Shown piece by piece: positions 1 through 64,000 of a stretch of DNA of 64,000 bases. The stretch spans positions 2,542,001-2,606,000 of the forward strand of contig NZ_CP132294.1 in NCBI RefSeq assembly GCF_030734285.1. The letters are read 5' to 3'. A program made the translations under genes and the position numbers. Origin of the DNA: Natronococcus sp. AD-5. GTDB lineage: Archaea; Halobacteriota; Halobacteria; Halobacteriales; Natrialbaceae. Each line of letters opens with the position of its first letter. The first letter of the stretch is position 1. A model generated the notes under the pieces. That model was given only the letters and a program-made list of their open reading frames with translations, ran no database searches and was not told the origin of the DNA.

Positions 1-406
1 CACACTGCACACAGGCAGTGTCCCTCTCCGTCTCCTGTCGGGACGTACGGCGCTGGCCCTGATCGGGGTCGGGTTCGGTTGCCGTGACTCGAGCGTCGGG
101 CTGACCCCCGCTCCGAACCTGTTCGCCCTCGAGCGAGATCGTGACGTTCACGTCCTGCGGCTGGGACGCTGGCTGTCGGCGACCACCGGCCCGGCGGTCG
201 CCGAGTCGCTCCGTGAGGAGGTCGTCGACGCGCTCTCGAACCAGATCGTCGATCGCGGTCTCCGTCGTCCGTTCCGTCGACGCGGACTGCCCCTCGTCCG
301 CGAGGAAGGCTCGCAGCGCCTCCCGCATGACTTCGCTTTTGGACGCGTCGAGCTCCTCGAGTTGCGCGACGAGGTCGTCGTCCGCCCGGAACGTGATCTT
401 GCTCAT
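1..406 (-). CDS. Ribbon-helix-helix (CopG-like) DNA-binding protein, N-terminal part, cut by window edge
   Basis: The complement read from the ATG at 404-406 stays open to the left edge (134 codons). Residues 1-40 (MSKITFRADDDLVAQLEELD, then a helix with SKSEVMREALRAFL) form a ribbon-helix-helix fold: one beta strand and two helices that bind DNA as a dimer. Residues 45-120 are acidic and Arg-rich linker. The last visible residues are C-V-Q-C, a CxxC pair suggesting the start of a zinc ribbon. Haloarchaea carry RHH proteins of this type (CdrS/CdrL) that regulate the cell-division gene ftsZ2, so a division regulator is possible, but ftsZ2 would lie outside the window and cannot be checked. RHH fold is fairly sure; target unknown. 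Confidence 0.8.
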   Translation of the reverse strand, partial: MSKITFRADDDLVAQLEELDASKSEVMREALRAFLADEGQSASTERTTETAIDDLVRERVDDLLTERLGDRRAGGRRQPASQPQDVNVTISLEGEQVRSGGQPDARVTATEPDPDQGQRRTSRQETERDTACVQC

Positions 407-534
407 GGTCGCAAGCTATCACTACGTTAATAGTCCATCTATATCAATCATTCCTCTGAACACGAATTACCGTACCGACATCGTCACCGAGAATGATAAC
501 CCTTATGTCGCCTACAGCGGCTACGTATGAGTGA

Positions 535-608
535 CCGCTCTTAGCTCAGCCTGGTAGAGCAGCCGACTGTAGATCGGCTTGCCCCCCGTTCAAATCGGGG
601 AGAGCGGA
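535..608 (+). tRNA. tRNA-Tyr (GTA)
   Basis: A 7-bp acceptor stem pairs CCGCTCT (535-541) with AGAGCGG (601-607), followed by discriminator A608. The D arm carries AGCTC...GAGC, the anticodon arm is GCCGA / loop CTGTAGA / TCGGC giving anticodon GTA, and the T arm is CCCCG-TTCAAAT-CGGGG. The C1-G72 pair is the archaeal/eukaryal tyrosine identity element. There is no intron and no encoded CCA. An AT-containing stretch (ataaccctta) about 35 bp upstream is a plausible promoter. The 3' end is partly duplicated at 715-737. Confidence 0.97.
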
Positions 609-737
609 CTGATTTTCCGCGAACAAACTGGTGAGCGGAAAGCACGTCCAATCGAGCCGATTGAAACACGGAAGTCGCAGCGCGCGAACGAGGTAAGCGC
701 GGCCGTCTTACGGCGTTCAAACCGGGGAGGGCGGACT
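588..737 (+). repeat. Partial duplication of the tRNA-Tyr 3' end (possible att scar)
   Basis: The T-arm and acceptor 3' strand of tRNA-Tyr (588-610) recur at 715-737 with 21 of 23 positions identical (differences at the 8th and 16th bases). Weak similarity continues past the tRNA end (gattttccgcg versus gatttcgccgcg). The second copy has no anticodon or 5' acceptor half, so it is not a tRNA gene. Such duplications are the usual mark of a tyrosine integrase that uses a tRNA 3' end as attachment site; only about 105 bp now lie between the copies and no integrase is visible. Confidence 0.6.
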
Positions 738-2603
738 CCGATTTCGCCGCGCAGTAGTTGAACGGACACCGGCGTTTACGGCCATTGTAAGCGCTCTGTC
801 TTCGTTTTTGCCGTAGAATAGGTGCGGCTCGAACTCGTCCCGTTATTCGTTCGACGATCGACTCGAACGGTAATCGATAGCACCCTACACGTCGACGTAC
901 GCGCGTATAGTTGATCAGAGACGCCGGTTCGGACTCCGTCGGCGATCGGCGGAGAGCGTACGTGAGGGCCGATAACTGCTTCTCGAGGTTCCGCGGTAAC
1001 GTACGAAGCGTCGGACAGTCGTTCCTGGCGAGTCGATCGTCCGACGCGTCGGGTACGGCACATGCGACGGCGCGCGAGTCAGACGGACTCGAGCAGTCAA
1101 CATGCTTCTCGAGCGACGTCCGCGAGTACGAAATCGCTGGAGTCGCAACGGCATCGTTCTCTTCCGATCGGCTGGATCTTTCCGCCGGGCCGTTTCCCTG
1201 TGACGTACGCGGAGTCACAGCTTCCACACGCAGCCGGAACTCGAGAAACGTGTTTCCTTCGGTCCATACTTCAGCGTACGCTACGCGGGAGTGCTCGAAC
1301 TTGTTTTACCCGCCCGTAAACGCACAGTGAGCGCCTCTCGACGCGGCACCGACGAGTAACACTGGTAATTCGCGACGGGTTCGACCGCTCGGTCCTCGAG
1401 AACCCGCAGGCGATGGCAGTCACATTCGCGACTGTACTGGAAGCACCGAATTGGCAAACGGATAACGATCGAGCGGCTGTAGCGGCGAGCATGAGTCGAA
1501 AATACGGCGACGTTTCGCGCTCGGAAACATTCTCGAGCGATCGTCCAGAATACGAAACGAACGACGACCCGTCAGTTCGACGTGAAAGTCACGATAATCC
1601 GGTCAAAAACTCTTCAACTCGAGCGCACGGTCGCCGCGTTCAATATCCCAGCAGCCCCTGGATGAGTACGCCGGAGGTCAGAGGCACCGCGATCGAGGCC
1701 GAATGGATGCCGCGAGAGGGAATCCATTCGTCCGATCCCGACACACCATCTTCCCCACCATCGTTCAAACCCTTTTTACCGGGCATCGCTACCGATGACA
1801 CGCGAAAAGCGAGAGAAGACGGCAGCGGTATGCTAAACGTGTGGAACGATCTGCGTCGCGTGGGTGCTGTCCGACGGAAATCGTTCCGGTTAGCGCCATC
1901 GTCGATTGCGAGTGCGGTGAGGCCGCACTACGCGCACTCGAGGGGCCCGAGATACGATTGGAGGCCGAGTGAGACGCGACGACCGTTTGCTCGAGTAGCG
2001 TGACAGCGTTCGACCGGCCTTCCGTCTTGCCTACCGCCGGTCGACGGTTACCCCTTCAGAGAACAGTCGTAGCGGTTCTAGTCACGGTATTATAACCGCA
2101 TTCGAAATACTCGAGGACGAACCGGTCGGCGGACGAGAAGCGTGGGGCCGAACCCGACCCAGCGTACCTGCAGTTGTCATCCGCGGACGCTGATGCCCGT
2201 AGGACCTGCCGGAGATGACGCGAGTGGACCGCCGCTCGAACCCAATCAATTATACAAAACCATTATAGATAGTCTCGTCGAAGTTTCGTGCCGGGCTGGG
2301 ATGGTAGGTGGTAGTCATGATTTCGAGATCCAGCCCATCCGCCCCTTCGTAATCGTATCCCCGAAAGCGAGCGCCGACGACGGCGTAGCTGCTCGAGGAA
2401 GATCGTCCCTGCGGTAGCGGGAGCGAACGGGTGGTAACCGGTGGTTCGGCCGCTACTACCGCAGGATGTGAACCGACGTGCGGGTGAAGAATAAGACCCG
2501 CGGAATGTGGCAAACCGCACATCGAGGGGTTCGAAGTCGAAGTCCGCTCGGACACGCTCTCGCCGGCAGACGGCTTTTATCGCGTCTCGTGTTAGCCGTA
2601 GGT
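738..2603. other. Gene-poor stretch downstream of tRNA-Tyr
   Basis: Nearly 1.9 kb contains no reading frame that looks like a haloarchaeal protein. The open frames present have mixed third-position use, are rich in Ser/Arg, lack acidic character and match no family I recognise. The DNA is visibly richer in A and T than neighbouring genes. A TATA-like tattataa lies near 2089-2096. The complement of about 2250-2380 reads as a more protein-like tail (RFRGYDYEGADGLDLE) but I cannot assign it. Best read as decayed accessory DNA, possibly the remains of an element that entered at the tRNA. Confidence 0.5.
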
Positions 2604-2990
2604 ATGAGCGAGGACGGACCGAGTCGTGACCGCGCACAGGATCGCGCCGAGCAGCGCAAGTCGCGGCGGGCCGACGAGACCGAATCGATCCTCGGGGACG
2701 TCGAGCGACACCTCGGGGAGCTCGAGTATCCGATCACGAGCGAGGAAATCGCTTCCGAGTACGGCAACGAGCCGATCGACATGCCCAACGAGACGGAGTC
2801 GCTCGGCAGCGTCTTCGATCGACTGGCCGGCGAGGAGTACGACTCGCCCGAGGAAGTCCGCGAAGCCGTCTACGGCGAGGTGACGGGCGAGGCCGGCGAC
2901 AGACAGGAAGCGAATCCCGAACGCGATCTCGATCAGCTGGACGAGCAGAAGCAGGGATCGGCCGGCGAGAGCGGCAGCGACGCGCTCTAA
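2604..2990 (+). CDS. Small acidic haloarchaeal protein, DUF5789-like
   Basis: A 128-residue soluble, strongly acidic protein. The ATG at 2604 is chosen because the protein becomes acidic and family-like from MSEDGPSR, whereas the upstream in-frame extension is basic and unlike haloarchaeal protein. The core (residues 25-85) reads as a small helical domain with ELEYPITSEEIASEYG and a DSPEEVREAVYGEV segment, the pattern of the haloarchaeal DUF5789 family; the tail is Glu/Gln-rich and disordered. No enzyme motif is present. It precedes aIF2-beta by 69 bp in the same direction. Function unknown. Confidence 0.75.
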   Translation: MSEDGPSRDRAQDRAEQRKSRRADETESILGDVERHLGELEYPITSEEIASEYGNEPIDMPNETESLGSVFDRLAGEEYDSPEEVREAVYGEVTGEAGDRQEANPERDLDQLDEQKQGSAGESGSDAL

Positions 2991-3059
2991 GCCGGTCGGT
3001 TCGGCGCCGGCGACCGCGAGAGCAGAACCGATTTACGTCAGCGTCGTTTTCACTCGAGT

Positions 3060-3671
3060 ATGGATTACGAGTCGAGTCTCAACCGAGCGATGGACGAAGT
3101 GCCGGACATCGGCGGCGACGAGAGCCGTCTGGATATCCCCGATCCGGAAACGCAGAAAGACGGCGCGTTTACGCGGTTCAGGAACCTGGGCGATATCGCC
3201 GACGTGCTCTCGCGCGAGGACGAACACGTCCACCGGTTCATCCAGCGCGAGATGGGGACCAGCGGCAAACTCGAGAACGGCCGCGGCCGGTACAACGGGA
3301 CCTTCTCCGAGCAGGACTTCAGCGCGGCGATCGACGCCTACGTCGACGAGTACGTCCTCTGTTCGGAGTGTGGCCTGCCGGACACCCGCCTCGTCCGCGA
3401 GAACCGCACCCCGATGCTGCGCTGTGACGCCTGCGGTGCGTTCCGCCCCGTCACGAAGCGCTCCTCGAGCAGCCAGCAACAGCAGCAGGCCGACGCCGTC
3501 GAAGAGGGCGAGACTTACACGGTCGAGATCACCGGCACCGGTCGCAAGGGCGACGGCGTCGCGGAGAAAGGCAGTTACACGATCTTCGTCCCCGGCGCGG
3601 AGGAGGGTGACGTCGTCGACATCTACATCAAGAACATCTCCGGCAACCTGGCGTTCGCTCGACTCGCCTGA
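3060..3671 (+). CDS. eif2b: Translation initiation factor aIF2 subunit beta with TRAM domain
   Basis: Beta subunit of the heterotrimeric GTPase factor that delivers initiator Met-tRNA to the small ribosomal subunit. Residues 1-95 carry the N-terminal helix and alpha/beta core (GAFTRFRNLGDIADVL, GKLENGRGRYNG). A zinc ribbon follows with C101-C104 and C122-C125. Residues 146-203 are an added TRAM domain (ETYTVEITGTGRKGDGVA...IKNIS), an RNA-binding beta barrel seen fused to this subunit in haloarchaea. Length 203 residues against about 140 for aIF2-beta without TRAM. A run of Ser and Gln (about 135-143) links the two. Assignment is secure. Confidence 0.96.
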   Translation: MDYESSLNRAMDEVPDIGGDESRLDIPDPETQKDGAFTRFRNLGDIADVLSREDEHVHRFIQREMGTSGKLENGRGRYNGTFSEQDFSAAIDAYVDEYVLCSECGLPDTRLVRENRTPMLRCDACGAFRPVTKRSSSSQQQQQADAVEEGETYTVEITGTGRKGDGVAEKGSYTIFVPGAEEGDVVDIYIKNISGNLAFARLA

Positions 3672-3739
3672 TTCGGCGGCTCGTTCTTCCGGTTCGTTCA
3701 GACCCGTCAGTTCCTCGTTCGAGCCACGGCGGTAGCCCG

Positions 3740-4210
3740 CTAACACGCACTCGAGGCGGCGTCGGGAAGGCGAACGACCTTCTCGCGGCCGACCCGATAC
3801 CGTTCGACCACCCCTCGCCGCTCGAGATCCGTCAGGAGGCGGCTGACGGTCGACGACGACCAGCCGTACTCCTCGACGAGACGGCACTGTTTGAACCGCC
3901 CGTCGTGCTTCTCGAGAACCGCGCGCACGTACTCTTCGGGAGTGAACCCGTACTCGAGCAATTCGCTGCGACTGGTCGGGCCGTCGTCGGAGTCGACGAG
4001 CGCTGCCTGGTGCTCGTTCTCGAACGACTCCGCGTCCGAGGCAGCCCCCTGGTTGCGTCGCTTCACGGCGGAACCGGAGTTCGCCGGTTCCTCGCGTAGC
4101 CTGGCGGTGAAATCGGTCAACAGCTGTTCGACGTGGGAGACGCAGCGCCGGCTCAGTCGGCCGGTACGGGCGACCAGCCGCGAGACGGGCGAAGCCTGGC
4201 GGTAACTCAT
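3740..4210 (-). CDS. Winged-helix DNA-binding regulator
   Basis: A 156-residue protein convergent with aIF2-beta. The C-terminal third (about 90-148) is a winged helix: YVRAVLEKHDGRFKQ, then a recognition-helix segment EEYGWSSSTVSRLLTDLERRG and a wing VERYRVGREKVVRLP, as in haloarchaeal MarR/DUF7343-type domains. Residues 1-80 are Arg-rich and then acidic, without a recognisable domain and without clear membrane segments. Target unknown; it is followed divergently by the M24 homologue, so control of that gene is possible but unproved. Confidence 0.8.
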   Translation of the reverse strand: MSYRQASPVSRLVARTGRLSRRCVSHVEQLLTDFTARLREEPANSGSAVKRRNQGAASDAESFENEHQAALVDSDDGPTSRSELLEYGFTPEEYVRAVLEKHDGRFKQCRLVEEYGWSSSTVSRLLTDLERRGVVERYRVGREKVVRLPDAASSAC

Positions 4211-4400
4211 TCGTAATCGACTCCGAACTGGCGGGTAAAAGCGCTATTCGCAAATCCGTCCAAACGTCCGCGACCGACGCGAACCGGAGCGCGGACAGTT
4301 CGGCTGAACGCGCCGCGGCCGGCGAGCCGATCCCTCGAGGGGCACAGCAGACCGTGCCCCCACGACTAGATACTTTGTACCACCGTCCGTCCCGGCAACC

Positions 4401-5606
4401 ATGGCAACGAAACTTCCGGCGAACGAGTTCGAGGACCGCCTCGAACGCGTTCGCGACCGTCTCGCGGAGACGGACGCCGACGCCGGCGTCTGGTTCGGCG
4501 CGACGAGCATCGAGTACCTCACCGGCTTCGATCACATCCAGACCGAGCGGCCGGTCGTCCTCGCGGTGACGGCCGACCGAATCGAGATCACGGTGCCGCG
4601 CCTCGAGGTCGAGCGCGTGAGCGCGAACTCCCGGATCGACGCGGTCCACCACTACGACGACTACCCGGGCGGGCAGCCGATCCGGACGGTCGTCGACATG
4701 CTCGAGGGGCTGAGCGTCGACCGCGTCGCGGCGGACTCCGAAGGTGCACCCGGAACGATGGGCTACCAGGGGCCGCCGCTGACCGAATTCGTCAGCGTCG
4801 AGACCCAGGGGTGGGCGTCGCGGCTGCGCTGGGAGAAGTCGGACGCGGAGGTCGACCTGATCCGCGAGTCCGCCACGTGGGCGAACCTGGGCCATCGCTA
4901 CCTCGCGGACTACACCGAACCCGGCGCACACCCGGCGACGGCGAGCCAGCGAGCGTCCGCGGACGCCTCGCGGGCGATGCTGGACGCGCTGGGCGAGCGC
5001 TACGTTCCGCGAACCCGCGGCGACGGGCCCGTCAGCGCGGGCTACATCGCGGGCGAGCAGACCCGGCTCCCGCACGGTCACACGGCGAACCGACGCCTCG
5101 AGGAGGGAGACGCGCTGATCACGGGCGCGACGGCGAACGTCGACGGCTACCGCTCCGAACTCGAGCGGACGATGTTCGTCGGCGAGCCGAGCGACGAGCA
5201 GGCCCACTACTTCGAACTCATGCTCGAGGCGCAGGATATCGCGATCGAGGCGCTCGGCCCGGGCGTCCCGATCGCGGCCGTCGACCGGGCGGTCCGGAAC
5301 TACTTCGAGGAGCAGGGCGTCGCGGACCTCGCCCAGCACCACGTCGGACACAACATCGGCCTCGGCGGCCACGAACCGCCGTACATCGACCGAGGCTGGG
5401 GCGACCACTGCGAGTCCGACCACACGAGCTACGACGCCGACGACGCGGCGATGCGACCGGGCCACGTCTGGACGATCGAACCCGGGATCTACACGGAGAC
5501 GGACGGCTACCGCCACTCCGATACGATCGCCATCACCGAGGACGGGATCGAGTGGCTGACGCACTATCCGCGAGACCTCGAGTCGAACGTCGTTCCGGTC
5601 GAATAA
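4401..5606 (+). CDS. M24 (creatinase/Xaa-Pro peptidase fold) protein with altered metal ligands
   Basis: A 401-residue protein with an N-terminal creatinase-like domain (1-140, including WFGATSIEYLTGFDH) and a C-terminal pita-bread domain (145-390). Of the five metal ligands of M24 peptidases, H317 (GHNIGLGGHE), E360 (TIEPG) and E380 (TEDG) are present, but the aspartate of the DxGA motif is T241 and that of SDxTRT is E253. It may bind metal differently or have left peptidase chemistry, as creatinase did. A box gatactttgta sits about 25 bp upstream of ATG 4401. Fold secure; Xaa-Pro dipeptidase activity doubtful. Confidence 0.85.
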   Translation: MATKLPANEFEDRLERVRDRLAETDADAGVWFGATSIEYLTGFDHIQTERPVVLAVTADRIEITVPRLEVERVSANSRIDAVHHYDDYPGGQPIRTVVDMLEGLSVDRVAADSEGAPGTMGYQGPPLTEFVSVETQGWASRLRWEKSDAEVDLIRESATWANLGHRYLADYTEPGAHPATASQRASADASRAMLDALGERYVPRTRGDGPVSAGYIAGEQTRLPHGHTANRRLEEGDALITGATANVDGYRSELERTMFVGEPSDEQAHYFELMLEAQDIAIEALGPGVPIAAVDRAVRNYFEEQGVADLAQHHVGHNIGLGGHEPPYIDRGWGDHCESDHTSYDADDAAMRPGHVWTIEPGIYTETDGYRHSDTIAITEDGIEWLTHYPRDLESNVVPVE

Positions 5607-5681
5607 TCAGCGCCGGCACGACGTAGCGCCAGTCTCGCGCCGACCGCGAGAGTAAAGTCAACTTGTGCTAGTCACACTACC

Positions 5682-6329
5682 GTGGCAGTCTCGTTCGACC
5701 TCTTCGGAACGCTCGTCGACGCCGACCAGCCCGCGGATCCCGCGGCAGCCGTCGCCGACGAACTCGAGGCCCGCGGCGTCGACGTGCCGCCGGATTGGGA
5801 CGAGGCGTACGCCAGTCCGCACGTCGACGCGCCGGACGGCGCGGAGGTGCCGCTTCCGGCGCACGTCGACCGGGCGCTCGCGAGCCGCGGCGTCGCGTAC
5901 GAGAACAACGCCGTCAGACGAGCGGTCGTCGCGACGTTCGATCCCGAGGTCGAGACCAGAGTCGGCGCGCGCGAGGCCGTCGCCGCCGCTCGAGAACGCG
6001 GCCCGGTCGCGATCTGCTCGAACTGCAGCGTCCCGGAACTCGTCGCGCGGACGCTCGTCCGATCCGAGTTCGAGCGCGACGACTTCGACGCGATCGTGAC
6101 GAGCGTCGCCTGCGGCTGGCGCAAACCCGCGCCCGAAATATTCGAACTGGCCGCCGACGAACTCGGCGTCCGGCCGGCCGACCTCGTCCACGTCGGCGAC
6201 GACCCCCGAACGGACGGCGGCGTCGAAGCCGCCGGCGGAACGGCGATCCTGCTCGAGGACGTTCCGCTCCGCGACGTCGGTGCGCGACTGGCGGCTCTCG
6301 AGGAGAGCGAGGGAGGGACCGAAGCGTGA
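5682..6329 (+). CDS. HAD-superfamily hydrolase, first gene of the cobamide operon
   Basis: A 215-residue HAD protein. Motif I is FDLFGTLVD (D6 nucleophile), motif II S113 in ICSNCS, motif III K148 in WRKPAPEIF, motif IV HVGDD (D173/D174). The second residue after the nucleophile aspartate is F8 rather than Asp, a pattern nearer haloacid-dehalogenase-type members than classical phosphatases. Start is GTG 5682; an AT box (agtaaag, 5651-5657) precedes it by about 28 bp. It sits 37 bp before cbiB and leads the operon. An alpha-ribazole-phosphate or cobamide-phosphate phosphatase is otherwise missing from the set, so that role is a reasonable inference. Confidence 0.82.
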   Translation: MAVSFDLFGTLVDADQPADPAAAVADELEARGVDVPPDWDEAYASPHVDAPDGAEVPLPAHVDRALASRGVAYENNAVRRAVVATFDPEVETRVGAREAVAAARERGPVAICSNCSVPELVARTLVRSEFERDDFDAIVTSVACGWRKPAPEIFELAADELGVRPADLVHVGDDPRTDGGVEAAGGTAILLEDVPLRDVGARLAALEESEGGTEA

Positions 6330-6366
6330 CCGCTCGACCGACCGACGAACCACTGGAGACGCACGT

Positions 6367-7329
6367 ATGACACTGACGACGGCCGCACTGGTCGGGTTCG
6401 CCCTCGGTCTCGATCGCCTGATCGGAGAGCCGCCGAACGCGGTTCATCCGGTCGCGTGGCTCGGTCGGCTCGTCGGGGCGCTCGATCGGCGGTGGAGCGA
6501 CGACGACCGCCGCCAGCGGCTGATCGGGTACGCGATCGCGTTCGTCGTTCCGCTCGTCCCCGCCGCCGTCGCCGGCGGCGCCGTTCTCGTCGCGGCCGCT
6601 GCCCACCCGATCGCCGGCGCGCTCGTCGCCGGACTCGTCCTCTTCCTGACGAGCAGCCTGCGGATGCTGCTCGAGCTGACCCGAGAGGTCGTCGCGGCGA
6701 CCGGAAGCGATCTCGAGACGGCTCGCGAGCGAATTCGCGGACTCGTCGGACGGGATACGTCGACGCTGTCGCCGGCGGAGCTCCGCAGCGCGGCTCTCGA
6801 GAGCGCCGCCGAGAACCTCGCGGACGGGCTGGTCGCGACCGTCCTTCCCTTCGCGCTTCTCGCACCGGTCTCGCTGCCCGTCGCGGCGGCCGCCGCCGCG
6901 TGGGTGAAGGGCGTCAACACGCTCGACTCGATGCTCGGCTACCCGTCGAAACCGATCGGCACCGCGAGCGCGCGTCTCGACGACGTCGCGATGTGGGTCC
7001 CCGCGCGGGTGAGCGCCGCCGCTATCGCGCTCGCCGCGGTCGATCCCTCGGCACTCCGATGTGCCGGGCGGTGGGCCAGAACGCCGCCGTCGCCGAACTC
7101 GGGCTGGCCCATGGCGACGCTGGCCTGCGCCCTCTCGGTTCGGTTCACGAAGCCGGGCGTTTACGACCTGAATTCCGGCGCCGAACTGCCGGCCCTCGAG
7201 GACGGCGAGCGAGCGATCGCGCTCGTCGGTCGAGCGGCGATCGTCGCGGCCGCGAGCGCGATCGCGCTGGGAGTCGCGCTCGCGTCGCTCCTGGGAACGC
7301 ACCCGACACTGGCGGTGATCGCGCGATGA
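6367..7329 (+). CDS. cbiB: Adenosylcobinamide-phosphate synthase CbiB
   Basis: Membrane ligase of 320 residues that joins aminopropanol phosphate (from CobD) to adenosylcobyric acid. Family motifs are visible: GEPPNAVHPVAWLG (20-33), ESAAENLADG (145-154), VNTLDSMLGYP (183-193) and SPNSGWPMA (242-250). Several hydrophobic segments (about 52-78, 80-97, 155-180, 210-225, 280-312) indicate a polytopic protein. The start ATG 6367 gives the family N-terminus; its stop overlaps the cobS start by ATGA, implying translational coupling. Assignment is secure. Confidence 0.95.
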   Translation: MTLTTAALVGFALGLDRLIGEPPNAVHPVAWLGRLVGALDRRWSDDDRRQRLIGYAIAFVVPLVPAAVAGGAVLVAAAAHPIAGALVAGLVLFLTSSLRMLLELTREVVAATGSDLETARERIRGLVGRDTSTLSPAELRSAALESAAENLADGLVATVLPFALLAPVSLPVAAAAAAWVKGVNTLDSMLGYPSKPIGTASARLDDVAMWVPARVSAAAIALAAVDPSALRCAGRWARTPPSPNSGWPMATLACALSVRFTKPGVYDLNSGAELPALEDGERAIALVGRAAIVAAASAIALGVALASLLGTHPTLAVIAR

Positions 7330-8084
7330 CTCCCTGGCTCGGCGCCTGCCGCGGCGCGGTCGGGTTCCTGACGCGCCTCCCGGCGAATCACCGCGACGGC
7401 GACTGGGCGGCCTTCAGGGAGACGCCGACCGCGTTTCCCGTCGTCGCCTATCTCGTGGGTGCGCTCGCAGCGGTACCCCTGCTCGCGGCCGGGACCCTCC
7501 CGCCGTCGACCGTGGCACTCGGCTACCTGCTCGCGGTCTACGCGGTGACCGGCATCCATCACCTCGACGGCGTCGCGGACCTCGGCGACGCGCTGATCGT
7601 CCACGGCGACGACGAGCGACGACGCGAGGTCCTCAAGGATACGACGACCGGCGTCGGCGCGCTGCTCTCCGTTTCGCTGGTCGTCGCCGGACTGGCCCTC
7701 GCGGGGCTCGGCCTCGCCGGCCTCCCGGTCCTCGCGGCGGTCGCCGTCGCGGTCGCGGCGGAGGTCGGGACGAAACTCGGAATGGCCGCGCTGGCCTGTT
7801 TCGGGACCGCGAGCCACGCCGGGATGGGAGAGCAGTTTACGACGGCGACGACGGCGTCGTCGTTCGTCCCGTCCGCAATCGTCGCCCTTCCCGCGGCGGC
7901 GCTCACCTGGCCGCACCCCGCGGCCGCGGTCGCCCTCTGTGGGGCACTTGCGGGACTCGCGCTTCCCTGGTTGTGGGCGAACCGCCGCCTCGGCGGCGTC
8001 AACGGCGATATCTTCGGCGCGGCCAACGAGATCGGCCGCGTCGTCGGACTGCACGCGGGGGTGATCGCGTGGACGCTGTCGTGA
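7326..8084 (+). CDS. cobS: Adenosylcobinamide-GDP ribazoletransferase CobS
   Basis: Membrane enzyme (252 residues) that condenses GDP-cobinamide with alpha-ribazole or its phosphate to finish the cobamide. The signature HHLDGVADLGDA lies at 78-89 and the C-terminal GGVNGDIFGAANEIGR is near 225-240. Hydrophobic segments fill residues 35-75, 108-160 and 175-215. It starts within the cbiB stop codon (ATGA) and its 3' end overlaps the GTG of cobY, so it lies inside one tightly packed transcription unit. Confidence 0.95.
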   Translation: MTPWLGACRGAVGFLTRLPANHRDGDWAAFRETPTAFPVVAYLVGALAAVPLLAAGTLPPSTVALGYLLAVYAVTGIHHLDGVADLGDALIVHGDDERRREVLKDTTTGVGALLSVSLVVAGLALAGLGLAGLPVLAAVAVAVAAEVGTKLGMAALACFGTASHAGMGEQFTTATTASSFVPSAIVALPAAALTWPHPAAAVALCGALAGLALPWLWANRRLGGVNGDIFGAANEIGRVVGLHAGVIAWTLS

Positions 8085-8644
8085 TGTGCGGCGGGAAGGG
8101 AACCCGTCTCGAGAGCCCCCACGAGAAGCCGCTCCATCCGATCGACGGCGCGCCCATGATCGATCGCGTGCTGGCGGGACTCGAGGAAAGCGCCGTCGAG
8201 ACGTCGTTCGCGGCCGTCTCGCCCAACGCGCCGGAGACGCGCGAGCACATCGAGCGAGACGACGCCGTCCGGACGATCGAGACCGCCGGCGAGGGGTACG
8301 TGACCGACCTGCTGGCGGTGCTCGACCACCCCGCGATCGAACCGCCCGTTCTCACCGTCGCGGCGGACCTGGCGCTGCTCGAGGGGCCGGTCGCCGACCG
8401 GATTCTCACGGCACACGGCGATAACGCCGCCTCGCGAACGATCTGCGTCCCCGTGGCATTGAAACGCCGGCTCGGCGTCGGCGTCGACACGCGACTCGAG
8501 TCCGCCCCCCACCTCGCGCCGACCGGGGTCAACGTCGTCGGCAGTTCGGAGGAATCCATGACCCGCGTAAGCTACGATCCGCGACTGGCAGTGAACGTGA
8601 ATCGACTCGAAGACGCCCGGATCGCGGAGGAACGATGCGGGTAG
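8069..8644 (+). CDS. cobY: Adenosylcobinamide-phosphate guanylyltransferase CobY
   Basis: Archaeal replacement for bacterial CobU: transfers GMP from GTP to adenosylcobinamide phosphate. The 191-residue protein opens with the nucleotidyltransferase loop VMCGGKGTRL (residues 5-14) and K20 in HEKPL; PPVLTVAADLALL is the metal-site aspartate region. The GTG at 8069 is preferred because it yields the usual MDAVVMCGG start; it overlaps cobS by 16 nt. Its last codons overlap the start of the following gene. CobY lacks kinase activity, consistent with an archaeal salvage route. Confidence 0.9.
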   Translation: MDAVVMCGGKGTRLESPHEKPLHPIDGAPMIDRVLAGLEESAVETSFAAVSPNAPETREHIERDDAVRTIETAGEGYVTDLLAVLDHPAIEPPVLTVAADLALLEGPVADRILTAHGDNAASRTICVPVALKRRLGVGVDTRLESAPHLAPTGVNVVGSSEESMTRVSYDPRLAVNVNRLEDARIAEERCG

Positions 8645-9669
8645 TGCTCGCCGCCGGGACGACCGAGACGGCGCTAATCGACGGCATCAGCGCCGCCGGC
8701 GCCTCCCCGGAGCTGATGGCGCACACGCCGTCGGCGGACGCCGAGATCCTCGCCTACGGCGCGCCGACGGCCGCACCCGTCACGCCGGTGAGTCCGACCG
8801 GCTGTCCGACGCCTGCCGCCGTGACGCGCGCCGTCCGAGAAGTCGTCGGATTCGAGGTGGCGGTCGTCGACGCGGGGCTCAGCGAGCCGACGGGTGCCCC
8901 GACGGTCGACCTCGGCGTCGAACCCGGTGCGGACGTCCGGGAGTCCGAGCCCGTTCCCGGAGCGGAACGCATCTTCGCTCGAGCCCGCGAGTACGGCCGA
9001 ACCCTTCCCGACGACGCGCTCGTGATCGGAGAGACGGTTCCCGGCGGGACGACGACCGCGCTCGGCGTGCTGACCGCGCTCGGCGAACCCGGCGGCGTCT
9101 CCTCCTCGCTCCCCGCGAATCCGCTCGAGCGGAAGCGCCGCGTCGTCGGGACGGGACTGGTCGAGAGCGGTCTGGAATCGGGCGACTGCGAGGGTGACCC
9201 CCTCTCGGCGATCCGTGCGGTCGGCGACCCCGTCCAGCCGACGGTCGCCGGCATCGCGGCCGGCGCGCTCGAGACCGGAACCGACGTAACCCTCGCCGGC
9301 GGCACGCAGATGGTCGCGATCGCCGCCGTCCTCCGCCACGCCGGGATCGACGCGCCGGTGACGATCGCGACGACCTCGTTCGTCGCGGACGAGCAGGGAG
9401 ACGCGCTCCCGGCTGCCTGCGATCGACTCGACTGCGACCTGCTCGCGACCGACCCCGGCTTCGACGAGCGCGACCACGTCGCGATGGAACGCTACTGCGC
9501 CGGCGAGGCGAAGGAGGGCGTCGCGATGGGCGGCGCGCTCTCGCTCGTCTCCGACGGTCGGATGGCTGCGGTCAGGGACCGACTCGAGGCCGTCTGTGCG
9601 CGACTCGGGATCGAAAACTCCGATCTCGACGTCGCAACAGAACCGCCGGAGGAGACGCATGGATCCTGA
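8635..9669 (+). CDS. cobT: CobT-like nicotinate-nucleotide-dependent phosphoribosyltransferase (UPF0284 type)
   Basis: A 344-residue soluble protein of the archaeal CobT-related group. It is expected to activate the lower-ligand base by transferring ribose phosphate from nicotinate mononucleotide. Visible features are VGETVPGGTTTALGVLTALG (about 131-150), a Gly-rich substrate region typical of the family, and EAKEGVAMGGALSL near 295-308, matching the catalytic-glutamate zone. Start ATG 8635 overlaps the cobY end by 10 nt and the stop overlaps the cobD start. The base it uses cannot be read from sequence. Confidence 0.88.
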   Translation: MRVVLAAGTTETALIDGISAAGASPELMAHTPSADAEILAYGAPTAAPVTPVSPTGCPTPAAVTRAVREVVGFEVAVVDAGLSEPTGAPTVDLGVEPGADVRESEPVPGAERIFARAREYGRTLPDDALVIGETVPGGTTTALGVLTALGEPGGVSSSLPANPLERKRRVVGTGLVESGLESGDCEGDPLSAIRAVGDPVQPTVAGIAAGALETGTDVTLAGGTQMVAIAAVLRHAGIDAPVTIATTSFVADEQGDALPAACDRLDCDLLATDPGFDERDHVAMERYCAGEAKEGVAMGGALSLVSDGRMAAVRDRLEAVCARLGIENSDLDVATEPPEETHGS

Positions 9670-10687
9670 CGCGATTCGAACCGGGAGGCGGGTCCCCCAC
9701 GGCGGCGAACCCGACCGCGAGATACTGGACTTCTCGGCGAACACGAATCCCGAGACGCCCGACGGGGTAGAGGAGGCCTACCGGGACGCGTTCGAGGCGT
9801 CCCGCCGCTATCCGGACGACGACTACCCCGACTACCGGCCGGCCGCGGCCGAATTCGTCGGCTGCGAACCCGAGCGCGTGATCCCGACGCCCGGCGGGCT
9901 CGCGGCGATCCGGCTGACGGTGGAGTGCTCGCTCGAGCCCGGCGACGACGCGCTCGTCCCGTACCCGAGCTTCGGCGAGTACGCCCGCGAGGTCCGCCTC
10001 CAGGGGGCGACCCCGCTGTTTACGCACGTCGACGACCTGCTCGAGATCCGTACCGACGTGCTCGAGAGCTGCGCGCTGGCCGTGGTCTGTACTCCGAACA
10101 ACCCGACCGGCGAGGCGGTCGATCCCGACGCGCTGGCGTCGTTCGCGGGCCGCTGCGGAGACGCCGGAACGACGCTGCTGGTCGACGAAGCGTTCCTGGG
10201 CTTTACCGACCTGCCGTCCGCAGCCGGGCTGGACCGCGAGCACGTCGTCGCCGCGCGCTCGCTCACCAAACTGTTCGGCCTCCCCGGTCTCCGGGCCGGC
10301 TTCGCCGTCGCGACGGGAGAGCGCCGGGATGCACTCGAGACCGCCAGGAGAGCCTGGTCGCTCGGCACGCCGGCCGCACGGGTCGGCGCCTACTGCTTAC
10401 GCCGAGACGCGTTCGTCCGGGAGACGCGCGAGCGCGTCGCCCGCGAGCGAGAGCGCATGCGAGACGCGCTGTCGGAACGGTTCGCGGTCGTGCCGTCGGA
10501 CGCGCCGTACCTGCTGTGCGACGTCGGCGACCGCGACGTCTCCGGCGTCCTCGAGACGGCCCGCGAGCGCGGCGTCGCCGTCCGGGACGCCACGACCTTC
10601 CGCGGGCTCGATTCCCACGTCCGGGTGGCCGTCAAGGACCGCGGGGCGAACGACCGGCTCCTAGCGGCGCTCGAGTGTAACGTATGA
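9659..10687 (+). CDS. cobD: L-threonine-O-3-phosphate decarboxylase CobD (PLP enzyme)
   Basis: Fold-type I PLP enzyme of 342 residues related to histidinol-phosphate aminotransferase. It makes (R)-1-amino-2-propanol phosphate, the linker used by CbiB. Residues 23-31 (LDFSANTNP), 144-151 (CTPNNPTG), 176-179 (DEAF) and the Schiff-base K204 in RSLTKLFGLPGLR are all in place. Start ATG 9659 overlaps cobT and the stop overlaps the cbiZ ATG by ATGA. Sequence alone cannot exclude an aminotransferase, but its place between cobT and cbiZ makes CobD the best call. Confidence 0.9.
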   Translation: MDPDAIRTGRRVPHGGEPDREILDFSANTNPETPDGVEEAYRDAFEASRRYPDDDYPDYRPAAAEFVGCEPERVIPTPGGLAAIRLTVECSLEPGDDALVPYPSFGEYAREVRLQGATPLFTHVDDLLEIRTDVLESCALAVVCTPNNPTGEAVDPDALASFAGRCGDAGTTLLVDEAFLGFTDLPSAAGLDREHVVAARSLTKLFGLPGLRAGFAVATGERRDALETARRAWSLGTPAARVGAYCLRRDAFVRETRERVARERERMRDALSERFAVVPSDAPYLLCDVGDRDVSGVLETARERGVAVRDATTFRGLDSHVRVAVKDRGANDRLLAALECNV

Positions 10688-11448
10688 CCGACACAACCCC
10701 TGAGAGCGCCGTAAACGCCCGCTGCCGCGACGGAGTGTTCCAGCTCCGCCGGCCCGGTACCGAGTGGCTCTCGACCGGCTGGAACGGCGGCCGCCGGCGG
10801 GCCGACTGCGCGTACAACATCTCGGTGCCCGAGGGGTGGGAGCGGACCGACCTCGACCGGTACGTCGGGGAGCGACTCGAGCGGGCCGGCTTCGCGGATC
10901 GAGACGGACCGGTCCTTCTCACCGGCGTCGACGTTGCGGATGCGCGCGGCGCTCGCTGCGAGCCGGTGACCGCGTACGCGACCGCCGGCGTCTCGAACCC
11001 GGCGGCCCTGCCGATGGATCCCGCGGGCGGTTCGCTTCCGGGTACGGACGCGTCAGCGACGGAGCCGCCGACGGGGACCGTCAACCTCCTCGTTTACACG
11101 ACCCGAGGGCTCGCCGACGGTGCCCTCTCGAACGTGCTCGCGGTCGCCGCCGAGGCGAAGGCGACGACGCTGCTGGCCGAAACCGGGTTCCCGGGGACGA
11201 CCACGGACGCGGTGATCGTCGGGCACGATCCGACGGGGCCGACCGCGACGTTTTCGGGTAGCGGAACGGCCGTCGGGGCGGCGACTCGAGCCTGCGTCCG
11301 CGACGCCGTCCGGGCCTCGTTGCGGGCCCACTACGACGATAACGAAAACGACGTCCCCGACTCGGTCGACGACGCGAAGTACGGCGTCTCGACCGACGTC
11401 CGGGCCGACCCGATCCGGCCGCGACTCGAGGAGACTACCGACCGATAG
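10684..11448 (+). CDS. cbiZ: Adenosylcobinamide amidohydrolase CbiZ
   Basis: Salvage enzyme of 254 residues that cleaves the aminopropanol side chain from adenosylcobinamide, returning adenosylcobyric acid for CbiB. Family landmarks are STGWNGG (30-36), DCAYNISVP, the variable central region around a VDVADARG segment, and the conserved VNLLVYTTRGLADGALSN block (about 134-151) with AAEAKATTLLA. Last gene of the operon, coupled to cobD by ATGA. Its presence means the cell can take in incomplete corrinoids and rebuild them. Confidence 0.93.
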   Translation: MTDTTPESAVNARCRDGVFQLRRPGTEWLSTGWNGGRRRADCAYNISVPEGWERTDLDRYVGERLERAGFADRDGPVLLTGVDVADARGARCEPVTAYATAGVSNPAALPMDPAGGSLPGTDASATEPPTGTVNLLVYTTRGLADGALSNVLAVAAEAKATTLLAETGFPGTTTDAVIVGHDPTGPTATFSGSGTAVGAATRACVRDAVRASLRAHYDDNENDVPDSVDDAKYGVSTDVRADPIRPRLEETTDR

Positions 11449-11514
11449 CCGCCGGGTTGGTAAGGTTCATCAGCGCACCGGTCTGGGATGAGCTTCAGAC
11501 AGTTCAGTGGACTT

Positions 11515-11531
11515 TCGTATACCATATACGA
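11515..11531 (+). terminator. Short hairpin between convergent genes
   Basis: TCGTATA-CCA-TATACGA forms a perfect 7-bp stem with a 3-nt loop in the 127-bp gap between the ends of cbiZ and the convergent membrane-protein gene. It could slow or end transcription from either side, but haloarchaeal termination depends mainly on T-runs and none flanks it, so the role is tentative. Confidence 0.3.
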
Positions 11532-11575
11532 GAGGTAGCGAGCGACGGAAACGGATCGGAGCGGCTGCGTGGCTT

Positions 11576-12076
11576 TCAGAGCGTCTTGCGATCGCTTTCT
11601 CCGCCCAGGAAGGCGTACGTAACGCCGAGAACGGCGCCGAACGCTGTAAACCCGAAGTAGCTTATCATACCGAGGTACGGGAGCGGCAGCTCTTCGGGAA
11701 CGTCGATTCCGGCGAAAATCGCCAGCGAGAAAATAACCGTGATTACGACCATGAGACCGTATGCGTAGATCGCCCCGGCGACCGCGCCGGTGACCGGCTC
11801 GTTAGCGAACTTCGTAAGCCCATCGTATCCCACGATTTTGGCGTATATCAGTCCGAAGAGCGTGGTGTGAACGAGGTGAAAAACCCACCCTATCATCGGC
11901 GCCGGTCCCGAAAATCCGTAGAGAGACGGGATCGCCCGCAAGATGACGTCTTCCGGCATCCAAAACTGGATTACGAGACCGAATACGATGCCGCCGACGA
12001 ACCCGCCAACGGCACCTTTGCTCCACTCGTGCAAAGAAACGCCCCCGATCGACCGTTCCGTTCCGAATCGTGCCAT
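11576..12076 (-). CDS. Multi-pass membrane protein of unknown function
   Basis: A 166-residue protein with about four hydrophobic segments (roughly 20-38, 55-80, 95-122 and 135-158) separated by short loops, preceded by MARFGTERSIGGVSLHEWSK. Pattern and size resemble small conserved haloarchaeal membrane proteins of the DUF6789 type, though I am not certain of the family. The gene is visibly poorer in G+C than the cobamide operon on one side and the antiporter on the other, which may mean recent arrival. It lies downstream of the antiporter gene in the same direction, separated by 152 bp. Confidence 0.7.
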   Translation of the reverse strand: MARFGTERSIGGVSLHEWSKGAVGGFVGGIVFGLVIQFWMPEDVILRAIPSLYGFSGPAPMIGWVFHLVHTTLFGLIYAKIVGYDGLTKFANEPVTGAVAGAIYAYGLMVVITVIFSLAIFAGIDVPEELPLPYLGMISYFGFTAFGAVLGVTYAFLGGESDRKTL

Positions 12077-12228
12077 GCGGTTACGTTATCAGGCCGAATA
12101 ATAGCGGTATGGTGTCGATCAAAAGAACTGCCACCGGTGCCATGAGAAGGCTCTGTCGAAATCGGTACTTCAAATCGTAGTGCCCTCCGACTGTCGGGAA
12201 GCGCACGGTACTACCGATCGGGTACGTG

Positions 12229-14334
12229 TTACGACAGCCGGAGGAACTGCCGGTCGTCGGCTCGTTCCTCGGTCGCGGGGTACATGATGACGAAGTTTCC
12301 GTCGGTGAGCGTCGAGATGCTCTTCGGCAGCGTCTGCAGTTCCGGGTGCCATCCGGCGTCGTTTCGGCGAGAACTCGTACAGACGACGAGGTCGCCCGGT
12401 CGAACGTCGTCTCGGAGCGTCGAGAGCAGCCCTCTCCAGCCGGTTATCGCTTCGAACTCGCCGGGAGCGTCCGGCTCGACGAGTTCGAACAGGCGTTCGA
12501 ACTGCTCCGGGTTGCCGCCGACGACGAGACCGCGGATCGGCGCCCCCGTATCCTCGGAGACGATTTTTACGGTATGTAGCGCCTCGTAGAACCCGTCGTT
12601 GTGGTCGATCCTCGGCGGGAGAACGAGCACGATTCGTTGCGTCGTGTTGAGCGGCTCGCGAACCCGTCCGACGAGCGTCAGTTGTGTGGTCCGGCTCAGT
12701 ACTTGATCGATGATGTGGCCGAAGACGTTCTGTGCCCGCGAGCGGGCGCCGTCCCACCCGATGACGAGCGTCGTGATCCGGTTTTCGGCCGCCGAGCGAA
12801 CGATGCCGGACGCGACGTTGTGATTGATACGCGTGTGAGCTTCGATCGACACTTCCGCGCTCGACGCGTACGCTTCGACGCCCTCGAGGACGCCCTCCGC
12901 TTCGGCGACCTTCGCCTCGGTTCGCGCGTTCCGGTCCGGCTGTACGACCGAAACCGTGTAAATCGGCTCGTCGGAGCGCGCGTTGCGGATCGTAAACGCG
13001 AGGTCCAGCAACGACTCCGTGTATCTCGAGTCCTTCGACACCGGAACGAGGATCCGCTGTGGCGTGTCGCTCGGATCGTACGCGTCGTGCTCGCGTGCGC
13101 GGACGAGTCCGCTGCCGGCGCGTTCGACGAGCGCGGGACTGACGAGACTCACCGCGAGGATCATCAGGACGACCCCGTTGATCATGTTCTGATCGAAGCC
13201 CGGAATCTCCGCCTCGAAGCCGATCTGAACGATCGCGAGCGCGGCGGCCGCCTGTCCGACGGACAGGCCGAACATGCCGATCACTTCGTTCCGCTGGTAG
13301 CCGTACGCCCGCCCCGTCGCCCACGCCGCGGCGTACTTCGTCGCGAAGACCATGACGATCAGCGAGGTGGCGATGACGAGGGTGTCCGTCCCCTCGAGGA
13401 CGACGGCAGCATCGACGAGCATCCCGACCGAAAGCAGGAAGAAGGGAATGAACAGGGCGTTGCCGACGAACTCGATGCGGTTCATCAGCGGTCCGGACTC
13501 CGGAACGAGACGGTTGAGGGTGAGGCCGGCGAGGAAGGCGCCGATGATGTGTTCGACGCCGACGAGTTCGGCGAGGAACGCGCAGGCGAACAGCACGGCC
13601 ATCACGAACAGGAACTCGAAGTAGCTCTCCTCGGAGTGGGCCCGGAAGAACCACCGTCCGAGTCGCGGCACGAGCACCCAGATGCTCGCGAAAAAGATCG
13701 TCAACCCGATACCGAGTTGCACCCAGAACATGGCGTCGAGCGTCCCGCCGGCGGCCGCGACCACGACCGCGAGCACGAGCAGGGCGAGGGTGTCCGTCAG
13801 GATCGTCCCGCCGATGGTCGCCGTCATCGCCTCGTTCGTCGCGATCCCCAGGCGGTTGACGACCGGATACGCGAGCAGCGTGTGCGAGGAGAAGATCGCC
13901 GCGAACAGCGACGCCGCCGCGACCGTCAGATCCAGCACGTAGACGCCGACGACGGTTCCGACCGCTTGCGGGATCACGAACGATAACAGCCCGAAAACGA
14001 TGCTGCGGTCCTTGTACTCGATGAACTGGTTGATGTTGATCTCGAGCCCCGCGATGAACATCAGGTAGATCAGCCCGACTTCGCCGAGCAACTGGATCGT
14101 CGCGTCCCGCTCGAGCAGATTCACGCCGTTGGGACCGATCGCCGCGCCGATCAGGATGATCCCGATGATCCCCGGCAGGCGGTAGCGCTTGAGCGCGAGC
14201 GGCGCGACGAGGAAGATCACCATCGCGAGCCCGAAGATGAGGATCGGATCATCGAACGGCGGCGCCAGCGGCGAGGCTGCCGTGAGCGGCAGGATCGTTT
14301 CACCCGCGTGTGCGTCGAACGACCGAGTCTGCAT
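12229..14334 (-). CDS. CPA2-type cation/proton antiporter with C-terminal Usp-like tandem
   Basis: A 701-residue protein. Residues about 30-425 hold roughly twelve membrane helices of a Kef/Nap-type sodium or potassium/proton exchanger ([52 protein letters not shown]). Residues about 427-560 ([21 protein letters not shown]...TTLVIGWDG) and 565-690 are two universal-stress-protein-like cytosolic domains that probably sense nucleotides or energy state. It is likely part of ionic homeostasis in a salt-in cell; the transported ion cannot be deduced. Start ATG 14334 gives a short N-terminal tail before the first helix. Confidence 0.88.
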
Positions 14335-14471
14335 TCCGGTCGCTCCTTCACCACCTCAAACCATCAATGGTGATCCCGGCATTAACTGCCCGACCGAATC
14401 GACGCGCGTCGCCCGAGAGGGCGAGCGATCGACACGGAGGTTAAATCCGCTCGAGCCGTACGACCGGCCCG

Positions 14472-14885
14472 ATGGACGACGAGGACCCGTCAGCGATTCG
14501 CTCGATCGCCGTCTCGCCGGACGACGCCGTCGACGCCTTCGTCTACAGCCGGGAGAACCCCGGGGAGGCCGTCCTCCGGGTGACGCCGCCGTTCCACGGC
14601 CGAATGCGGGCCAGAATCCACGTGTACCGCGTCGACGATACGCACCTGACCGGTGCGGTTCACCTCTCGCCCGACGACGTCATCGAGGACGACGTGTCGG
14701 CGGCGTACCCCCGTCTCGAGGACGAACTCGAGGACGCTGACCCGGACGAAACCGGGGGGATTCGAAAGCGACACGCCGAGGCGGTCGAAGCGTGGCAGGA
14801 ACGGGCGCGAGAAGCGATCGTCGAGTCGGTGCCGATAGAAACCGCCGACGGCTCACGACGCGTCGAAGTCAAACGGCTGGGATAG
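14472..14885 (+). CDS. Conserved haloarchaeal protein of unknown function
   Basis: A 137-residue soluble acidic protein. Residues 1-70 read as a compact beta-rich unit (IRSIAVSPDDAVDAFVYSRE, VLRVTPPFHGRMRARIHVYR, TGAVHLSPDDVI); residues 75-125 are a charged helix ending in SRRVEVKRL. No catalytic motif, signal peptide or membrane segment. The start ATG 14472 follows a GC-rich gap with a ggttaaatcc box (near 14440) about 27 bp upstream, fitting leaderless transcription. I recognise the type from haloarchaeal genomes but no function. Confidence 0.75.
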   Translation: MDDEDPSAIRSIAVSPDDAVDAFVYSRENPGEAVLRVTPPFHGRMRARIHVYRVDDTHLTGAVHLSPDDVIEDDVSAAYPRLEDELEDADPDETGGIRKRHAEAVEAWQERAREAIVESVPIETADGSRRVEVKRLG

Positions 14886-15018
14886 CGGTACTGGTTGGTA
14901 TTACGAGGGGGCGACGAATGGCGGCGTTCGATTTCGATACGAACGGGTGCGCAGGTTCACACTTTCACTTTCACTCCGGACGGATCGGTTTGACGTACTG
15001 TCAGTCAAAGCGGTAGGT

Positions 15019-15228
15019 ATGACGATAATCGTGGATCGAACGGAGGACCGGAGCGACCGAGACGAGTCGATGGAAGCGGGATCGACCGCCACGTCGGAAC
15101 GACGCCGAATCGACGTGACGGATCTGCACGCCGACGGAATCTCTGAGTTCGTCGACGCGAACGTCGACACCGACGACGTGTCGCTCGAGCACCGCGGCGC
15201 CCGGACCTACCTCGTCCTCGAGAGCTGA
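15019..15228 (+). CDS. Small acidic protein of unknown function
   Basis: A 69-residue protein from ATG 15019 (MTIIVDRTEDRSDRDESMEA). The first half is charged and probably flexible; the second half (RRIDVTDLHADGISEFVDAN...RGARTYLVLES) looks like a small alpha/beta unit. Acidic composition and G/C third positions favour a real gene over chance. An upstream in-frame start at 14947 would add a basic, unlikely extension. It is convergent with the dha operon. Function unknown. Confidence 0.6.
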   Translation: MTIIVDRTEDRSDRDESMEAGSTATSERRRIDVTDLHADGISEFVDANVDTDDVSLEHRGARTYLVLES

Positions 15229-15276
15229 GGAGAACGGCCGCCGCATCGGCCGCGTCGTCCCGGCCGCACCAGCGCG

Positions 15277-15660
15277 TTACACCTTCGAGACGTCGGCCGC
15301 GTCTTCCGCGGCCTCGCGAACCGACTCGACGGTCGCGCTCGGTGACGTCGCCGCCACGGCGGCGTTGAGCGCCCCCTCGAGGACCGGGGCGTCGGCGATG
15401 GCCACCTCGTCGACGGCGGCCTCCTCGATCGCGAGTTCGGCGTTCATGACGGCGCTGCCGAGATCGACGAGGACGACGACGCCGTCCTCGCTATCGACGT
15501 CTTCGATCGCTTCGCGGATCGGGTCCGGCGTCGTCCCGATCCGGCCGTCTTCCGTTCCGCCGACGGCTTCGATCCGGGCATCACCGCCCATCTCCCGGGC
15601 GATCTCGCGGATTCCGTCGGCGGCTCGCCCGCTGTGCGAGACGACGACGATGCCGACCAT
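15277..15660 (-). CDS. dhaM: PTS-dependent dihydroxyacetone kinase phosphotransfer subunit DhaM
   Basis: A 127-residue EIIA-mannose-like subunit that carries phosphate from HPr to the ADP bound in DhaL. The phosphorylated histidine is H9 in GIVVVSHSGRAA; the VVVLVDLGSAVMNAEL segment (about 71-86) is typical. It consists of the EIIA domain only, without the HPr and enzyme I-like domains fused in Escherichia coli DhaM. Its start overlaps the dhaL stop by one base. Its presence means the kinase draws on phosphoenolpyruvate rather than ATP; no ptsH or ptsI lies in the window. Confidence 0.9.
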   Translation of the reverse strand: MVGIVVVSHSGRAADGIREIAREMGGDARIEAVGGTEDGRIGTTPDPIREAIEDVDSEDGVVVLVDLGSAVMNAELAIEEAAVDEVAIADAPVLEGALNAAVAATSPSATVESVREAAEDAADVSKV

Positions 15661-16382
15661 CAGGCGCCCCCATCGCCGTCGGCGGCAGGCTCCTCGAGTT
15701 CGTCGGGATCGACCTCCGCTTCGGCGTCGACCTCGACGTCGCCGTCCAGATACTCCGTCGCGACCGCGAACAGCTCCTCGAGCAGGTAGAGCGTGCTGGT
15801 CGCGCCGGGGTCCTGGTGGCCGACGGATCGCCAGCCCAGGTACGACGCCCGCCCCTTCTTGGCGCGTAGCGGCGTCGTAAACGCGACGCCCCGCCCCGCG
15901 GCGTCGACGGCCTTCCCGAGCGCCTCGAGCGGTTCGTGATCGTCGACCTCGATCGCCTTCTTGTAGGTGTGGACCGCCGGCGTGATCGCGTCGACCATCG
16001 TCTTGTCGCCCACGGACGCTTTTCCTCGCTCTTCGACGGTCTCGAGGTAGCGCTCGGCGAACGCGACCGACGACTCGGCGGTGATCCCCTCCTCGAGTTC
16101 CTGACTCGCCTTCATCAGCGAACCGCCGTAGAGCGGCCCGGAGGCGCCGCCGACCTCCGAGACGAGCGCGACGCCGGTCGTCTTGACGAGCTCCGCGGGT
16201 TCGCCGTCGGCGTCCTCGAGCCGCTCCAGGGCGGCCTGGAACCCGCGGTTCATGTTCGCACCGTGGTCCGCGTCGCCGATCGCGGAGTCCAGTTCCGTCA
16301 GGTGACTTTTCTCCGCTTCGAGCCGATCTGCGATCGCGTCGACCGCCGCGCGGACCGCCTCGGACTGCGTTTCCCGATCCAT
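15660..16382 (-). CDS. dhaL: Dihydroxyacetone kinase ADP-binding subunit DhaL
   Basis: A 240-residue subunit holding the tightly bound ADP that is re-phosphorylated by DhaM. The magnesium-binding aspartates are D32, D37 and D39 in ELDSAIGDADHG, with GANMNRGF following. GSLMKASQE and PGATSTLYLLEELF match the helical barrel of the family. The last 25 residues form a very acidic tail (VDAEAEVDPDELEEP) typical of halophilic adaptation. It lies 7 bp downstream of dhaK and overlaps dhaM, so the three are one operon. Confidence 0.92.
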   Translation of the reverse strand: MDRETQSEAVRAAVDAIADRLEAEKSHLTELDSAIGDADHGANMNRGFQAALERLEDADGEPAELVKTTGVALVSEVGGASGPLYGGSLMKASQELEEGITAESSVAFAERYLETVEERGKASVGDKTMVDAITPAVHTYKKAIEVDDHEPLEALGKAVDAAGRGVAFTTPLRAKKGRASYLGWRSVGHQDPGATSTLYLLEELFAVATEYLDGDVEVDAEAEVDPDELEEPAADGDGGA

Positions 16383-16389
16383 TCCGATC

Positions 16390-17397
16390 TCACCTGCCCT
16401 CCGTCACGGTCAGCCCGGGCGTCTCGGCCGGAGCGGCGAGCAGTTCCTTCAGTTCGTCGTCGAGTTCGAGCACCGTGATCGAACAGCCCATCATGTCGAG
16501 CGAGGTCATGTAGTCCCCGACCCAGGCGTCCCACGTCTCGAGTCCGCGGTCGTCGAGCAGTTCCTGGAGCCGGCGGTTGACCACGTAGAGCTCCATCAGC
16601 GGCGTTCCGCCCATCCCGTTGACGATGGTCGCGACCTCGGTGCCGGAGTCGAGGTCGAGGTCCGCTACCGCGGCCTCGGTGAGGTGCTCCGTGATCTCGT
16701 CGGCGGACATGATCTCCGTGCGCTCGGTCCCCGGTTCGCCGTGGATTCCGATCCCGAGCTCGATCTCGTCCTCGCCGAGCTCGAACGTCGGCTCGCCCTT
16801 CTCGGGCGTGACACAGGACGTGAGCGCCATCCCCATCGTTCCGACGCGATCGTTCGCCTTCTCGGCGACGCGCTTGATCTCCGCTACGTCGCCGCCCCGC
16901 TGGGCCATCGCCCCGGCGACCTTGTGGACGAAGATCGTTCCGCAGACGCCGCGACGACCCGACGTGTACAGCGAGTCCTCGACCGCGACGTCGTCGTTGA
17001 CCACGACGTACTCGACGTCCGTGTCGGCTTCCATCTCCGCCATCTCGATGGCCGTCTCGAAGTTCATCACGTCGCCCTCGTAGTTCTTGACGACGCAGAA
17101 CACCCCGTCGCCGCCGTCGCAGGCCTGGATCATTTCGCTCAACTGATCGGCCGTCGGCGACGTAAACACCTCCCCCGCGGCCGCGCCGTCGAGCATTCCG
17201 TCGCCGATGTAACCCGCGTGCGTCGGCTCGTGTCCGCTCCCACCGCCGGAGACGATTCCGACCTTCCCGTCGACGGGGGCGTCGGCGCGGACGACGACCT
17301 CGGTTCCCTCGAGTCGCCGCAGGCCCGGATGGGCCGCGACCATTCCCTCGAGCATCTCGTCGACGACCGCTTCCGGTTCGTTGATGAGTTTCTTCAT
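16390..17397 (-). CDS. dhaK: Dihydroxyacetone kinase substrate-binding subunit DhaK
   Basis: A 335-residue subunit that binds dihydroxyacetone covalently and phosphorylates it to the glycolytic intermediate DHAP. H56 in GGGSGHEPTHAGY and the hemiaminal-forming H219 in GIGIHGEPG are both present. The ATG at 17397 is chosen because MKKLINEPEAVVDEMLEG is the standard N-terminus; a GAGGAG Shine-Dalgarno-like run lies just before it. In halophiles this route would use DHA from glycerol or from the alga Dunaliella. First gene of the dhaKLM operon. Confidence 0.95.
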   Translation of the reverse strand: MKKLINEPEAVVDEMLEGMVAAHPGLRRLEGTEVVVRADAPVDGKVGIVSGGGSGHEPTHAGYIGDGMLDGAAAGEVFTSPTADQLSEMIQACDGGDGVFCVVKNYEGDVMNFETAIEMAEMEADTDVEYVVVNDDVAVEDSLYTSGRRGVCGTIFVHKVAGAMAQRGGDVAEIKRVAEKANDRVGTMGMALTSCVTPEKGEPTFELGEDEIELGIGIHGEPGTERTEIMSADEITEHLTEAAVADLDLDSGTEVATIVNGMGGTPLMELYVVNRRLQELLDDRGLETWDAWVGDYMTSLDMMGCSITVLELDDELKELLAAPAETPGLTVTEGR

Positions 17398-17655
17398 GCT
17401 CCTCACGGTGACTGTGGGCACATACCATGATAACGCTTGCTCGTAACCGCGCCGGACGAAAAGGGGCCGACGAAGCGAGTAGAACCCCGACGATCGAATC
17501 GGACCGGAAGCGACGCCCGGACGACGTCGGGGACACGCCGATTCGTCGGCGGTTACGGACCGCCGGTCCCGTTCGACGGTCCGCTCGCGTCGGTGATACC
17601 GGGACCTGCCCATTCGGCGCCAACCTATTTACGTTCAGTCGGCGGATAGTGTCAC
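17398..17655. promoter_or_regulatory. Divergent promoter region, dhaK and amphi-Trp gene
   Basis: The gap holds start signals for both neighbours. Before the plus-strand gene, cctatttacg (17623-17632) stands about 25-30 bp from ATG 17656. Before dhaK, the complement has cgttatcatgg about 30-40 bp from its ATG. No clear operator palindrome is seen. Confidence 0.4.
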
Positions 17656-17904
17656 ATGGCCGAAAAGACCGATCACGAGGAGAACGTGTCCCGCGACGAA
17701 GCCGCGGACTTACTGCAGGAACTCGCTCGCGAAATCCGAGGCGAGGACCGGGTCGACATCCACGTCGGAAACAAGACGCTGACGTTGAGTCCGGCGTCCG
17801 TTCTCGAGTACGGTATCGGAGTCGAAGAACGATCGCCGATGCTCGGCGGCGATCACGAAAAGATCACGGTGACGCTTGAGTGGGAAGTCGGGAAGGAGGC
17901 GTAG
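17656..17904 (+). CDS. Amphi-Trp domain protein
   Basis: An 82-residue small protein. Residues 10-80 match the amphi-Trp pattern: an N-terminal helix with RDEAADLLQELAREI, then RVDIHVGNKTLTLSPASVLEYGIGVEE and a final strand ITVTLEWEV with the conserved tryptophan. These domains are widespread in archaea and thought to form small amphipathic beta structures; their biochemical role is unknown. It has its own promoter and is divergent from the dha operon. Confidence 0.85.
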   Translation: MAEKTDHEENVSRDEAADLLQELAREIRGEDRVDIHVGNKTLTLSPASVLEYGIGVEERSPMLGGDHEKITVTLEWEVGKEA

Positions 17905-18039
17905 ACGGCGATCGGTCTCGCTCGCCGTCCTTTTCGATCGAACGTATTTCGAGGGGGATCGTCGCGTCGGGCAGCCGTCCCCGCCTCGCCCTGACGCGGC
18001 GTTTCCGCTCCCGTTTCGAGGCTACCCCCTTCGCTTCGC

Positions 18040-18933
18040 TCAGTCGCCACCCCCTCCCTTCTCTATCGGCGCCCGGATCAAATTCCCCCACTCGGTCCAC
18101 GATCCGTCGTAGTTGTGGACGTCCTCGTACTCGAGCAACTCGTGGAGCGCGAACCACGCGATCGCGGAGCGCTCGCCGACGCGGCAGTAGGTGACGACCG
18201 TTTCCTCGCCGTCGATCCCCTGGTCGGCGTACATCTCCTCGAGTTCGTCGGGTGCCTTGAACCGGCCGTCGTCGCGCAGGTTCGTCTTCACCGGCACGTT
18301 CGAGGCGCCGGGAATGTGACCGCCGCGCTGGGCCGTCTCCTGCAGCCCTTCCGGGGCGATGATCTCGCCGGAGAACTCCTCGGGCGAGCGGACGTCGACC
18401 ATCGGAATGCCGGCCTCGCGGGCCTTGTCGACGTCGTCTTGGTAGGCGCGGATGCTCTCGAATGGACCCTTCGCGGTGTACTCGACGGAACCGAAATCGG
18501 GCTCCTCGTCGGTGAGCGGGTAATCCTCGTTCACCCAGTAATCCTTTCCGCCGTCCAGGACGCGAGCGTCGTCATGGCCGTAGTACTTGAACTCCCAGTA
18601 GGCGAACAGCGCGAACCAGTTGGGGATCCAGCCGTCGCCGTAGAAGACGACCGTCGAGTCCTCGCTGACGCCGTGCTCGCCGACCACGGCCTCGAAGTCG
18701 CCTTTCTTGAGGATGTCCCGCTGATCCTGATCGGAGAGGTCCTCGTCCCACTGCAGTCCGATCGCGCCCGGGATGTGGCCCTCGTCGTACCGCGAGGGGA
18801 AGTCGCCCTCGTCGGGCGACTCGGGGCTGTTGACTTCCACGAGACGGTAGTCGGGATCGTCGTCTTGGAACTCCTCGAGGTGGTCTTCGACCCAATCCGC
18901 CGAAACCAGAACGTCGGTGTCGTGCTCGGACAT
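18040..18933 (-). CDS. Two-domain sulfurtransferase (thiosulfate/3-mercaptopyruvate type)
   Basis: A 297-residue tandem rhodanese. The C-terminal domain carries the catalytic C250 in the loop CRVGERS plus VDVRSPEEFSGE and GGHIPGASNVP. In the N-terminal domain the equivalent loop reads YGDGWIPN with no cysteine, so it is structural, as is usual for this enzyme class. It would move sulfane sulfur from thiosulfate or mercaptopyruvate to cyanide, thiols or protein acceptors. The start ATG 18933 opens an acidic N-terminus. The first of two 33-bp repeats lies 42 bp upstream. Confidence 0.92.
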   Translation of the reverse strand: MSEHDTDVLVSADWVEDHLEEFQDDDPDYRLVEVNSPESPDEGDFPSRYDEGHIPGAIGLQWDEDLSDQDQRDILKKGDFEAVVGEHGVSEDSTVVFYGDGWIPNWFALFAYWEFKYYGHDDARVLDGGKDYWVNEDYPLTDEEPDFGSVEYTAKGPFESIRAYQDDVDKAREAGIPMVDVRSPEEFSGEIIAPEGLQETAQRGGHIPGASNVPVKTNLRDDGRFKAPDELEEMYADQGIDGEETVVTYCRVGERSAIAWFALHELLEYEDVHNYDGSWTEWGNLIRAPIEKGGGGD

Positions 18934-18974
18934 GCGACGGTGGCTCCGACGAGTAGCGGCAAAAACGTAACACG

Positions 18975-20484
18975 GGACGGAACGACACGTCCGAAATCGA
19001 ACTGGTACGCTACACCGCTGAAATCCCCACTCTCGACCTCCCAGCGGCAGCTACGAGGCCGACCCCGAAACGCTTCGACGATACTCGAGTAGCCGCGTCC
19101 GACCCGGGTGTGACGATCCACGAATCTGGTGAGTAGTATTATGAATTCCGAGTTACACGATCGAGTATGAACCGTCGAACGCTACTGGTGCTGTCCGGTT
19201 CCTCGCTGTCGGCCGGGGGTGCGGGCTGCACCGACGTGGACACGCTAGGTGGAGACGACGGACGCACGGACTCGAGCGACGAAATCGGGTCGGACGACGA
19301 GAAGCACTCAGAGACGGACGGGGACGACGCCGGTCACGACCTTCTCGTGTTGGCAGACGGGAGATCTGACGGAAAGAATATCCACGCCGGGACGACGGTA
19401 ACGAGCTACGGATACGACGAGAAAAACGACGCCTTTCAGCGGTCCGGTCGGTATCGGATCGACGAAATCGAAGCGCGGCTCATCAACTCGGTCGACGTGA
19501 TCGACGACGGGTGCGTGATCTCGAGAGGATCCAGATCCGTCGCCGTTCCCGACGCGGACCGATCGATTATCACGGTGCTGGATTCGGAGATGACGGTGCG
19601 AGAAACCGCCGATGTCGAGGGCCTGTACACGCTCACGTCCGACGGCGAATACATCTACGCGGCGTCCGAGATCGGCTTCACCGTGTTCGACGCGGAGCTG
19701 AACACGGTCGGACGGACCGCTCTCGAGGACGAGTTCGGAAACAAGCACATGGAGGACGTGGTCGTCCACGACGGTGTCGCCTACATCGTCGATAACGTCG
19801 TCAAGCCGATGTTACTGTTCAGAGTCGACGTTTCGGACCCGTCGAATCCGGAGTACCTGGAAGTCGTTGCCGTGCTCGGGACGAACCAATCGCTGGGTCA
19901 GCAGGCGATCGATCCGGACGCAAACAGGTGGCTGTGTCTTCAGACGACCGGCGGTAGGGCGGGCAGTTCTCAGAACGTGCTCGTCACTCCGATGGAGGGC
20001 GCCGAATCGGATGGCGACGAGGACATCGATATCCGAGCCAGGGATGAGATAGAGAGCGAAACCGTCTACGAGTACGACCGCGAATCCGATTCGTCCGAGG
20101 GGACGTACGTCGAAGACATCACCGCCCAACCACCGCTTTACGCGTCTGTCACCGTCGACGAGAGCCACTATCTGTCGTCGGTCACGATAGACGACGGGGA
20201 GGACGGCGTCACCTTCGGACTCGAGATCGAACTGGATTCGTCGGCCAGGGTCGATATCCTCGACGGACGCGTCGTCGCGCTGTCCAAAGACATGGACGGC
20301 GGTCGGCTGATCGTCTACGATCCGGAAACGGACGAACGCAGCGTCGACCAAGAACTGGACGGCGATTTGCCGCTGGAAATACAGGCGAGAGGGCCGTAAG
20401 AGGCCGAACGCACGATGCGTCCGCAGCCGAGCACCAGCAACGGGGACCGCCGGACGGAACGACACGTTCGAAATCGAACCGGTA
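18975..20484 (+). repeat. 33-bp direct repeat pair flanking a lipoprotein gene
   Basis: Positions 18975-19007 and 20452-20484 share 31 of 33 bases (starting ggacggaacgacacg). Each copy stands upstream of a gene pointing outward: the sulfurtransferase (start 18933, minus) and the FAH-family gene (start 20518, plus). The second copy contains the perfect inverted repeat GTTCG-AAAT-CGAAC (20466-20479); the first has one mismatch in it. The pair encloses about 1.45 kb with a single gene. It could be a duplicated operator region or the scar of an insertion into one intergenic region. Confidence 0.65.
19167..20399 (+). CDS. Tat-exported lipoprotein, probable beta-propeller
   Basis: A 410-residue protein. 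MNRRTLLVLSG is a twin-arginine signal and AGGAGC supplies a lipobox-like cysteine (C21), so it should be anchored outside the membrane. A Ser/Asp-rich linker (22-55) follows. Residues 60-405 contain repeated strand motifs such as TSYGYDEKNDAFQ, ITVLDSEMTVRET, LYTLTSDGEYIYAASEIGFTVFDAEL and RLIVYDPETDE, suggesting beta-propeller blades. No enzyme motif is seen. Its codon use is less G/C-biased than its neighbours and it is bracketed by direct repeats, so it may have been inserted. Function unknown. Confidence 0.78.
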   Translation: MNRRTLLVLSGSSLSAGGAGCTDVDTLGGDDGRTDSSDEIGSDDEKHSETDGDDAGHDLLVLADGRSDGKNIHAGTTVTSYGYDEKNDAFQRSGRYRIDEIEARLINSVDVIDDGCVISRGSRSVAVPDADRSIITVLDSEMTVRETADVEGLYTLTSDGEYIYAASEIGFTVFDAELNTVGRTALEDEFGNKHMEDVVVHDGVAYIVDNVVKPMLLFRVDVSDPSNPEYLEVVAVLGTNQSLGQQAIDPDANRWLCLQTTGGRAGSSQNVLVTPMEGAESDGDEDIDIRARDEIESETVYEYDRESDSSEGTYVEDITAQPPLYASVTVDESHYLSSVTIDDGEDGVTFGLEIELDSSARVDILDGRVVALSKDMDGGRLIVYDPETDERSVDQELDGDLPLEIQARGP

Positions 20485-20517
20485 GGTCTACGCGGCTGGA
20501 CGTCGCGGTACCCGACG

Positions 20518-21240
20518 ATGCGACTCGCGAGGATCGCGATCCCCGACGGACCGGTTACCGGACGTTACGAGGACGGCGTCGTTCGCGCCGACGACGGCAG
20601 CTACGAGGTCGGCACCGACGGCGAACTGCTCCCGCCCTGCGACCCCTCGGCGCTGTACTGCGTGGGTCGCAACTACGCGGCGACCCTGGCGCAGATGGAG
20701 TACGACCGACCCGACGAACCCGATTTCTTCATCAAACCGCCGGCGTCGCTGCTGGCCCACGAGGAACCGATTCCCTACCTCGAGTTTACGAACGAACTGA
20801 CCTACGCCGGCGAGCTCGCGGCCGTCATCGACGAGCGCTGTCACGACGTTTCGGAGGACGAGGTGTCCGACGTCGTGCGCGGCTACACGATCATGAACGA
20901 CGTCGACGCGCTCGACCAGCAGGGCCGGACCGCGCGAAAGGCCTTCGACGGCTCCGGGCCGCTCGGCCCGTGGCTCGAGACCGACCTCGACCCGACGGAA
21001 ATCGACATGCACACCGACGTCGCCGGCGAGCGCCGCCAGGAGGCGAACACGGAGCTGATGCTGTTCGATCCGTACGAAGTCGTCGCGTACCTCTCGAAAC
21101 GCTTTACCTTCCGCCCGGGAGACGTCGTCGCCTTCGGCAGTCCCGCGAATCCCGGGCTCGTCGAGCCGGGTGACACCGTCGAGATCACCTACGAGGGCGT
21201 CGGCACCCTCCGGAACACGGTCGTCGACTCGAGCGAGTGA
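20518..21240 (+). CDS. Fumarylacetoacetate hydrolase (FAH) family protein
   Basis: A 240-residue FAH-fold enzyme. Landmarks are LYCVGRNYAATLAQM (about 43-57), PDFFIKPPASL, the metal-binding glutamates in NELTYAGELAAVIDER (about 97-112), the aspartate of GYTIMNDVDALD (about 122-133), and FGSPANPGLVEPGDTVEI near the end. The family includes fumarylpyruvate hydrolase, 2-keto-3-deoxy-sugar dehydratases and oxaloacetate decarboxylases; the substrate cannot be told from sequence and no aromatic-degradation genes lie nearby. The second 33-bp repeat with an inverted repeat ends 33 bp upstream. Confidence 0.88.
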   Translation: MRLARIAIPDGPVTGRYEDGVVRADDGSYEVGTDGELLPPCDPSALYCVGRNYAATLAQMEYDRPDEPDFFIKPPASLLAHEEPIPYLEFTNELTYAGELAAVIDERCHDVSEDEVSDVVRGYTIMNDVDALDQQGRTARKAFDGSGPLGPWLETDLDPTEIDMHTDVAGERRQEANTELMLFDPYEVVAYLSKRFTFRPGDVVAFGSPANPGLVEPGDTVEITYEGVGTLRNTVVDSSE

Positions 21241-21309
21241 GGTGAGCGGCGGCCGCTAGTCCGGCCACAACGCGTGGATTCTTAGCCGTGTGTGTCATTG
21301 TGTAACTCG

Positions 21310-21594
21310 ATGTCCGAGACGATCCGCATCGATCGCAAAGACCTCACGTCGGAGGAGATCGTTCGGGAACTCGATAAGGGGAATCGCATCATCGTCGAGG
21401 TCGAAATACTCGGGAAATCGCTAAACATGGCGCTCCGCCGCCAGAAGGGGACGTACTACTGTGATACCCCGATGAAACTGCTCAGGTACGAAACCAGAGA
21501 CGAGATGCGAACGTGTCTCGAGCGGTATCGACTCGCCAGAGCGGAGTCCGCAGATGGGACCGAAGAGGACGCCCAGACGGCGCCCGACGAGTAG
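21310..21594 (+). CDS. Small conserved haloarchaeal protein of unknown function
   Basis: A 94-residue soluble protein. Residues 1-75 form a compact alpha/beta unit (TIRIDRKDLTSEEIVRELDKG, RIIVEVEILGKSLNMALRRQ, YYCDTPMKLLRYETRDEMR) and the tail is acidic. ATG 21310 is preferred over an ATG 18 nt upstream because the extension is not acidic or structured. It is followed after 65 bp by a TrmB-like regulator in the same direction. No motif indicates a reaction. Confidence 0.72.
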   Translation: MSETIRIDRKDLTSEEIVRELDKGNRIIVEVEILGKSLNMALRRQKGTYYCDTPMKLLRYETRDEMRTCLERYRLARAESADGTEEDAQTAPDE

Positions 21595-21659
21595 TCGAGC
21601 AGCGACCGGCCACGGCGGGGTCCCAACTATACGTGCGTATCCCATAGAACCGATACCGT

Positions 21660-22031
21660 ATGGCCGATCGAGAGCGAAGCATGGAGGATCTCATGCTCGT
21701 CGACAGTCCGGCGTTCGAGCGGATCATGGAGTGCGTCTTCGGGATCCAGCCCCACGAGACGGGGACGTACTTCCGGTTGCTCGATATGCAGGGCAGTACC
21801 GCCGCCGAACTCGCCGACGACCTCGAGCGCGATAGGAGCACCGTGAACCGTTCGCTCTCGACCCTGTGCGAGAACGAACTCGCGGAGCGAGAACGGCGAC
21901 TGCTCGACGGCGGCGGCTACGTGTATCAGTACTTCGCAGTTCCGATTCCGGACGCGCAGGCGCTGATGCACCGGGCGGTCGACGAGTGGGCCGAGACGGT
22001 TCACGCCCGTATCGACGAGTTCGGTCCGTGA
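21660..22031 (+). CDS. TrmB/MarR-like winged-helix transcriptional regulator
   Basis: A 123-residue protein built around one winged-helix domain (about 30-105): ETGTYFRLLDMQGSTAAELADDLERDRSTVNRSLSTLCENELAERERR, then a wing GGGYVYQYFAVPI. The C-terminal helix (DAQALMHRAVDEWAETVHARI) probably dimerises. No ligand-binding domain is present, unlike full-length TrmB, so it belongs to the short haloarchaeal subgroup. It shares direction with the small protein upstream and may be cotranscribed. Target unknown. Confidence 0.85.
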   Translation: MADRERSMEDLMLVDSPAFERIMECVFGIQPHETGTYFRLLDMQGSTAAELADDLERDRSTVNRSLSTLCENELAERERRLLDGGGYVYQYFAVPIPDAQALMHRAVDEWAETVHARIDEFGP

Positions 22032-22120
22032 CAGGCTGCACGGTCCCGCTCGAGCACGGGTGACCGACTCGACCGCCCGGGAAAGCAACACACTTCCGCG
22101 CTCGCCCCGTCCCGGTTGAC

Positions 22121-22633
22121 GTGAGCACGGAGGGTTCCCGCCGCGTCGAAGTCTACCCCGACCGCGAGGTCGTCGTCGAGTTCGATCCCGAACTCACCTT
22201 CGAGTGCGTCGACGATTGCACCTGGTGCTGCCAGCACGGGGTCTTGCTCTACGACCAGGACCTCCTCGAACTCGCCCAGCGGGCGAACCTCGCCGAGACG
22301 ACGACGGACTTTCGCGGCGAGAAGTTCGTCACCCGCGAGGAGAAAGACCGCGACGAGCACGTCGCCGACGACGGCTGCGCCTGCGCTTTCCTCCGCGAGG
22401 ACGGGCTCTGTTCGCTCCACCTCGAGGAGGACTGGAAGCCGACCCGCTGTTCGGTCTTTCCGCTCGGCGTCTGGCTCGAGGACGGCGACCTCCACGTGGA
22501 CATCCGCGACTCGGCCCGCGAGCACTGCGAGGGACTGAACGTCAGCGAGCGGTCGGTCGTCGACAACCTCGAGGCGTTCCTGCCGGAAGTGCTGTGGGAC
22601 CTCGAGAACCCGGATTCGGACCGGGAACTGTAG
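22121..22633 (+). CDS. YkgJ-family cysteine-cluster protein
   Basis: A 170-residue protein with the YkgJ arrangement of cysteines: CVDDCTWCCQHG (about 28-39), then GCACAFLREDGLCSLH (about 84-99), KPTRCSVFPLG (about 107-117) and a later C in REHCEGL. These are thought to bind an iron-sulfur cluster or zinc. The GTG at 22121 starts an acidic N-terminus without signal peptide, so it is cytosolic. The family has no settled function. No neighbour suggests a pathway. Confidence 0.85.
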   Translation: MSTEGSRRVEVYPDREVVVEFDPELTFECVDDCTWCCQHGVLLYDQDLLELAQRANLAETTTDFRGEKFVTREEKDRDEHVADDGCACAFLREDGLCSLHLEEDWKPTRCSVFPLGVWLEDGDLHVDIRDSAREHCEGLNVSERSVVDNLEAFLPEVLWDLENPDSDREL

Positions 22634-22694
22634 GCGTTCGGTAGAACACGAGCGGTTTACAGCTACGAGTCACGCTACCACGGCTCTCCGATGA

Positions 22695-22700
22695 TTTAAA
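22695..22700 (+). promoter_or_regulatory. TATA-type box for aIF1A
   Basis: TTTAAA is centred about 26 bp before GTG 22724, the spacing expected for a leaderless haloarchaeal transcript. A ggagg run touches the start codon but is too close to act as a normal ribosome-binding site. Confidence 0.55.
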
Positions 22701-22723
22701 CGTATCCTCGACGTAAGGGAGGT

Positions 22724-23008
22724 GTGACAGAAGACTCCGGGCGACGGAACCTCCGTATGCCCAACAACGATGAAGTATTCGCCGTCGTAACCGAACACCT
22801 CGGTGGCAACCACGTTCAGCTCCGCTGTGAAGACGGCGAGGAACGCCTCGGCCGCATTCCCGGCCGGATGAAATACCGAACCTGGATCGAGCAAGACGAC
22901 ATCGTCGTCGCCGAACCGTGGGACTGGCAGGACGAGAAAGCCACCATCGAGTGGCGCTACACCAGCCAGGACGCCGACCAGCTCCGTCGCGAAGGCCACA
23001 TCGACTAG
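22724..23008 (+). CDS. eif1a: Translation initiation factor aIF1A
   Basis: A 94-residue OB-fold factor that binds the ribosomal A site during initiation and helps scanning or start selection. The conserved order is present: an N-terminal basic stretch [16 protein letters not shown], then [23 protein letters not shown], and [20 protein letters not shown]. The GTG at 22724 gives the full family N-terminus. It has its own TATA-like box and is convergent with an SDR gene. Assignment is secure. Confidence 0.96.
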
Positions 23009-23009
23009 T

Positions 23010-23123
23010 TTACTTCTCGCCGTCGACGCAGTGACGCTTCGGAAGAACGCTCTCCCGAGCGAAGACGACCCCAGTCCGTTGTGACGTTCCCGTTCGATAA
23101 GCGACGGCCATCGAGTACGACAT
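23010..23123 (-). CDS. Possible 37-residue protein after the SDR gene
   Basis: The complement opens at ATG 23123, five bases after the SDR stop, and reads MSYSMAVAYRTGTSQRT followed by a tail LPKRHCVDGEK, ending at 23010. Codons look partly biased to G/C in third position. Its close spacing suggests translation with the SDR if real, and it nearly touches the convergent aIF1A stop. One cysteine only, no clear motif. It could also be a decayed fragment. Confidence 0.3.
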   Translation of the reverse strand: MSYSMAVAYRTGTSQRTGVVFARESVLPKRHCVDGEK

Positions 23124-23128
23124 CGGCT

Positions 23129-23827
23129 TCACCTGGTGGCCTGCTTCCACTCGCGCAGGCCGAGCACGGCACCGTCCAGTTCCTCGCCCGGCGCGTCGGT
23201 CGCAGCCCAGACGAACAGCGGGGCGACCTCCGCGGGCTCGCGTCCGCGACCGCCGGTGAGTTCCGTCGCGACCTGTCCCGGATCGAGGCAGCCGACGACG
23301 CGGTCCGTGTCGGCCGCGAATCCGCGCACCGCGGCCTCGGCCGTCGCCTTCGAGATCGCGTAGGAGCCGTACCCGGCTTCCGCGTCTCCGGCGATCGCTC
23401 CCGTCGGGACGAGCACCCGCGCACCCTCGTTGAGGTGCGGCATCGCCTCCTTGATCGTCGCGAAGACCCCGCGGCCGTTCGTCCGCCAGTGGTCGTCGAA
23501 CGCCGCGTAGGACTCTCGATCGGTCGGCGTGTGACCCGGATCGCCGTGGTAGACGCCGGCCGCGGCGACGACGACGTCGATCCCGCGCTCGTCGCCGGTT
23601 CGCGAGGCGGTCTCGACCAGCCGTTCGACGTCGAACTCGTCGCGGACGTCCGTCCGAACGCCCGCCGCCGTCGCCCCGGCGTCCTCGAGTTCGGCGACCG
23701 TTTCCTCGACCGCATCGCCGTCTCGAGCGCCGACGACGACGGTTGCACCCTCGTCCGCGAACGCGTCGGCAACGGCCCGTCCGATACCGCGCGTTCCGCC
23801 GGTGACGACGACTGTCTGCTCGTCCAT
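23129..23827 (-). CDS. Short-chain dehydrogenase/reductase (SDR)
   Basis: A 232-residue classical SDR with Rossmann motif TGGTRGIG (9-16), a DV pair at 60-61, AAAG (88-91) and the catalytic pair Y156-K160 in YAISK. The usual catalytic serine region reads VPTGAIAG, with Thr142 or Gly143 where Ser normally stands, which may alter activity. ATG 23827 is preferred to one 24 nt upstream because MDEQTVVVTGG is the normal start. Cofactor choice (GARDG after strand 2, with an Arg) hints at NADP. Substrate unknown. Confidence 0.88.
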   Translation of the reverse strand: MDEQTVVVTGGTRGIGRAVADAFADEGATVVVGARDGDAVEETVAELEDAGATAAGVRTDVRDEFDVERLVETASRTGDERGIDVVVAAAGVYHGDPGHTPTDRESYAAFDDHWRTNGRGVFATIKEAMPHLNEGARVLVPTGAIAGDAEAGYGSYAISKATAEAAVRGFAADTDRVVGCLDPGQVATELTGGRGREPAEVAPLFVWAATDAPGEELDGAVLGLREWKQATR

Positions 23828-23941
23828 AGCCGACGTAGGCCGGGAGTCCACAGGAAAGCATCGGTACCCCCGGCGCCGGTCCGACGCGGAGCTGGAGTCG
23901 GAGTCGCAGCGAAGTCGGGGGACGGTTCGCGCTCGAAGCGT

Positions 23942-25816
23942 CTATCGACCGAACAGCCGCTCGAACAGGGTGCGTTCGCCCGGCCGCTCGGTGAGCAACA
24001 CCGAACAGTCGGTTTCGTTGACAACGTCGAAGTGTAACGAACCGGTCACGAGCCGCGAGAGAAGCCCTCGCTCGGTCGCACCGAGGAACACAATCGTGTG
24101 CTCGTCGGCTGCACGACAGATCGCATCCTCGATGTCGCCGGAATCGTCGACCGCGAGCGTAGCGTCCTGGAGGTTGTGGTCGGCGGCCCACTCCCCGAGG
24201 AACCGCTCGCCGGCCGCGCGCTCGTCGGGCCCGCCGACGACGTGGAGGAGCGTGACGTCGGCATCAACGGTTGCGCTGAGCGTCTGGGCGACCTCGGCGC
24301 TCAGGTCCGAATCCGGTCCGCCGGCGGTCGGCAGGAGGATCCGCGAGGTGTCGAGCCCCCGATTCTTGAACACGAGGAGATCACAGGGGAGCTGGTTGGT
24401 CAGCTCGCCGATCGGCCGTTCGGCGCGCGCAGCACCCCAGAGTTTGTCGTCCTCCCAGCCGAGTACCACGAGGTCGGCGTGCTGGCGCTCGGCGGTGTCG
24501 AAGATCTCCTCGAACGAGCGGTGAGTGACGATCGTCGAGGTCTCCCACTCGACGTCCGAGTCGCCGACGGATTCGCACATATCCGCGAGCAGCGTCTCGG
24601 ACTCGTCGACGATTCGCGCGCGCTGTCCGCCGGTACCCCCGACGGACGCCCGATCCGGCGTCTGGACGATGTGAACGAGGTGGACGACCGCAGACTCGTG
24701 GACGCTCGCGAGCGTCTCGGCGACCTCGACGAGTTCCGACTCCGTCCGCGGATTGGCGATCGGGACGATCACTCGGTACGTGTCGTCGTCGGCCGCGGTC
24801 GTCTCGGCGGTGTCGATCAACGGAACGTAGGACCGTCCGGCGAGGCTCCCGAGCGTCCACTCGCGCACCGAGAGCCGGCGGTCGGTGCCGGCGAACCGAG
24901 CGGACTCGAGGCGCTCCTCGCTCGTCTGGTAGTAGTTGACGACGGTCACGAGCAGGACGCCGCCGATCGTGTTGCCCAGCAAGACCGGCAGGACGAACTG
25001 CGTGAGTCCGACGAAAAACGAGTGATCGCCGGCGAAGACGGCGTAGGACATCTCGGTGAACGAGGTGACCACGTGGAACAGGTTCCCGATCGGGATCGCG
25101 AGGAACGCCAGGTAGACGACGACGAGCCTGGCGATCGTATCGCGGGCGGCGTACTCGACCCAGACGACGCCGGCGACGATAAGGCCGGCGAAGCAGGCCT
25201 TGAAGAACAGGTCCCACCACGGCGTCTCGAAGCCGTGTTCGCCCAGGTGCAGCCCCGCGGCTGCCGCCTCGGGGGAGAAGACGCCGCCCCACGCGAGCAC
25301 CGCCGCGCCGATGATAGCGCCGACGAAGTTCCCGGTGACGACGATCGTCCAGTGGCGGAGCAGCGCCGGAACGCTCGCCAGCCGCTCGAGCGTGAGCGCG
25401 ACCGGCGGGAGCGTGTTCTCGGTGTACAGCTGGTAGCCGCCGATGATGATGTAGATGAAGCCGAGCGGATACAGCAGGGCGCTCAGTATCGGGTGGCCGT
25501 CGGTCGAGCCGTACAGCGAGGCGTACATCAGGAACGTGATCGTGATCGCGAAGCCGGCGGCGATGCCGCTGAAAAACAGTTCGCGGTTCCCCGAGGTGAC
25601 TTCCTCGTCGGCGGCCGCGACGATCCGCTGGAACACTTCGTCGGACGAGAAACGGTCGCGAACGACCGATCCGGCCGCCGGAGCGCCGCTTCTGGACCGA
25701 TCTACGGCATCTCGGACCGTGTCCGACTCACCCGCGGAATCCGGTTCGGCCCGGTCGGAGTCGAGTTGACCGTGGTCACCCACTCCCGTCTCGTCGTGAC
25801 GGTCAAGGTTACTCAT
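23942..25816 (-). CDS. Formate/nitrite transporter (FNT) family channel with Usp-like tail
   Basis: A 624-residue fusion. Residues 1-65 are an acidic tail, 70-310 hold six membrane segments of a FocA/NirC-type channel (EVTSGNRELFFSGIAAGFAI, FWTENTLP-like YTENTLPPVALTLE, GNFVGAIIGAAVLAWGG, WVEYAARDTIARL, GNTIGGVLLVTVVNYYQ). Residues 345-490 and 495-615 are two Usp-like cytosolic domains (YRVIVPIANPRTESELVE, DLVVLGWEDDKLWG; RILLPTAGGPDSDLS). The channel would pass a small monovalent anion such as formate, nitrite or acetate. It is divergent from crtD with a 203-bp shared gap. Confidence 0.88.
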   Translation of the reverse strand: MSNLDRHDETGVGDHGQLDSDRAEPDSAGESDTVRDAVDRSRSGAPAAGSVVRDRFSSDEVFQRIVAAADEEVTSGNRELFFSGIAAGFAITITFLMYASLYGSTDGHPILSALLYPLGFIYIIIGGYQLYTENTLPPVALTLERLASVPALLRHWTIVVTGNFVGAIIGAAVLAWGGVFSPEAAAAGLHLGEHGFETPWWDLFFKACFAGLIVAGVVWVEYAARDTIARLVVVYLAFLAIPIGNLFHVVTSFTEMSYAVFAGDHSFFVGLTQFVLPVLLGNTIGGVLLVTVVNYYQTSEERLESARFAGTDRRLSVREWTLGSLAGRSYVPLIDTAETTAADDDTYRVIVPIANPRTESELVEVAETLASVHESAVVHLVHIVQTPDRASVGGTGGQRARIVDESETLLADMCESVGDSDVEWETSTIVTHRSFEEIFDTAERQHADLVVLGWEDDKLWGAARAERPIGELTNQLPCDLLVFKNRGLDTSRILLPTAGGPDSDLSAEVAQTLSATVDADVTLLHVVGGPDERAAGERFLGEWAADHNLQDATLAVDDSGDIEDAICRAADEHTIVFLGATERGLLSRLVTGSLHFDVVNETDCSVLLTERPGERTLFERLFGR

Positions 25817-26019
25817 TATCGGATCGAAACCCCAGACGAACTAAGCGCTTGGCTTTGAACTCTGCGGGGGCGAAACGCGCCGATAGCGGCCGGGCCGCGA
25901 TTTACTCCTCTCGAGCGCCGATCGAGGGGGCACTTCGATCAGCGATCCGCCGTCGATCGTTCGGGATCCTACGCAAGTATGACGCACGTTTATCACCGAT
26001 CCAACGCTCAGTACTACCT

Positions 26020-27501
26020 ATGCAATCGCTTGCCGGTGAGTCGATCGTCGTGATCGGCGCCGGCGTTGGCGGGCTCTCCGCGGCCTGCTACCTCGCCGAC
26101 GCCGGTGCCGACGTCCGAGTGATCGAGAAAAACGAACAGCTCGGCGGGCGGGCGAGTCGCCTCGAGCGGGACGACTTCCGGTTCGACATGGGTCCCTCCT
26201 GGTACCTCATGCCCGACGTGTTCGAGCGGTTTTTCGCCACCTTCGATCGGACGCCGGGCGACTACTACGAGCTGACCCACCTCGATCCCCACTACCGTAT
26301 CTTCTTCAAGGACGGGGATCGGGTCGACGTGACGCCCGATCTCGAGCGCACGAAGCGGGTCTTCGAGGAGTACGAGGACGGGGCCGGCGACGCCCTCGAG
26401 CGCTACCTCGAGAAATCCAGAGAGAACTACGAGGTCGGGATGAAACACTTCGTCTACGAGGATCGGTCCCGGCTCCGGGACTACCTCGATCTCGACGTGG
26501 CTCGCCAGGCGCGCGGCCTCTCGCTTCTGGGCTCGATGCAGGGACACGTCGAGAACTACTTCGACCATCCGAAGCTGCAGCAGCTCATGCAGTACACGCT
26601 GGTCTTCCTCGGCGGTTCGCCGAAGAATACGCCCGCGCTGTACAACCTGATGAGCCACGTCGATTTCAACCTCGGCGTCTGGTACCCCGAAGGGGGAATC
26701 GGCGGCGTCATCGACGGAATCGCCGCCCTCGGGGAGGAACTCGGCGTCGAGTACGAGACGGACCGACCCGCCACCGGGATCAAGGGTCGAGAGGGCGCCT
26801 TCGTCGTCGAGACGACGGACGGTCCGCTGCGGCCGGACCTCGTGGTCAGCAACGCCGACTACCCGCACACCGACCAGGAGCTGCTCCCGCCCGAGCGACG
26901 CGGATACGACGCCGACTACTGGGAGTCGCGCACGTACGCTCCCTCCGCGTTCCTGCTCTATCTCGGCATCGAGGGCGACGTGGACGAACTCGCCCACCAC
27001 ACCCTCGTCCTCCCCACCGACTGGGAGGATCACTTCGACCGGATCTTCGAGGAGCCGGCGTGGCCCGACGATCCGGCCTACTACTGCTGCGTCCCGTCCG
27101 AGACCGACGACGACGTCGCTCCCGACGGCCACAGTAACCTGTTCGTCCTCGTCCCCATCGCGCCCGGACTCGAGGATACGCCGGAACGCCGCGAGCGGTA
27201 CCGCGAGCGGATCCTCGACGACCTCGCCGAGAACGCGGGGACCGACCTGCGCGGCCGGATCGTCCTCGAGGAGCGCTTCTGCATCGAGGACTTCGCGAAC
27301 CGGTACAACAGCTACGACGGAACGGCCCTCGGGATGGCCCACACCCTCCGTCAGACCGCCCTCTTTCGGCCGCCACACCGCGCCAAGCGGGTCGACGGCC
27401 TCTACCTCACGGGCGGGGACACTACGCCCGGAATCGGCGTCCCGATGTGTCTCATCAGCGGCGAACTGACCGCCGAGAAGGTCCTCGAGGATCACGGGTG
27501 A
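26020..27501 (+). CDS. crtD: Carotenoid 3,4-desaturase CrtD (phytoene-desaturase family)
   Basis: A 493-residue FAD flavoprotein. The dinucleotide-binding motif IVVIGAGVGGLSAACYLADAG lies near 9-29, ENxQLGGRASRL at 38-48, and the C-terminal FAD-contact region GLYLTGGDTTPGIGVPMCL near 464-482. ATG 26020 is chosen since the upstream extension is basic and unlike the family; a gtttatc box is about 30 bp before it. Position directly before lyeJ and cruF matches the bacterioruberin cluster of Haloarcula, where this gene is the 3,4-desaturase rather than phytoene desaturase CrtI; sequence alone cannot fully separate the two. Confidence 0.85.
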   Translation: MQSLAGESIVVIGAGVGGLSAACYLADAGADVRVIEKNEQLGGRASRLERDDFRFDMGPSWYLMPDVFERFFATFDRTPGDYYELTHLDPHYRIFFKDGDRVDVTPDLERTKRVFEEYEDGAGDALERYLEKSRENYEVGMKHFVYEDRSRLRDYLDLDVARQARGLSLLGSMQGHVENYFDHPKLQQLMQYTLVFLGGSPKNTPALYNLMSHVDFNLGVWYPEGGIGGVIDGIAALGEELGVEYETDRPATGIKGREGAFVVETTDGPLRPDLVVSNADYPHTDQELLPPERRGYDADYWESRTYAPSAFLLYLGIEGDVDELAHHTLVLPTDWEDHFDRIFEEPAWPDDPAYYCCVPSETDDDVAPDGHSNLFVLVPIAPGLEDTPERRERYRERILDDLAENAGTDLRGRIVLEERFCIEDFANRYNSYDGTALGMAHTLRQTALFRPPHRAKRVDGLYLTGGDTTPGIGVPMCLISGELTAEKVLEDHG

Positions 27502-27538
27502 GACGAATGTCGGACGACGACCGGGAGGCGGTCCGCAG

Positions 27539-28414
27539 GTGACGGGGGGCTCGACCGCGGCCTCGAGCGAGCCGAGCGTCACCGATCAGGCGGTCTACCT
27601 GCTGACGCTCTCGCGACCACGGTTCTGGCTCTACCTGGCCGGTCCCGTCCTCGTCGGCGTCGCCTACGCGGCGGGGTCGGTCGGAGAGCTGTTCGCGCCG
27701 GCGGCGGTCGCGCTGTTCGCGTACTTCCTCCTGCCGGCGAACGTCTTCCTCTACGGCGTCAACGATATCTTCGACCGCGAGATCGACGCCGTCAACCCGA
27801 AAAAAGGCGAGAAAGAGGCGCGGTACCGGGGACAACGATCCGTCCCCCTCGCGGTCGCCGTCTCGGGGGCGCTCGCGCTGGCGTTGCTCCCGCTGACCCC
27901 GCCGACGGCGTGGGGGTGGATCGGCGGCTTTCTCGTCCTCGGGGCCGCCTACAGCGCGCCGCCGATCCGGTTCAAGACGACGCCGCTGCTCGACTCGGTT
28001 TCGAATGGGCTCTACGTCACGCCGGGTGCCGCGGCGTACGCCGCCGTCGCGGGTTCACAGCCGCCCGCGCTCGCCGTCCTCGGCGGCTGGCTGTGGGCGA
28101 TGGGGATGCACACGTTCTCGGCGATTCCGGACGTCGAACCCGATCGAGAGACGGGCGTTCGGACGACCGCGACGGCGCTCGGCGAGGGACGAACGTACGC
28201 CTACTGCGGCGCGTGCTGGCTCGCCGGCGCCGCCGCGTTCGGTGCACTCGACTACCGCCTCGGCGCGCTCATGGCGGTCTATCCCGCCCTCGTCGGGGTG
28301 ATCGCCCTCTCCTCCGTCGCCGTCGATCGGGCGTACTGGTGGTTTCCGGCGATCAACACCGTCGTCGGCGCGGCGCTGACGGTGGGCGGGCTCTGGGTGA
28401 CCCTGTATGGATGA
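27539..28414 (+). CDS. lyeJ: Lycopene elongase / 1,2-hydratase LyeJ (UbiA family)
   Basis: A 291-residue membrane prenyltransferase adding C5 units to both ends of lycopene on the way to C50 bacterioruberin. The two Asp-rich magnesium/diphosphate motifs are NDIFDREID (75-83) and DVEPDRETG (198-206), with YSAPPIRFK (138-146) between them. About eight hydrophobic segments. The GTG at 27539 is the only start that fits; a short ATG frame at 27507 ends at that point and is not in frame. It follows crtD by 37 bp and overlaps cruF by 8 nt. Confidence 0.92.
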   Translation: MTGGSTAASSEPSVTDQAVYLLTLSRPRFWLYLAGPVLVGVAYAAGSVGELFAPAAVALFAYFLLPANVFLYGVNDIFDREIDAVNPKKGEKEARYRGQRSVPLAVAVSGALALALLPLTPPTAWGWIGGFLVLGAAYSAPPIRFKTTPLLDSVSNGLYVTPGAAAYAAVAGSQPPALAVLGGWLWAMGMHTFSAIPDVEPDRETGVRTTATALGEGRTYAYCGACWLAGAAAFGALDYRLGALMAVYPALVGVIALSSVAVDRAYWWFPAINTVVGAALTVGGLWVTLYG

Positions 28415-29267
28415 AGCGGCGACGCGGACCGACGACCGAACGCGAGCGGACGTACAGCGGCGACTCGAGCGGCTCGTCCGCGAGAACCGGTTCACGATCG
28501 CCGTGATCTTCCCGCTCGTCGGCGCGGTGACGCTGATCGCGAGCGCCGAGGGACTGCTGCCGGAGCCGCTCGCGTACAACCCGCTGTTGATCCTCTTCGG
28601 CGCGATGGTGATGCGCTCGCCGCTGCTCGTCGGCCTGCTGCCGCGGATCGGCCGGCGGGCGCTCGGCTGTCTCGGCGTCCTGACGGCCTACACGTACGCG
28701 ATCGAGACCGTCGGCGTGCGAACGGGCTGGCCCTACGGCGCCTTCGAGTACAGGATTCAGCTCGGTCCGATGCTGTTCGGCGAGGTGCCGCTGGCGCTGC
28801 CGCTGTTTTTCGTCCCGCTCGTGTTGAACGCCTACCTGCTGACGCTGCTGGTGCTCGGCGACCGGGCCGAGTCCGCACTCGTTCGGATCCCGACGGCGAT
28901 CGCCGCCGTGGTCGCGATCGACCTCGTCCTCGATCCCGCCGCCGTCGCCGTCGGGTTCTGGACGTTCGCATCCGGCGCGTACTACGGCGTCCCCCTCTCG
29001 AACTACGTCGGCTGGCTCATCTCCGGAACCGCCGGGGTCGCCCTCGTCGACCTCGCCTTCGACCGAGCGGCGCTGCTCGAGCGCGTCCGGTCCTGCGTGT
29101 TCATCCTCGACGACCTGGTGAGCTTCGTCCTGCTGTGGGGGACGATCAACCTCCTCTACGGCAACTGGCTGGCCGCGGGCGTCGCCGGCCTGTTCTGTCT
29201 CGGCCTGTTTCGAACGGGACGGTACGACCTCGACCTCGCCAGGACGGCGCTGCCGGCCGGGCGCTGA
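28407..29267 (+). CDS. cruF: C50 carotenoid 2'',3''-hydratase CruF
   Basis: A 286-residue polytopic membrane protein with about seven hydrophobic helices between residues 30 and 275. Family segments include AIETVGVRTGWPYGAFEY (about 93-110), DLVLDPAAVAVGFWTF (about 172-187) and GAYYGVPLSNYVGWLISG (about 191-208). CruF adds water to the end groups of bisanhydrobacterioruberin, producing bacterioruberin, the red membrane pigment of halophiles. Its start overlaps the lyeJ end, so translation is probably coupled. Confidence 0.92.
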   Translation: MDEAATRTDDRTRADVQRRLERLVRENRFTIAVIFPLVGAVTLIASAEGLLPEPLAYNPLLILFGAMVMRSPLLVGLLPRIGRRALGCLGVLTAYTYAIETVGVRTGWPYGAFEYRIQLGPMLFGEVPLALPLFFVPLVLNAYLLTLLVLGDRAESALVRIPTAIAAVVAIDLVLDPAAVAVGFWTFASGAYYGVPLSNYVGWLISGTAGVALVDLAFDRAALLERVRSCVFILDDLVSFVLLWGTINLLYGNWLAAGVAGLFCLGLFRTGRYDLDLARTALPAGR

Positions 29268-29372
29268 TTACTTCCGCGCGCTCGTTTCCGGTCGCGGCTC
29301 GCTCGGGGGCGTCATAAGAAACGGCGAACCTGCCAGCTACAACCTTTTCCCGGTGAGTATTCTGTCGTACGT

Positions 29373-29528
29373 ATGGCGTCCCGATCACCGATCGAGTGTC
29401 CCCTCTGTCGCGAGACGATGGAGCCGAACCAGACGCTCGAGGAACACCTCGTCGTCGTCCACGAGAAGCGCAAGCTGGCGCGGCTCGTCGTCGAGGAGAC
29501 GACGGCGCTCGAGGAGGACATCTCCTGA
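29373..29528 (+). CDS. Zinc-finger micro-protein, 51 residues
   Basis: Starting at ATG 29373 the frame encodes MASRSPIECPLCRETM and then a helix with HLVVVHEKRKLARLVVEE. C9 and C12 with H27 and H32 form a C2H2-like zinc site on a protein of only 51 residues. Haloarchaea are rich in such one-domain zinc proteins, several of which affect growth or biofilm formation. A box accttttccc lies about 25-30 bp upstream. It stands between cruF and crtB, but nothing ties it to carotenoid synthesis. Confidence 0.75.
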   Translation: MASRSPIECPLCRETMEPNQTLEEHLVVVHEKRKLARLVVEETTALEEDIS

Positions 29529-29563
29529 ACGATCCGTCGGAACCGTCCCGTTTCGGCGGGCCG

Positions 29564-29758
29564 TTAGACGAAGATACCGCTCAGCGTTCCGCCGAACCGG
29601 AGCAACGGTCCGACGACGGCGGCCGTAATCACCAGCCGGATCGCCAGGCCGACCGCGGCGAGTCGAGCGTTTTCTCCGTCGATCTCGAGGGCATCGCGCG
29701 CCGTATGAAGACTCGTACAGTGTATCGTCTCGCTCGCCGACAACGAATTGAGAGCCAC
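29564..29758 (-). CDS. Small membrane protein or truncated relic
   Basis: The complement from a possible GTG at 29758 gives 64 residues ending in one strong membrane helix (RLAAVGLAIRLVITAAVVG then PLLRFGG). Codons for the last 48 residues are clearly protein-like with G/C third positions, while upstream of about 29710 the frame loses that character. There is no good start signal. It may be a real small membrane protein or the 3' end of a larger gene whose front was replaced by the hairpin-rich stretch at 29791-29839. Confidence 0.4.
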   Translation of the reverse strand: MALNSLSASETIHCTSLHTARDALEIDGENARLAAVGLAIRLVITAAVVGPLLRFGGTLSGIFV

Positions 29759-29790
29759 GATATAGCGGGTGTTGAGAACCGGATCCCGAC

Positions 29791-29839
29791 GCCATCGAAG
29801 ATGGCGGTCGACGGGAGTGAGCGAACGCACTGCGTTCGC
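29791..29839 (-). terminator. Two hairpins downstream of crtB
   Basis: GCCATC-GAA-GATGGC (29791-29805) and the near-perfect palindrome GCGAACGCA-C-TGCGTTCGC (29821-29839) lie within 110 bp of the crtB stop, on its downstream side. They could form a terminator or protect the crtB mRNA end; they may also belong to a small mobile repeat. No long T-run follows. Confidence 0.35.
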
Positions 29840-29900
29840 GAGCCCCGTCACGCTCGTGAGGCGGGACCAGCGAGCCGTGCTGATACCACCGGAGCCCGAG

Positions 29901-30851
29901 TTACTGCGTCAGGACGCCTTCGCCGTGCTCGGGCCCGTGGCGTTCCGGCTCGGTCGCGGGAATCGCGGAAACGCGATCGAAGACCGCCTCCGGATTACGG
30001 TTCCAGCGCCAGTACCAGCGCGTCTTCCCGAGACACCACAGCTTGCGAGCCGTCGAGAGCGACGGCTCCGACGCGAGCACGTCGTACCCCTGGGCGCGGA
30101 TGACGGCGTGGTGTTCCGCGTAGAGGACGGCCGCGAGCAGTACCGGCAGCCGGCAATCCTCGGGTAAGTACCGGATGCCGGCGACGCCCTCGCGGTAGAG
30201 TCGCTCCGTTCGCCTGAGTTCCTCGGCCATCGCCGCCCGGAACGACGCCGAGTACTCGAGGTCCTCGATCTCCTTCGCCGAGGTGCCGTGGGCTCGAAGC
30301 GTCTCCTGCGGGACGTAGATCCGGTCGCGCTCGAGGACGTCCTCGCGGACGTCGCGCAGGAAGTTCGTCATCTGAAACGCCTCGCCGAGCTTGATCGCGT
30401 GCGGGAGCGCGGTCTCGGGATCGTCGGGTTCCATGATCGCGGTCATCATCACGCCGACGGCCGCGGCCGAGCCGCGCATGTACGCCTCGAGGTCGTCGTA
30501 GGTCTCGTACCGACCGGTGGCGACGTCCGTCTCCATCGCGTCGATGAACGCGTCGACCTCGCGATCGGGGATGTCGTAACGGCGTCGAAGCTCCTGGAAC
30601 GCCTCGAGGACCGGATCCGCGGGTTCGGCGCGACCGAGCGCCTGGGCGCGAAGCGACTCGAGTTCCGTGCGCTGCCGGGCGGATGATACGCCGGCAGCGT
30701 CGTCGACGATCTCGTCGGCGATACGAAAGAACGCGTACAGAACGTGCGTCGCGTTTCGTACTCGCTCCGGGAGAAGCCGCGTCGCGAGATAGAAGGTCTT
30801 CCCGGTTCGTCGCTGAATCGCTTTGCTTGCGTCGATGTGTTCCTGTTGCAT
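29901..30851 (-). CDS. crtB: Phytoene synthase CrtB
   Basis: A 316-residue squalene/phytoene synthase that joins two geranylgeranyl diphosphates into phytoene, the first committed carotenoid. The two Asp-rich magnesium motifs are DEIVDD (46-51) and DVRED (167-171), with RIYVPQE (177-183) after the second. ATG 30851 gives MQQEHIDASKAIQRRTGKTF, the family start. It is convergent with the crtD-lyeJ-cruF operon. An agttttatg box sits some 100 nt upstream, so the transcript may have a leader. Confidence 0.95.
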   Translation of the reverse strand: MQQEHIDASKAIQRRTGKTFYLATRLLPERVRNATHVLYAFFRIADEIVDDAAGVSSARQRTELESLRAQALGRAEPADPVLEAFQELRRRYDIPDREVDAFIDAMETDVATGRYETYDDLEAYMRGSAAAVGVMMTAIMEPDDPETALPHAIKLGEAFQMTNFLRDVREDVLERDRIYVPQETLRAHGTSAKEIEDLEYSASFRAAMAEELRRTERLYREGVAGIRYLPEDCRLPVLLAAVLYAEHHAVIRAQGYDVLASEPSLSTARKLWCLGKTRWYWRWNRNPEAVFDRVSAIPATEPERHGPEHGEGVLTQ

Positions 30852-31012
30852 TTGCCGGCCCCTGTTCCCGCCTCGCTTCGCCGATGCGCTGCCTGACAAC
30901 GATCGGATATTAATCATACGGCAGATACACATAAAACTACCACCCCTCACCTGTGTGGTTGTGACCGAACGGTTCGCCGAGGGGTTCCGCCAAAGAGTTC
31001 GACGCTGTCGGT

Positions 31013-32251
31013 CTACTGCTCGAGCAGTTCGTCGGCGAGCATCGGAATGAACGTGCCGATGTCGGTGACCATGCCGATCGCCTGGGCGCTGCCGCGATCG
31101 AGCAACTGGGTGACCGTCGCGGGATTGATATCGACGCAAACGGTCTTCGTCGTCGACGGCAGGCAGTTGCCGACGGCGACGGAGTGCAACAGCGTCGAGA
31201 GCATGAGCACGAGGTCGGCCTCCTGGGCCTGCTCGCGGATCGCGTTCTGGGCCTCGATCGAGTCGGTGATCGTGTCCGGCAGCGGGCCGTCGTCGCGGAT
31301 CGACCCCGCGAGCACGTAGGGGACGTCGTTCCGAACGCACTCGTACATCACGCCCTCGTCGACGACGCCGTCCTCGACGGCCGCCTCGATCCCGCCGCGG
31401 CGGACGATCTCGCTGATCGTGTAGATGTGGTGTTTGTGGCCCTTCCGGGGGTGTTCCAAGCTCTCCGTATCGACGCCGAGCGACGTCCCGTACAGGTCTC
31501 GCTCGAGGTCGTGGACGGCGAAACCGTTCCCCGCGCTGATCGCGTCGACGTAGCCCGCCCGGACGAGGTCGGCGAGCGCGTCCCGGCCGCCGGAGTGGAC
31601 GATGGCCGGGCCGCAGACCGCGAGGACGGTCCCGTCCTCGGCGTTGACCTCGCGCATCTCGTCGGCGATCTCCTCGATGAGCGACGCGGAGGGGCGCTCG
31701 CTCGAGACGCCGCCCTGCATGAACCCGAACGAGCCGCCGCCGCCGTTTCGGGGCCGTTCGGGCGGATCGACCCTGATCCCGGTCTCGCCGGTCACGACGA
31801 GATCCCCTTCCTCGATGGCGTTGAGCGTCTTCGTCCGGACGCGGGTGACGTCCTCGCCTTCCCCTCCTTCGATCACGAGCGCGCAGTCCATCTCGACGTT
31901 CTCGACCTCGAGCCACTCCCCGTCGACGCGGACGACGGTCGGATGGTTGGTCGTCGAGTAGAAGTCGGCCGGCACGACCCCGTCGTCCGGCGCCGCCTCG
32001 AGCGTCGCGTCGCGGGGGTCGGCGACCGTCGCACCCTGCTGGTTGAGTTCGTGGAGGATCGCCCGGAGGTCCTCCTCGGTGTCGGCCAGCACCCGCATCC
32101 GGCAGTACGTCTCCTCGTGTTTGTGACGGCCGACGTCGAACGCCTCGACCTCGAACTCGCCGCCCATGTCCATTACGGCGCCGAAACACGCGCCCATCGA
32201 TCCCGAGTCGATGATGTGCCCCTCGAGCTCCACGGTTCGCGAAACTGTCAT
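31013..32251 (-). CDS. TIGR00300-type ornithine cyclodeaminase family protein
   Basis: A 412-residue protein of the archaeal LOR/SDH-related family. Residues 1-110 form an N-terminal domain (ELEGHIIDSGSMGACFGAVMDMG, ETYCRMRVLADTEEDLRAIL); residues 195-410 include an NAD-binding region (VLAVCGPAIVHSGGRDAL) and ISAGNGFAVHDLERDLYGTSLG. A methanococcal homologue converts ornithine to proline and ammonia with NAD, so a proline or ornithine role is likely. No arginine-pathway genes are adjacent. Start ATG 32251 gives MTVSRTVELEGHIID, the usual N-terminus. Confidence 0.85.
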   Translation of the reverse strand: MTVSRTVELEGHIIDSGSMGACFGAVMDMGGEFEVEAFDVGRHKHEETYCRMRVLADTEEDLRAILHELNQQGATVADPRDATLEAAPDDGVVPADFYSTTNHPTVVRVDGEWLEVENVEMDCALVIEGGEGEDVTRVRTKTLNAIEEGDLVVTGETGIRVDPPERPRNGGGGSFGFMQGGVSSERPSASLIEEIADEMREVNAEDGTVLAVCGPAIVHSGGRDALADLVRAGYVDAISAGNGFAVHDLERDLYGTSLGVDTESLEHPRKGHKHHIYTISEIVRRGGIEAAVEDGVVDEGVMYECVRNDVPYVLAGSIRDDGPLPDTITDSIEAQNAIREQAQEADLVLMLSTLLHSVAVGNCLPSTTKTVCVDINPATVTQLLDRGSAQAIGMVTDIGTFIPMLADELLEQ

Positions 32252-32383
32252 TGTCCCGTAGTTGGCGACCGGGGACCGTCAATCTGTGCGTCTCTGGCGA
32301 ATATTCCCGAATCGTCGATCGTATCAATCTAAAAATAGTTCAGCAAAGGTGAATTTAAGTACGTCCGGTATCCATCCGGTGCT

Positions 32384-33649
32384 ATGAAACGGATCGCCCT
32401 TCTCGTCGCGGCTCTCGTGATAACAGCTCCCCTGGTCGGCGCCGGAACCGTCGTCGCATCCGATAACGTGACGCTGACGGTGACTGTTACCGACGACGAC
32501 GAGAACGCCGTCGGCGGCGCACAGGTCGCGGCGTCGTGGGACGACGGCGAGCGCACGGACGAAACGCGATCGAACGGACGGGCGCTGATCGACGTTCCGA
32601 GCGGCGCGGACGTCGAGGTCGACGTCGAACACGACGACCTCGTCCTGAACAACCCGAAGGAAGTGGGGACGGTCAGCGACCACACGACGGTCGCCGTCGA
32701 CCTCTACCCCGAAATCGACGGCGAGATCACGATCGTCGAAAACGACACGCCGATCGCCGACGCGACGGTCACGCTCACCAAAGACGGCGACACCCGCGCC
32801 GCGGCCGCGGGGACGACCGACGACGACGGCGTCTTCGTAGCCGAGGGGGTCGAGGTCGGCAGCTACGACGTCGACGTCGAAAAGGCGGGCTACTACGACG
32901 AGTCGACGGACGTCGACCTGCGATCGACGGACGGAACGACCGTCGCGCTCGAGTCGGGGACCGAACGGGTCACCTTCTCCGTCGTCGAGGGCTACTTCGA
33001 CGAGCCGCTGCGGACCGACGTCACGATCCTGCAAGACGGCGTTCGCGACGCGACGCTCTCGACGAACGCCGACGGCGAGCGGACCATCCCGCTCGTGGTC
33101 AACACGGAGTACACGGCCGTCATCGAGGACGACGGCTACGACGACGCGAGCAACGAACGCGAGTTCACCGTCGGCGAGTCCGCGACCGAGGTCGACTACG
33201 TGGTCGAGCGCGCCCCCGCGCTGACGCTCGAGGCGTCTAACGAGCGCGTCCTCGTCGGAGAAACCGTCGGCGTCGAGGTGACCGACGAGTACGGCGACCC
33301 GGTCGACGACGCCGAAATCGTCCTCGACGGCTCGACCGCCGCCACGACGGACGCCGACGGCGAGGCGAGCGTGACGATCGAAACGCACGGCGAACTCGAG
33401 TTGACGGCTCAGGACGGGGGCGTCACGGATACGATCGTGATCGACGGCGTCGATCCCGACGCGACCAACGACTCCCCGACGGAGGAGCGAAGCGAGGTCG
33501 AGAACGCGTCCGACGGCGACGCCGACGAGTCGATCCCCGGGTTCGGCGCCGGCGCGGCCGGCGTCGCGCTGGCCCTGGTTCTCGGGGGTGCGATCGCGTA
33601 CCGTCGCCGCTCTCGTCGCGGCCTCGACGGTCGATCGCGTACACCGTGA
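32384..33649 (+). CDS. Secreted PGF-CTERM surface protein with Ig-like/carboxypeptidase-regulatory repeats
   Basis: A 421-residue exported protein: Sec signal (1-25, LLVAALVITAPLVGAGTVVA), then four or five beta-sandwich repeats (LTVTVTDDDENAVGGAQV; GEITIVENDTPIADATVTL; RVTFSVVEGYFDEPLRTDV; LVGETVGVEVTDEYGDPV), an acidic linker, and IPGFGAG followed by a transmembrane helix and Arg cluster. PGF-CTERM marks cleavage and lipid anchoring by archaeosortase. A gaatttaag box lies about 30 bp upstream. The last dozen residues (after RRRS) lie antisense to an alpha/beta-hydrolase fossil, so the natural end may have been lost. Confidence 0.85.
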   Translation: MKRIALLVAALVITAPLVGAGTVVASDNVTLTVTVTDDDENAVGGAQVAASWDDGERTDETRSNGRALIDVPSGADVEVDVEHDDLVLNNPKEVGTVSDHTTVAVDLYPEIDGEITIVENDTPIADATVTLTKDGDTRAAAAGTTDDDGVFVAEGVEVGSYDVDVEKAGYYDESTDVDLRSTDGTTVALESGTERVTFSVVEGYFDEPLRTDVTILQDGVRDATLSTNADGERTIPLVVNTEYTAVIEDDGYDDASNEREFTVGESATEVDYVVERAPALTLEASNERVLVGETVGVEVTDEYGDPVDDAEIVLDGSTAATTDADGEASVTIETHGELELTAQDGGVTDTIVIDGVDPDATNDSPTEERSEVENASDGDADESIPGFGAGAAGVALALVLGGAIAYRRRSRRGLDGRSRTP

Positions 33650-33725
33650 CGTGTTCCTCGAAGGCAGGACGGACCGATTCCCATTCGGATGTAGTCGGCG
33701 GTTCTGCGAGCGCGACGGCGATCGG
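33603..33725 (-). pseudogene. Fragment of an alpha/beta hydrolase
   Basis: The complement reads P-I-A-V-A-L then EWESVRPAFEEHVTVYAIDR and RGRDESGDG. This is the N-terminal block of alpha/beta hydrolases, where a segment of the form W-x-P-V-x-P-x-F is followed by TVYA-D-RRGRG-SGD. The oxyanion-hole HG motif, the nucleophile elbow and the rest of the protein are absent, and the frame before and after has no similarity. About 40 codons survive. It overlaps the 3' end of the PGF-CTERM gene on the other strand. Confidence 0.65.
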
Positions 33726-33787
33726 ACGGCTCGAGCGGCCCGGACGCGAGACCAACATATATGACACTCGCTACCATATTCCAACGT

Positions 33788-33949
33788 ATGTCCAGTGGCA
33801 CATCCACAATCGGCGCGTCCCGGTGTCGAAACTGCGGCTTCGAGGCACCCGGCGGCGACGACGCGTGGGATCGGATCGACGTCCCGAAGCTCGGCCGGAT
33901 GACCCAGTGTCCGGACTGCGGCAGCACGGACGTTATGACCCACCGGTAA
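33788..33949 (+). CDS. Small zinc-ribbon protein
   Basis: A 53-residue protein starting at ATG 33788 with two CxxC knuckles: CRNCG near residue 13 and CPDCG near residue 41, the classic zinc ribbon. Between them lies an acidic linker (DDAWDRIDVPKLGRM). A second ATG at 33761 is in frame but adds a non-acidic extension; an acatatatg box precedes it. Such proteins in haloarchaea are cytosolic and mostly uncharacterised; no partner gene is evident. Confidence 0.7.
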   Translation: MSSGTSTIGASRCRNCGFEAPGGDDAWDRIDVPKLGRMTQCPDCGSTDVMTHR

Positions 33950-34060
33950 CGGCCGACGTTGGTACGGCGATCGGAAGCAACCGCCGCCTGTGGGCGGTAC
34001 AACGCCCGCGGGTGAAGCGACGCAGACAGACTCTTCAACGTCTCCGTCCTACCAGTCCCC

Positions 34061-34462
34061 ATGAGCAACGAGACCCGAGATCTCCCGCGAAGCGACGACG
34101 AGTGGCGCGACGAACTCAGCGAGGAAGAGTACCGAATCCTTCGCGAGGCAGGCACCGAAGCGCCGTTCAGCGGCGAGTACGTCGATCACAAGGAAGACGG
34201 TAGCTACGCCTGCGCCGGCTGCGGCGCCACGCTGTTCGAGTCCGGGACGAAGTTCGATTCCGGCTGCGGCTGGCCGAGCTTCTACGACGTCGACGACGAC
34301 CGCGTCGAAACCCGCCTCGACACCAGTCACGGAATGCGCCGGACCGAGGTGCTGTGTGCGAACTGCGGCGGCCACCTCGGTCACGTGTTCGAGGACGGCC
34401 CGGAGCCGACTGGCAAGCGCTACTGTATCAACTCCGCCGCGCTCGAGTTCGACGAGGAGTGA
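34061..34462 (+). CDS. msrB: Peptide-methionine (R)-S-oxide reductase MsrB
   Basis: A 133-residue repair enzyme that reduces methionine-R-sulfoxide in oxidised proteins. Structural zinc is bound by C51-C54 and C99-C102, the catalytic cysteine is C122 in [11 protein letters not shown], and C69 in SGCGWPSF is the likely recycling cysteine. H105 and H108 in [12 protein letters not shown] match the active-site block. It stands alone (no msrA nearby). Assignment is secure. Confidence 0.96.
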
Positions 34463-34525
34463 GCCCGTCGATCTGACGCGAATGCAGGCACTACCCTTTT
34501 CGACGAAAACGGCACACCATCGTCT

Positions 34526-34732
34526 ATGTCCAACGAACGACCGACCGCCGACGAACTGCGACAGGGACTCACCGTCGAGATCGTCCAGGGCGATCAGAAC
34601 GTCCAGTCCGAGGACAAGGAGCCGATCATCGGCGAGGTCGCGACGGTCTACGAGGACGACCCGAACGGACCGAAAGTCGAGCTGAAAAACGGCGTCGTCG
34701 GCCACGTCCAGTCCGTGGTCCACGACGAGTAG
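34526..34732 (+). CDS. YwbE/DUF2196-type small protein
   Basis: A 68-residue protein with the YwbE pattern: ELRQGLTVEIVQGDQ (about 10-24), then IIGEVATVYEDDPNGPKVELKNGVVGHVQSV (about 33-63), which resembles a KOW-like beta barrel. Bacterial YwbE has no assigned function, though the fold suggests nucleic acid or ribosome association. It follows msrB by 63 bp in the same direction with its own acaccat...atg start region. Confidence 0.8.
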   Translation: MSNERPTADELRQGLTVEIVQGDQNVQSEDKEPIIGEVATVYEDDPNGPKVELKNGVVGHVQSVVHDE

Positions 34733-34824
34733 CGGGCGCCGCAACCGCAGCCGTCGACGCCCAGCACCGAACCCCGTTCCATCGCCGGCCGAATCGATTT
34801 CCTCGACGATAGCGATACTCCGCC

Positions 34825-35679
34825 ATGAGCAGGTCACATTGGCTCGAGTTGGCCAGCGACGTCACGGCCGTCGCTCGAGAGCGGCAACTCAGCGTCAAAT
34901 CCGCGGGGCTGGCCTACCACGCGTTCAACACGCTCGTCCCGCTCGTCATCCTCGTCCTCGTCGGTGCGACGCTCGTCGACGCACTCGAGCCGATCCTCCG
35001 GGCGCTCGAGTCGGCGACCGGCCTCGAGGGAGCGGTGACCGAAGACGGAATCGAGGAGGCAGCCGGAACCGCCGGCGATCGGGTGCGAGCGGCGTCGCTC
35101 GCGCTCGTGATCCTGCTGTGGAGCGCGGCCCGACTGTTCCAGGCGGTTAACAGCGCATTTACCGACGTGTACGACTCCCGGGACGACCAGTCCTACGTGG
35201 GTAACGTCGTCACCGTGACCGCCGTGACCGTCGTCAACGCCGTGCTCCTGACGGCGACGTTCGCGCTCGGAGTCGCCCTGGTGAGCGTCGTCGGCGTGAG
35301 CCTCCCGGTGCGGGCCGGCGGAATGCCGGCGGCCGTCGGGAGCGCCGTCGTTCTCGCCGCGGTCCTTCCGGGCGTGTTCTTCCCGATGTACTACCTGTTT
35401 CCGCAAGCCGACGTCTCGGCGGCCGAGGTGCTCCCCGGAACGGCGTTCGCCGCGCTCTCGTGGACGATCCTCGGCGCCGGGTTTCGTCTCTACGTCGTCA
35501 CCTCCGAGAGCGTCGCGCTCTTCGGCGTCGCCGGCGCGATCCTGTTGATCCTGACGTGGGTCTACCTCGGCGGCCTCTGTCTGCTCCTGGGAGCCGTTTT
35601 CAACGCGGTTCTGGCCGACCGCGTCGATCCCGAAGAGGAGTGGGCACCGATGCGAGAGGTGTGGCTGGAAGACGCCTGA
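34825..35679 (+). CDS. YihY/BrkB-family inner-membrane protein
   Basis: A 284-residue polytopic protein of the YihY/virulence-factor BrkB family (formerly mislabelled RNase BN). Segments include LAYHAFNTLVPLVILVLVGATL (about 29-50), SAARLFQAVNSAFTDVYD (about 95-112), AFAALSWTILGAGFRLYV, and ILLILTWVYLGGLCLLLGAVFNAVL (about 231-255). Six membrane helices are expected. Its cellular role is unknown; it is followed convergently by a secreted protein. Confidence 0.9.
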   Translation: MSRSHWLELASDVTAVARERQLSVKSAGLAYHAFNTLVPLVILVLVGATLVDALEPILRALESATGLEGAVTEDGIEEAAGTAGDRVRAASLALVILLWSAARLFQAVNSAFTDVYDSRDDQSYVGNVVTVTAVTVVNAVLLTATFALGVALVSVVGVSLPVRAGGMPAAVGSAVVLAAVLPGVFFPMYYLFPQADVSAAEVLPGTAFAALSWTILGAGFRLYVVTSESVALFGVAGAILLILTWVYLGGLCLLLGAVFNAVLADRVDPEEEWAPMREVWLEDA

Positions 35680-35718
35680 CCGTCGCGTCGAGAACGCGGC
35701 GGAGCGGGCAGACCCGGA

Positions 35719-36453
35719 CTAGCTGTCCGCGTCTTCGGGAACGATCCGAATGCTGCCGATTTCGGTCTCCTCGCCGATAGTAGCCGTCCACTCGTAGTAG
35801 CCCGCGCCGAGCTCCTCGACGGTGTAGACGTACCGAGATTCGCGGGGCTCCAGTTCGAGCGGAATCGTCTCCCTCTCGTCGCCGATTTCGAAGAGTAACT
35901 CCGTTTCGACGGCGTCGTAGTGGTAGTTCACCACGGTCGCGTCGAACCCGATCGGAATCGTCTCCCGGGGATCCTCGACGTGAACGACCGCCTCCCCGTC
36001 CTCGCGGTTCCAGCTGTGAACCGCGAGGTGGAACCCCTCGTTGCTGCCCTCGTAGCCGTCGTCGGCCTCGACCGTCAGCGCGCCGACCACCGTCTCGTCG
36101 CCGGCCATCACGGTCCACTCGTGTTTGCCCAGGCCGAGACTTCGGGGATCGAACGACTGTCGGACGCTCCCGCTCTCGCCCGGGTCGAGCTCGAGGACGT
36201 CGAGTTCCTCGTCGAAGTGCGCGATTTCGAGGAAAATAGGCACCGAGACCGGTTCGTCGCCGCAATTCCGTACCGATATTTGAACGGCCGTGTTCCCCAG
36301 ATCGACGTGCGTCACCTCGTCCGCGTGCACGTCGAGTTCGAGTTCCTGGTCGCCCGTATCGTCCGCCCCGGCCGCGCCGCGCGAGGCGAGAACGCCGCCG
36401 GGCAGCAGCGTCGCGCTGCCCGCGATCACCGATCGCCTGTTTTGTTTTCCCAT
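35719..36453 (-). CDS. Tat-exported protein with two CARDB-like domains (paralogue A)
   Basis: A 244-residue exported protein. MGKQNRRSVIAGSATLL is a twin-arginine signal; there is no lipobox, so it may be released or cell-wall associated. Two Ig-like domains follow: about 40-135 (VQISVRNCGDEPVSVPIFLEI...GKHEWTVMAGDETVVGAL) and 140-240 (TVVNYHYDAVETELLFEIGD...GYYEWTATIGEETEIGSI). ATG 36453 is chosen because it gives the Tat motif. It is a diverged tandem copy of the gene at 36669-37478. Function unknown, probably binding or structural. Confidence 0.8.
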   Translation of the reverse strand: MGKQNRRSVIAGSATLLPGGVLASRGAAGADDTGDQELELDVHADEVTHVDLGNTAVQISVRNCGDEPVSVPIFLEIAHFDEELDVLELDPGESGSVRQSFDPRSLGLGKHEWTVMAGDETVVGALTVEADDGYEGSNEGFHLAVHSWNREDGEAVVHVEDPRETIPIGFDATVVNYHYDAVETELLFEIGDERETIPLELEPRESRYVYTVEELGAGYYEWTATIGEETEIGSIRIVPEDADS

Positions 36454-36668
36454 GCCGCGCCCATTTTTGCCCGCCCGTATTTCTCTATCACTTTCACAAT
36501 AATGGTGAGTATAACGGACGAACGGAATCGAAAGAGAGAGCGTCCGCCGTTCCGATCGCTGGTCTCGGTCGGTCCGAGTACGCCCGCGATCGTACGAATC
36601 ACCGGCACCGGCGACGCTCGGTGATGCCGGCGTCGAGCGCGAGACGCGGGGAGCGAACCGCTCGTTGG

Positions 36669-37478
36669 TCAGCAGACGACCAGCGTGCCGGTCTCGGTTT
36701 CCTCGTCGAGGGTAACGGTCCACTCGTATTTGCCTTCCTCGAGTTCGACCGTCTCGGAAAGGTACGTGGACTCGCGACCGTCCAGGTCGACGGTGATCGG
36801 CGCGCGTTCGTCGGCGATCTCGAACGTGCCGACCGCCGAAACGGGGTCGTCCCCGTGGTTGAAGATCGTCATGTTACAGCCGATTCGAGCGGTGGTATCG
36901 CCGTCCTGGATTCGGACGGTCGCGCCGTCGATGAGGTGCACCGTCAACTCGAGATCGTCACGGTTCTCGTCGTAGTCGTCGGTGGATTCGACGCTCACCG
37001 TGCCGGTTTCGACCGCGTCGCCGGCGGTAACGGTCCAGTCGTGGTCGCCAGAACCGAGGGTTCTGGCCTCGAGACTCGCGTACGCGTCCCCGCTCTCGCC
37101 CGGATCCAACTCGAGGGTTTCGAGTGCGTCGTAGACGTGTTCGGTCTCGAGGACGACCGGCACCGTGACCGAATCGTCACCGCGGTTCGTCACCGTCACG
37201 AGGAAGTCCGCGTAGCCTTCCGTGACGGACGTCGACTCGGTCGCGGAGACCGACATCTCGAGTTCGTCCGCGGTACCGTCGTCCTCGTTCTCGCCTGGCT
37301 GGTTTTCGCTCGTGTTCATACGTTCGTCTTCGCTCTCGTTCGCATTCTCACTCGGGGCGTCCTCACTCGCGTCCGTGTCGTCGTCTCGTGCGCCCACGGA
37401 CGTAAGCGATGCGAGTGCGCCACCGAACAGTAGCGTCGTCCCTCCCGCGATCAGACTCCGTCTATTGTGGTCCGACAT
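36669..37478 (-). CDS. Tat-exported protein with two CARDB-like domains (paralogue B)
   Basis: A 269-residue paralogue of the downstream gene. MSDHNRRSLIAGGTTLLFGG is a Tat signal, followed by a long Asp/Glu/Ser/Asn linker (32-70) absent from paralogue A. The two Ig-like domains keep the same landmarks (LVTVTNRGDDSVTVPVVLE, GDHDWTVTAGDAVETGTVSV, CNMTIFNHGDDPVSAVGTFE, GKYEWTVTLDEETETGTLVV). It ends with a free cysteine. A GC-rich imperfect hairpin at 36602-36630 may end its transcript. Tandem duplication followed by divergence is evident. Confidence 0.8.
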   Translation of the reverse strand: MSDHNRRSLIAGGTTLLFGGALASLTSVGARDDDTDASEDAPSENANESEDERMNTSENQPGENEDDGTADELEMSVSATESTSVTEGYADFLVTVTNRGDDSVTVPVVLETEHVYDALETLELDPGESGDAYASLEARTLGSGDHDWTVTAGDAVETGTVSVESTDDYDENRDDLELTVHLIDGATVRIQDGDTTARIGCNMTIFNHGDDPVSAVGTFEIADERAPITVDLDGRESTYLSETVELEEGKYEWTVTLDEETETGTLVVC

Positions 37479-37637
37479 ATTTCACCCATCACCGAACCCG
37501 TATGTCACTATCACCATCATATCGTCTGTTGAAAGGAGTGAAACAATCGGTATATGATAGTTATCGGAGCGTTATTCGTCCCCGCTCGTCCCCGAACAAA
37601 AGCGTTTAAACTGCCGATTCGGATCCTTCAAGTCTCG

Positions 37638-38294
37638 CTACCGGTCAGCACCGTGAAACGCGGCGTGGATCGCCCGTGCTCGCGTCTCGCCGACGCCGTC
37701 GATCCGCTCGAGGTCGGAGACGCTCGCCTCGAGTAACTCCGCGACGGTCGGATACGCCTCGTACAGCGTCGCCGCGAGTTCGGGTCCGATCCCCTCGATG
37801 CAGCCGTACATCTGCTTCGTCGTCGGTTCGCGACGGCTCGGCACCGACCCGACGGGGAGCGGTCGCCGGGAGGGCTCCTCCGCGTGCTTGCGTCCGAGAC
37901 GGACCGCGAAGTCGACGAGCCGCCGCCGATCCGTACAGGGGATGACCGGAACCGCCTGCCGGGCCGTGATCGAGGCTATCGAGCCCCGGATCGCGGCCGG
38001 TTCGACGCCCGTCCGCAAGGACTCGAGATCGGTGAAGTCCCCCTCGAGGAGGACGTAGGCGTGGTCGTAGGTCGCGACCAGTCGCTCGAGTTGCTCGTGG
38101 AGATTGGGGCCGGCGCGACCCATGACGCCGTTGACGTAATCTCGGGGCGTTTTCCGCTCGACTGCGACCGATCCGATGACGAGATCGCCGGCGGGGAGCC
38201 GATCGATCGCGACGTCCGAGACGTCGGCGTGGCTCCGGACGGCCTCGATCAGTCGGGCGGGTTCCCGATCGTCGACGGTAACCGCAACGCGCAT
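37638..38294 (-). CDS. XPF/ERCC4-type nuclease with helix-hairpin-helix, no helicase
   Basis: A 218-residue structure-specific endonuclease. The ERCC4 catalytic motif is E46-R47-K48 with D52 (VERKTPRDYVNGV), supported by D9-R10-E11 near the start. The C-terminal HhH pair (about 164-206: IEGIGPELAATLYEAYPTVAE, IDGVGETRARAIHAAF) binds the DNA junction. Archaeal Hef carries a helicase before this module; here the start at ATG 38294 leaves only nuclease plus HhH, as in the crenarchaeal short form. It would cut flaps or stalled forks. It is divergent from the Bat-like regulator. Confidence 0.9.
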   Translation of the reverse strand: MRVAVTVDDREPARLIEAVRSHADVSDVAIDRLPAGDLVIGSVAVERKTPRDYVNGVMGRAGPNLHEQLERLVATYDHAYVLLEGDFTDLESLRTGVEPAAIRGSIASITARQAVPVIPCTDRRRLVDFAVRLGRKHAEEPSRRPLPVGSVPSRREPTTKQMYGCIEGIGPELAATLYEAYPTVAELLEASVSDLERIDGVGETRARAIHAAFHGADR

Positions 38295-38467
38295 ACGAAC
38301 GTATTTCGGCCTCGACCCGGGAACGGTTATCGATTCGAAGCGGCGAAGACCGGTCCCTTCTGTCAGCACGGACAGCTCCGCTGTCGGCTGTACCTGGGCG
38401 CCGGATTCGTCGAACGGTCGCGGCGAATCCACTACACTGACTTACAGCCGGCGTATAGTAACAACGA

Positions 38468-41380
38468 ATGGCTCCCGAACGGACTCGCGACGACGCCCGT
38501 CTTCTCGTCGTCGAACCCGCCTCTGCGGGCGAGAAGACGGCCACGATCACGGAGCGAGCACGCGAGGTCGACGCCGACGTGCGCTCGGTCGCGAGCGCGC
38601 AGGCGGCGCTCGAGTCCCTCGAGCCGAACGCGACCGATTGCGTCGTGAGCGCTCACGAACTGGGGACGGCGGACGGCCTCGACCTGCTCGAGACGATTCG
38701 AGACCGCGAACCGGACCTGCCGGTCGTGCTCGCGCCGGCGAACGGCGACGAGACCCTCGCCGGCGACGCGATCGCCGCGGGCGTCACCGAGTACGTGCCC
38801 CGCGAGCGCCGGGACTCGCTCGGCGCGGCGATCGAGCGCGCGATCTCGCAGGGCCGGGCGGACCGAATCGCGCAGGAGCGCGCCCGCCAGTTCGAGTCCA
38901 TCTTCGAGGATCCGGACACGTACTCGTGGGTGCTCGAGCCCGACGGACGCGTTCGCCGGACGAACGCGGGTGCCCTCGAGGCGATCGACGGGACCGAGAG
39001 CGACGTTCGGGGCCGTCCGTTCTGGACGCTTCCCTGGTGGGAACGCACCGAAGACGGAGGGGAGGCGATTCGGACCGCGGTCGAGCGGGCGGCGAACGGA
39101 ACGGTCGCACACCGAGAGCTGACCCGGACGGCGCCGCCGGGGGCTGCCGAACGCGACCGGATCGACGCGGAGGGGGCGCGGACGTTCGAGGTAACGGTAC
39201 GGCCGGTGCGAGACGAGACCGGAGCGGTCGTCTCGCTGTTCGCCCAGGCGACCGACGTCACCGAGCGCGTCCGGCTCGAGGCGGAGCTTCGGGAGTCCGA
39301 GGAACTCCACCGGGTGACGCTCAACAACATGACCGACACCGTCCTCATCACCGACGACGACGGCGCGTTCACCTACGTCTGTCCGAACGTCCACTTCATC
39401 TTCGGCTACACCGACGACGAGATCCGCGAGATGGGATCGATCGACGACCTGCTCGCGCCGGAGCTGTTCGACCGCGAGGAACTCGCCGAGGAGGGCGTCC
39501 TGACGAACATCGAGTGTACGGCGACGGACAAGGCGGGACGGGAGCACACCCTGCTGGTCAACGTCCGCGAGGTGTCGATTCAGGACGGGACGATCCTCTA
39601 CAGCTGCCGCGACGTCACCAAGCGCAAGCGCCGCGAGGAGGCGCTGACGGCGCTCCACCGGACCGCTCGAGCATCGCTCTACGCGGAAACGGACCGCGAA
39701 ATCGCCGACCGCATCGTCGCGGACGGCACGGACGTGCTCGACCTGGAGGCCAGCGCGGCCTTCCGCTTCGACACCGACGAGAACGTGTTGCGACCGGTCG
39801 CGTCCTCGCCCGGGATGGACCGGCTGCACGGACCGCTGCCGACCAGACGAGCGAACGACGAGAGCATCCCGGGCCAGGTCTTCGTCGAGGGCGAGCCCCG
39901 ATTCTTCGCGGACGTCCACGAGTCGCCGACGCTGTCGAATCGGACCACGGACCTCCGAAGCGCCGGCTTCGTGCCCCTGGGAGATCACGGCGTCTTCGTC
40001 GCCGGCTCGCCCGAGGCCGACGCCTTCGACGACGTCTCGAGAGAGCTGACCGACCTGCTGGCGGCGACGGCGGAGGCGGCGCTCGATCGAGTCGAACGGG
40101 AACGGACCCTGCGCGAACGCGACCGGGAGCTCAAGCGCCGGAACCGCCAGCTCACCCGGCTCAACCAGGTGAACGAGATCATTAGGGAGATCGACGCCGC
40201 GCTGGTCAAGGCGGAGACGCGCGACGAGATCGAACGCGCCGTCTGCGAGCGGCTCACGACGGCCGAGCGCTTCGCCTTCGCCTGGATCGGCACGGTCGAC
40301 GCCGCCGGCGAGCGCCTCGAGTCGAACGCCCACGACGGCGCCGGTCGGGGCCAGGAGTACCTCGACGGCGCCTCGTTCTCGCTCGCGGACGCGACCGAAC
40401 CCGCGGCCCGGACGGCGGCCACGCGCGAGGTGACCGTGGTCTCGAACGTCGTCGACCGCCTCCACGACGAGCCGTGGCGAAAGGTCGCGCTCTCGCGGGA
40501 TTACCAGTCGGCGATCGGCGTCCCGCTCGCGTACGACGAGTTCACCTACGGCGTCCTGACGGTGTACGCCGACCGGCCCGACGCGTTCGACGAGACCACG
40601 CGCGCGGTCCTCGCGGAACTCGGCGAGACGATCGCCTCCGCGATCGCCGCGGTCGAGCGCAAGCGCGCGCTGCTGACCGACTCGCGGACGCGCCTCGAGT
40701 TCGACGTGAACGACGACGGCTTCGTCTTCGCGCGCCTCGCGCGCCGGGCCGACTGCGTGCTCTCGTTCGACGGCGGCGTCCGCCAGCACGACGACCGGAT
40801 CTCCGTGTTCGTGACGGTCGACGGTGCGCCGGTGGCCGACGTCGCGACCGCCGCCGCCGACCTCGTCGCCGTCGAGGACGTTCGGGTCATCAGCGACGAG
40901 CGAAGCGGCGACGAGCCCGGCGGGACGGTGCTCCTCGAGCTCGCCCAGCCGTTTCTGGCGCTCCGGCTCGCGGATCACGGGGTCGTCCTGCGCCGCATCG
41001 AGGCGACGCCGGAGGGCGCACAGCTCGTCGTCGACGTCCCGAGCGCCGTCAACCCGAGCGGCAGCGTCGACGTCGTCTCGAACGCCTTCGCGGACGTCGA
41101 ACTCCGGTCGAAACGGACCGTGGAACGGACCTCGCCTCGCGACCTGCACTCGGAGCTGGTCGACCGGCTGACGGAGCGACAGCTCGAGGTCGTCCAGATG
41201 GCCTACTACGGCGGCTACTTCGAATCCCCGCGCGAGCGATCCGGCGAGGACGTCGCGGAGACGCTCGACATCTCCCCGGCCGCGTTCTACCGCCACATTA
41301 GGAGCGTCCAGCGTTCGCTCTTCGCGGCCCTGTTCGAGGAGGCCGGGCTCCCGGCCGACGTCGCACCAGGGGTTGAATAG
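38468..41380 (+). CDS. Bat-type regulator: pseudo-receiver, PAS, GAF and HTH_10 domains
   Basis: A 970-residue cytosolic sensor-regulator. Residues 10-120 look like a response receiver but the phosphate-accepting aspartate position is A62 (CVVSAHELGTADGLDLL). PAS domains follow at about 135-275 and 285-395, GAF domains at about 395-550 and 575-735, then the bacterioopsin-activator domain (740-890) and C-terminal HTH_10 (about 905-955: LTERQLEVVQMAYYGG...VAETLDISPAAFYRHIRSVQRSL). A coiled stretch (555-580) links the GAFs. It probably integrates light, oxygen or redox cues into transcription. The target genes are not deducible. Confidence 0.88.
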   Translation: MAPERTRDDARLLVVEPASAGEKTATITERAREVDADVRSVASAQAALESLEPNATDCVVSAHELGTADGLDLLETIRDREPDLPVVLAPANGDETLAGDAIAAGVTEYVPRERRDSLGAAIERAISQGRADRIAQERARQFESIFEDPDTYSWVLEPDGRVRRTNAGALEAIDGTESDVRGRPFWTLPWWERTEDGGEAIRTAVERAANGTVAHRELTRTAPPGAAERDRIDAEGARTFEVTVRPVRDETGAVVSLFAQATDVTERVRLEAELRESEELHRVTLNNMTDTVLITDDDGAFTYVCPNVHFIFGYTDDEIREMGSIDDLLAPELFDREELAEEGVLTNIECTATDKAGREHTLLVNVREVSIQDGTILYSCRDVTKRKRREEALTALHRTARASLYAETDREIADRIVADGTDVLDLEASAAFRFDTDENVLRPVASSPGMDRLHGPLPTRRANDESIPGQVFVEGEPRFFADVHESPTLSNRTTDLRSAGFVPLGDHGVFVAGSPEADAFDDVSRELTDLLAATAEAALDRVERERTLRERDRELKRRNRQLTRLNQVNEIIREIDAALVKAETRDEIERAVCERLTTAERFAFAWIGTVDAAGERLESNAHDGAGRGQEYLDGASFSLADATEPAARTAATREVTVVSNVVDRLHDEPWRKVALSRDYQSAIGVPLAYDEFTYGVLTVYADRPDAFDETTRAVLAELGETIASAIAAVERKRALLTDSRTRLEFDVNDDGFVFARLARRADCVLSFDGGVRQHDDRISVFVTVDGAPVADVATAAADLVAVEDVRVISDERSGDEPGGTVLLELAQPFLALRLADHGVVLRRIEATPEGAQLVVDVPSAVNPSGSVDVVSNAFADVELRSKRTVERTSPRDLHSELVDRLTERQLEVVQMAYYGGYFESPRERSGEDVAETLDISPAAFYRHIRSVQRSLFAALFEEAGLPADVAPGVE

Positions 41381-41485
41381 TGAACCCCTTCCGAACGACG
41401 ACGCTAGTTATCTGACGGACATCCTCAACCTAATATCCCTATTATTGTTCATACACGACGCTCCGATCCACTCGTCGTGCCCACC

Positions 41486-41626
41486 ATGAAAGACGTTGAA
41501 CTCGACCCGAGCGAGGAATCGACCTACGAGTGCTTCAACTGCGGGACCGTCGTGCGGGCGTCGGCGCCGGGCGCCTGTCCCGACTGCGGCGCCGACATGC
41601 GTAATCGTCAGACGCCGCTCGAGTGA
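41486..41626 (+). CDS. Rubrerythrin-like zinc-ribbon micro-protein
   Basis: A 46-residue protein from ATG 41486: [20 protein letters not shown] followed by a second knuckle CPDCG. C16-C19 and C31-C34 form a rubredoxin/zinc-ribbon site of the kind annotated as rubrerythrin-like in haloarchaea. Its stop lies two bases before the gdhB ATG, so the two are almost certainly cotranscribed. Its role beside glutamate dehydrogenase is unknown. Confidence 0.8.
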
Positions 41627-41628
41627 CG

Positions 41629-42933
41629 ATGAGCTCACAGCAGCGTTCTACCCCACCTACAGCCGACGCGCCGACCTCGGAGACCGCCGAGTCGGAGACG
41701 GCGCTCGAGACCGCACGCGGACAGCTGCATCGCGCCACGACCCACCTGGAACTCGACGATACCGTTCTCGAGCGGCTCGAGCACCCGGCGAAGGTCCACG
41801 AGGTGACGCTTCCCCTCGAGCGCGACGACGGCTCGGTCGAGATGTTCACGGGCTACCGCGCCCAGCACGACAGCGTCCGCGGCCCGTTCAAGGGCGGACT
41901 GCGGTACCATCCGGCGGTCACGCGCGACGAGTGCGTGGGGCTCGCGATGTGGATGACCTGGAAGTGCGCCGTTATGGATCTCCCCTTCGGCGGCGCGAAA
42001 GGCGGAATCGTCGTCGATCCCAAATCGCTGAGCGACGACGAGAAGGAGCGGCTCACCCGCCGGTTCGCCCAGGAAATCCGAGAGGTGATCGGGCCGACCA
42101 AAGACATCCCCGCCCCGGACATGGGAACCGATCCGCAGACGATGGCCTGGCTGATGGACGCCTACAGCATGCAGGAGGGGGAGACGATTCCCGGCGTCGT
42201 CACCGGTAAACCCCCCGCCATCGGCGGCAGCTACGGCCGCGAGGAAGCCCCCGGTCGCAGCGTCGCCATCGTCACGCGCGAGACCTGCGCGTACTACGGT
42301 TCGCCCCTCGAAGAAACGACCGTCGCCGTCCAGGGGTTCGGGAGCGTCGGCGCGAACGCCGCCCGCCTGCTCGAGGAGTGGGGCGCGACCGTCGTCGCCG
42401 TCAGCGACGTCAACGGCGCCGTCTACGACCCCGCCGGGGTCGACGTGGCCGCGATCCCCTCCCACGACGAAGAGCCCGAGGCGGTCACCGGAAACGCCGA
42501 CGGCACCCGGATCTCGAACGCGGAGCTCCTGGAGCTCGACGCGGACGTGTTGATCCCCGCCGCGGTCGGCAACGTCCTCACCGAGGACAACGCCGACGAC
42601 GTGCGGGCCGACCTCGTCGTCGAGGGAGCCAACGGGCCGACGACGTTCGCCGCCGACTCGATCCTCGCCGAGCGCGGAATCCACGTGCTGCCGGACATCC
42701 TCGCCAACGCCGGCGGGGTGACGGTGAGCTACTTCGAGTGGCTCCAGGACATCAACCGCCGGAAGTGGAGCGCGGAGCGAGTCAACGAGGAACTCGAGGC
42801 CGAGATCGTCGGTGCCTGGAACGACCTCCGCGAGGAAGTCGAGACGCGGGACGTCTCCTGGCGGGACGCGGCCTACGTCGTCGCGCTCTCGCGGATCGCC
42901 GCCGCGCACGAGGCGCGCGGGCTCTGGCCCTGA
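41629..42933 (+). CDS. gdhB: Glutamate dehydrogenase GdhB
   Basis: A 434-residue Glu/Leu/Phe/Val dehydrogenase, interconverting glutamate and 2-oxoglutarate plus ammonia. KGGLRYHP (88-95) and the catalytic K124 in PFGGAKGG are present, as is the Rossmann motif [18 protein letters not shown] 41629 is preferred; a GTG six bases upstream overlaps the previous stop. The N-terminal 25 residues are a Ser/Thr/Glu-rich tail common in haloarchaeal homologues. Cofactor specificity is not certain from sequence. Confidence 0.94.
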
Positions 42934-43074
42934 GCCGCGAACTCGCCGTCGGTACGGCGGCTCGATCCGGTTTCCGTCCCCTGGAAGGCAGTCCAGTCGG
43001 TCCCCGCCGGCGCTACTCGGGCGAGAACGACGGGAGACGCGCTATTTCTATCGAGCCTCGGGCTCTCGAGCCGG

Positions 43075-43707
43075 CTACCGATCGCTCCCCTCGAGGTACT
43101 CGATCGCCTCCTCGTCGCTCACCTGCCCGAAGTTTCGATAGAACTGCCCGACCGCCCGGAAGCTCGCGGGGGTCTGAAGCGAGATCACGTCGTCGGCTTC
43201 GCGCTTCAGCGTCTCGATCGAGTCGGGCGACCCCACGGGAACCGCGAGCGCGACGTGCTCGGCCCCGGAATCTCGCACCTGCCGGAGGCAGGCGGTCGCG
43301 GTCGCGCCGGTCGCGACGCCGTCGTCGACGACGACGACGCGCTTCCCCTCGAGATCGGGCAGGCCCGACGTCTCGCGGTATCGATCGGCTTTCTGCCGGG
43401 CGTTCTCGGCCTCCTCGTCGCGGACGTCTTCGAGGTACCCCTCCGAGATTCCCAGTCGGTCGATGAGCTCCTCGTTTCGCCAGACGCTGCCGTCGCTCGC
43501 GACCGCGCCGATCGCCAGTTCGGGGTTGCTCGGCGCGCCCATCTTCCTCGCGACGACGACGTCGAGGTCGGCCTCGAGCGCGTCGGCGACCGGTCGAGCC
43601 ACCGGTAACGCGCCGCGCGGAATCCCGAGGACGATATTGGCCTCGAGCCCGCGGCGCTCGAGTTCCGCTGCGAGCTGGTCGCCGGCGTCGGTTCGATCCG
43701 CGAACAT
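43075..43707 (-). CDS. Phosphoribosyltransferase-family protein
   Basis: A 210-residue type I PRTase fold. The PRPP-binding loop is VVVVDDGVATGATATA (124-139), with NIVLGIPRGALPVARPVA (24-41) and ARKMGAPSNPELAIGAVA (53-70) before it. Proteins of this group (often called erythromycin-esterase-associated or DUF-type PRTases) may salvage bases or act as regulators. ATG 43707 is preferred over one 72 nt upstream that would add a Val/Tyr-rich stretch. An inverted repeat GTATGC-N9-GCATAC lies 25-45 bp upstream. Confidence 0.85.
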   Translation of the reverse strand: MFADRTDAGDQLAAELERRGLEANIVLGIPRGALPVARPVADALEADLDVVVARKMGAPSNPELAIGAVASDGSVWRNEELIDRLGISEGYLEDVRDEEAENARQKADRYRETSGLPDLEGKRVVVVDDGVATGATATACLRQVRDSGAEHVALAVPVGSPDSIETLKREADDVISLQTPASFRAVGQFYRNFGQVSDEEAIEYLEGSDR

Positions 43708-43731
43708 GGTCGTCCCTACGTCGGCCACGTA

Positions 43732-43752
43732 GTATGCCTTGACGTAGCATAC
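43732..43752. promoter_or_regulatory. Inverted repeat upstream of the PRTase gene
   Basis: GTATGC and GCATAC, a perfect 6-bp inverted repeat with a 9-bp spacer, lie 25-45 bp before ATG 43707 on the complement, where the TATA box and BRE are expected. A repressor dimer bound there would block transcription. No regulator gene is adjacent, so the role is conjecture. Confidence 0.3.
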
Positions 43753-43821
43753 GACGGCATCGGTCGTCGACCGGAACACGCTTGCCGAACGGCTACCCCC
43801 TCGCCGAGCGAGGGCGCGCGT

Positions 43822-44598
43822 ATGGGACGACTTCAGCGAACGCTCTCGAACATCTCCGAGGAGTCCGATACGGACAACGGACGCGTCGGGATCGTCGGCG
43901 GCAGCATCGACTACCCGAACCAGCCCGCGCTCGTCGGACGCTCGGCGCTACGAACCGGCTCGGACCACGTCCGGGCGCTGGTCACCGAACACATCTACGA
44001 GATCGTCGCGATCCACGATCCGAACCTGCTCGCGAGTTACTACACCGGCGAACGATTCGACGAGGACGCACGCGAGCGCGCCCGCGACGTCGGCGAGTGG
44101 GCGGACGCGCTCGTCATCGGTCCCGGCCTGGTCGACGCGGAAACGGCGGCCGTGCGGAAGACGATCGACGACGTCGACGTTCCGGTCGTCGTCGACGCGC
44201 TCGCGGTCGAACCCGCGCTCGAGGCCGACCTCTCGAACGCGGTGCTCACGCCGAGCGGCTCCGAGGACGATCCGATCTACGACGAGCACGGTTCGCTCGA
44301 GGCTTTCACCGAGGAGACGGGCGCGGTCATCACGCTGACCGGCGACGTCGACGAGATCGTCGCCGACGGCGCGCGGACGGAGAACGAGACGGGGACGTCG
44401 GCGCTGACCGTCGCCGGGACGGGCGACACGATGGCCGGCATCATCGCTTCGCTGCTCGGCCAGGGGATGGACCGCGAGGACGCCGCGGAACTCGGCGCCT
44501 GGATCCTCGGCAAGAGCGGCGAACTCGCGACGGCCGAGTACGGGCCGGGCGTCCTCGCGACGGACGTCATCGACCGGATCCCGGACACGATCCGATGA
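43822..44598 (+). CDS. nnrD: NAD(P)H-hydrate dehydratase-like protein (ribokinase fold)
   Basis: A 258-residue stand-alone dehydratase domain that repairs hydrated NADH/NADPH using ADP or ATP. Key blocks are RVGIVGGSIDYPNQPALVGRSALRTGS (about 21-47), ALVIGPGLVD (about 95-104), VVVDALAVEP and the phosphate/anion-hole loop VAGTGDTMAGIIASLLGQG (about 197-215). The epimerase domain found fused in many bacteria is absent. The GGS motif differs slightly from canonical GGSxxyxGA, so a related sugar-kinase function is possible. Confidence 0.85.
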   Translation: MGRLQRTLSNISEESDTDNGRVGIVGGSIDYPNQPALVGRSALRTGSDHVRALVTEHIYEIVAIHDPNLLASYYTGERFDEDARERARDVGEWADALVIGPGLVDAETAAVRKTIDDVDVPVVVDALAVEPALEADLSNAVLTPSGSEDDPIYDEHGSLEAFTEETGAVITLTGDVDEIVADGARTENETGTSALTVAGTGDTMAGIIASLLGQGMDREDAAELGAWILGKSGELATAEYGPGVLATDVIDRIPDTIR

Positions 44599-44659
44599 CG
44601 ATCCCGGCGCGGCTCGAGCGGCGTAACCCATTTCCGACGGTTCGTCGTCGGCTCGACCG

Positions 44660-44939
44660 ATGACTCCCTCCGACGAGCCAGCGACGGGCACGGCGGGCTG
44701 TGACGAAATCGCTCACCCGCTGGTCGCGGCGGTCTACGACTGGGTCGTCCCCGATCGGTTCCTCTTCGGGCCGCACCGCCGGGGGCTGTCAACTCGCCCG
44801 GGAGACGGTCGAGCGGTTCGTCTGTCACGACGCCTTCGCCGTCGAGGAGATCGAGCGCACCGCGTTCGGGGTTTTTCCGGCGACGCCGATCGTTCGCGGG
44901 GCGGTACGACGACGCCGCGAGGGCGGCCTCACGGGCTGA
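44660..44939 (+). pseudogene. SAM-dependent methyltransferase gene with central deletion
   Basis: The first 42 codons read MTPSDEPATGTAGCDEIAHP then LVAAVYDWVVPDRFLFGPHRRG, a typical N-terminus of haloarchaeal class I methyltransferases. At about 44785-44795 the frame shifts by one, and the other frame ends ARETVERFVCHDAFAVEE then IERTAFGVFPATPIVRGAV, a typical C-terminus. The middle, about 130-150 residues with the SAM-binding GxGxG region, is gone. The remnant therefore cannot be an enzyme. It sits between nnrD and an aminotransferase. Confidence 0.75.
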
Positions 44940-44949
44940 GTCGGCTCAC

Positions 44950-44955
44950 TTTTAT
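44950..44955 (+). promoter_or_regulatory. TATA-type box for the aminotransferase gene
   Basis: TTTTAT stands 26-31 bp before ATG 44981, consistent with a leaderless transcript. It lies just beyond the end of the methyltransferase remnant. Confidence 0.5.
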
Positions 44956-44980
44956 CTGAACGGAACGCGCCGGTAGTGCT

Positions 44981-46087
44981 ATGTCCGATGACAGACTGCG
45001 GATGACACCCGGTCCGACGGAGGTACCCGGAGCCGTCCGCCAGGCGATGAGTGAGCCGACTCCGAATCCCGACATCGAGTCCGAGTTCTTCGAGTTCTAC
45101 CGGTCGCTGACGGAGAAACTCGAGACGATCTATCGCGCGGGGACGGCCGCCGACGGGGCGGACGACACCGGGAGGGACGTCGTCGTCCTCGGGGGCGAAG
45201 GAATCCTCGGCCTCGAGGCGGCCGTCGCCTCGCTGGTCGGCGAGGGCGACCGCGTCTGCTGTCTCTCGAACGGGCTCTACGGCGAGGGCTTCGCCGACTT
45301 CGTCGAGCGGTACGGCGGCGAGGCCGTCGTCTGCGGGGTTCCCTGGCGCGAGACGCTCGACGCCGAAACCGTCGCGGACTGCCTCGACGAGCGAGGTCCG
45401 TTCGACGTCGCGACGATGGTCCACTGCGAGACGCCGACCGGGACGCTGAACGACCTCGAGCCGATCCTCGAACTCCTCGAGGAACACGGCGCGCTCTCGG
45501 TCGTCGACGCGGTCTCGTCGCTCGGCGGGACGCCCGTCCCGACCGAGACGATCGACGTCTGCCTCGGCGCGAGCCAGAAGTGTCTCAGCGCGCCGCCCGG
45601 ACTCACCACCTGCGCGGTCAGCGACCGGGCCTGGGACCGCATCGAGTCGGTCGAGAACCCGACGTTCTACGCCGACCTCGAGCCCTGGCGAACCGCCGCT
45701 GAGGACGAATGGTTTCCCTACACTCACCTCGCGTCGAACCTGTACGGACTCGACGCCGCCGTCGACCTGCTGCTCGAGGAGGGCCTCGACGACGTCTTCG
45801 CGCGCCACGAGGAGGCCGCGACGCGCTGTCGCGAGCGCGCGGTCGAACTCGGTCTGGAGACGTACCCGACCGACGAGGCCGACTGTTCGCCGACCGTGAC
45901 CGCGCTCTCGGTCGACGGCCGGGCCGTCGACCTGCAGGAGGCGGTGCTCGAGGAGCACGATATCCTCCTCGCGACCGGTCTCGGCGACCTCGAGGACGAC
46001 GTTCTCCGGATCGGCCACATGGGTCACAGCGCGCGGACGGATCGCGTCGAGCGAACGATGGACGCGCTCGCGGACGTACTCGACTGA
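44981..46087 (+). CDS. Class V PLP aminotransferase (alanine/serine-glyoxylate type)
   Basis: A 368-residue fold-type I enzyme. MTPGPTEVPGAVRQAM (8-23) is the family start; GGEGILGLEAAVASLV (71-86), HCETPTGTLND (148-158) and VVDAVSSLGG (174-183) shape the cofactor site; K200 in GASQKCLSAPPG forms the Schiff base. Archaeal members serve as alanine-, serine- or aspartate-glyoxylate/pyruvate aminotransferases; the precise amino donor is not deducible. It has its own promoter. Confidence 0.92.
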   Translation: MSDDRLRMTPGPTEVPGAVRQAMSEPTPNPDIESEFFEFYRSLTEKLETIYRAGTAADGADDTGRDVVVLGGEGILGLEAAVASLVGEGDRVCCLSNGLYGEGFADFVERYGGEAVVCGVPWRETLDAETVADCLDERGPFDVATMVHCETPTGTLNDLEPILELLEEHGALSVVDAVSSLGGTPVPTETIDVCLGASQKCLSAPPGLTTCAVSDRAWDRIESVENPTFYADLEPWRTAAEDEWFPYTHLASNLYGLDAAVDLLLEEGLDDVFARHEEAATRCRERAVELGLETYPTDEADCSPTVTALSVDGRAVDLQEAVLEEHDILLATGLGDLEDDVLRIGHMGHSARTDRVERTMDALADVLD

Positions 46088-46162
46088 CCGGTACGGAGGG
46101 CTCAATCGAACCCGGAATCTGCAGGTGGAACCGTTTCCCGCGAGTCTCAACTAGTTTTTTCC

Positions 46163-46441
46163 ATGGAGAAACCCGATCAGGAGCCCACCGAGAAGCCGAC
46201 GGAGGACAGGGCTGAAGCCGAACAGGAGGGGAAGTGGATGGCTCGCAACTGGATCGGGATCGCCGTCGTTTCGATACTCGCGTTGCTCCTGCTCGTCGTC
46301 GGGCTGATGCAGGCGACCGGCCTCATGGACGTGTTCGCCCCCGTCGCCGACTCCCAAGTCGGGCAGTGGGTCGCGTTCGGCGTCCTCGCCCTCGTCATCC
46401 TCGGCCTCGCCGGCTGGAGCTGGCGGGCGATCGTTAGCTAA
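46163..46441 (+). CDS. Small two-helix membrane protein
   Basis: A 92-residue protein with a charged N-terminal tail (EKPDQEPTEKPTEDRAEAEQ), then two membrane helices, about 28-50 (WIGIAVVSILALLLLVVGLM) and 66-88 (VGQWVAFGVLALVILGLAGW). Both termini should face the cytosol. An ctagttttttcc stretch precedes ATG 46163. No family or function recognised; it is 129 bp before ychF in the same direction. Confidence 0.7.
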   Translation: MEKPDQEPTEKPTEDRAEAEQEGKWMARNWIGIAVVSILALLLLVVGLMQATGLMDVFAPVADSQVGQWVAFGVLALVILGLAGWSWRAIVS

Positions 46442-46542
46442 CCGACTCCCCGACCGCGACGGCGGACTCCGCTCTCCCGTCCGGACTCTCCTATCGGACT
46501 GTTACGGCGATACATACCACTGCGCCGCCGGACAGAAACCCG

Positions 46543-46546
46543 TTTA
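46543..46546 (+). promoter_or_regulatory. TATA-type box for ychF
   Basis: TTTA within ccgtttaggc lies 25-28 bp before ATG 46571, the spacing of a leaderless haloarchaeal promoter. Confidence 0.45.
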
Positions 46547-46570
46547 GGCGACGCCCGTCCAGAGCACTCA

Positions 46571-47764
46571 ATGAGTTACCGGATCGGACTCGTCGGCAAG
46601 CCGTCCGTCGGCAAGTCTTCCTTCTTCAACGCAGCGACCATGAACGACGTTCCCGAGGGAGCGTACCCGTTCACGACCATCGATCCCAGCGTGGGCGAAG
46701 CGTACGTCCGCGTCGAGTGTGCCGCCCCCGAGTTCGACGAGGAGTGTACGCCGAACGTCGGCTACTGCGACGACGAGGTGCGGTTCGTCCCGACGAAACT
46801 CGTCGACGTCGCCGGGTTGATCCCCGGCGCCCACGAGGGCGCCGGCCTCGGCAACCAGTTTCTGACCGACCTAAACGAGACGGACGTCCTGATTCACGTC
46901 GTCGACTTCTCGGGCGAGACCGACCTCGAGGGCGAACCCACCGAGGGCCACGACCCCCGGAAGGACATCGACTTCCTCGAGGAGGAACTCGACCAGTGGT
47001 ACCTGGGCATCCTCGAAAAGGGAATCGAGCGCTACGAGTCGGGCTACACGACCGAGGACGACGCTATCGAGGAGGAACTCGCCGAGCAGATGAGCGCCTT
47101 CAAGACGAACGAGGACGAGATCAAGCGCCTCGTTCGCCGGGTGGACGTCGGCTTCGACCCCGCCGCCTGGGAGGACGACGACAAACTCGGGCTCGCCCGC
47201 GAGATCCGCAAGGAAACCAAGCCGATGGTGATCGCGGCGAACAAGATGGACACCCCCGAGGCGCAGGACAACTACGAGGCGATCGCGTCCGATCCCGACT
47301 ACGACCACCTGACGATCGTCCCCGCGAGCGCCCACGCCGAGAAGGCGCTCAAGTCGGCCGACAAGGCGGGCGTCGTCGACTACCGTCCCGGCGACGACGA
47401 CTTCGAGATCACCGGCGATATCTCGAGCGACCAGGAGCAGGGCTTAGAGCAGATCCGCGACTTCCTCGACGCCTACGGCGCGACGGGCGTCCAGGCGGCC
47501 CTCGAAACCGCGCTGTTCGACGTCCTCGGCGTCGTCCCCGTCTTCCCCGGCGGTGCCAACGGACTCGGCAACGAGCGCGGCGAGGTGCTGCCCGACTGCT
47601 ACCTGATTCCGCCGAACTCGACGGCGGAGGACTTCGCCTACAGCCTCCACTCGGACATCGGCGACGGCTTCCTCCACGCGATCGACTGCCGGTCGAACCG
47701 CCAGCTCGGCAAAGCGTACGAGGTCGAGCCGCGCGACGTGATCGAAGTCATCACGACGAACTGA
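46571..47764 (+). CDS. ychF: YchF/Ola1-type Obg-family GTPase (ATPase) with TGS domain
   Basis: A 397-residue translational P-loop NTPase. The P-loop is [11 protein letters not shown] (9-19), switch I contains [15 protein letters not shown] (28-42), G3 is [16 protein letters not shown] (78-93), and the G4 site reads ANKMD (about 224-228). Residues 305-395 are the C-terminal TGS domain ([13 protein letters not shown]...SIADFAYSLH-type ...[16 protein letters not shown]). The insertion with a helical hairpin (about 115-205) is typical of the archaeal group. It probably associates with ribosomes. Confidence 0.93.
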
Positions 47765-47821
47765 GCCGGTCGCTCGAGGTGAGGGCCGCCCGCGTGCGGG
47801 TGGGTACCGGTCCCGACGGAC

Positions 47822-47826
47822 TTTTA
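47822..47826 (+). promoter_or_regulatory. TATA-type box for leader ORF and the gene after it
   Basis: TTTTA is centred 26 bp before ATG 47850, the first codon of a 34-codon frame, rather than before ATG 47951 of the larger gene. This places a leaderless start at the small frame. Confidence 0.45.
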
Positions 47827-47849
47827 GCGGTGACCTGCCATTCACCCAC

Positions 47850-47954
47850 ATGATCGTGTTCAGCGCTGCGACCGGCGGTCCCGGGTGGATTGCAGAGGGA
47901 ACCGCGAGCGGTGGGGGAGCGAACTCGAGCGGGAACGACAGGGGTTCTCGATGA
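47850..47954 (+). CDS. 34-residue leader ORF overlapping the next gene by ATGA
   Basis: The frame starts at ATG 47850 (MIVFSAATGGPGWIAEGTAS...) and ends with TGA 47952-47954, overlapping the ATG of the following gene by ATGA. A promoter box at 47822-47826 fits a leaderless start exactly here. The peptide is Gly/Ser-rich with no membrane segment or cysteine. It may be a short protein translationally coupled to its neighbour, a regulatory leader peptide, or a chance frame. No family is known to me. Confidence 0.4.
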   Translation: MIVFSAATGGPGWIAEGTASGGGANSSGNDRGSR

Positions 47955-48601
47955 GCGACGGCGAGCGCGTCGCGAGCGGTACCGCCGACCCCGATCGATC
48001 GGACGAGGAGACCCCGGCGGAACCGGAAGAGTCGCTCGAGCGCGTACCCGACTGGGACGACGGGTACGTCGATCGAGTGAGTGACCGCCTCTTTCACAAC
48101 TACGACCTCGAGAAGGAGTACGCGGTCGAGGGCGAGCGGTTCACCCTGTACGGACGGATGGAACTTGTAAACCAGAAGCACGTCCTGCACCCGGCGCTCT
48201 CGTTCGCCGCGCACGAATCCGTCGAACACCTCTTCGTCACCCGCGTCGAGTCGATCGACGACCGGACGCTCGATCGGTTCGTCGACCTCGGAGACCGGCT
48301 GGCCGACAAGTGGATCGACCCCGACGAGGAACACTACTGTACGGAGTTTACGTTCGTGACGATCGCTTCGTCGATCCCGGAGGGAGTCCGCGACCGCGTC
48401 TCGAGTTTCGACGGCCGAACCCTGTTGAAGTACGGCTTCCACGGCCACTACGAGATCAACCTCGTCGTCGTCGCCCCGGACGAGCGCGAACTCGTCGCGA
48501 ACGAGAACGCCGACGTCGCGACGGCGTTCCGGCTCTGGGATCCGCTCGAGTCCGAGGAGCCGGGCGTTCTCGGGTCGCTCGTGCGACGGCTCCGGCCGTA
48601 G
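47951..48601 (+). CDS. Conserved haloarchaeal protein of unknown function
   Basis: A 216-residue soluble acidic protein. After a charged N-terminal tail (1-35), residues 40-205 form one alpha/beta domain: WDDGYVDRVSDRLFHNYDLEK, FTLYGRMELVNQKHVLHPAL, EHLFVTRVESIDDRTLDRF, YCTEFTFVTIASSIPEG and LLKYGFHGHYEINLVVVAP. It resembles the haloarchaeal DUF8052 type. ATG 47951 is chosen by the overlap with the upstream leader ORF; an earlier ATG (47885) would add a basic extension overlapping it. No enzyme motif is clear. Confidence 0.75.
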   Translation: MSDGERVASGTADPDRSDEETPAEPEESLERVPDWDDGYVDRVSDRLFHNYDLEKEYAVEGERFTLYGRMELVNQKHVLHPALSFAAHESVEHLFVTRVESIDDRTLDRFVDLGDRLADKWIDPDEEHYCTEFTFVTIASSIPEGVRDRVSSFDGRTLLKYGFHGHYEINLVVVAPDERELVANENADVATAFRLWDPLESEEPGVLGSLVRRLRP

Positions 48602-48665
48602 CACTCCCGCTCGGTCGTCGACGGTACGCGCGAAAAACGGAGAACGTCGGAAACCGCGATCGCGA

Positions 48666-50540
48666 TCAGTCGTCGTCCGCTCCCATCTCGGTCGCGACGC
48701 CGCTACCGGTGTCGCGAGCCCGCTGCATGTTCTCGTACCCGATCTTGAACAGCGACAGCGCGAGCCACAGCAGGGTGGCGATGAGTATCACCTGGACGAC
48801 CGCCGACGCCTGTGCGAGCAGCGTCGTCTCGGCCTCGGCCGTGATGCCGAGCAGTCGGCCCCCGATGACCTGATAGACGGCGACCCAGCTCAGTCCGAAG
48901 AAGGTGATGATCCCCATTAGGATCATCGGTCCGCCGGTCGAAACGAGCTGCTTGGACTTGCTCCAGTTGGCCAGCCAGATGGTGCCGGTCAGCAGCGCGA
49001 GCGACGCGAGCAGCTGATTCGCGCCGCCGAACAGCGCCCAGAGGTCCTCCCACTGGCCGCTTCCCAGCAGGAAGAACGCGACGATCGCGATGATCGACGT
49101 GTTCACGTAGCGGTTGGCGGCGTACGCCTCGACCTGCGTCTCCGGCGCGCCGACGATCTCCTCGAGCATGTAGCGGCCGAGTCGGACGGCCGTGTCCATG
49201 CTCGTCAACAGGAAACTCGCGAGCACGAGCGCCATGAACGGGGCGCCGTACTCCATCGGGACTCCGAGGGCCGTGAGGATCGCGCCCCCGCCGGTCGCGA
49301 AGTTCGGCAGTGCGAGCCCGATACCGCCGCCGACGCCCGCCGGCGTGATGGCGATGATCGTCACGGTCACGAGCGCGACCGCGGCCAGCAGTCCCTCGGC
49401 GAGCATCCCGCCGTACCCGATCGTGCGGGCGTCGGTTTCCTTGTTCAGTTGCTTCGCCGTCGTTCCCGACGACACCAGCGAGTGGAACCCGCTGACCGTT
49501 CCGCAGGCGATGGTGACGAACAACAGCGGGAACAGCGGCATGAGCGGGAGGAGCTCCGCGAGCGGACCGCCCTGTCCGAAGAATCCGTACCAGGCGCCGG
49601 TCGCGATATCGAAGCTCAGTTGCGCGTCCGTTTCGGGGTGGACCGCGTCGCCGCCCATCCCGGTGACGAACGTCCCGACGATGACCGCCAGCAGCCCGCC
49701 GCCGACCCCCGTGTACAGCAGGAACGACGAGAGGTAGTCGCGCGGTTGCAGCAGCATCCAGACCGGCAGGATGCTCGCGGCCGCCCCGTAGACGAGTATC
49801 ACGAGGACCCACGCGCCGATGTTCGCGCTCTCGAGCAACACCGGGAGGAGCGACGGCGTGGACTCGAGCAGCACGATGGTGCCGTCGGGATACTCGCCGG
49901 GAACGAGCGCGAGCGGGTACTGGATGCCGGCCCAGACCGAGCCGAACACGCCCGCGACGAAGACGATCGTTCCGACCGAGAACGGCAGGTTCAGCTGGTA
50001 CAGCCAGATCCCGAAGAGGAACGCGAGCGTGATGTAAATGAGGCTCGCGGTCGCGGCCTGCGGGTACGCGTTGAGGACGACCCCGATGACGAGCGCGAAC
50101 ACCGCCACCACGAGAATCGTCAGCAGGAACGCGAACCACAGCAGCATGTTCTTCCCCTTCTCGCCGACGTACTCGCCGATGATGTAGCCGATCGACTTCC
50201 CCTCGTGTCGGAGGCTGCTCGACAGCGAGATGAAGTCGTGGACCGCGCCGATCAACGGGTTCCCGATCGCGACCCACAGCACGGCCGGCACCCATCCCCA
50301 GACCAGCGCCGCCGTGATCGGCCCGACGACGGGCGCGCCGCCCGCGATACTCGAATAGTGATGCCCCAGCAATACCGGCTTCTTCGCCGGAACGTACTCC
50401 TGACCGTCCTGGTACTTGTGGGCCGGCGTGTCCCGCGTATCGTCGAGGTCGACGAACTGCGAGAGGTAGCGGCCGTATCCGATGTAGGCGACGGTAAACG
50501 TCGTCAGTACCAGCGCGACGATCCAGATAACTCCCGCCAT
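48666..50540 (-). CDS. cstA: CstA-family peptide/pyruvate transporter
   Basis: A 624-residue polytopic protein of the carbon-starvation CstA family, with about sixteen membrane helices. Landmarks are YQDGQEYVPAKKPVLLGHHY and SSIAGGAPVVGPITAALVWG (near 45-85), PLIGAVHDFISLSSSLRHEGKS, GTVSGFHSLVSSGTTAKQLN (about 350-370) and SGQWEDLWALFGGANQLLAS. Bacterial members take up peptides or pyruvate in carbon-poor conditions. On the complement, an AT-rich tatatttatgg box lies about 45 bp before ATG 50540, leaving a short leader. No small YbdD partner gene follows. Confidence 0.93.
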   Translation of the reverse strand: MAGVIWIVALVLTTFTVAYIGYGRYLSQFVDLDDTRDTPAHKYQDGQEYVPAKKPVLLGHHYSSIAGGAPVVGPITAALVWGWVPAVLWVAIGNPLIGAVHDFISLSSSLRHEGKSIGYIIGEYVGEKGKNMLLWFAFLLTILVVAVFALVIGVVLNAYPQAATASLIYITLAFLFGIWLYQLNLPFSVGTIVFVAGVFGSVWAGIQYPLALVPGEYPDGTIVLLESTPSLLPVLLESANIGAWVLVILVYGAAASILPVWMLLQPRDYLSSFLLYTGVGGGLLAVIVGTFVTGMGGDAVHPETDAQLSFDIATGAWYGFFGQGGPLAELLPLMPLFPLLFVTIACGTVSGFHSLVSSGTTAKQLNKETDARTIGYGGMLAEGLLAAVALVTVTIIAITPAGVGGGIGLALPNFATGGGAILTALGVPMEYGAPFMALVLASFLLTSMDTAVRLGRYMLEEIVGAPETQVEAYAANRYVNTSIIAIVAFFLLGSGQWEDLWALFGGANQLLASLALLTGTIWLANWSKSKQLVSTGGPMILMGIITFFGLSWVAVYQVIGGRLLGITAEAETTLLAQASAVVQVILIATLLWLALSLFKIGYENMQRARDTGSGVATEMGADDD

Positions 50541-50702
50541 GCTATTGTATCACGTGGATGGCCAACGAACCGATAGACCATAAATATAATTTGTTTAGAT
50601 CCCAACGACCGGTTATCCTATCGACAGTAATGATAATTCTATCCTCGAGTGCGCCAATCCGATAGTACCACGAGCCAATGGCGCGCTACCGCTCGGATCG
50701 GC

Positions 50703-51680
50703 TCACTGCGATTGCACTGACCCTTCGCCCTCGATCGTGATCTCGAGTTCGGCGGCGACCGCCTCGAGAATCGAGCCGCGGACCTCCTCGACGCGCGTTT
50801 CGATCGTCGCCACGACCGGCACGTCGAACTCGCGTTCGATGCGCTCGAGTCGGTCGCGTTCGGTGGCGACCCGCTGGCGGAGGTACCGCGCACCCCGCCC
50901 CTCCTCGTCGGGGTCCGGCTCGGGCGTCAGCCGATTGACCACGAGGCCGCGAACCGGAAGGTCGGCGTCCTCGAGCGTCTCGACCGAGCGGCGCGTCTCC
51001 CGAATCGAGAGCTCGTCGGGGTTCATCACGAGGTAGAACGCGGCGTCGTCGCGCAACACCTCGCCGGCGAACTCGAAGCGCTCCTTGCGTTCTCGCAGCC
51101 GGGCGAGGATCGGGTCGCCGTCCATCACGCGCCGGGGCTCCCGGTTCCCGATCGCGGCCTTCTCGTAGAGGTCGATGCTGCGCTCGCGTTTGTCCATCAG
51201 CCGGTCGATCCACCGCTCGAGCAGGTCCGGCAGCGCGAGCAGTCGCAGCGTCGACCCCGTCGGCGAGGTGTCGAACACCACCCGGTCGTAGGGGTCGGCG
51301 GTTCGCATCACCTCGACGAATCGGTCGAACAGGGCCGCCTCGTAGGCGCCGGGCGTCTGGTGGGCCATCTCGAGCTGGATGTCGACCTCGTTGACCATCG
51401 CCGCGGACAGCTGCGAGCTCAGCTGGCGTTTGAGCCCCTGCAGGTGGTCCTGCACCTCCCGTTCCGGGTCGATCTCGAGCACCGAGAGGCCGTCGTACCC
51501 CTCGACGGGTTGAGGCTCGTCGCCGAACTCCTGATCGAAGACGTCGGCCGTGCTGTGCGCCGGGTCCGTCGAGACGACGAGCGTCTCGAACCCGCCGTCG
51601 ACGCACTCGAGCGCGTGGGCGCTCGAGACCGTCGTCTTTCCGACCCCACCTTTGCCCCCGAAGAAGACGAATTTCGTCAT
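50703..51680 (-). CDS. ArsA/Get3-type ATPase without arsenite cysteines
   Basis: A 325-residue P-loop ATPase of the ArsA/Get3 class: deviant Walker A GGKGGVGKTT (8-17), switch I DPAHSTADVF (about 39-48), switch II FDTSPTGSTLRLL (about 134-146) and NRLTPEPD for the A-loop. It has one cysteine in total (C26), so it lacks both the three-cysteine arsenite site and the Get3 CxxC zinc site. A role in tail-anchored protein targeting or another chaperone function is more likely than arsenite export. Its start overlaps the stop of a 98-residue gene by one base. Confidence 0.88.
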   Translation of the reverse strand: MTKFVFFGGKGGVGKTTVSSAHALECVDGGFETLVVSTDPAHSTADVFDQEFGDEPQPVEGYDGLSVLEIDPEREVQDHLQGLKRQLSSQLSAAMVNEVDIQLEMAHQTPGAYEAALFDRFVEVMRTADPYDRVVFDTSPTGSTLRLLALPDLLERWIDRLMDKRERSIDLYEKAAIGNREPRRVMDGDPILARLRERKERFEFAGEVLRDDAAFYLVMNPDELSIRETRRSVETLEDADLPVRGLVVNRLTPEPDPDEEGRGARYLRQRVATERDRLERIEREFDVPVVATIETRVEEVRGSILEAVAAELEITIEGEGSVQSQ

Positions 51681-51976
51681 CAGAAGTGGTACTGGTGGCC
51701 CTTTCGTTCGACGAGCGATCGGCGATCCCACAGCCGGCGTTCCCAGGCCTCGTACTCGTCTTCGAGGTACGGCAGGAGTTCGGCCGTGTAGTACGACACC
51801 GGGCTCGGAATTCCGAAGGCGTCCGGGAAGCACGCCAGCATGAATCCGTCCTCCTCGTCTTCGGCCTCCGCTTCGATCTTCTCGTAGGCGGGATGGCTGA
51901 TCATCCCGTGGTAGAGCCCGCGGAGCCACTCCTCGAGTGCGGCCCGGAACGTCGCGATCCGGTCGGCGAGTGTCAT
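51680..51976 (-). CDS. 98-residue protein coupled to the ArsA/Get3-type ATPase
   Basis: A soluble acidic protein with helical segments: MTLADRIATFRAALEEWLRG, YHGMISHPAYEKIEAEAED and TAELLPYLEDEYEAWERRLW, ending RKGHQYHF. Its TGA overlaps the ATG of the ATPase by one base, so the two are translated together. The haloarchaeal DUF6149 type has this size and context, though I am not certain of the number. It may be an adaptor or client-recognition partner of the ATPase. No motif shows a reaction. Confidence 0.72.
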   Translation of the reverse strand: MTLADRIATFRAALEEWLRGLYHGMISHPAYEKIEAEAEDEEDGFMLACFPDAFGIPSPVSYYTAELLPYLEDEYEAWERRLWDRRSLVERKGHQYHF

Positions 51977-52210
51977 CGTCACTCGTCCTCGGTTCCGGAG
52001 ACTAAAATGTGTCGTGGCCCGTCGCACCGGGATTGATATCTCGTAATGTGGTTTATCACGGCGAGGCGTAGCCTCGAATCGACGAGTTACGCGGGGAGAC
52101 CGCTCCGCTGCGGGCGTCGCTCGATCTCGGCGAGTGTGGGGACGGACTGAACCGCTTTTCACCCGCTGCGTGCGCACGCGGAGTCCGAAACGGAAGGAGC
52201 CGATAGGACG

Positions 52211-54172
52211 CTATCGCGCCGGGTACGCGTAGCCGATCCGATACTGGTCGTCGTAGATCACCGTCACGCTGTGGATTTCATCGGCATCGACGGTGAAGCT
52301 ATCTCCGTCCTCGAAGTCGCCGTCGATCCGATCGTCGAGATCGATCTCGAGGCGTTCGTCCGCCGTCCAGATCGCGGCCTCGAGCTTCGAGGCGGGCAGG
52401 GCGTCGCCGCCGACGTGCTCGACGTCGCCGTCGTCGAACGCGAGTTCGATCCGCGGCTGCGGCCTCGTGCCGCCGACGCGGACGTCGTCGCCCCAGACGA
52501 CGGTAACGTCGGATCCGATCTGAACGTCCGCGACCTCGATCGTCGCACCGCTCTCGACGGTCGAGCCCTCGTCGGCCCACTGCGTGTCGGCCGGTTCGTC
52601 GTCGATCAGCAGTTCGTATTCGTCGGCGGGTCGTTCGTCCTCGAGTTCGAGGGTTGCCGAGAGCGTTTCCGTCTCGTACTCGTACTCGAACCGGACTCGT
52701 CCCGGCGGTCGCGCCCGGAAGTGGCTGATACCGTCCTGCATGGCCGTCCCGCCCCATCCGACGACGATTCGGTCGCCGGGTCGAACGCCCTCGAGCGCGC
52801 CCTCGTCACCGTTGCTGAGCGTCTCGCCCGTCCAGGGCTGCGTCTCGACGCGCGGTTCGGGCCCGTCCTCGGTCGGTCGGTGGTATGGCCGACCGTCGTG
52901 GGCCGCGAGGTAGACCTCGTCACCGTCGAGCGGGAAGTCGTCCGCGTACTCGACGGAGAGCGTCTCGCTGTCCACGTCGTAGTCGAACGTGAAGCGGAAG
53001 TGCGAGAGGATCGACGTGCCGCTCGAACTCGAGCCGAGTTCGTGGTCGTGACGGAGGCTGATCGACAGGTTCGGCTCGACGTCGTCCATGTCGATCTCGA
53101 TCGTATCGCCCTCCTCGAGTTTGCCGTGGCCGTCGGCCCAGATCTCTCGGTCGTACGCTTCGCCGTCGAGTTCGAGGGTGAGATCCTCGATCGGCGTCGG
53201 ATCGCCGCGACCGATCTCGATCTCGAGGACGTCGTCGTCCGGATCGACGTCACGGGACGGGCGAAGGAATCCGGGGCTGTCGTGTTCCCGGATGGCCCGC
53301 TCGAGTTCGAGGTCGCGCGTGGCGGTAGCGGTGACGAGTGCGCCGTCGACCTCGACCGTCGGCTCGCCTTCCACGGTCAGATACCCGAGTTCTGCTCCGA
53401 GGGCGTCGACCAGTTCGTCGGTGACGAGGGACTCGTCCGCGAACTTGATCCCGAATTTCATCTCGATCGTATCGGGGTCGATCACCGTCGCTCCGTGTAC
53501 CAGGTACCGGACGACGTCGTCGCTCTCGTCGTCGACGTCGATCGGGAGGTGGAACTCCTCGTCGTCGCCGACCTGGACGTGACAGCTGTCGACGCCGTCG
53601 TAGGTCTCGAGGGCCTCTCCCAGGAGGGACTGGGTCTCGAGGAGCCGATCCGTCTCGCCGGCGCCCGCGTCGAAGGCGTCCTCGATCGTCTCTCGCTCCT
53701 CGGCGAGGACGACGACGTCGTCGGCGGTTCCGGCCGTTACCCGTTCCTCGTCGTAGTACTCGTACGCGACGCCGTCGTCGGTCTCGCGGGACTCGGCGTC
53801 GCCTTCGAGTTCGATGTCGCCGGCGAGGACCTGGATCGGTCGAGAGAACCCGTCCTCCCGGGCGTAGACGAGCGCCATCTTCGAGACGGACTCCGGCTCG
53901 ATTTCGAACGATCCACCGAACGGTCGCGGTCCGTGCGGTTCGTTGGCCTCGAGTTGCCGTTCGACGTCCGTCGTTTCGAGCATCATCGAGTCCTCGGCGA
54001 CCGACGTCGGCAGGAACTCGAGTACCGACTCGAACGTCGAGCCAGCCGACTCGTCGTCGTCGGCTGCCGCTGCGGCGCGGTCGTCCGCTGCTATCGCGGC
54101 GTTGCCGGCCAGTGTGACGGTAATCGTCGTGCCGATCCCTCCGAGGAGGGTGCGGCGGGGACACTTTTGCAT
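52211..54172 (-). CDS. Large Tat-exported protein with beta-sandwich repeats
   Basis: A 653-residue secreted protein. MQKCPRRTLLGGIGTTITVT is a Tat-type signal. Residues 45-300 form a domain with SVLEFLPTSVAEDSMMLETT and paired strands (ALVYAREDG, IQVLAGDIELEGD). The C-terminal half has three related beta units: about 330-400 (TPIEDLTLELDGEAYDREIW), 400-480 (FTFDYDVDSETLSVEYADDF) and 500-570 (VRFEYEYETETLSATLELED), each with an FxYDxDxETLSV-like strand. These resemble haloarchaeal pilin and Ig-like sandwiches. No anchor or protease motif. Surface role likely, function unknown. Confidence 0.75.
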   Translation of the reverse strand: MQKCPRRTLLGGIGTTITVTLAGNAAIAADDRAAAAADDDESAGSTFESVLEFLPTSVAEDSMMLETTDVERQLEANEPHGPRPFGGSFEIEPESVSKMALVYAREDGFSRPIQVLAGDIELEGDAESRETDDGVAYEYYDEERVTAGTADDVVVLAEERETIEDAFDAGAGETDRLLETQSLLGEALETYDGVDSCHVQVGDDEEFHLPIDVDDESDDVVRYLVHGATVIDPDTIEMKFGIKFADESLVTDELVDALGAELGYLTVEGEPTVEVDGALVTATATRDLELERAIREHDSPGFLRPSRDVDPDDDVLEIEIGRGDPTPIEDLTLELDGEAYDREIWADGHGKLEEGDTIEIDMDDVEPNLSISLRHDHELGSSSSGTSILSHFRFTFDYDVDSETLSVEYADDFPLDGDEVYLAAHDGRPYHRPTEDGPEPRVETQPWTGETLSNGDEGALEGVRPGDRIVVGWGGTAMQDGISHFRARPPGRVRFEYEYETETLSATLELEDERPADEYELLIDDEPADTQWADEGSTVESGATIEVADVQIGSDVTVVWGDDVRVGGTRPQPRIELAFDDGDVEHVGGDALPASKLEAAIWTADERLEIDLDDRIDGDFEDGDSFTVDADEIHSVTVIYDDQYRIGYAYPAR

Positions 54173-54327
54173 GTACGCCGATAGTTGATTGTTCGCCTAC
54201 AAGTAATTTTTCATTACATTAACTATCTAATATATGAGGGACTGCACGGGGAGGTTTCCGAAGGCGTGGCGCTCCGTCGACGATCTCCGGACCGATCTGT
54301 GACTCAGCAGCCGGTCCGAGCCGACGC

Positions 54328-54334
54328 TTCTTAA
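54328..54334 (+). promoter_or_regulatory. TATA-type box for the CobW-family gene
   Basis: TTCTTAA lies 25-31 bp before ATG 54359, within a shared gap whose other half (54180-54235) is very A/T-rich and serves the divergent secreted-protein gene. Confidence 0.5.
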
Positions 54335-54358
54335 CCTTCGCATCACGATCACACGCGT

Positions 54359-55588
54359 ATGTCTCCGACGATTTCCGTCACCGTCCTCTCGGGGAGTCTG
54401 GGAGCGGGAAAGACGACGCTGCTCAACCACCTGCTGCGGAACGCGGGCGAACGCAACCTCGCCGTGCTGGTCAACGATATGGGTGCGGTGAACGTCGACG
54501 CCGAACTCGTCGCCGAGGGGTCGGATCTCGACGCCGGCGGCGTCGCCGAACTCTCGAACGGTTGCATCTGCTGCGAGCTCCAAGACGACCTCGAGACGGC
54601 GGTCGTCCGGCTGGCCCGTAACCGGGAATTCGATCACCTGATCGTCGAGTCGTCGGGCATCTCCGAGCCCGAGCCGGTCGCCCGACTGTTCACGACCGCC
54701 TCGCGCGTCGCCGCCCGCTACGAGATCGACGCGCTCGTGACCGTCCTCGACACGCGGCTGTTCCTCGACGCCTTCGCCGGCGAGGGCGTCCCCGAACGCC
54801 GCGGCGATCCCGACGCCGAGGCCGACCGGCCCCTCTCGGATCTCTTGATCGAACAGCTCGAGGTGGCGAACGTCGTCTTGCTCAACAAAGCCGACCTGTG
54901 TAGCGATTCGGAACTCGAAGAGGCCGAAGCCCTCGTCCGGGCGCTGCAGCCGAACGCGGAGACGATCCGGACGGAGTTTTCCGCGGTCGATCCCGACCGC
55001 CTGCTCGGCGTCGAATTGTTCGAGCCGCACCACCTCGGCGGGGGTGCCGGGTGGCAGCGGGCGCTCGAGGGCGACGAGACCGGCGAGGACTCGGCTCGCG
55101 GGGACGACCACGGCCGCGATCACGACCACGACCATCGCCACCCCGACGAGGTCTACGGGGTCGAGTCGTTCGTCTTCCGGGAGCGCCGGTCGGTCCACCC
55201 CGGACGGTTCGCGTCGTTCCTGCGGGAACTTCCCGACGGTATCGTCCGATCGAAGGGCGTCGCTTGGATCGCCGGGCACGACGCGAAGATCGAACTCTCC
55301 CAGGCCGGTCCCTCCGTCCGGGCGACGAACAGCGGTCCCTGGATCGCGGCCCTCCCCGAGGTCCAGCGGGACCTGTACCGCTCGAATCGTCCCGACCTCG
55401 AGTGGCACGACGAGCACGGCGACCGGCGGACGGAACTCGTCTTCATCGGAACCGCGTTCGACGAGGAACGGCTGCGCTCGCGGCTCCGTGACTGTCTGGT
55501 GACCGACGAGGAGCGGGGGCGAACCGAGACCCTCGAGAGCCCGTTCCCGGACGACGCCGACGAAGCGGTCGCGCTCCGGGAGCCCTGA
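54359..55588 (+). CDS. CobW/COG0523 metal-chaperone GTPase
   Basis: A 409-residue G3E GTPase. Walker A is GSLGAGKTT (12-20), the metal site is C69-x-C71-C72 in NGCICCEL, Walker B-like ESSGISEP follows, and NKAD (about 178-181) gives guanine specificity. A His/Asp-rich loop (DDHGRDHDHDHRHPDE, about 241-256) precedes the CobW C-terminal domain (SFVFRERRSVHPGRFASFL). It should load zinc or another divalent metal onto a target protein. The cobamide operon is 43 kb away, so a role in cobalt insertion is not supported by position. Confidence 0.9.
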   Translation: MSPTISVTVLSGSLGAGKTTLLNHLLRNAGERNLAVLVNDMGAVNVDAELVAEGSDLDAGGVAELSNGCICCELQDDLETAVVRLARNREFDHLIVESSGISEPEPVARLFTTASRVAARYEIDALVTVLDTRLFLDAFAGEGVPERRGDPDAEADRPLSDLLIEQLEVANVVLLNKADLCSDSELEEAEALVRALQPNAETIRTEFSAVDPDRLLGVELFEPHHLGGGAGWQRALEGDETGEDSARGDDHGRDHDHDHRHPDEVYGVESFVFRERRSVHPGRFASFLRELPDGIVRSKGVAWIAGHDAKIELSQAGPSVRATNSGPWIAALPEVQRDLYRSNRPDLEWHDEHGDRRTELVFIGTAFDEERLRSRLRDCLVTDEERGRTETLESPFPDDADEAVALREP

Positions 55589-55600
55589 GTCGGGCGCACC

Positions 55601-56008
55601 TCAGTCGAATTCGGACGCGATCGCCTCGAGCGCGCGGTTCAGTTCTCCCTTCCGCTTCCAGGCGGCGATCCGATCGCCGAAGGGGAGCGGCGCGGCGAGC
55701 GACACCGACGACCGGAACGTGACCGCCGTCTCGCCGTTCAGCGAGTCGAACTCGAGCCACGTCTCCATGTGCTCGAACGGCCCCTGTTCGCCGTCTTGCG
55801 TGTAGTAGAGCGCGTCGTCGCGGTACTCGAATCGCAGCGGGAGCTGCATGCCGGGCCCGCTGGCAACCACGATCGTCACCTCCTCCCGCTCGTCGACGCT
55901 CTCGACGGTAAAGCTGCCCTCGGCCTCGACGATAGCCGGCGGATCGAAGCGCGACGAAATCTCGACGGGCGTCGCGTGGATCCGTCGAGACGCCGTAACC
56001 TCCCGCAT
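55601..56008 (-). CDS. SRPBCC-fold (polyketide cyclase/START-like) protein
   Basis: A 135-residue single-domain protein: MREVTASRRIHATPVEISSR at the start, FDPPAIVEAEGSFTVESVDE, GPMQLPLRFEYRDDALYYTQ, a strand WLEFDSLNGETAVTFRSSV and a long C-terminal helix KRKGELNRALEAIASEF. This is the helix-grip fold that holds hydrophobic ligands. ATG 56008 is preferred over one 27 nt upstream since it gives the family N-terminus. It is convergent with the CobW-like gene; ligand unknown. Confidence 0.82.
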   Translation of the reverse strand: MREVTASRRIHATPVEISSRFDPPAIVEAEGSFTVESVDEREEVTIVVASGPGMQLPLRFEYRDDALYYTQDGEQGPFEHMETWLEFDSLNGETAVTFRSSVSLAAPLPFGDRIAAWKRKGELNRALEAIASEFD

Positions 56009-56104
56009 ACCGCTGCTGTTCGCGCCGGCCACCATAAATACCGGCGTCGCCCGCCGTCCGAGGTGGACGGAAAGGCTAAGTGAGCGACGTTCGCGTGTTC
56101 ACCT

Positions 56105-56329
56105 ATGGCGGATCCTGACGCCGACCGGGACGGGCTTCGGGAGGGGCTCGAGTCCTCGCACGGTGATCCGCGCGTCCTGCTCGTGCTCAACGCGGTGCTG
56201 TCGACGCTGTTCGCCTGGATACTCGTCGCCGCCGGGGATTTCGTCGGCATGCTCGAGTTCAGCCTCACAACCGTCGCGGCCGTGGCGGCCGGGGTGTTCG
56301 TCCTCACGTTCGTCATGACGCGGTCCTGA
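56105..56329 (+). CDS. Small two-helix membrane protein
   Basis: A 74-residue protein with an acidic N-terminal tail (MADPDADRDGLREGLESSHG) and two hydrophobic helices (about 25-46, VLLVLNAVLSTLFAWILVAA; 52-72, LTTVAAVAAGVFVLTFVM). This resembles conserved haloarchaeal small membrane proteins of the DUF8107 type, though the number is not certain. It is convergent with the metallophosphoesterase gene. No function recognised. Confidence 0.72.
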   Translation: MADPDADRDGLREGLESSHGDPRVLLVLNAVLSTLFAWILVAAGDFVGMLEFSLTTVAAVAAGVFVLTFVMTRS

Positions 56330-56356
56330 CGGGCGGGCGCGCCGACCGAACGCCGG

Positions 56357-57769
56357 TCACCGACCCCGTCGCGACGACTCGATCGCTCCCCGCGCGTTCG
56401 CCGCCCCGCGATCGCGTCCGTCGGCCGGTTCGTCGTTGCGCCGCGCCGATCTGTCTCCGAGGTCGTCGGGCGCCTCGAGCGGCCCCTTCGGGTCGATCAC
56501 CGTTCGGTTCGGAATCGGAACCGGCGGCGGCGGGCGACGAGCGACGAGCCGCTGGAAGCGGGTGAGATCCCGCTGCTGTTCGGTCTCGATCTCCTCGTAC
56601 TCGACGACGATCCGATCGCCCTCCGCGAAGATCCGGAAGTAGTTCAACTGAAACGAGGGGAAATAGACGCCGGGGAGCCGCGAGAACCGCGTCTCGACGT
56701 GCTGGAGTTTCTTTAACCAGGTGCCGGTGTTGACGACGATTCGGTCCCCCCAGCGTATCAGCGACGCCCGGTGGGTGTGACCGTAGACGAAGATCACGAC
56801 GTTCTCGTTCGCCTCGAAGACGTCCCTGGCCGCCCGCAGGAACGGCTCGTCGCCCTGGCCGACCCGCACGCCCGAGAGTGCGACGCCGAAGCGTCCGAGC
56901 GCGTGCCGGAGGTCGCGCCTGAACAGCCAGAGCGGGACCGCGAGCAACAGGAGGACGAGGATGACGACGAGGTTGATCGCGATGATGAGTTCGAGGACGG
57001 CGTGGCCGACGCCGAGCGCGCTGACGAGTGGGTTGTCGGTGAACCACCGCGCCGGGAGGAGGCCGAACGCCTCGAGGACGGTGCCGAAGAGGTATAACAG
57101 CGTGATGTTGAAGAACAGCAGCAGCGGAACGACGATCGCGCGCAGTACCGGGCTCATCTCGCGGTAGAAGTAGTTCGAGAAGAGCCAGCGCGGAATCTCC
57201 TCCATCGGCGCGACCGACTGGATGTTCCGCAGCCAGTCCCCCCTCGCGCGCTCGGAGTACCGTCCGGCGGAGGCGACGATCCGCTGGACGACGAAGTAAC
57301 CCGCCGGGAGCGCGTCAGGGTTCCCCCAGTCCGGCATCCGGTTGTTCGAGTCGTGCTGCTGACCGTGCTCGATCCAGACGTCCGCGCCGGCCACCTCGCG
57401 CGTGATCGCGATCTCGGGTTCGAGCGAGACGTTGAACTCGGCCAGTCGGTCCACGTGCGACGGGTAGCAGGCGAGGTCGTAGTCGTGGTTTCCCGGGATG
57501 AGCGTCACGTCGATCGCCTCGCCGATCGCGCGGAGCTGCTCGAACACGCGGGGGTGGTCCTCGATCACGCGCTCGAGTTTGTCCCGGCCCGACGCCTCCG
57601 CGTACTCCCACAGTCCGAACGCGTCGCCGTTGATGATCAGCTCCACGTCGCCGCCCCGCTCCTCGAGGTCCTCGAGAAACTCGAGGAGTTCCGCCTCGAA
57701 GTCGAGCGTCGTGAGCTGTTCGTCGCCGCCCATGTGGAGGTCGCTTACGAAGACGTACTCGGTAGCCAT
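56357..57769 (-). CDS. Metallophosphoesterase with inserted membrane hairpin
   Basis: A 470-residue calcineurin-like phosphoesterase. Metal ligands appear in order: D10 and H12 (SDLHMGG), D49 (NGDAFGLWE), N94-H95 (GNHDYD), H135 (IEHGQQHD), and the final GHTH at 330-333. Between the fourth and fifth motifs lies an insertion of about 190 residues with two membrane helices (about 208-232 and 255-283). The catalytic domain is thus split by a membrane anchor. The C-terminal 90 residues are Arg/Asp-rich and disordered. Substrate could be a nucleotide or lipid phosphate; UDP-diacylglucosamine-type enzymes share the motif set. Confidence 0.88.
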   Translation of the reverse strand: MATEYVFVSDLHMGGDEQLTTLDFEAELLEFLEDLEERGGDVELIINGDAFGLWEYAEASGRDKLERVIEDHPRVFEQLRAIGEAIDVTLIPGNHDYDLACYPSHVDRLAEFNVSLEPEIAITREVAGADVWIEHGQQHDSNNRMPDWGNPDALPAGYFVVQRIVASAGRYSERARGDWLRNIQSVAPMEEIPRWLFSNYFYREMSPVLRAIVVPLLLFFNITLLYLFGTVLEAFGLLPARWFTDNPLVSALGVGHAVLELIIAINLVVILVLLLLAVPLWLFRRDLRHALGRFGVALSGVRVGQGDEPFLRAARDVFEANENVVIFVYGHTHRASLIRWGDRIVVNTGTWLKKLQHVETRFSRLPGVYFPSFQLNYFRIFAEGDRIVVEYEEIETEQQRDLTRFQRLVARRPPPPVPIPNRTVIDPKGPLEAPDDLGDRSARRNDEPADGRDRGAANARGAIESSRRGR

Positions 57770-57880
57770 TCGGACGGTCCATCCCCCTACCAGCCCGAAC
57801 GGGATAGTGGTTTGCCCGCCGACGATCCGGGCGAGCGCTCGGGGAGGCTTCGTCCCCTCGAGGGCGGCCGGAAACCGGGG

Positions 57881-58498
57881 TCACTCCTCGAGCGGGCCGA
57901 CGTCCCGCTGGTAGCGGCGCACCCACCACATTTGCAGCGGCGCGATGAGCAGTGGCGTGTAGAACGCGAGCGTCAGGTTCACGGCGGCAATACCGATCGA
58001 CAGGGCGAAGACAGCGGGCGAGATCAGTCCGCGGACGGTGATCAGCTGCGCGGCCCGGTCGTCGATCGACTCGTCCGTGTACCCGGCCCGCGCGGCGTAC
58101 TCCCAGACGGCGGTCATGAGCGCGCCGACGAGCACGAAGTTAATCGCGTACAGCGTCCAGGCGAACCGCGTCCCGTAGCTGCCCAGCACCTCCGTCGGAT
58201 AGGGAAGAAAGGAGATCGACAGCAGGAAGAGGAGATTCAGCCACAGGAGGATCCGGTCGTGACCGACGATGTACCGAAAGAGGTTGTGGTGGATGATCCA
58301 GTAGAGGCCGACGACGAGGAAACTCAGGAGGTAGCTGATTAGCAACGTTTCCTGGTCGACGATCGCCGCCGAGAGTTCGTCCGCGGGGACGTCAGGGACC
58401 TCGAACTGCAGTACCAGCAGCGTGAGAACGATCGCGAACAGCCCGTCGCTCAGGCCCTCCATCCGATCCGTTCCTTCTCCACCGAGGGACCACACCAT
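57881..58498 (-). CDS. TMEM175-family potassium channel homologue
   Basis: A 205-residue polytopic protein with about six helices. The signature RMEGLSDGLFAIVLTLLVLQ (12-31) corresponds to the TMEM175 R-x3-FSD motif that lines the pore (here L-S-D). Further helices include SYLLSFLVVGLYWIIHHNLF (about 55-74) and WLNLLFLLSISFLPYPTEVL (about 86-105). Prokaryotic members form potassium-selective tetramers. For a salt-in archaeon with molar internal potassium this fits ion homeostasis. A start at the internal methionine (13) would cut into the motif. Confidence 0.88.
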   Translation of the reverse strand: MVWSLGGEGTDRMEGLSDGLFAIVLTLLVLQFEVPDVPADELSAAIVDQETLLISYLLSFLVVGLYWIIHHNLFRYIVGHDRILLWLNLLFLLSISFLPYPTEVLGSYGTRFAWTLYAINFVLVGALMTAVWEYAARAGYTDESIDDRAAQLITVRGLISPAVFALSIGIAAVNLTLAFYTPLLIAPLQMWWVRRYQRDVGPLEE

Positions 58499-58707
58499 AC
58501 GGTCACCTCCACCCGAATCGAGGTATAACCTGACTCGGTTCGCACCCGGTGAGTCGCGGATCGCCCCTCACACCCTTCGCGCCGCCGTCCGTCGTGTTCC
58601 GCGAATTAGACCGCGAGACGCGCCGTACGCGCCCCTCTCGTCGAACCCGTCGCTCGAGCGGGAGCCGACAGGTACTCGGCGGCCGGCCGATACTGTGCGG
58701 ACAACGA

Positions 58708-60303
58708 ATGGAGAGGGAGGCGCTCACGTCCTACCGGCCCACGAAGCCCGAAATCGCCGTCTTCGTCTCGGGAATCACCAGTATGGGCCTCGAGATCCTC
58801 GCGGTGCGGATCGTCGCACCGCAGTTCGGGAGCCACATCTACACCGTCGGCGGCATTCTGACGGTCTTCCTCGCGGCGCTGAGCCTGGGCTACTGGCAGG
58901 GCGGCAAGCGGGCGAGGCTGGCGACGAACCGGGAGATGTCCTGGATCATGCTCGCGACCGCGGTGTACGTCGCGATAGTGGTCTACGCGAGCGACCTGCT
59001 GCTCGCGTACACGTCGACGCTGGCGCTGCCGCCGCGGTACGCCTCACTCCCGGCCGTGATCGCCCTCTTCGGCCCGCCGACCTACCTGCTGGGCTTCATC
59101 AGCCCGTACGCCGCCGAACTCTCGCAAAAGCGGGGGATCGGCGAGGCGTCGGGCCACGTCTACGCGCTCGGAACGATCGGAAGCATCCTCGGTTCGGCGG
59201 CGACGACGTTCGTCCTCATTCCCGCCCTGAGCATCGGGGAGATCGGGGTCCTCTTCGGACTCACCCTCGTCGCCACCGCGGTCGCGCTCACGCTGCCCTC
59301 GCCGCCGCGCAGGCCGACGATCGCGAGCGTCGTCGTCGTCCTGTTGCTCGTCGGCGCGGCCGGCGGCGGTCCCGTCGCGTTCGACCACCGCGGCGACGTC
59401 GTCTACGAGAGTCAGACGTCCTACCAGCACCTCGAGGTCGTCGACGACGGCGACACCCGGACGATGTACTTAGACGGCGCCCGTCACAGTGCGATGGACC
59501 TCGAGGACCCCGATCGCCACGTCTTCGCCTACACGAGGTACTTCCACCTGCCGATGCTCATGACCGACGACCCCGACGACGTCGACCGCGTGCTCTTCAT
59601 CGGGGGCGGCGGCTACACCGGCCCGAAGGATTTCGAGGAGCGCTACGACGCGACCGTCGACGTCGTCGAGGTCGATCCCGAAGTTACCGAGACCGCCGAA
59701 ACGTACTTCGGACTCGACCGGAGCGACGACGACCTGAACGTCCACACCGGGGACGGCCGGCAGTTCCTCCGGAACACCGACGAGACGTACGACGTGATCA
59801 TCCTCGACGCCTACAAGCAGGACCAGGTGCCGTTCCACCTGACCACCGAGGAGTTCATGCACCTCGCGTCGGACCGGCTGAGCGACGACGGCGTCCTGCT
59901 CGCGAACGTCATCTCCGCGCCGAGCGGATCCGGGTCGGAGTTCTACCGCGCGGAGTACGAGACCATGGAACAAGCGTTCCCGGAAGTGTACAGCTTCCGC
60001 ACCTCCGAGAAGAGCTCCGTTCAGAACGTCGAACTCGTCGCGACGAACGACGACGAGGAACTCTCGCGAGCGGACCTCGAGCGACGGAACGAAAACCGGG
60101 AGCTGGGCGTCGACCTGAGCGACGAGATCGACCACTACATGGCGGACCCCGAAACCGACGACGTGCCGGTCCTGCGCGACGACCGGGCGCCCGTCGACAG
60201 CCTCCTCGATCCGATGATGGGCCAGCGGTACGTCGTCGAGGAGACGAACGAGTCGGAGCCGGCGACGGCGGAGGCAACGTCGCCTCGAGTCGCTCGGAGT
60301 TGA
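58708..60303 (+). CDS. Membrane protein fused to spermidine-synthase-like methyltransferase fold
   Basis: A 531-residue fusion. Residues 15-215 contain about seven membrane helices (FVSGITSMGLEILAVRIVAP, LLGFISPYAAELSQKRGIG, GHVYALGTIGSILGSAATTF). Residues 230-460 are a spermidine-synthase-like domain: RVLFIGGGGYTGPKDFEERY (about 294-313), EVDPEV (321-326), HTGDGRQFL and DAYKQDQVPFHLTTEEF with D367 where the catalytic Asp lies. The C-terminal 70 residues are acidic. ATG 58708 is chosen because the upstream extension is Arg-rich. The polyamine substrate is not certain for this membrane-bound group. Confidence 0.88.
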   Translation: MEREALTSYRPTKPEIAVFVSGITSMGLEILAVRIVAPQFGSHIYTVGGILTVFLAALSLGYWQGGKRARLATNREMSWIMLATAVYVAIVVYASDLLLAYTSTLALPPRYASLPAVIALFGPPTYLLGFISPYAAELSQKRGIGEASGHVYALGTIGSILGSAATTFVLIPALSIGEIGVLFGLTLVATAVALTLPSPPRRPTIASVVVVLLLVGAAGGGPVAFDHRGDVVYESQTSYQHLEVVDDGDTRTMYLDGARHSAMDLEDPDRHVFAYTRYFHLPMLMTDDPDDVDRVLFIGGGGYTGPKDFEERYDATVDVVEVDPEVTETAETYFGLDRSDDDLNVHTGDGRQFLRNTDETYDVIILDAYKQDQVPFHLTTEEFMHLASDRLSDDGVLLANVISAPSGSGSEFYRAEYETMEQAFPEVYSFRTSEKSSVQNVELVATNDDEELSRADLERRNENRELGVDLSDEIDHYMADPETDDVPVLRDDRAPVDSLLDPMMGQRYVVEETNESEPATAEATSPRVARS

Positions 60304-60398
60304 GAACGGCAGAGATAATACTAGTTTGACATATTTGGTCGGTTCCGCTACCGAAAACCCACAAAAGACTTGTACGATTGGTCGAAATTCCCGGCAGA

Positions 60399-61199
60399 AT
60401 GAAACGTCGACATGTCATCGCCGGCGTAGGAAGCATCGGGCTGGCGAGCCTGGCGGGCTGTCTGGGGCTGGTCGGACTCGACGAGCACGAGGCCTCGCCG
60501 GCCGGCGTCGAAGCGTCCGCCCGCGAGGACACCGGATACGAGCAGACCGACGTCGACGACCTGCGGATCGAAGAGGAGGTCGGCGTCTCCGCGCTCTCCG
60601 AGGAAATCGTCGTGACGAACTACCTCACCGAGCACCAGAAGGCGGTCGACATGGGACCGCTCGGCAAGCAGCGGGGGGCGGAGTTTACGATCCTCTCGAC
60701 CCCGAAAGTCGAGATCGCCGGACGAAACTTCAACCCGGTCGAGGACAAGTCGGCCGCCGAACTCGTCGACCTGGTCGCCGCCAACTACGACGCGATCGAC
60801 GACGTCGAGCGCGTCTCGGACGGCGAGGCGACCGTGCTCGAGCAGACGACGACCGCGTCGAAATTCACCGCCGACGCGGAGTTCGAGGGCCAAAGCGTCG
60901 ACGTGAACCTCCACGTCACCGAGGCCGTCGAAACCGACGACGACCTGCTCGTGACGATCGGCGTCTATCCGCAGCGCGTCGAGAGTTACGAAGAGTCCAA
61001 CGTGCGCTCGCTCGTGGAACACGTCGTCGAGGACGCCGAAGACGGCAACAGCGGTCAGGACGGCGGCGACGAAGAGGACGAGACGGACGACGGCGATGGC
61101 GATGGCGGAGACGGTGGCGGGAACGAGGAGGAGACGGACGGCGGTGACGGTAACGAGAGCGAAGACGGTGAAGACGACGAAGACGGAATCGGCATCTGA
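60399..61199 (+). CDS. DUF6517-like exported lipoprotein
   Basis: A 266-residue protein. MKRRHVIAGVGSIGLASLAG then C21 is a twin-arginine signal with a clear lipobox (LAGC). Residues 35-205 form the folded domain (YEQTDVDDLRIEEEVGVSAL, EIVVTNYLTEHQKAVDMG, EFTILSTPKVEIAGRNFNPV, SVDVNLHVTEAVETDDDLLV), the pattern of haloarchaeal DUF6517. The last 60 residues are almost only Asp, Glu and Gly. ATG 60399 is preferred to a GTG 21 nt upstream because it starts the Tat motif. Function unknown. Confidence 0.85.
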   Translation: MKRRHVIAGVGSIGLASLAGCLGLVGLDEHEASPAGVEASAREDTGYEQTDVDDLRIEEEVGVSALSEEIVVTNYLTEHQKAVDMGPLGKQRGAEFTILSTPKVEIAGRNFNPVEDKSAAELVDLVAANYDAIDDVERVSDGEATVLEQTTTASKFTADAEFEGQSVDVNLHVTEAVETDDDLLVTIGVYPQRVESYEESNVRSLVEHVVEDAEDGNSGQDGGDEEDETDDGDGDGGDGGGNEEETDGGDGNESEDGEDDEDGIGI

Positions 61200-61276
61200 A
61201 CCCGCGCCGTACACCCGTATCCGATAATTCGCTCAGCTACACCGTCCGTTTCTGCCGGTCGCCACCCGTCGATCCC

Positions 61277-61888
61277 TTAGAGACCAGCACCAGAGGGTGC
61301 ATCCGGCAACTCGTACTTCTCGGCGTCGATCCCCAGTTCCTCGAGCGCGGCCTCGAGGTGGCGTTCCTCGGCGAAGTCGGCGCCGTCCTCCTCGCGGAGC
61401 CGCTGGGCCGTCGCCAGCACCTCGCCGCGGCGGTCGTCGGGGACGTCGAACTTGTCGGTCGAGAGTTCGATGGTGAGGCCGTTGTGATCGCTGGTGTACA
61501 GCGAGTGGAAGATGCCGCGATCGAATTCGTTGTAGCCGTGACCGGCCTCCTCGAGCGCTTCTTTCGTCTCGAGGAATCGGTCCGGATCGATCGAAAACGA
61601 GAGGTGGTGGACGGAGCCGACCTGATGGCGAAGCGGCTGCGGGTTCGACTGCCGGTCGTCGGTCACGAAGAAGGTGATGATCCGGCCGTCGCCCGTGTCG
61701 AAGAAGAGGTGCGTCGAGTTCGGATCGTCGAGGTTCGGCTGTCTGAGCACCAGCGGCATGCCGAGCAGGTCGCGGTAGAACGCGATCGTCTCCTCCTCGT
61801 TGCTCCCGATGAGCGTGATGTGGTCGGTTCCCGAGAGCTGAATCGGACTGTCCGGTCGATCGGCCGTGATCTCGATGTCGTCTGTCAT
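61277..61888 (-). CDS. VOC-family (glyoxalase/ring-cleavage dioxygenase-like) protein
   Basis: A 203-residue vicinal-oxygen-chelate protein. The first module has LSGTDHITLIGSNEEETIAF (about 18-37) with a likely metal histidine H24, YRDLLGMPLVL, and HLFFDTGDGRIITFFV (about 65-80). The second half has GSVHHLSFSIDPDRFLE (about 92-108), IFHSLYTSDHNGLTIELSTDK (metal Glu near 140) and a C-terminal helix. Members isomerise or cleave small substrates using iron, zinc or nickel. No neighbouring pathway narrows the substrate. Confidence 0.88.
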   Translation of the reverse strand: MTDDIEITADRPDSPIQLSGTDHITLIGSNEEETIAFYRDLLGMPLVLRQPNLDDPNSTHLFFDTGDGRIITFFVTDDRQSNPQPLRHQVGSVHHLSFSIDPDRFLETKEALEEAGHGYNEFDRGIFHSLYTSDHNGLTIELSTDKFDVPDDRRGEVLATAQRLREEDGADFAEERHLEAALEELGIDAEKYELPDAPSGAGL

Positions 61889-62069
61889 CGGTTCCTCGTA
61901 CGTACCCCCGGCACGTAAACCCGTGACTACAGGCGAACGCGGTACGACCGCCAGTACTGCTCCGAGGGCGATGTCGGTACTCGCGTACGAGCGAATCGCG
62001 ATCGAACCCTCTTAAAGCCGAAAGCGAGACACGGCAAGGGATATCGGTCCGTCGTCCACAGTCGGCGGT

Positions 62070-62567
62070 ATGCAACTCGAGCAGCAGTCTCAGGAGAGCC
62101 GCTGGCGCGGCACGGTTCCGAGCGCGCTCGACGGTCGCGTGCTCGGGCTGGTCGTCGTGACGGCGGCGCTCGCGGCCTCGCTGAACGTCCCGTACGGCGG
62201 ACTCCCGTTCGGGATCGTCGCGTTCGCGGTGCTCGCGGGCGGCGGCGTCGGCGTCCACCTGCTCGGCGAGCGGAAACTGCGACGGATCACGAACGGACTC
62301 GTCGAGCGGTGGGACGAAGCCGGAGGGCGGATCGAGGACGTCACGCGGACGAGCGACGGGATGCGGACGGAGTGGGCCGTCCACACCCCCGACGGGACGA
62401 TCAGGATCGGCGGTATCGCGCTGGTACCGATCAGCCGACTCTCCGTCGAGTGGCAGGGCGTCGGCGACACCATGGACGCCGGCGAGGCCGAGGCGGAACT
62501 GGATCGACTCGCGGACGGCCTGTTCGAGGAAATCTTCGAGATCGGATCGGCCCCGCAGCGATCGTAA
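62070..62567 (+). CDS. Haloarchaeal membrane protein of unknown function
   Basis: A 165-residue protein. The N-terminus is polar and followed by two hydrophobic helices (about 27-43, LGLVVVTAALAASLNVP; 47-65, LPFGIVAFAVLAGGGVGVHL). Residues 70-160 form a cytosolic domain with RKLRRITNGLVERWDEAGGR, TEWAVHTPDGTIRIGGIALV and a helix EAEAELDRLADGLFEEIFE. A cttaaagcc box stands some 60 bp upstream. No family function is known to me. Confidence 0.72.
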   Translation: MQLEQQSQESRWRGTVPSALDGRVLGLVVVTAALAASLNVPYGGLPFGIVAFAVLAGGGVGVHLLGERKLRRITNGLVERWDEAGGRIEDVTRTSDGMRTEWAVHTPDGTIRIGGIALVPISRLSVEWQGVGDTMDAGEAEAELDRLADGLFEEIFEIGSAPQRS

Positions 62568-62601
62568 AACCGTCGTCGGCTCGATTCGGCTCTCATCTGC
62601 C

Positions 62602-62631
62602 CTCTCTTTCTCGCAGCTCTCTTTCTCGCAG
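62602..62631 (+). repeat. Perfect tandem duplication of 15 bp
   Basis: CTCTCTTTCTCGCAG occurs twice in a row (62602-62616 and 62617-62631) in the gap before the acyl-CoA dehydrogenase gene. It looks like a recent slippage or short duplication. It is pyrimidine-rich and could also influence termination of the upstream gene. Confidence 0.6.
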
Positions 62632-62700
62632 CGCGGACGAATAGCCCGCTTCTCGCGCGAGCCCGAACCGCACCGATCGGACCGTACTCTGCGTTCTCAC

Positions 62701-62835
62701 GGGCCGAACGGATACGTCGACGTCGTCGATCGGAGCACGGACGGAATCAAGAGCGGCGGCGAGTGGATCTCGTCGGTCTCGAAGCCGAGGACGGGGCCGA
62801 ACGTTAAGACGATCCACACGATCGTCCACGTATGA
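62701..62835 (+). pseudogene. C-terminal fragment of an acyl-CoA synthetase
   Basis: In the frame starting at 62701 the sequence reads GPNGYVDVVDRSTDGIKSGG then EWISSVS, after which similarity stops and the frame ends with TGA at 62833-62835. G-Y-x-x-V-V-D-R-x-K-D-x-I-K-S-G-G-E-W-I-S-S is the hinge and A8 motif of AMP-forming fatty-acyl-CoA synthetases. About 25 of some 540 codons survive; adenylation motifs are absent. Two positions differ from consensus (S-T-D-G for K-K-D-V). The following intact gene is an acyl-CoA dehydrogenase, a pathway partner. Confidence 0.72.
62803..62808 (+). promoter_or_regulatory. TATA-type box for the acyl-CoA dehydrogenase gene
   Basis: GTTAAG lies 24-29 bp before ATG 62832, inside the acyl-CoA synthetase fragment, suggesting that remnant DNA now supplies the promoter. 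Confidence 0.4.
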
Positions 62836-64000
62836 CAGGAGATCCGATCGGCGGGGTGAGTTTCGACGTCGACGAAGAGACGCGGCTCGTCCTCGACAGC
62901 CTCGAGGAGTTCGTCGACCGGGAGGTCGACCCGATCGTCGACGAACTGGGGGATACCCACGCGAACCCCAGGAAAGGCCACCACGAGAACGGCCGCTGGA
63001 CCGAGGAGTTGCTCGAGGCTCGAGAGGAGATCCGGCGGCGATCGGCGGAAACCGGCTTCTACGCGATGAACCTTCCGGAGGCCGTCGGCGGCGGCGACGT
63101 CTCCGCCGTCACCTGGTACCGGGCGAAAAAGCACCTCGCCGCTCAGGGGCCCGGACCGGCCCGCTACGCCCTGGCCGGACCCGAGGGACCGAAGCCGCTG
63201 CTGTTGCAGGCCGAGGGCGACCAGGTCGAGCGCTACCTCGAGCCGACCGTCCGGGCCGAGAAGTCGACGGCGTTCGCCCAGACCGAACCCGGCGTCGGCT
63301 CCGACTCGCCGAACATGGAGACGACCGCCGAAAAGGACGGCGACGAGTGGGTGCTGAACGGACGCAAACAGTGGATCACCAACGCCCCGTACGCGGACTT
63401 CGTCCAAATCTTCGCCCGGACGACTCCCCAGTCGGAAGCCGGCCGTTACGGCGGAATCACCTGCTTCATCGTCGAGCGAGACGAGTACGAGCTCGGCTCG
63501 TTCAACAACGCCGTCGGCGCGGCGGGAACCCAGGCGGAGGTCGTTCTCGACGACGTGCGGATCCCCGAGGATCGCGTGCTCGGCGAGGTCGACGGCGCCT
63601 TCTACGCGGCCATGGAGTTCCTCTCGCTCGGTCGCCTCGAACTCGGCGCCGAGGCGATCGGCTACAGCGAGTTCTTACTCGACGAGGCGAGCGAGTACGT
63701 CACCGAGCGCGAGGCGTTCGGCCGACCGATCGGGAACTTCCAGCAGGTCTCGGAGAAACTCGCACGCGGGAAGGCCAAGACCTACGCCGCAGACGCGGCG
63801 GGGCTCAAACTCGCCTGGAAGATGGAGCGGGACGAGCGGACGGTGATGGACTCGTCGATACTCAAGTGGTTCGCGACGAACGTCATGTGGGAGGTCGCCG
63901 ACGCCGCCGTCCAGGTCAACGGCGCGAACGGCCTGGCGGAGGAAAACCCCTACATGGATCTCCTCCACCAGGCGCGCATCCTGCGAATCGTCGAGGGAAC
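62832..64000 (+). CDS. Acyl-CoA dehydrogenase, 5' part cut by window edge
   Basis: 389 codons are visible without a stop. The FAD enzyme oxidises acyl-CoA to enoyl-CoA in fatty-acid or branched-chain amino acid breakdown. Landmarks are FAQTEPGVGSDSPNMETTAE (about 153-172, substrate/FAD loop), WVLNGRKQWITNAPYADFVQ (about 175-194), AFGRPIGNFQQVSEKLARGK (about 295-314), and VQVNGANGLAEENPYMDLLH with ARILRIVEGT at the edge, where the family usually continues about 25 residues. Electron transfer flavoprotein would be the acceptor. Confidence 0.93.
   Translation, partial: MTGDPIGGVSFDVDEETRLVLDSLEEFVDREVDPIVDELGDTHANPRKGHHENGRWTEELLEAREEIRRRSAETGFYAMNLPEAVGGGDVSAVTWYRAKKHLAAQGPGPARYALAGPEGPKPLLLQAEGDQVERYLEPTVRAEKSTAFAQTEPGVGSDSPNMETTAEKDGDEWVLNGRKQWITNAPYADFVQIFARTTPQSEAGRYGGITCFIVERDEYELGSFNNAVGAAGTQAEVVLDDVRIPEDRVLGEVDGAFYAAMEFLSLGRLELGAEAIGYSEFLLDEASEYVTEREAFGRPIGNFQQVSEKLARGKAKTYAADAAGLKLAWKMERDERTVMDSSILKWFATNVMWEVADAAVQVNGANGLAEENPYMDLLHQARILRIVEG

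What the first reader, a model, noticed from the sequence alone, without database searches (positions are those of the whole stretch)
18975..20484. 33-bp direct repeats with an internal palindrome bracket a Tat lipoprotein gene
The 31/33 match is far beyond chance. Each copy lies upstream of an outward gene (sulfurtransferase, FAH enzyme), and one contains GTTCG-AAAT-CGAAC. The gene between has different composition. Either a gene was inserted into one regulatory region and duplicated it, or both outer genes share an operator.
Basis: partly seen in the sequence, partly recalled or inferred. Interest (0 to 1): 0.55.

Follow-up and report, generated by a model that had tools for sequence, protein, structure and literature searches.

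The report
Gene inserted into duplicated haloarchaeal promoter
In one salt-loving archaeon a lipoprotein gene without known relatives appears to have been inserted between two back-to-back neighbour genes, and part of the promoter region they shared was copied on the way, so the repeats are most likely the scar of that insertion; this is a tidy but fairly ordinary genome event.

Summary
The 33-bp direct repeat is real (31/33, 1,477 bp apart; next best + strand match in the window 21/33). I read it as the scar of a lineage-specific insertion. In all 8 congeners held (genus Natronococcus) the rhodanese-type sulfurtransferase gene (ST) and the FAH-family gene are directly divergent, 106-107 bp apart; 22 of 34 scorable junctions in the family have 105-120 bp. 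The window's two flanks with one repeat copy add up to 107 bp. The lipoprotein gene (LP) was found in no other genome searched; weak matches only.

A 24-bp core of the repeat is a conserved element, found at this junction once per congener and twice here. Its right half lies ~40 nt before the FAH start even in many loci without ST nearby, so it looks like FAH promoter. In the 2 relatives that keep ST but lack FAH the core is decayed. I read the right copy as the working FAH promoter and the left copy as a remnant beside ST.

A second, weaker match (21/24) suggests that the duplication reached into FAH codons 26-34, so the 33 bp would be what survives of a longer copy. A many-site operator is not supported. 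The route of insertion is inferred.

The parts
18040..18933 (-). ST: two-domain rhodanese / 3-mercaptopyruvate-type sulfurtransferase gene, left neighbour
   Evidence: Pfam Rhodanese 2.2e-31; NCBIfam PRK11493 7.3e-39, below its cut-off
18960..18974 (-). TATA-like stretch for ST (TGTTACGTTTTTG on the minus strand), 27-41 nt before the ST start; inferred
   Evidence: conserved in the junction alignment and kept in the two genomes where ST stands without FAH (by eye)
18975..19007 (+). left copy of the 33-bp repeat; its 24-bp core is 18984-19007
19045..19068 (+). probable relic of the FAH coding start (matches 20595-20618, 21/24), collinear with the core but 73 bp closer to it
19134..19147 (+). 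TATA-like stretch of LP (TAGTATTATGAATT), 20-33 nt before its start; inferred by eye
   Evidence: read from the sequence
19167..20399 (+). LP: probable Tat lipoprotein, 410 aa, no convincing homologue; faint resemblance to LVIVD/beta-propeller proteins
20452..20484 (+). right copy of the 33-bp repeat; its 24-bp core 20461-20484 is identical in N. pandeyae and two Natrialba junctions (L075, L121)
20466..20479 (.). palindrome GTTCGAAATCGAAC in the right copy
   Evidence: sequence; half-site symmetry kept in 9 of 16 junctions
20477..20490 (+). inferred FAH core promoter (RAAYCGGTANNNCTA type), starts 41 nt before the FAH start
   Evidence: motif in 28 of 67 distinct FAH loci without ST in the flank, 15 of 17 with ST at <=120 bp, 4 of 7 with a wider gap; 4 of 4,600 shuffled 60-mers
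20518..21240 (+). FAH: fumarylacetoacetate-hydrolase-family gene, right neighbour
   Evidence: Pfam FAA_hydrolase 1.2e-51
20595..20618 (+). FAH codons 26-34, source of the putative relic at 19045-19068

Best explanation
The repeats are the scar of one insertion. The ancestor had ST and FAH divergent with about 107 bp between them. In the window's lineage a DNA piece with the lipoprotein gene LP entered there, and a segment that begins at the repeat and probably runs at least 167 bp, into FAH, ended up on both sides. The right copy kept its attachment to FAH and serves as its promoter; the left copy stayed beside ST, where its FAH half was redundant and eroded to the 33-bp core plus a scrap of FAH. 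Shown: empty site in relatives, LP found only here, repeat, conservation of the core, association of its right half with FAH. Inferred: the longer extent of the duplication, that the right copy drives FAH, that the left copy is dispensable, and the route, most simply single-crossover (pop-in type) integration of a circle carrying LP and a piece of the FAH promoter and 5' end, or template switching during repair.
For: Empty site: 8 of 8 congeners have ST and FAH adjacent at 106-107 bp; window flanks with one repeat copy give 74+33=107. Of 38 family genomes (125 searched) with an ST match at E<=1e-140, 34 can be scored: 22 at 105-120 bp, 10 at 232-402 bp, G009 at 3,384 bp with another gene, and the window at 1,584; not scored: G030 and G017 (no FAH orthologue), G127 (split over contigs), G095 (no FAH match at the cut-off). 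LP: 3 of 61, 11 of 125 and 13 of 392 genomes (overlapping sets, own genome included) give a match at E<=1e-3, but all except the own gene have E>=1.5e-4 and <=22.1 bits; none in genome contigs, plasmids or viral contigs. Core: mean pairwise identity 0.886 over 24 bp in 16 junctions against 0.52 and 0.60 for its flanks. Relic: score 33 against 18.9+-2.7, reached by 0 of 500 shuffles and 4 of 2,877 random window segments; the only other genomic places within 3 mismatches of the joint pattern are three with 3. FAH and ST both have G004 and G001 as nearest of the 8 congeners in protein identity (93-95%), so FAH looks native.
Against: The relic is a 24-bp match found after the fact and needs deletions before it; the first 16 nt after the left core match the right copy no better than 5.9% of random window 16-mers. 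A plain 33-bp target duplication would explain the rest. The inferred FAH box (CTAC) does not fit the TTWT word proposed for haloarchaeal TATA boxes (PMC4983044, passages). A trace of the right half (CAAACCAGTAGGC) may survive beside ST in G030, and the left half is seen only where ST is adjacent, so a role of the core for ST is not excluded. No donor, no circle and no expression data are known. G009 holds another gene at this place without such a repeat.
Confidence: 0.72

Rival explanations
1. Simple insertion with an exact 33-bp target-site duplication (long staggered break filled in), and the FAH-like scrap at 19045 is a coincidence.
For: The right border is abrupt and the 33-bp boundaries are clean; the sequence just after the left core is not clearly related to the right copy.
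Against: The 21/24 match is collinear, shares the form of this clade's FAH (sequences printed) and exceeds all 500 shuffles. Target duplications of 33 bp are unusual for haloarchaeal insertion sequences (recalled). No transposase family in LP or in the two other insert-overlapping minus-strand frames tested, and no inverted repeat with arms at both insert ends.
Confidence: 0.25
2. Site-specific recombination: the repeats are attL/attR of a small element moved by a tyrosine recombinase acting in trans; the imperfect palindrome is the crossover core.
For: Direct repeats of about 30 bp with an internal palindrome around a single cargo gene have this layout (recalled from Xer/dif-type modules).
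Against: The element is conserved in genomes without any insert; no integrase match in the insert frames tested; no LP relatives in viral or plasmid collections; the other gene seen at this place (G009) has no such repeats.
Confidence: 0.06
3. Two operators of one regulator, kept in both copies because ST and FAH are co-regulated through the palindrome.
For: The core is conserved over Natronococcus and Natrialba and symmetric in 9 of 16 junctions, with both TTCG..CGAA and TCCG..CGGA forms; both copies persist at 31/33; the left half occurs only where ST is adjacent (13 of 17 short-gap loci, 0 of 74 others).
Against: One site per congener genome at this junction; two further 3-mismatch hits in the 8 congeners. 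Symmetry broken in 7 of 16 junctions and in the window's left copy. The right half goes with FAH without ST; the core decays when FAH is absent and ST stays, in the 2 genomes seen.
Confidence: 0.15

Closest known systems
Insertion-duplication (single-crossover, pop-in) integration (recalled)
   Same: foreign gene flanked by direct copies of a resident segment, one copy leading into the intact gene, the other truncated
   Different: here a natural event; left copy eroded; no vector sequence seen; donor unknown
Lineage-specific ORFan gene insertions in prokaryotic genomes (recalled)
   Same: single gene of lower GC3, found in one genome, absent from congeners
   Different: sits inside a conserved divergent promoter and left a promoter duplication
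Insertion-sequence target-site duplication (recalled)
   Same: direct repeat on both sides of an insert
   Different: 33 bp or more, no transposase family match, no terminal inverted repeats found

Membership tests
lineage-specific gene insertion | relatives carry the uninterrupted site | tested here: met
   8 of 8 congeners; 22 of 34 scorable family junctions at 105-120 bp
lineage-specific gene insertion | inserted gene absent elsewhere in relatives | tested here: met
   only the own gene is a strong match in 61, 125 and 392 genomes; in the larger sets only a capped number of first-look candidates was scored per genome
insertion-sequence transposition | transposase or terminal inverted repeats in the insert | tested here: not met
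   no family match for LP or for the two other frames of >=100 aa tested that overlap the insert; no inverted repeat with arms at both insert ends; smaller frames not searched
insertion-duplication by homologous recombination | duplicated segment longer than a target duplication and collinear with the resident gene | tested here: inconclusive
   core plus 21/24 FAH relic; the sequence between is not significantly similar
multi-site regulator operator | further copies upstream of other genes | tested here: not met
   24-bp pattern, <=3 mismatches, 9 genomes: one junction hit per congener, two in the window genome, three further 3-mismatch hits in all, whose contexts were not read
multi-site regulator operator | dyad symmetry conserved by compensating changes | tested here: inconclusive
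   symmetric in 9 of 16 junctions (5 TTCG..CGAA, 4 TCCG..CGGA), broken in 7
haloarchaeal Tat lipoprotein | twin arginine, then lipobox Cys with 12-21 residues between | tested here: inconclusive
   RR at 3-4, Cys 21, 16 between, but lipobox GAGC deviates from the LAGC type (sequence; PMC2945643 passages); no predictor run

The most novel reading that the evidence does not exclude
A gene without known relatives can settle inside a tight divergent promoter without harm because the integration copies the promoter, so each neighbour keeps its own; such promoter duplications would be a general tolerated route for new genes into compact haloarchaeal genomes.
Probability: 0.15. Interest if true: 0.5.

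Novelty: new member of a known kind. Interest (0 to 1): 0.28.

Why it matters
It gives a clean before/after picture of a gene arriving in a shared promoter region, with the empty site in every congener held, and it separates two halves of a conserved element (one that goes with FAH, one seen only where ST is adjacent). Beyond that it is one event in one lineage.

Tried and rejected
Genome-wide operator: rejected. The 17-bp palindrome search (109 hits at <=3 mismatches against 1 for the reversed control) was not used as evidence: the excess may reflect how common CGAA/TCGA words are in this genome (my reading, not tested), and most listed hits have 3 mismatches. Three places with 1 mismatch exist (L036, L037, L038); their contexts were not read.

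Other repeat pairs of this kind: in 464 kb (window plus 20 stretches of 20 kb) pairs at >=29/33 with spacing 60-6,000 occur in 11 of 21 pieces. I looked at 5 isolated pairs in 4 pieces (L158, L159, L164, L171); all ten copies lie in mechanical reading frames of 230 aa or more, so they look like coding similarity. The pairs in L152, L153, L161, L162, L166 and L168 were not inspected.

Structure of LP: single-sequence prediction failed (mean pLDDT 36.1); no fold search was made. Pfam gives only LVIVD at E=5.1. Two of the proteins that weakly match LP residues 192-252 carry LVIVD (1.9e-10, 9.6e-13; the others were not scanned), hence the faint beta-propeller lead.

The insert as DNA gave matches at E<=0.01 in 23 of 31 genomes, but outside its own place all are short and <=46.4 bits, taken as chance. 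No match of the 3.4-kb region to phage records.

Similarity of the right insert end to the ST side: no better than shuffles (420 of 500 reach it).

Literature: searches are search listings; nothing on this locus was seen in those 4 searches. Passages were read in PMC4983044 and PMC2945643 only.

Full report
Observation. The two 33-bp copies are at 18975-19007 and 20452-20484, 31/33 identical, on the same strand. Nothing else in the window comes near (next best 21/33; 300 random 33-mers reach at most 26). The finding is real and at the stated place.

Genes. Left: a rhodanese / 3-mercaptopyruvate-type sulfurtransferase on the minus strand. Right: an FAH-family gene on the plus strand. Between: a 410-aa frame with a twin-arginine start and a Cys at 21. 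It has GC3 0.78 against 0.88 for its neighbours, no family assignment and no match among solved structures by sequence.

Empty site. The genome belongs with Natronococcus: the contig of same-genus genome G001 has the length of the N. pandeyae record, that of G003 the N. amylolyticus record, that of G007 the N. jeotgali record. In all 8 congeners ST and FAH are divergent neighbours with 106-107 bp between the start codons. Of 109 FAH loci examined (30, 79, with duplicates), 35 have ST divergent and near, giving 26 distinct sequences: 19 with gaps of 105-119 bp and 7 with 232-405 bp. None of these gaps could hold LP, and LP is matched in none of the 109 loci but the window's own. The window's flanks with a single repeat copy add up to 107 bp. 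In the family-wide searches (125 genomes) 38 have an ST match at E<=1e-140. Of the 34 that can be scored against, 22 have gaps of 105-120, 10 of 232-402, G009 has 3,384 bp and the window 1,584 bp. Left out: G030 and G017 (no FAH orthologue; best 3.7e-48 and 1.1e-47), G127 (split over contigs), G095 (no FAH match at the cut-off).

The inserted gene. Searches of 61, 125 and 392 genomes (overlapping sets) gave matches at E<=1e-3 in 3, 11 and 13 genomes, the own genome included; apart from LP itself all have E>=1.5e-4 and at most 22.1 bits and cover the N-terminal part or a stretch of the middle. In the larger sets only 14 or 4 first-look candidates per genome were scored, so a distant relative could be missed. 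LP was not found in genome contigs, plasmids or viral contigs; the contig searches look for close relatives only, and 'own or very near' records may be left out there.

What the repeat is. Aligning 20 junctions shows a 24-bp core, GACACGTYCGAAAYCGRAYCGGTA, conserved over Natronococcus and Natrialba: mean pairwise identity 0.886 in 16 junctions, as high as the start of ST (0.887) and above its own two flanks (0.52, 0.60; the ST-side 41 bp have 0.81). I chose these 16 because they carry the core type, the window's right copy among them; four junctions (L054, L060, L016, L018) do not and were left out of that figure, as was the window's left copy. The core occurs once per congener at this junction and twice in the window genome; three further hits with 3 mismatches exist among the 9 genomes. 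CGAAA is the proposed haloarchaeal BRE word; the proposed TATA word TTWT is not matched by the FAH box CTAC (PMC4983044, passages). Half-site symmetry of the palindrome is kept in 9 of the 16 and broken in 7.

Which gene it serves. A motif for the right half, [AG]A[ACT]CG[GA][TC]A-N3-[CA]TA, lies at -39 to -47 from the FAH start in 28 of 67 distinct FAH loci with no ST in the flank, 15 of 17 with ST at <=120 bp, 4 of 7 with a wider gap and in the window, against 4 of 4,600 shuffled 60-mers. The motif was written after looking at these sequences. The left half, GAYACGTYCGAA, is in 13 of 17 short-gap loci and in 0 of 74 others; this also tracks phylogeny. 'No ST' means none within the stored flank, at most 1.5-3 kb. 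G030 and G017 keep ST (91% and 86%) without the FAH orthologue; their next gene is the homologue of the window's 22121-22633 gene (86-87%). There the TATA-like stretch of ST is kept and the core is decayed, with a possible trace of the right half in G030 (reading by eye). So the core looks mainly like FAH promoter; need for it by ST is neither shown nor excluded.

Extent of the duplication. After the left core a 24-bp stretch (19045-19068) matches FAH codons 26-34 (21/24), collinear but 73 bp closer. Its score is reached by 0 of 500 shuffles and by 4 of 2,877 random window segments of the same length, the best of them higher (39 against 33). In the whole genome the only other places within 3 mismatches of the joint pattern are three with 3, one of them in the window at 32857. 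The stretch directly after the core is not convincing on its own (18 of 2,000 shuffles, but 293 of 5,000 random 16-mers reach it). I take the longer duplication as likely, not shown. The right copy has a sharp left border: its upstream 52 bp do not resemble the ST side (420 of 500 shuffles reach the score).

Same place in another genome. In G009 another gene (1,028 aa; FAD-oxidase_C 3e-55, FAD_binding_4 5.1e-42, 4Fe-4S) lies between ST and FAH, with no promoter-sized direct repeat on both sides. A gene can thus come to lie here without such a duplication, though the older state of that lineage is not known.

Mechanism. Best supported: one insertion with duplication of the FAH promoter side, followed by erosion of the redundant left copy. 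The left copy carries a change in the FAH half (AACTGGTA) while the right copy is intact. The route (single-crossover integration or template switching) is inference.

Novelty. An instance of a known kind of event. The interesting part is the duplicated promoter that may spare both neighbours; one case does not show that this is general.

Noticed in passing
L202:1805-4891 (G009): A different large gene (1,028 aa, FAD-oxidase plus 4Fe-4S by Pfam) lies between ST and FAH in a relative, without flanking promoter repeats.
   Followed up: partly
L203 (G030), L204 (G017): Two relatives lack the FAH orthologue while keeping ST; in both the next gene is the homologue of the window's 22121-22633 gene, which suggests a clean FAH loss.
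   Followed up: partly
L111, L116, L119: FAH copies 69-73% identical to the haloarchaeal one in Longimonas halophila and in MAGs labelled Rhodothermaceae and Bacteroidetes: a possible transfer between domains.
   Followed up: no
window:21660-22031: Small HTH regulator downstream of FAH (Pfam TrmB 1.5e-10; NCBIfam Sta1 5.8e-16, below cut-off); present in G001, but in G004 (L002) FAH is followed directly by the 22121-22633 homologue.
   Followed up: no
L068: In Natronorubrum bangense the FAH locus is on a record titled as a plasmid.
   Followed up: no
L162:3560-5400: Dense repeats with a period near 430 bp in the window's own genome, perhaps a repetitive coding gene; not read.
   Followed up: no
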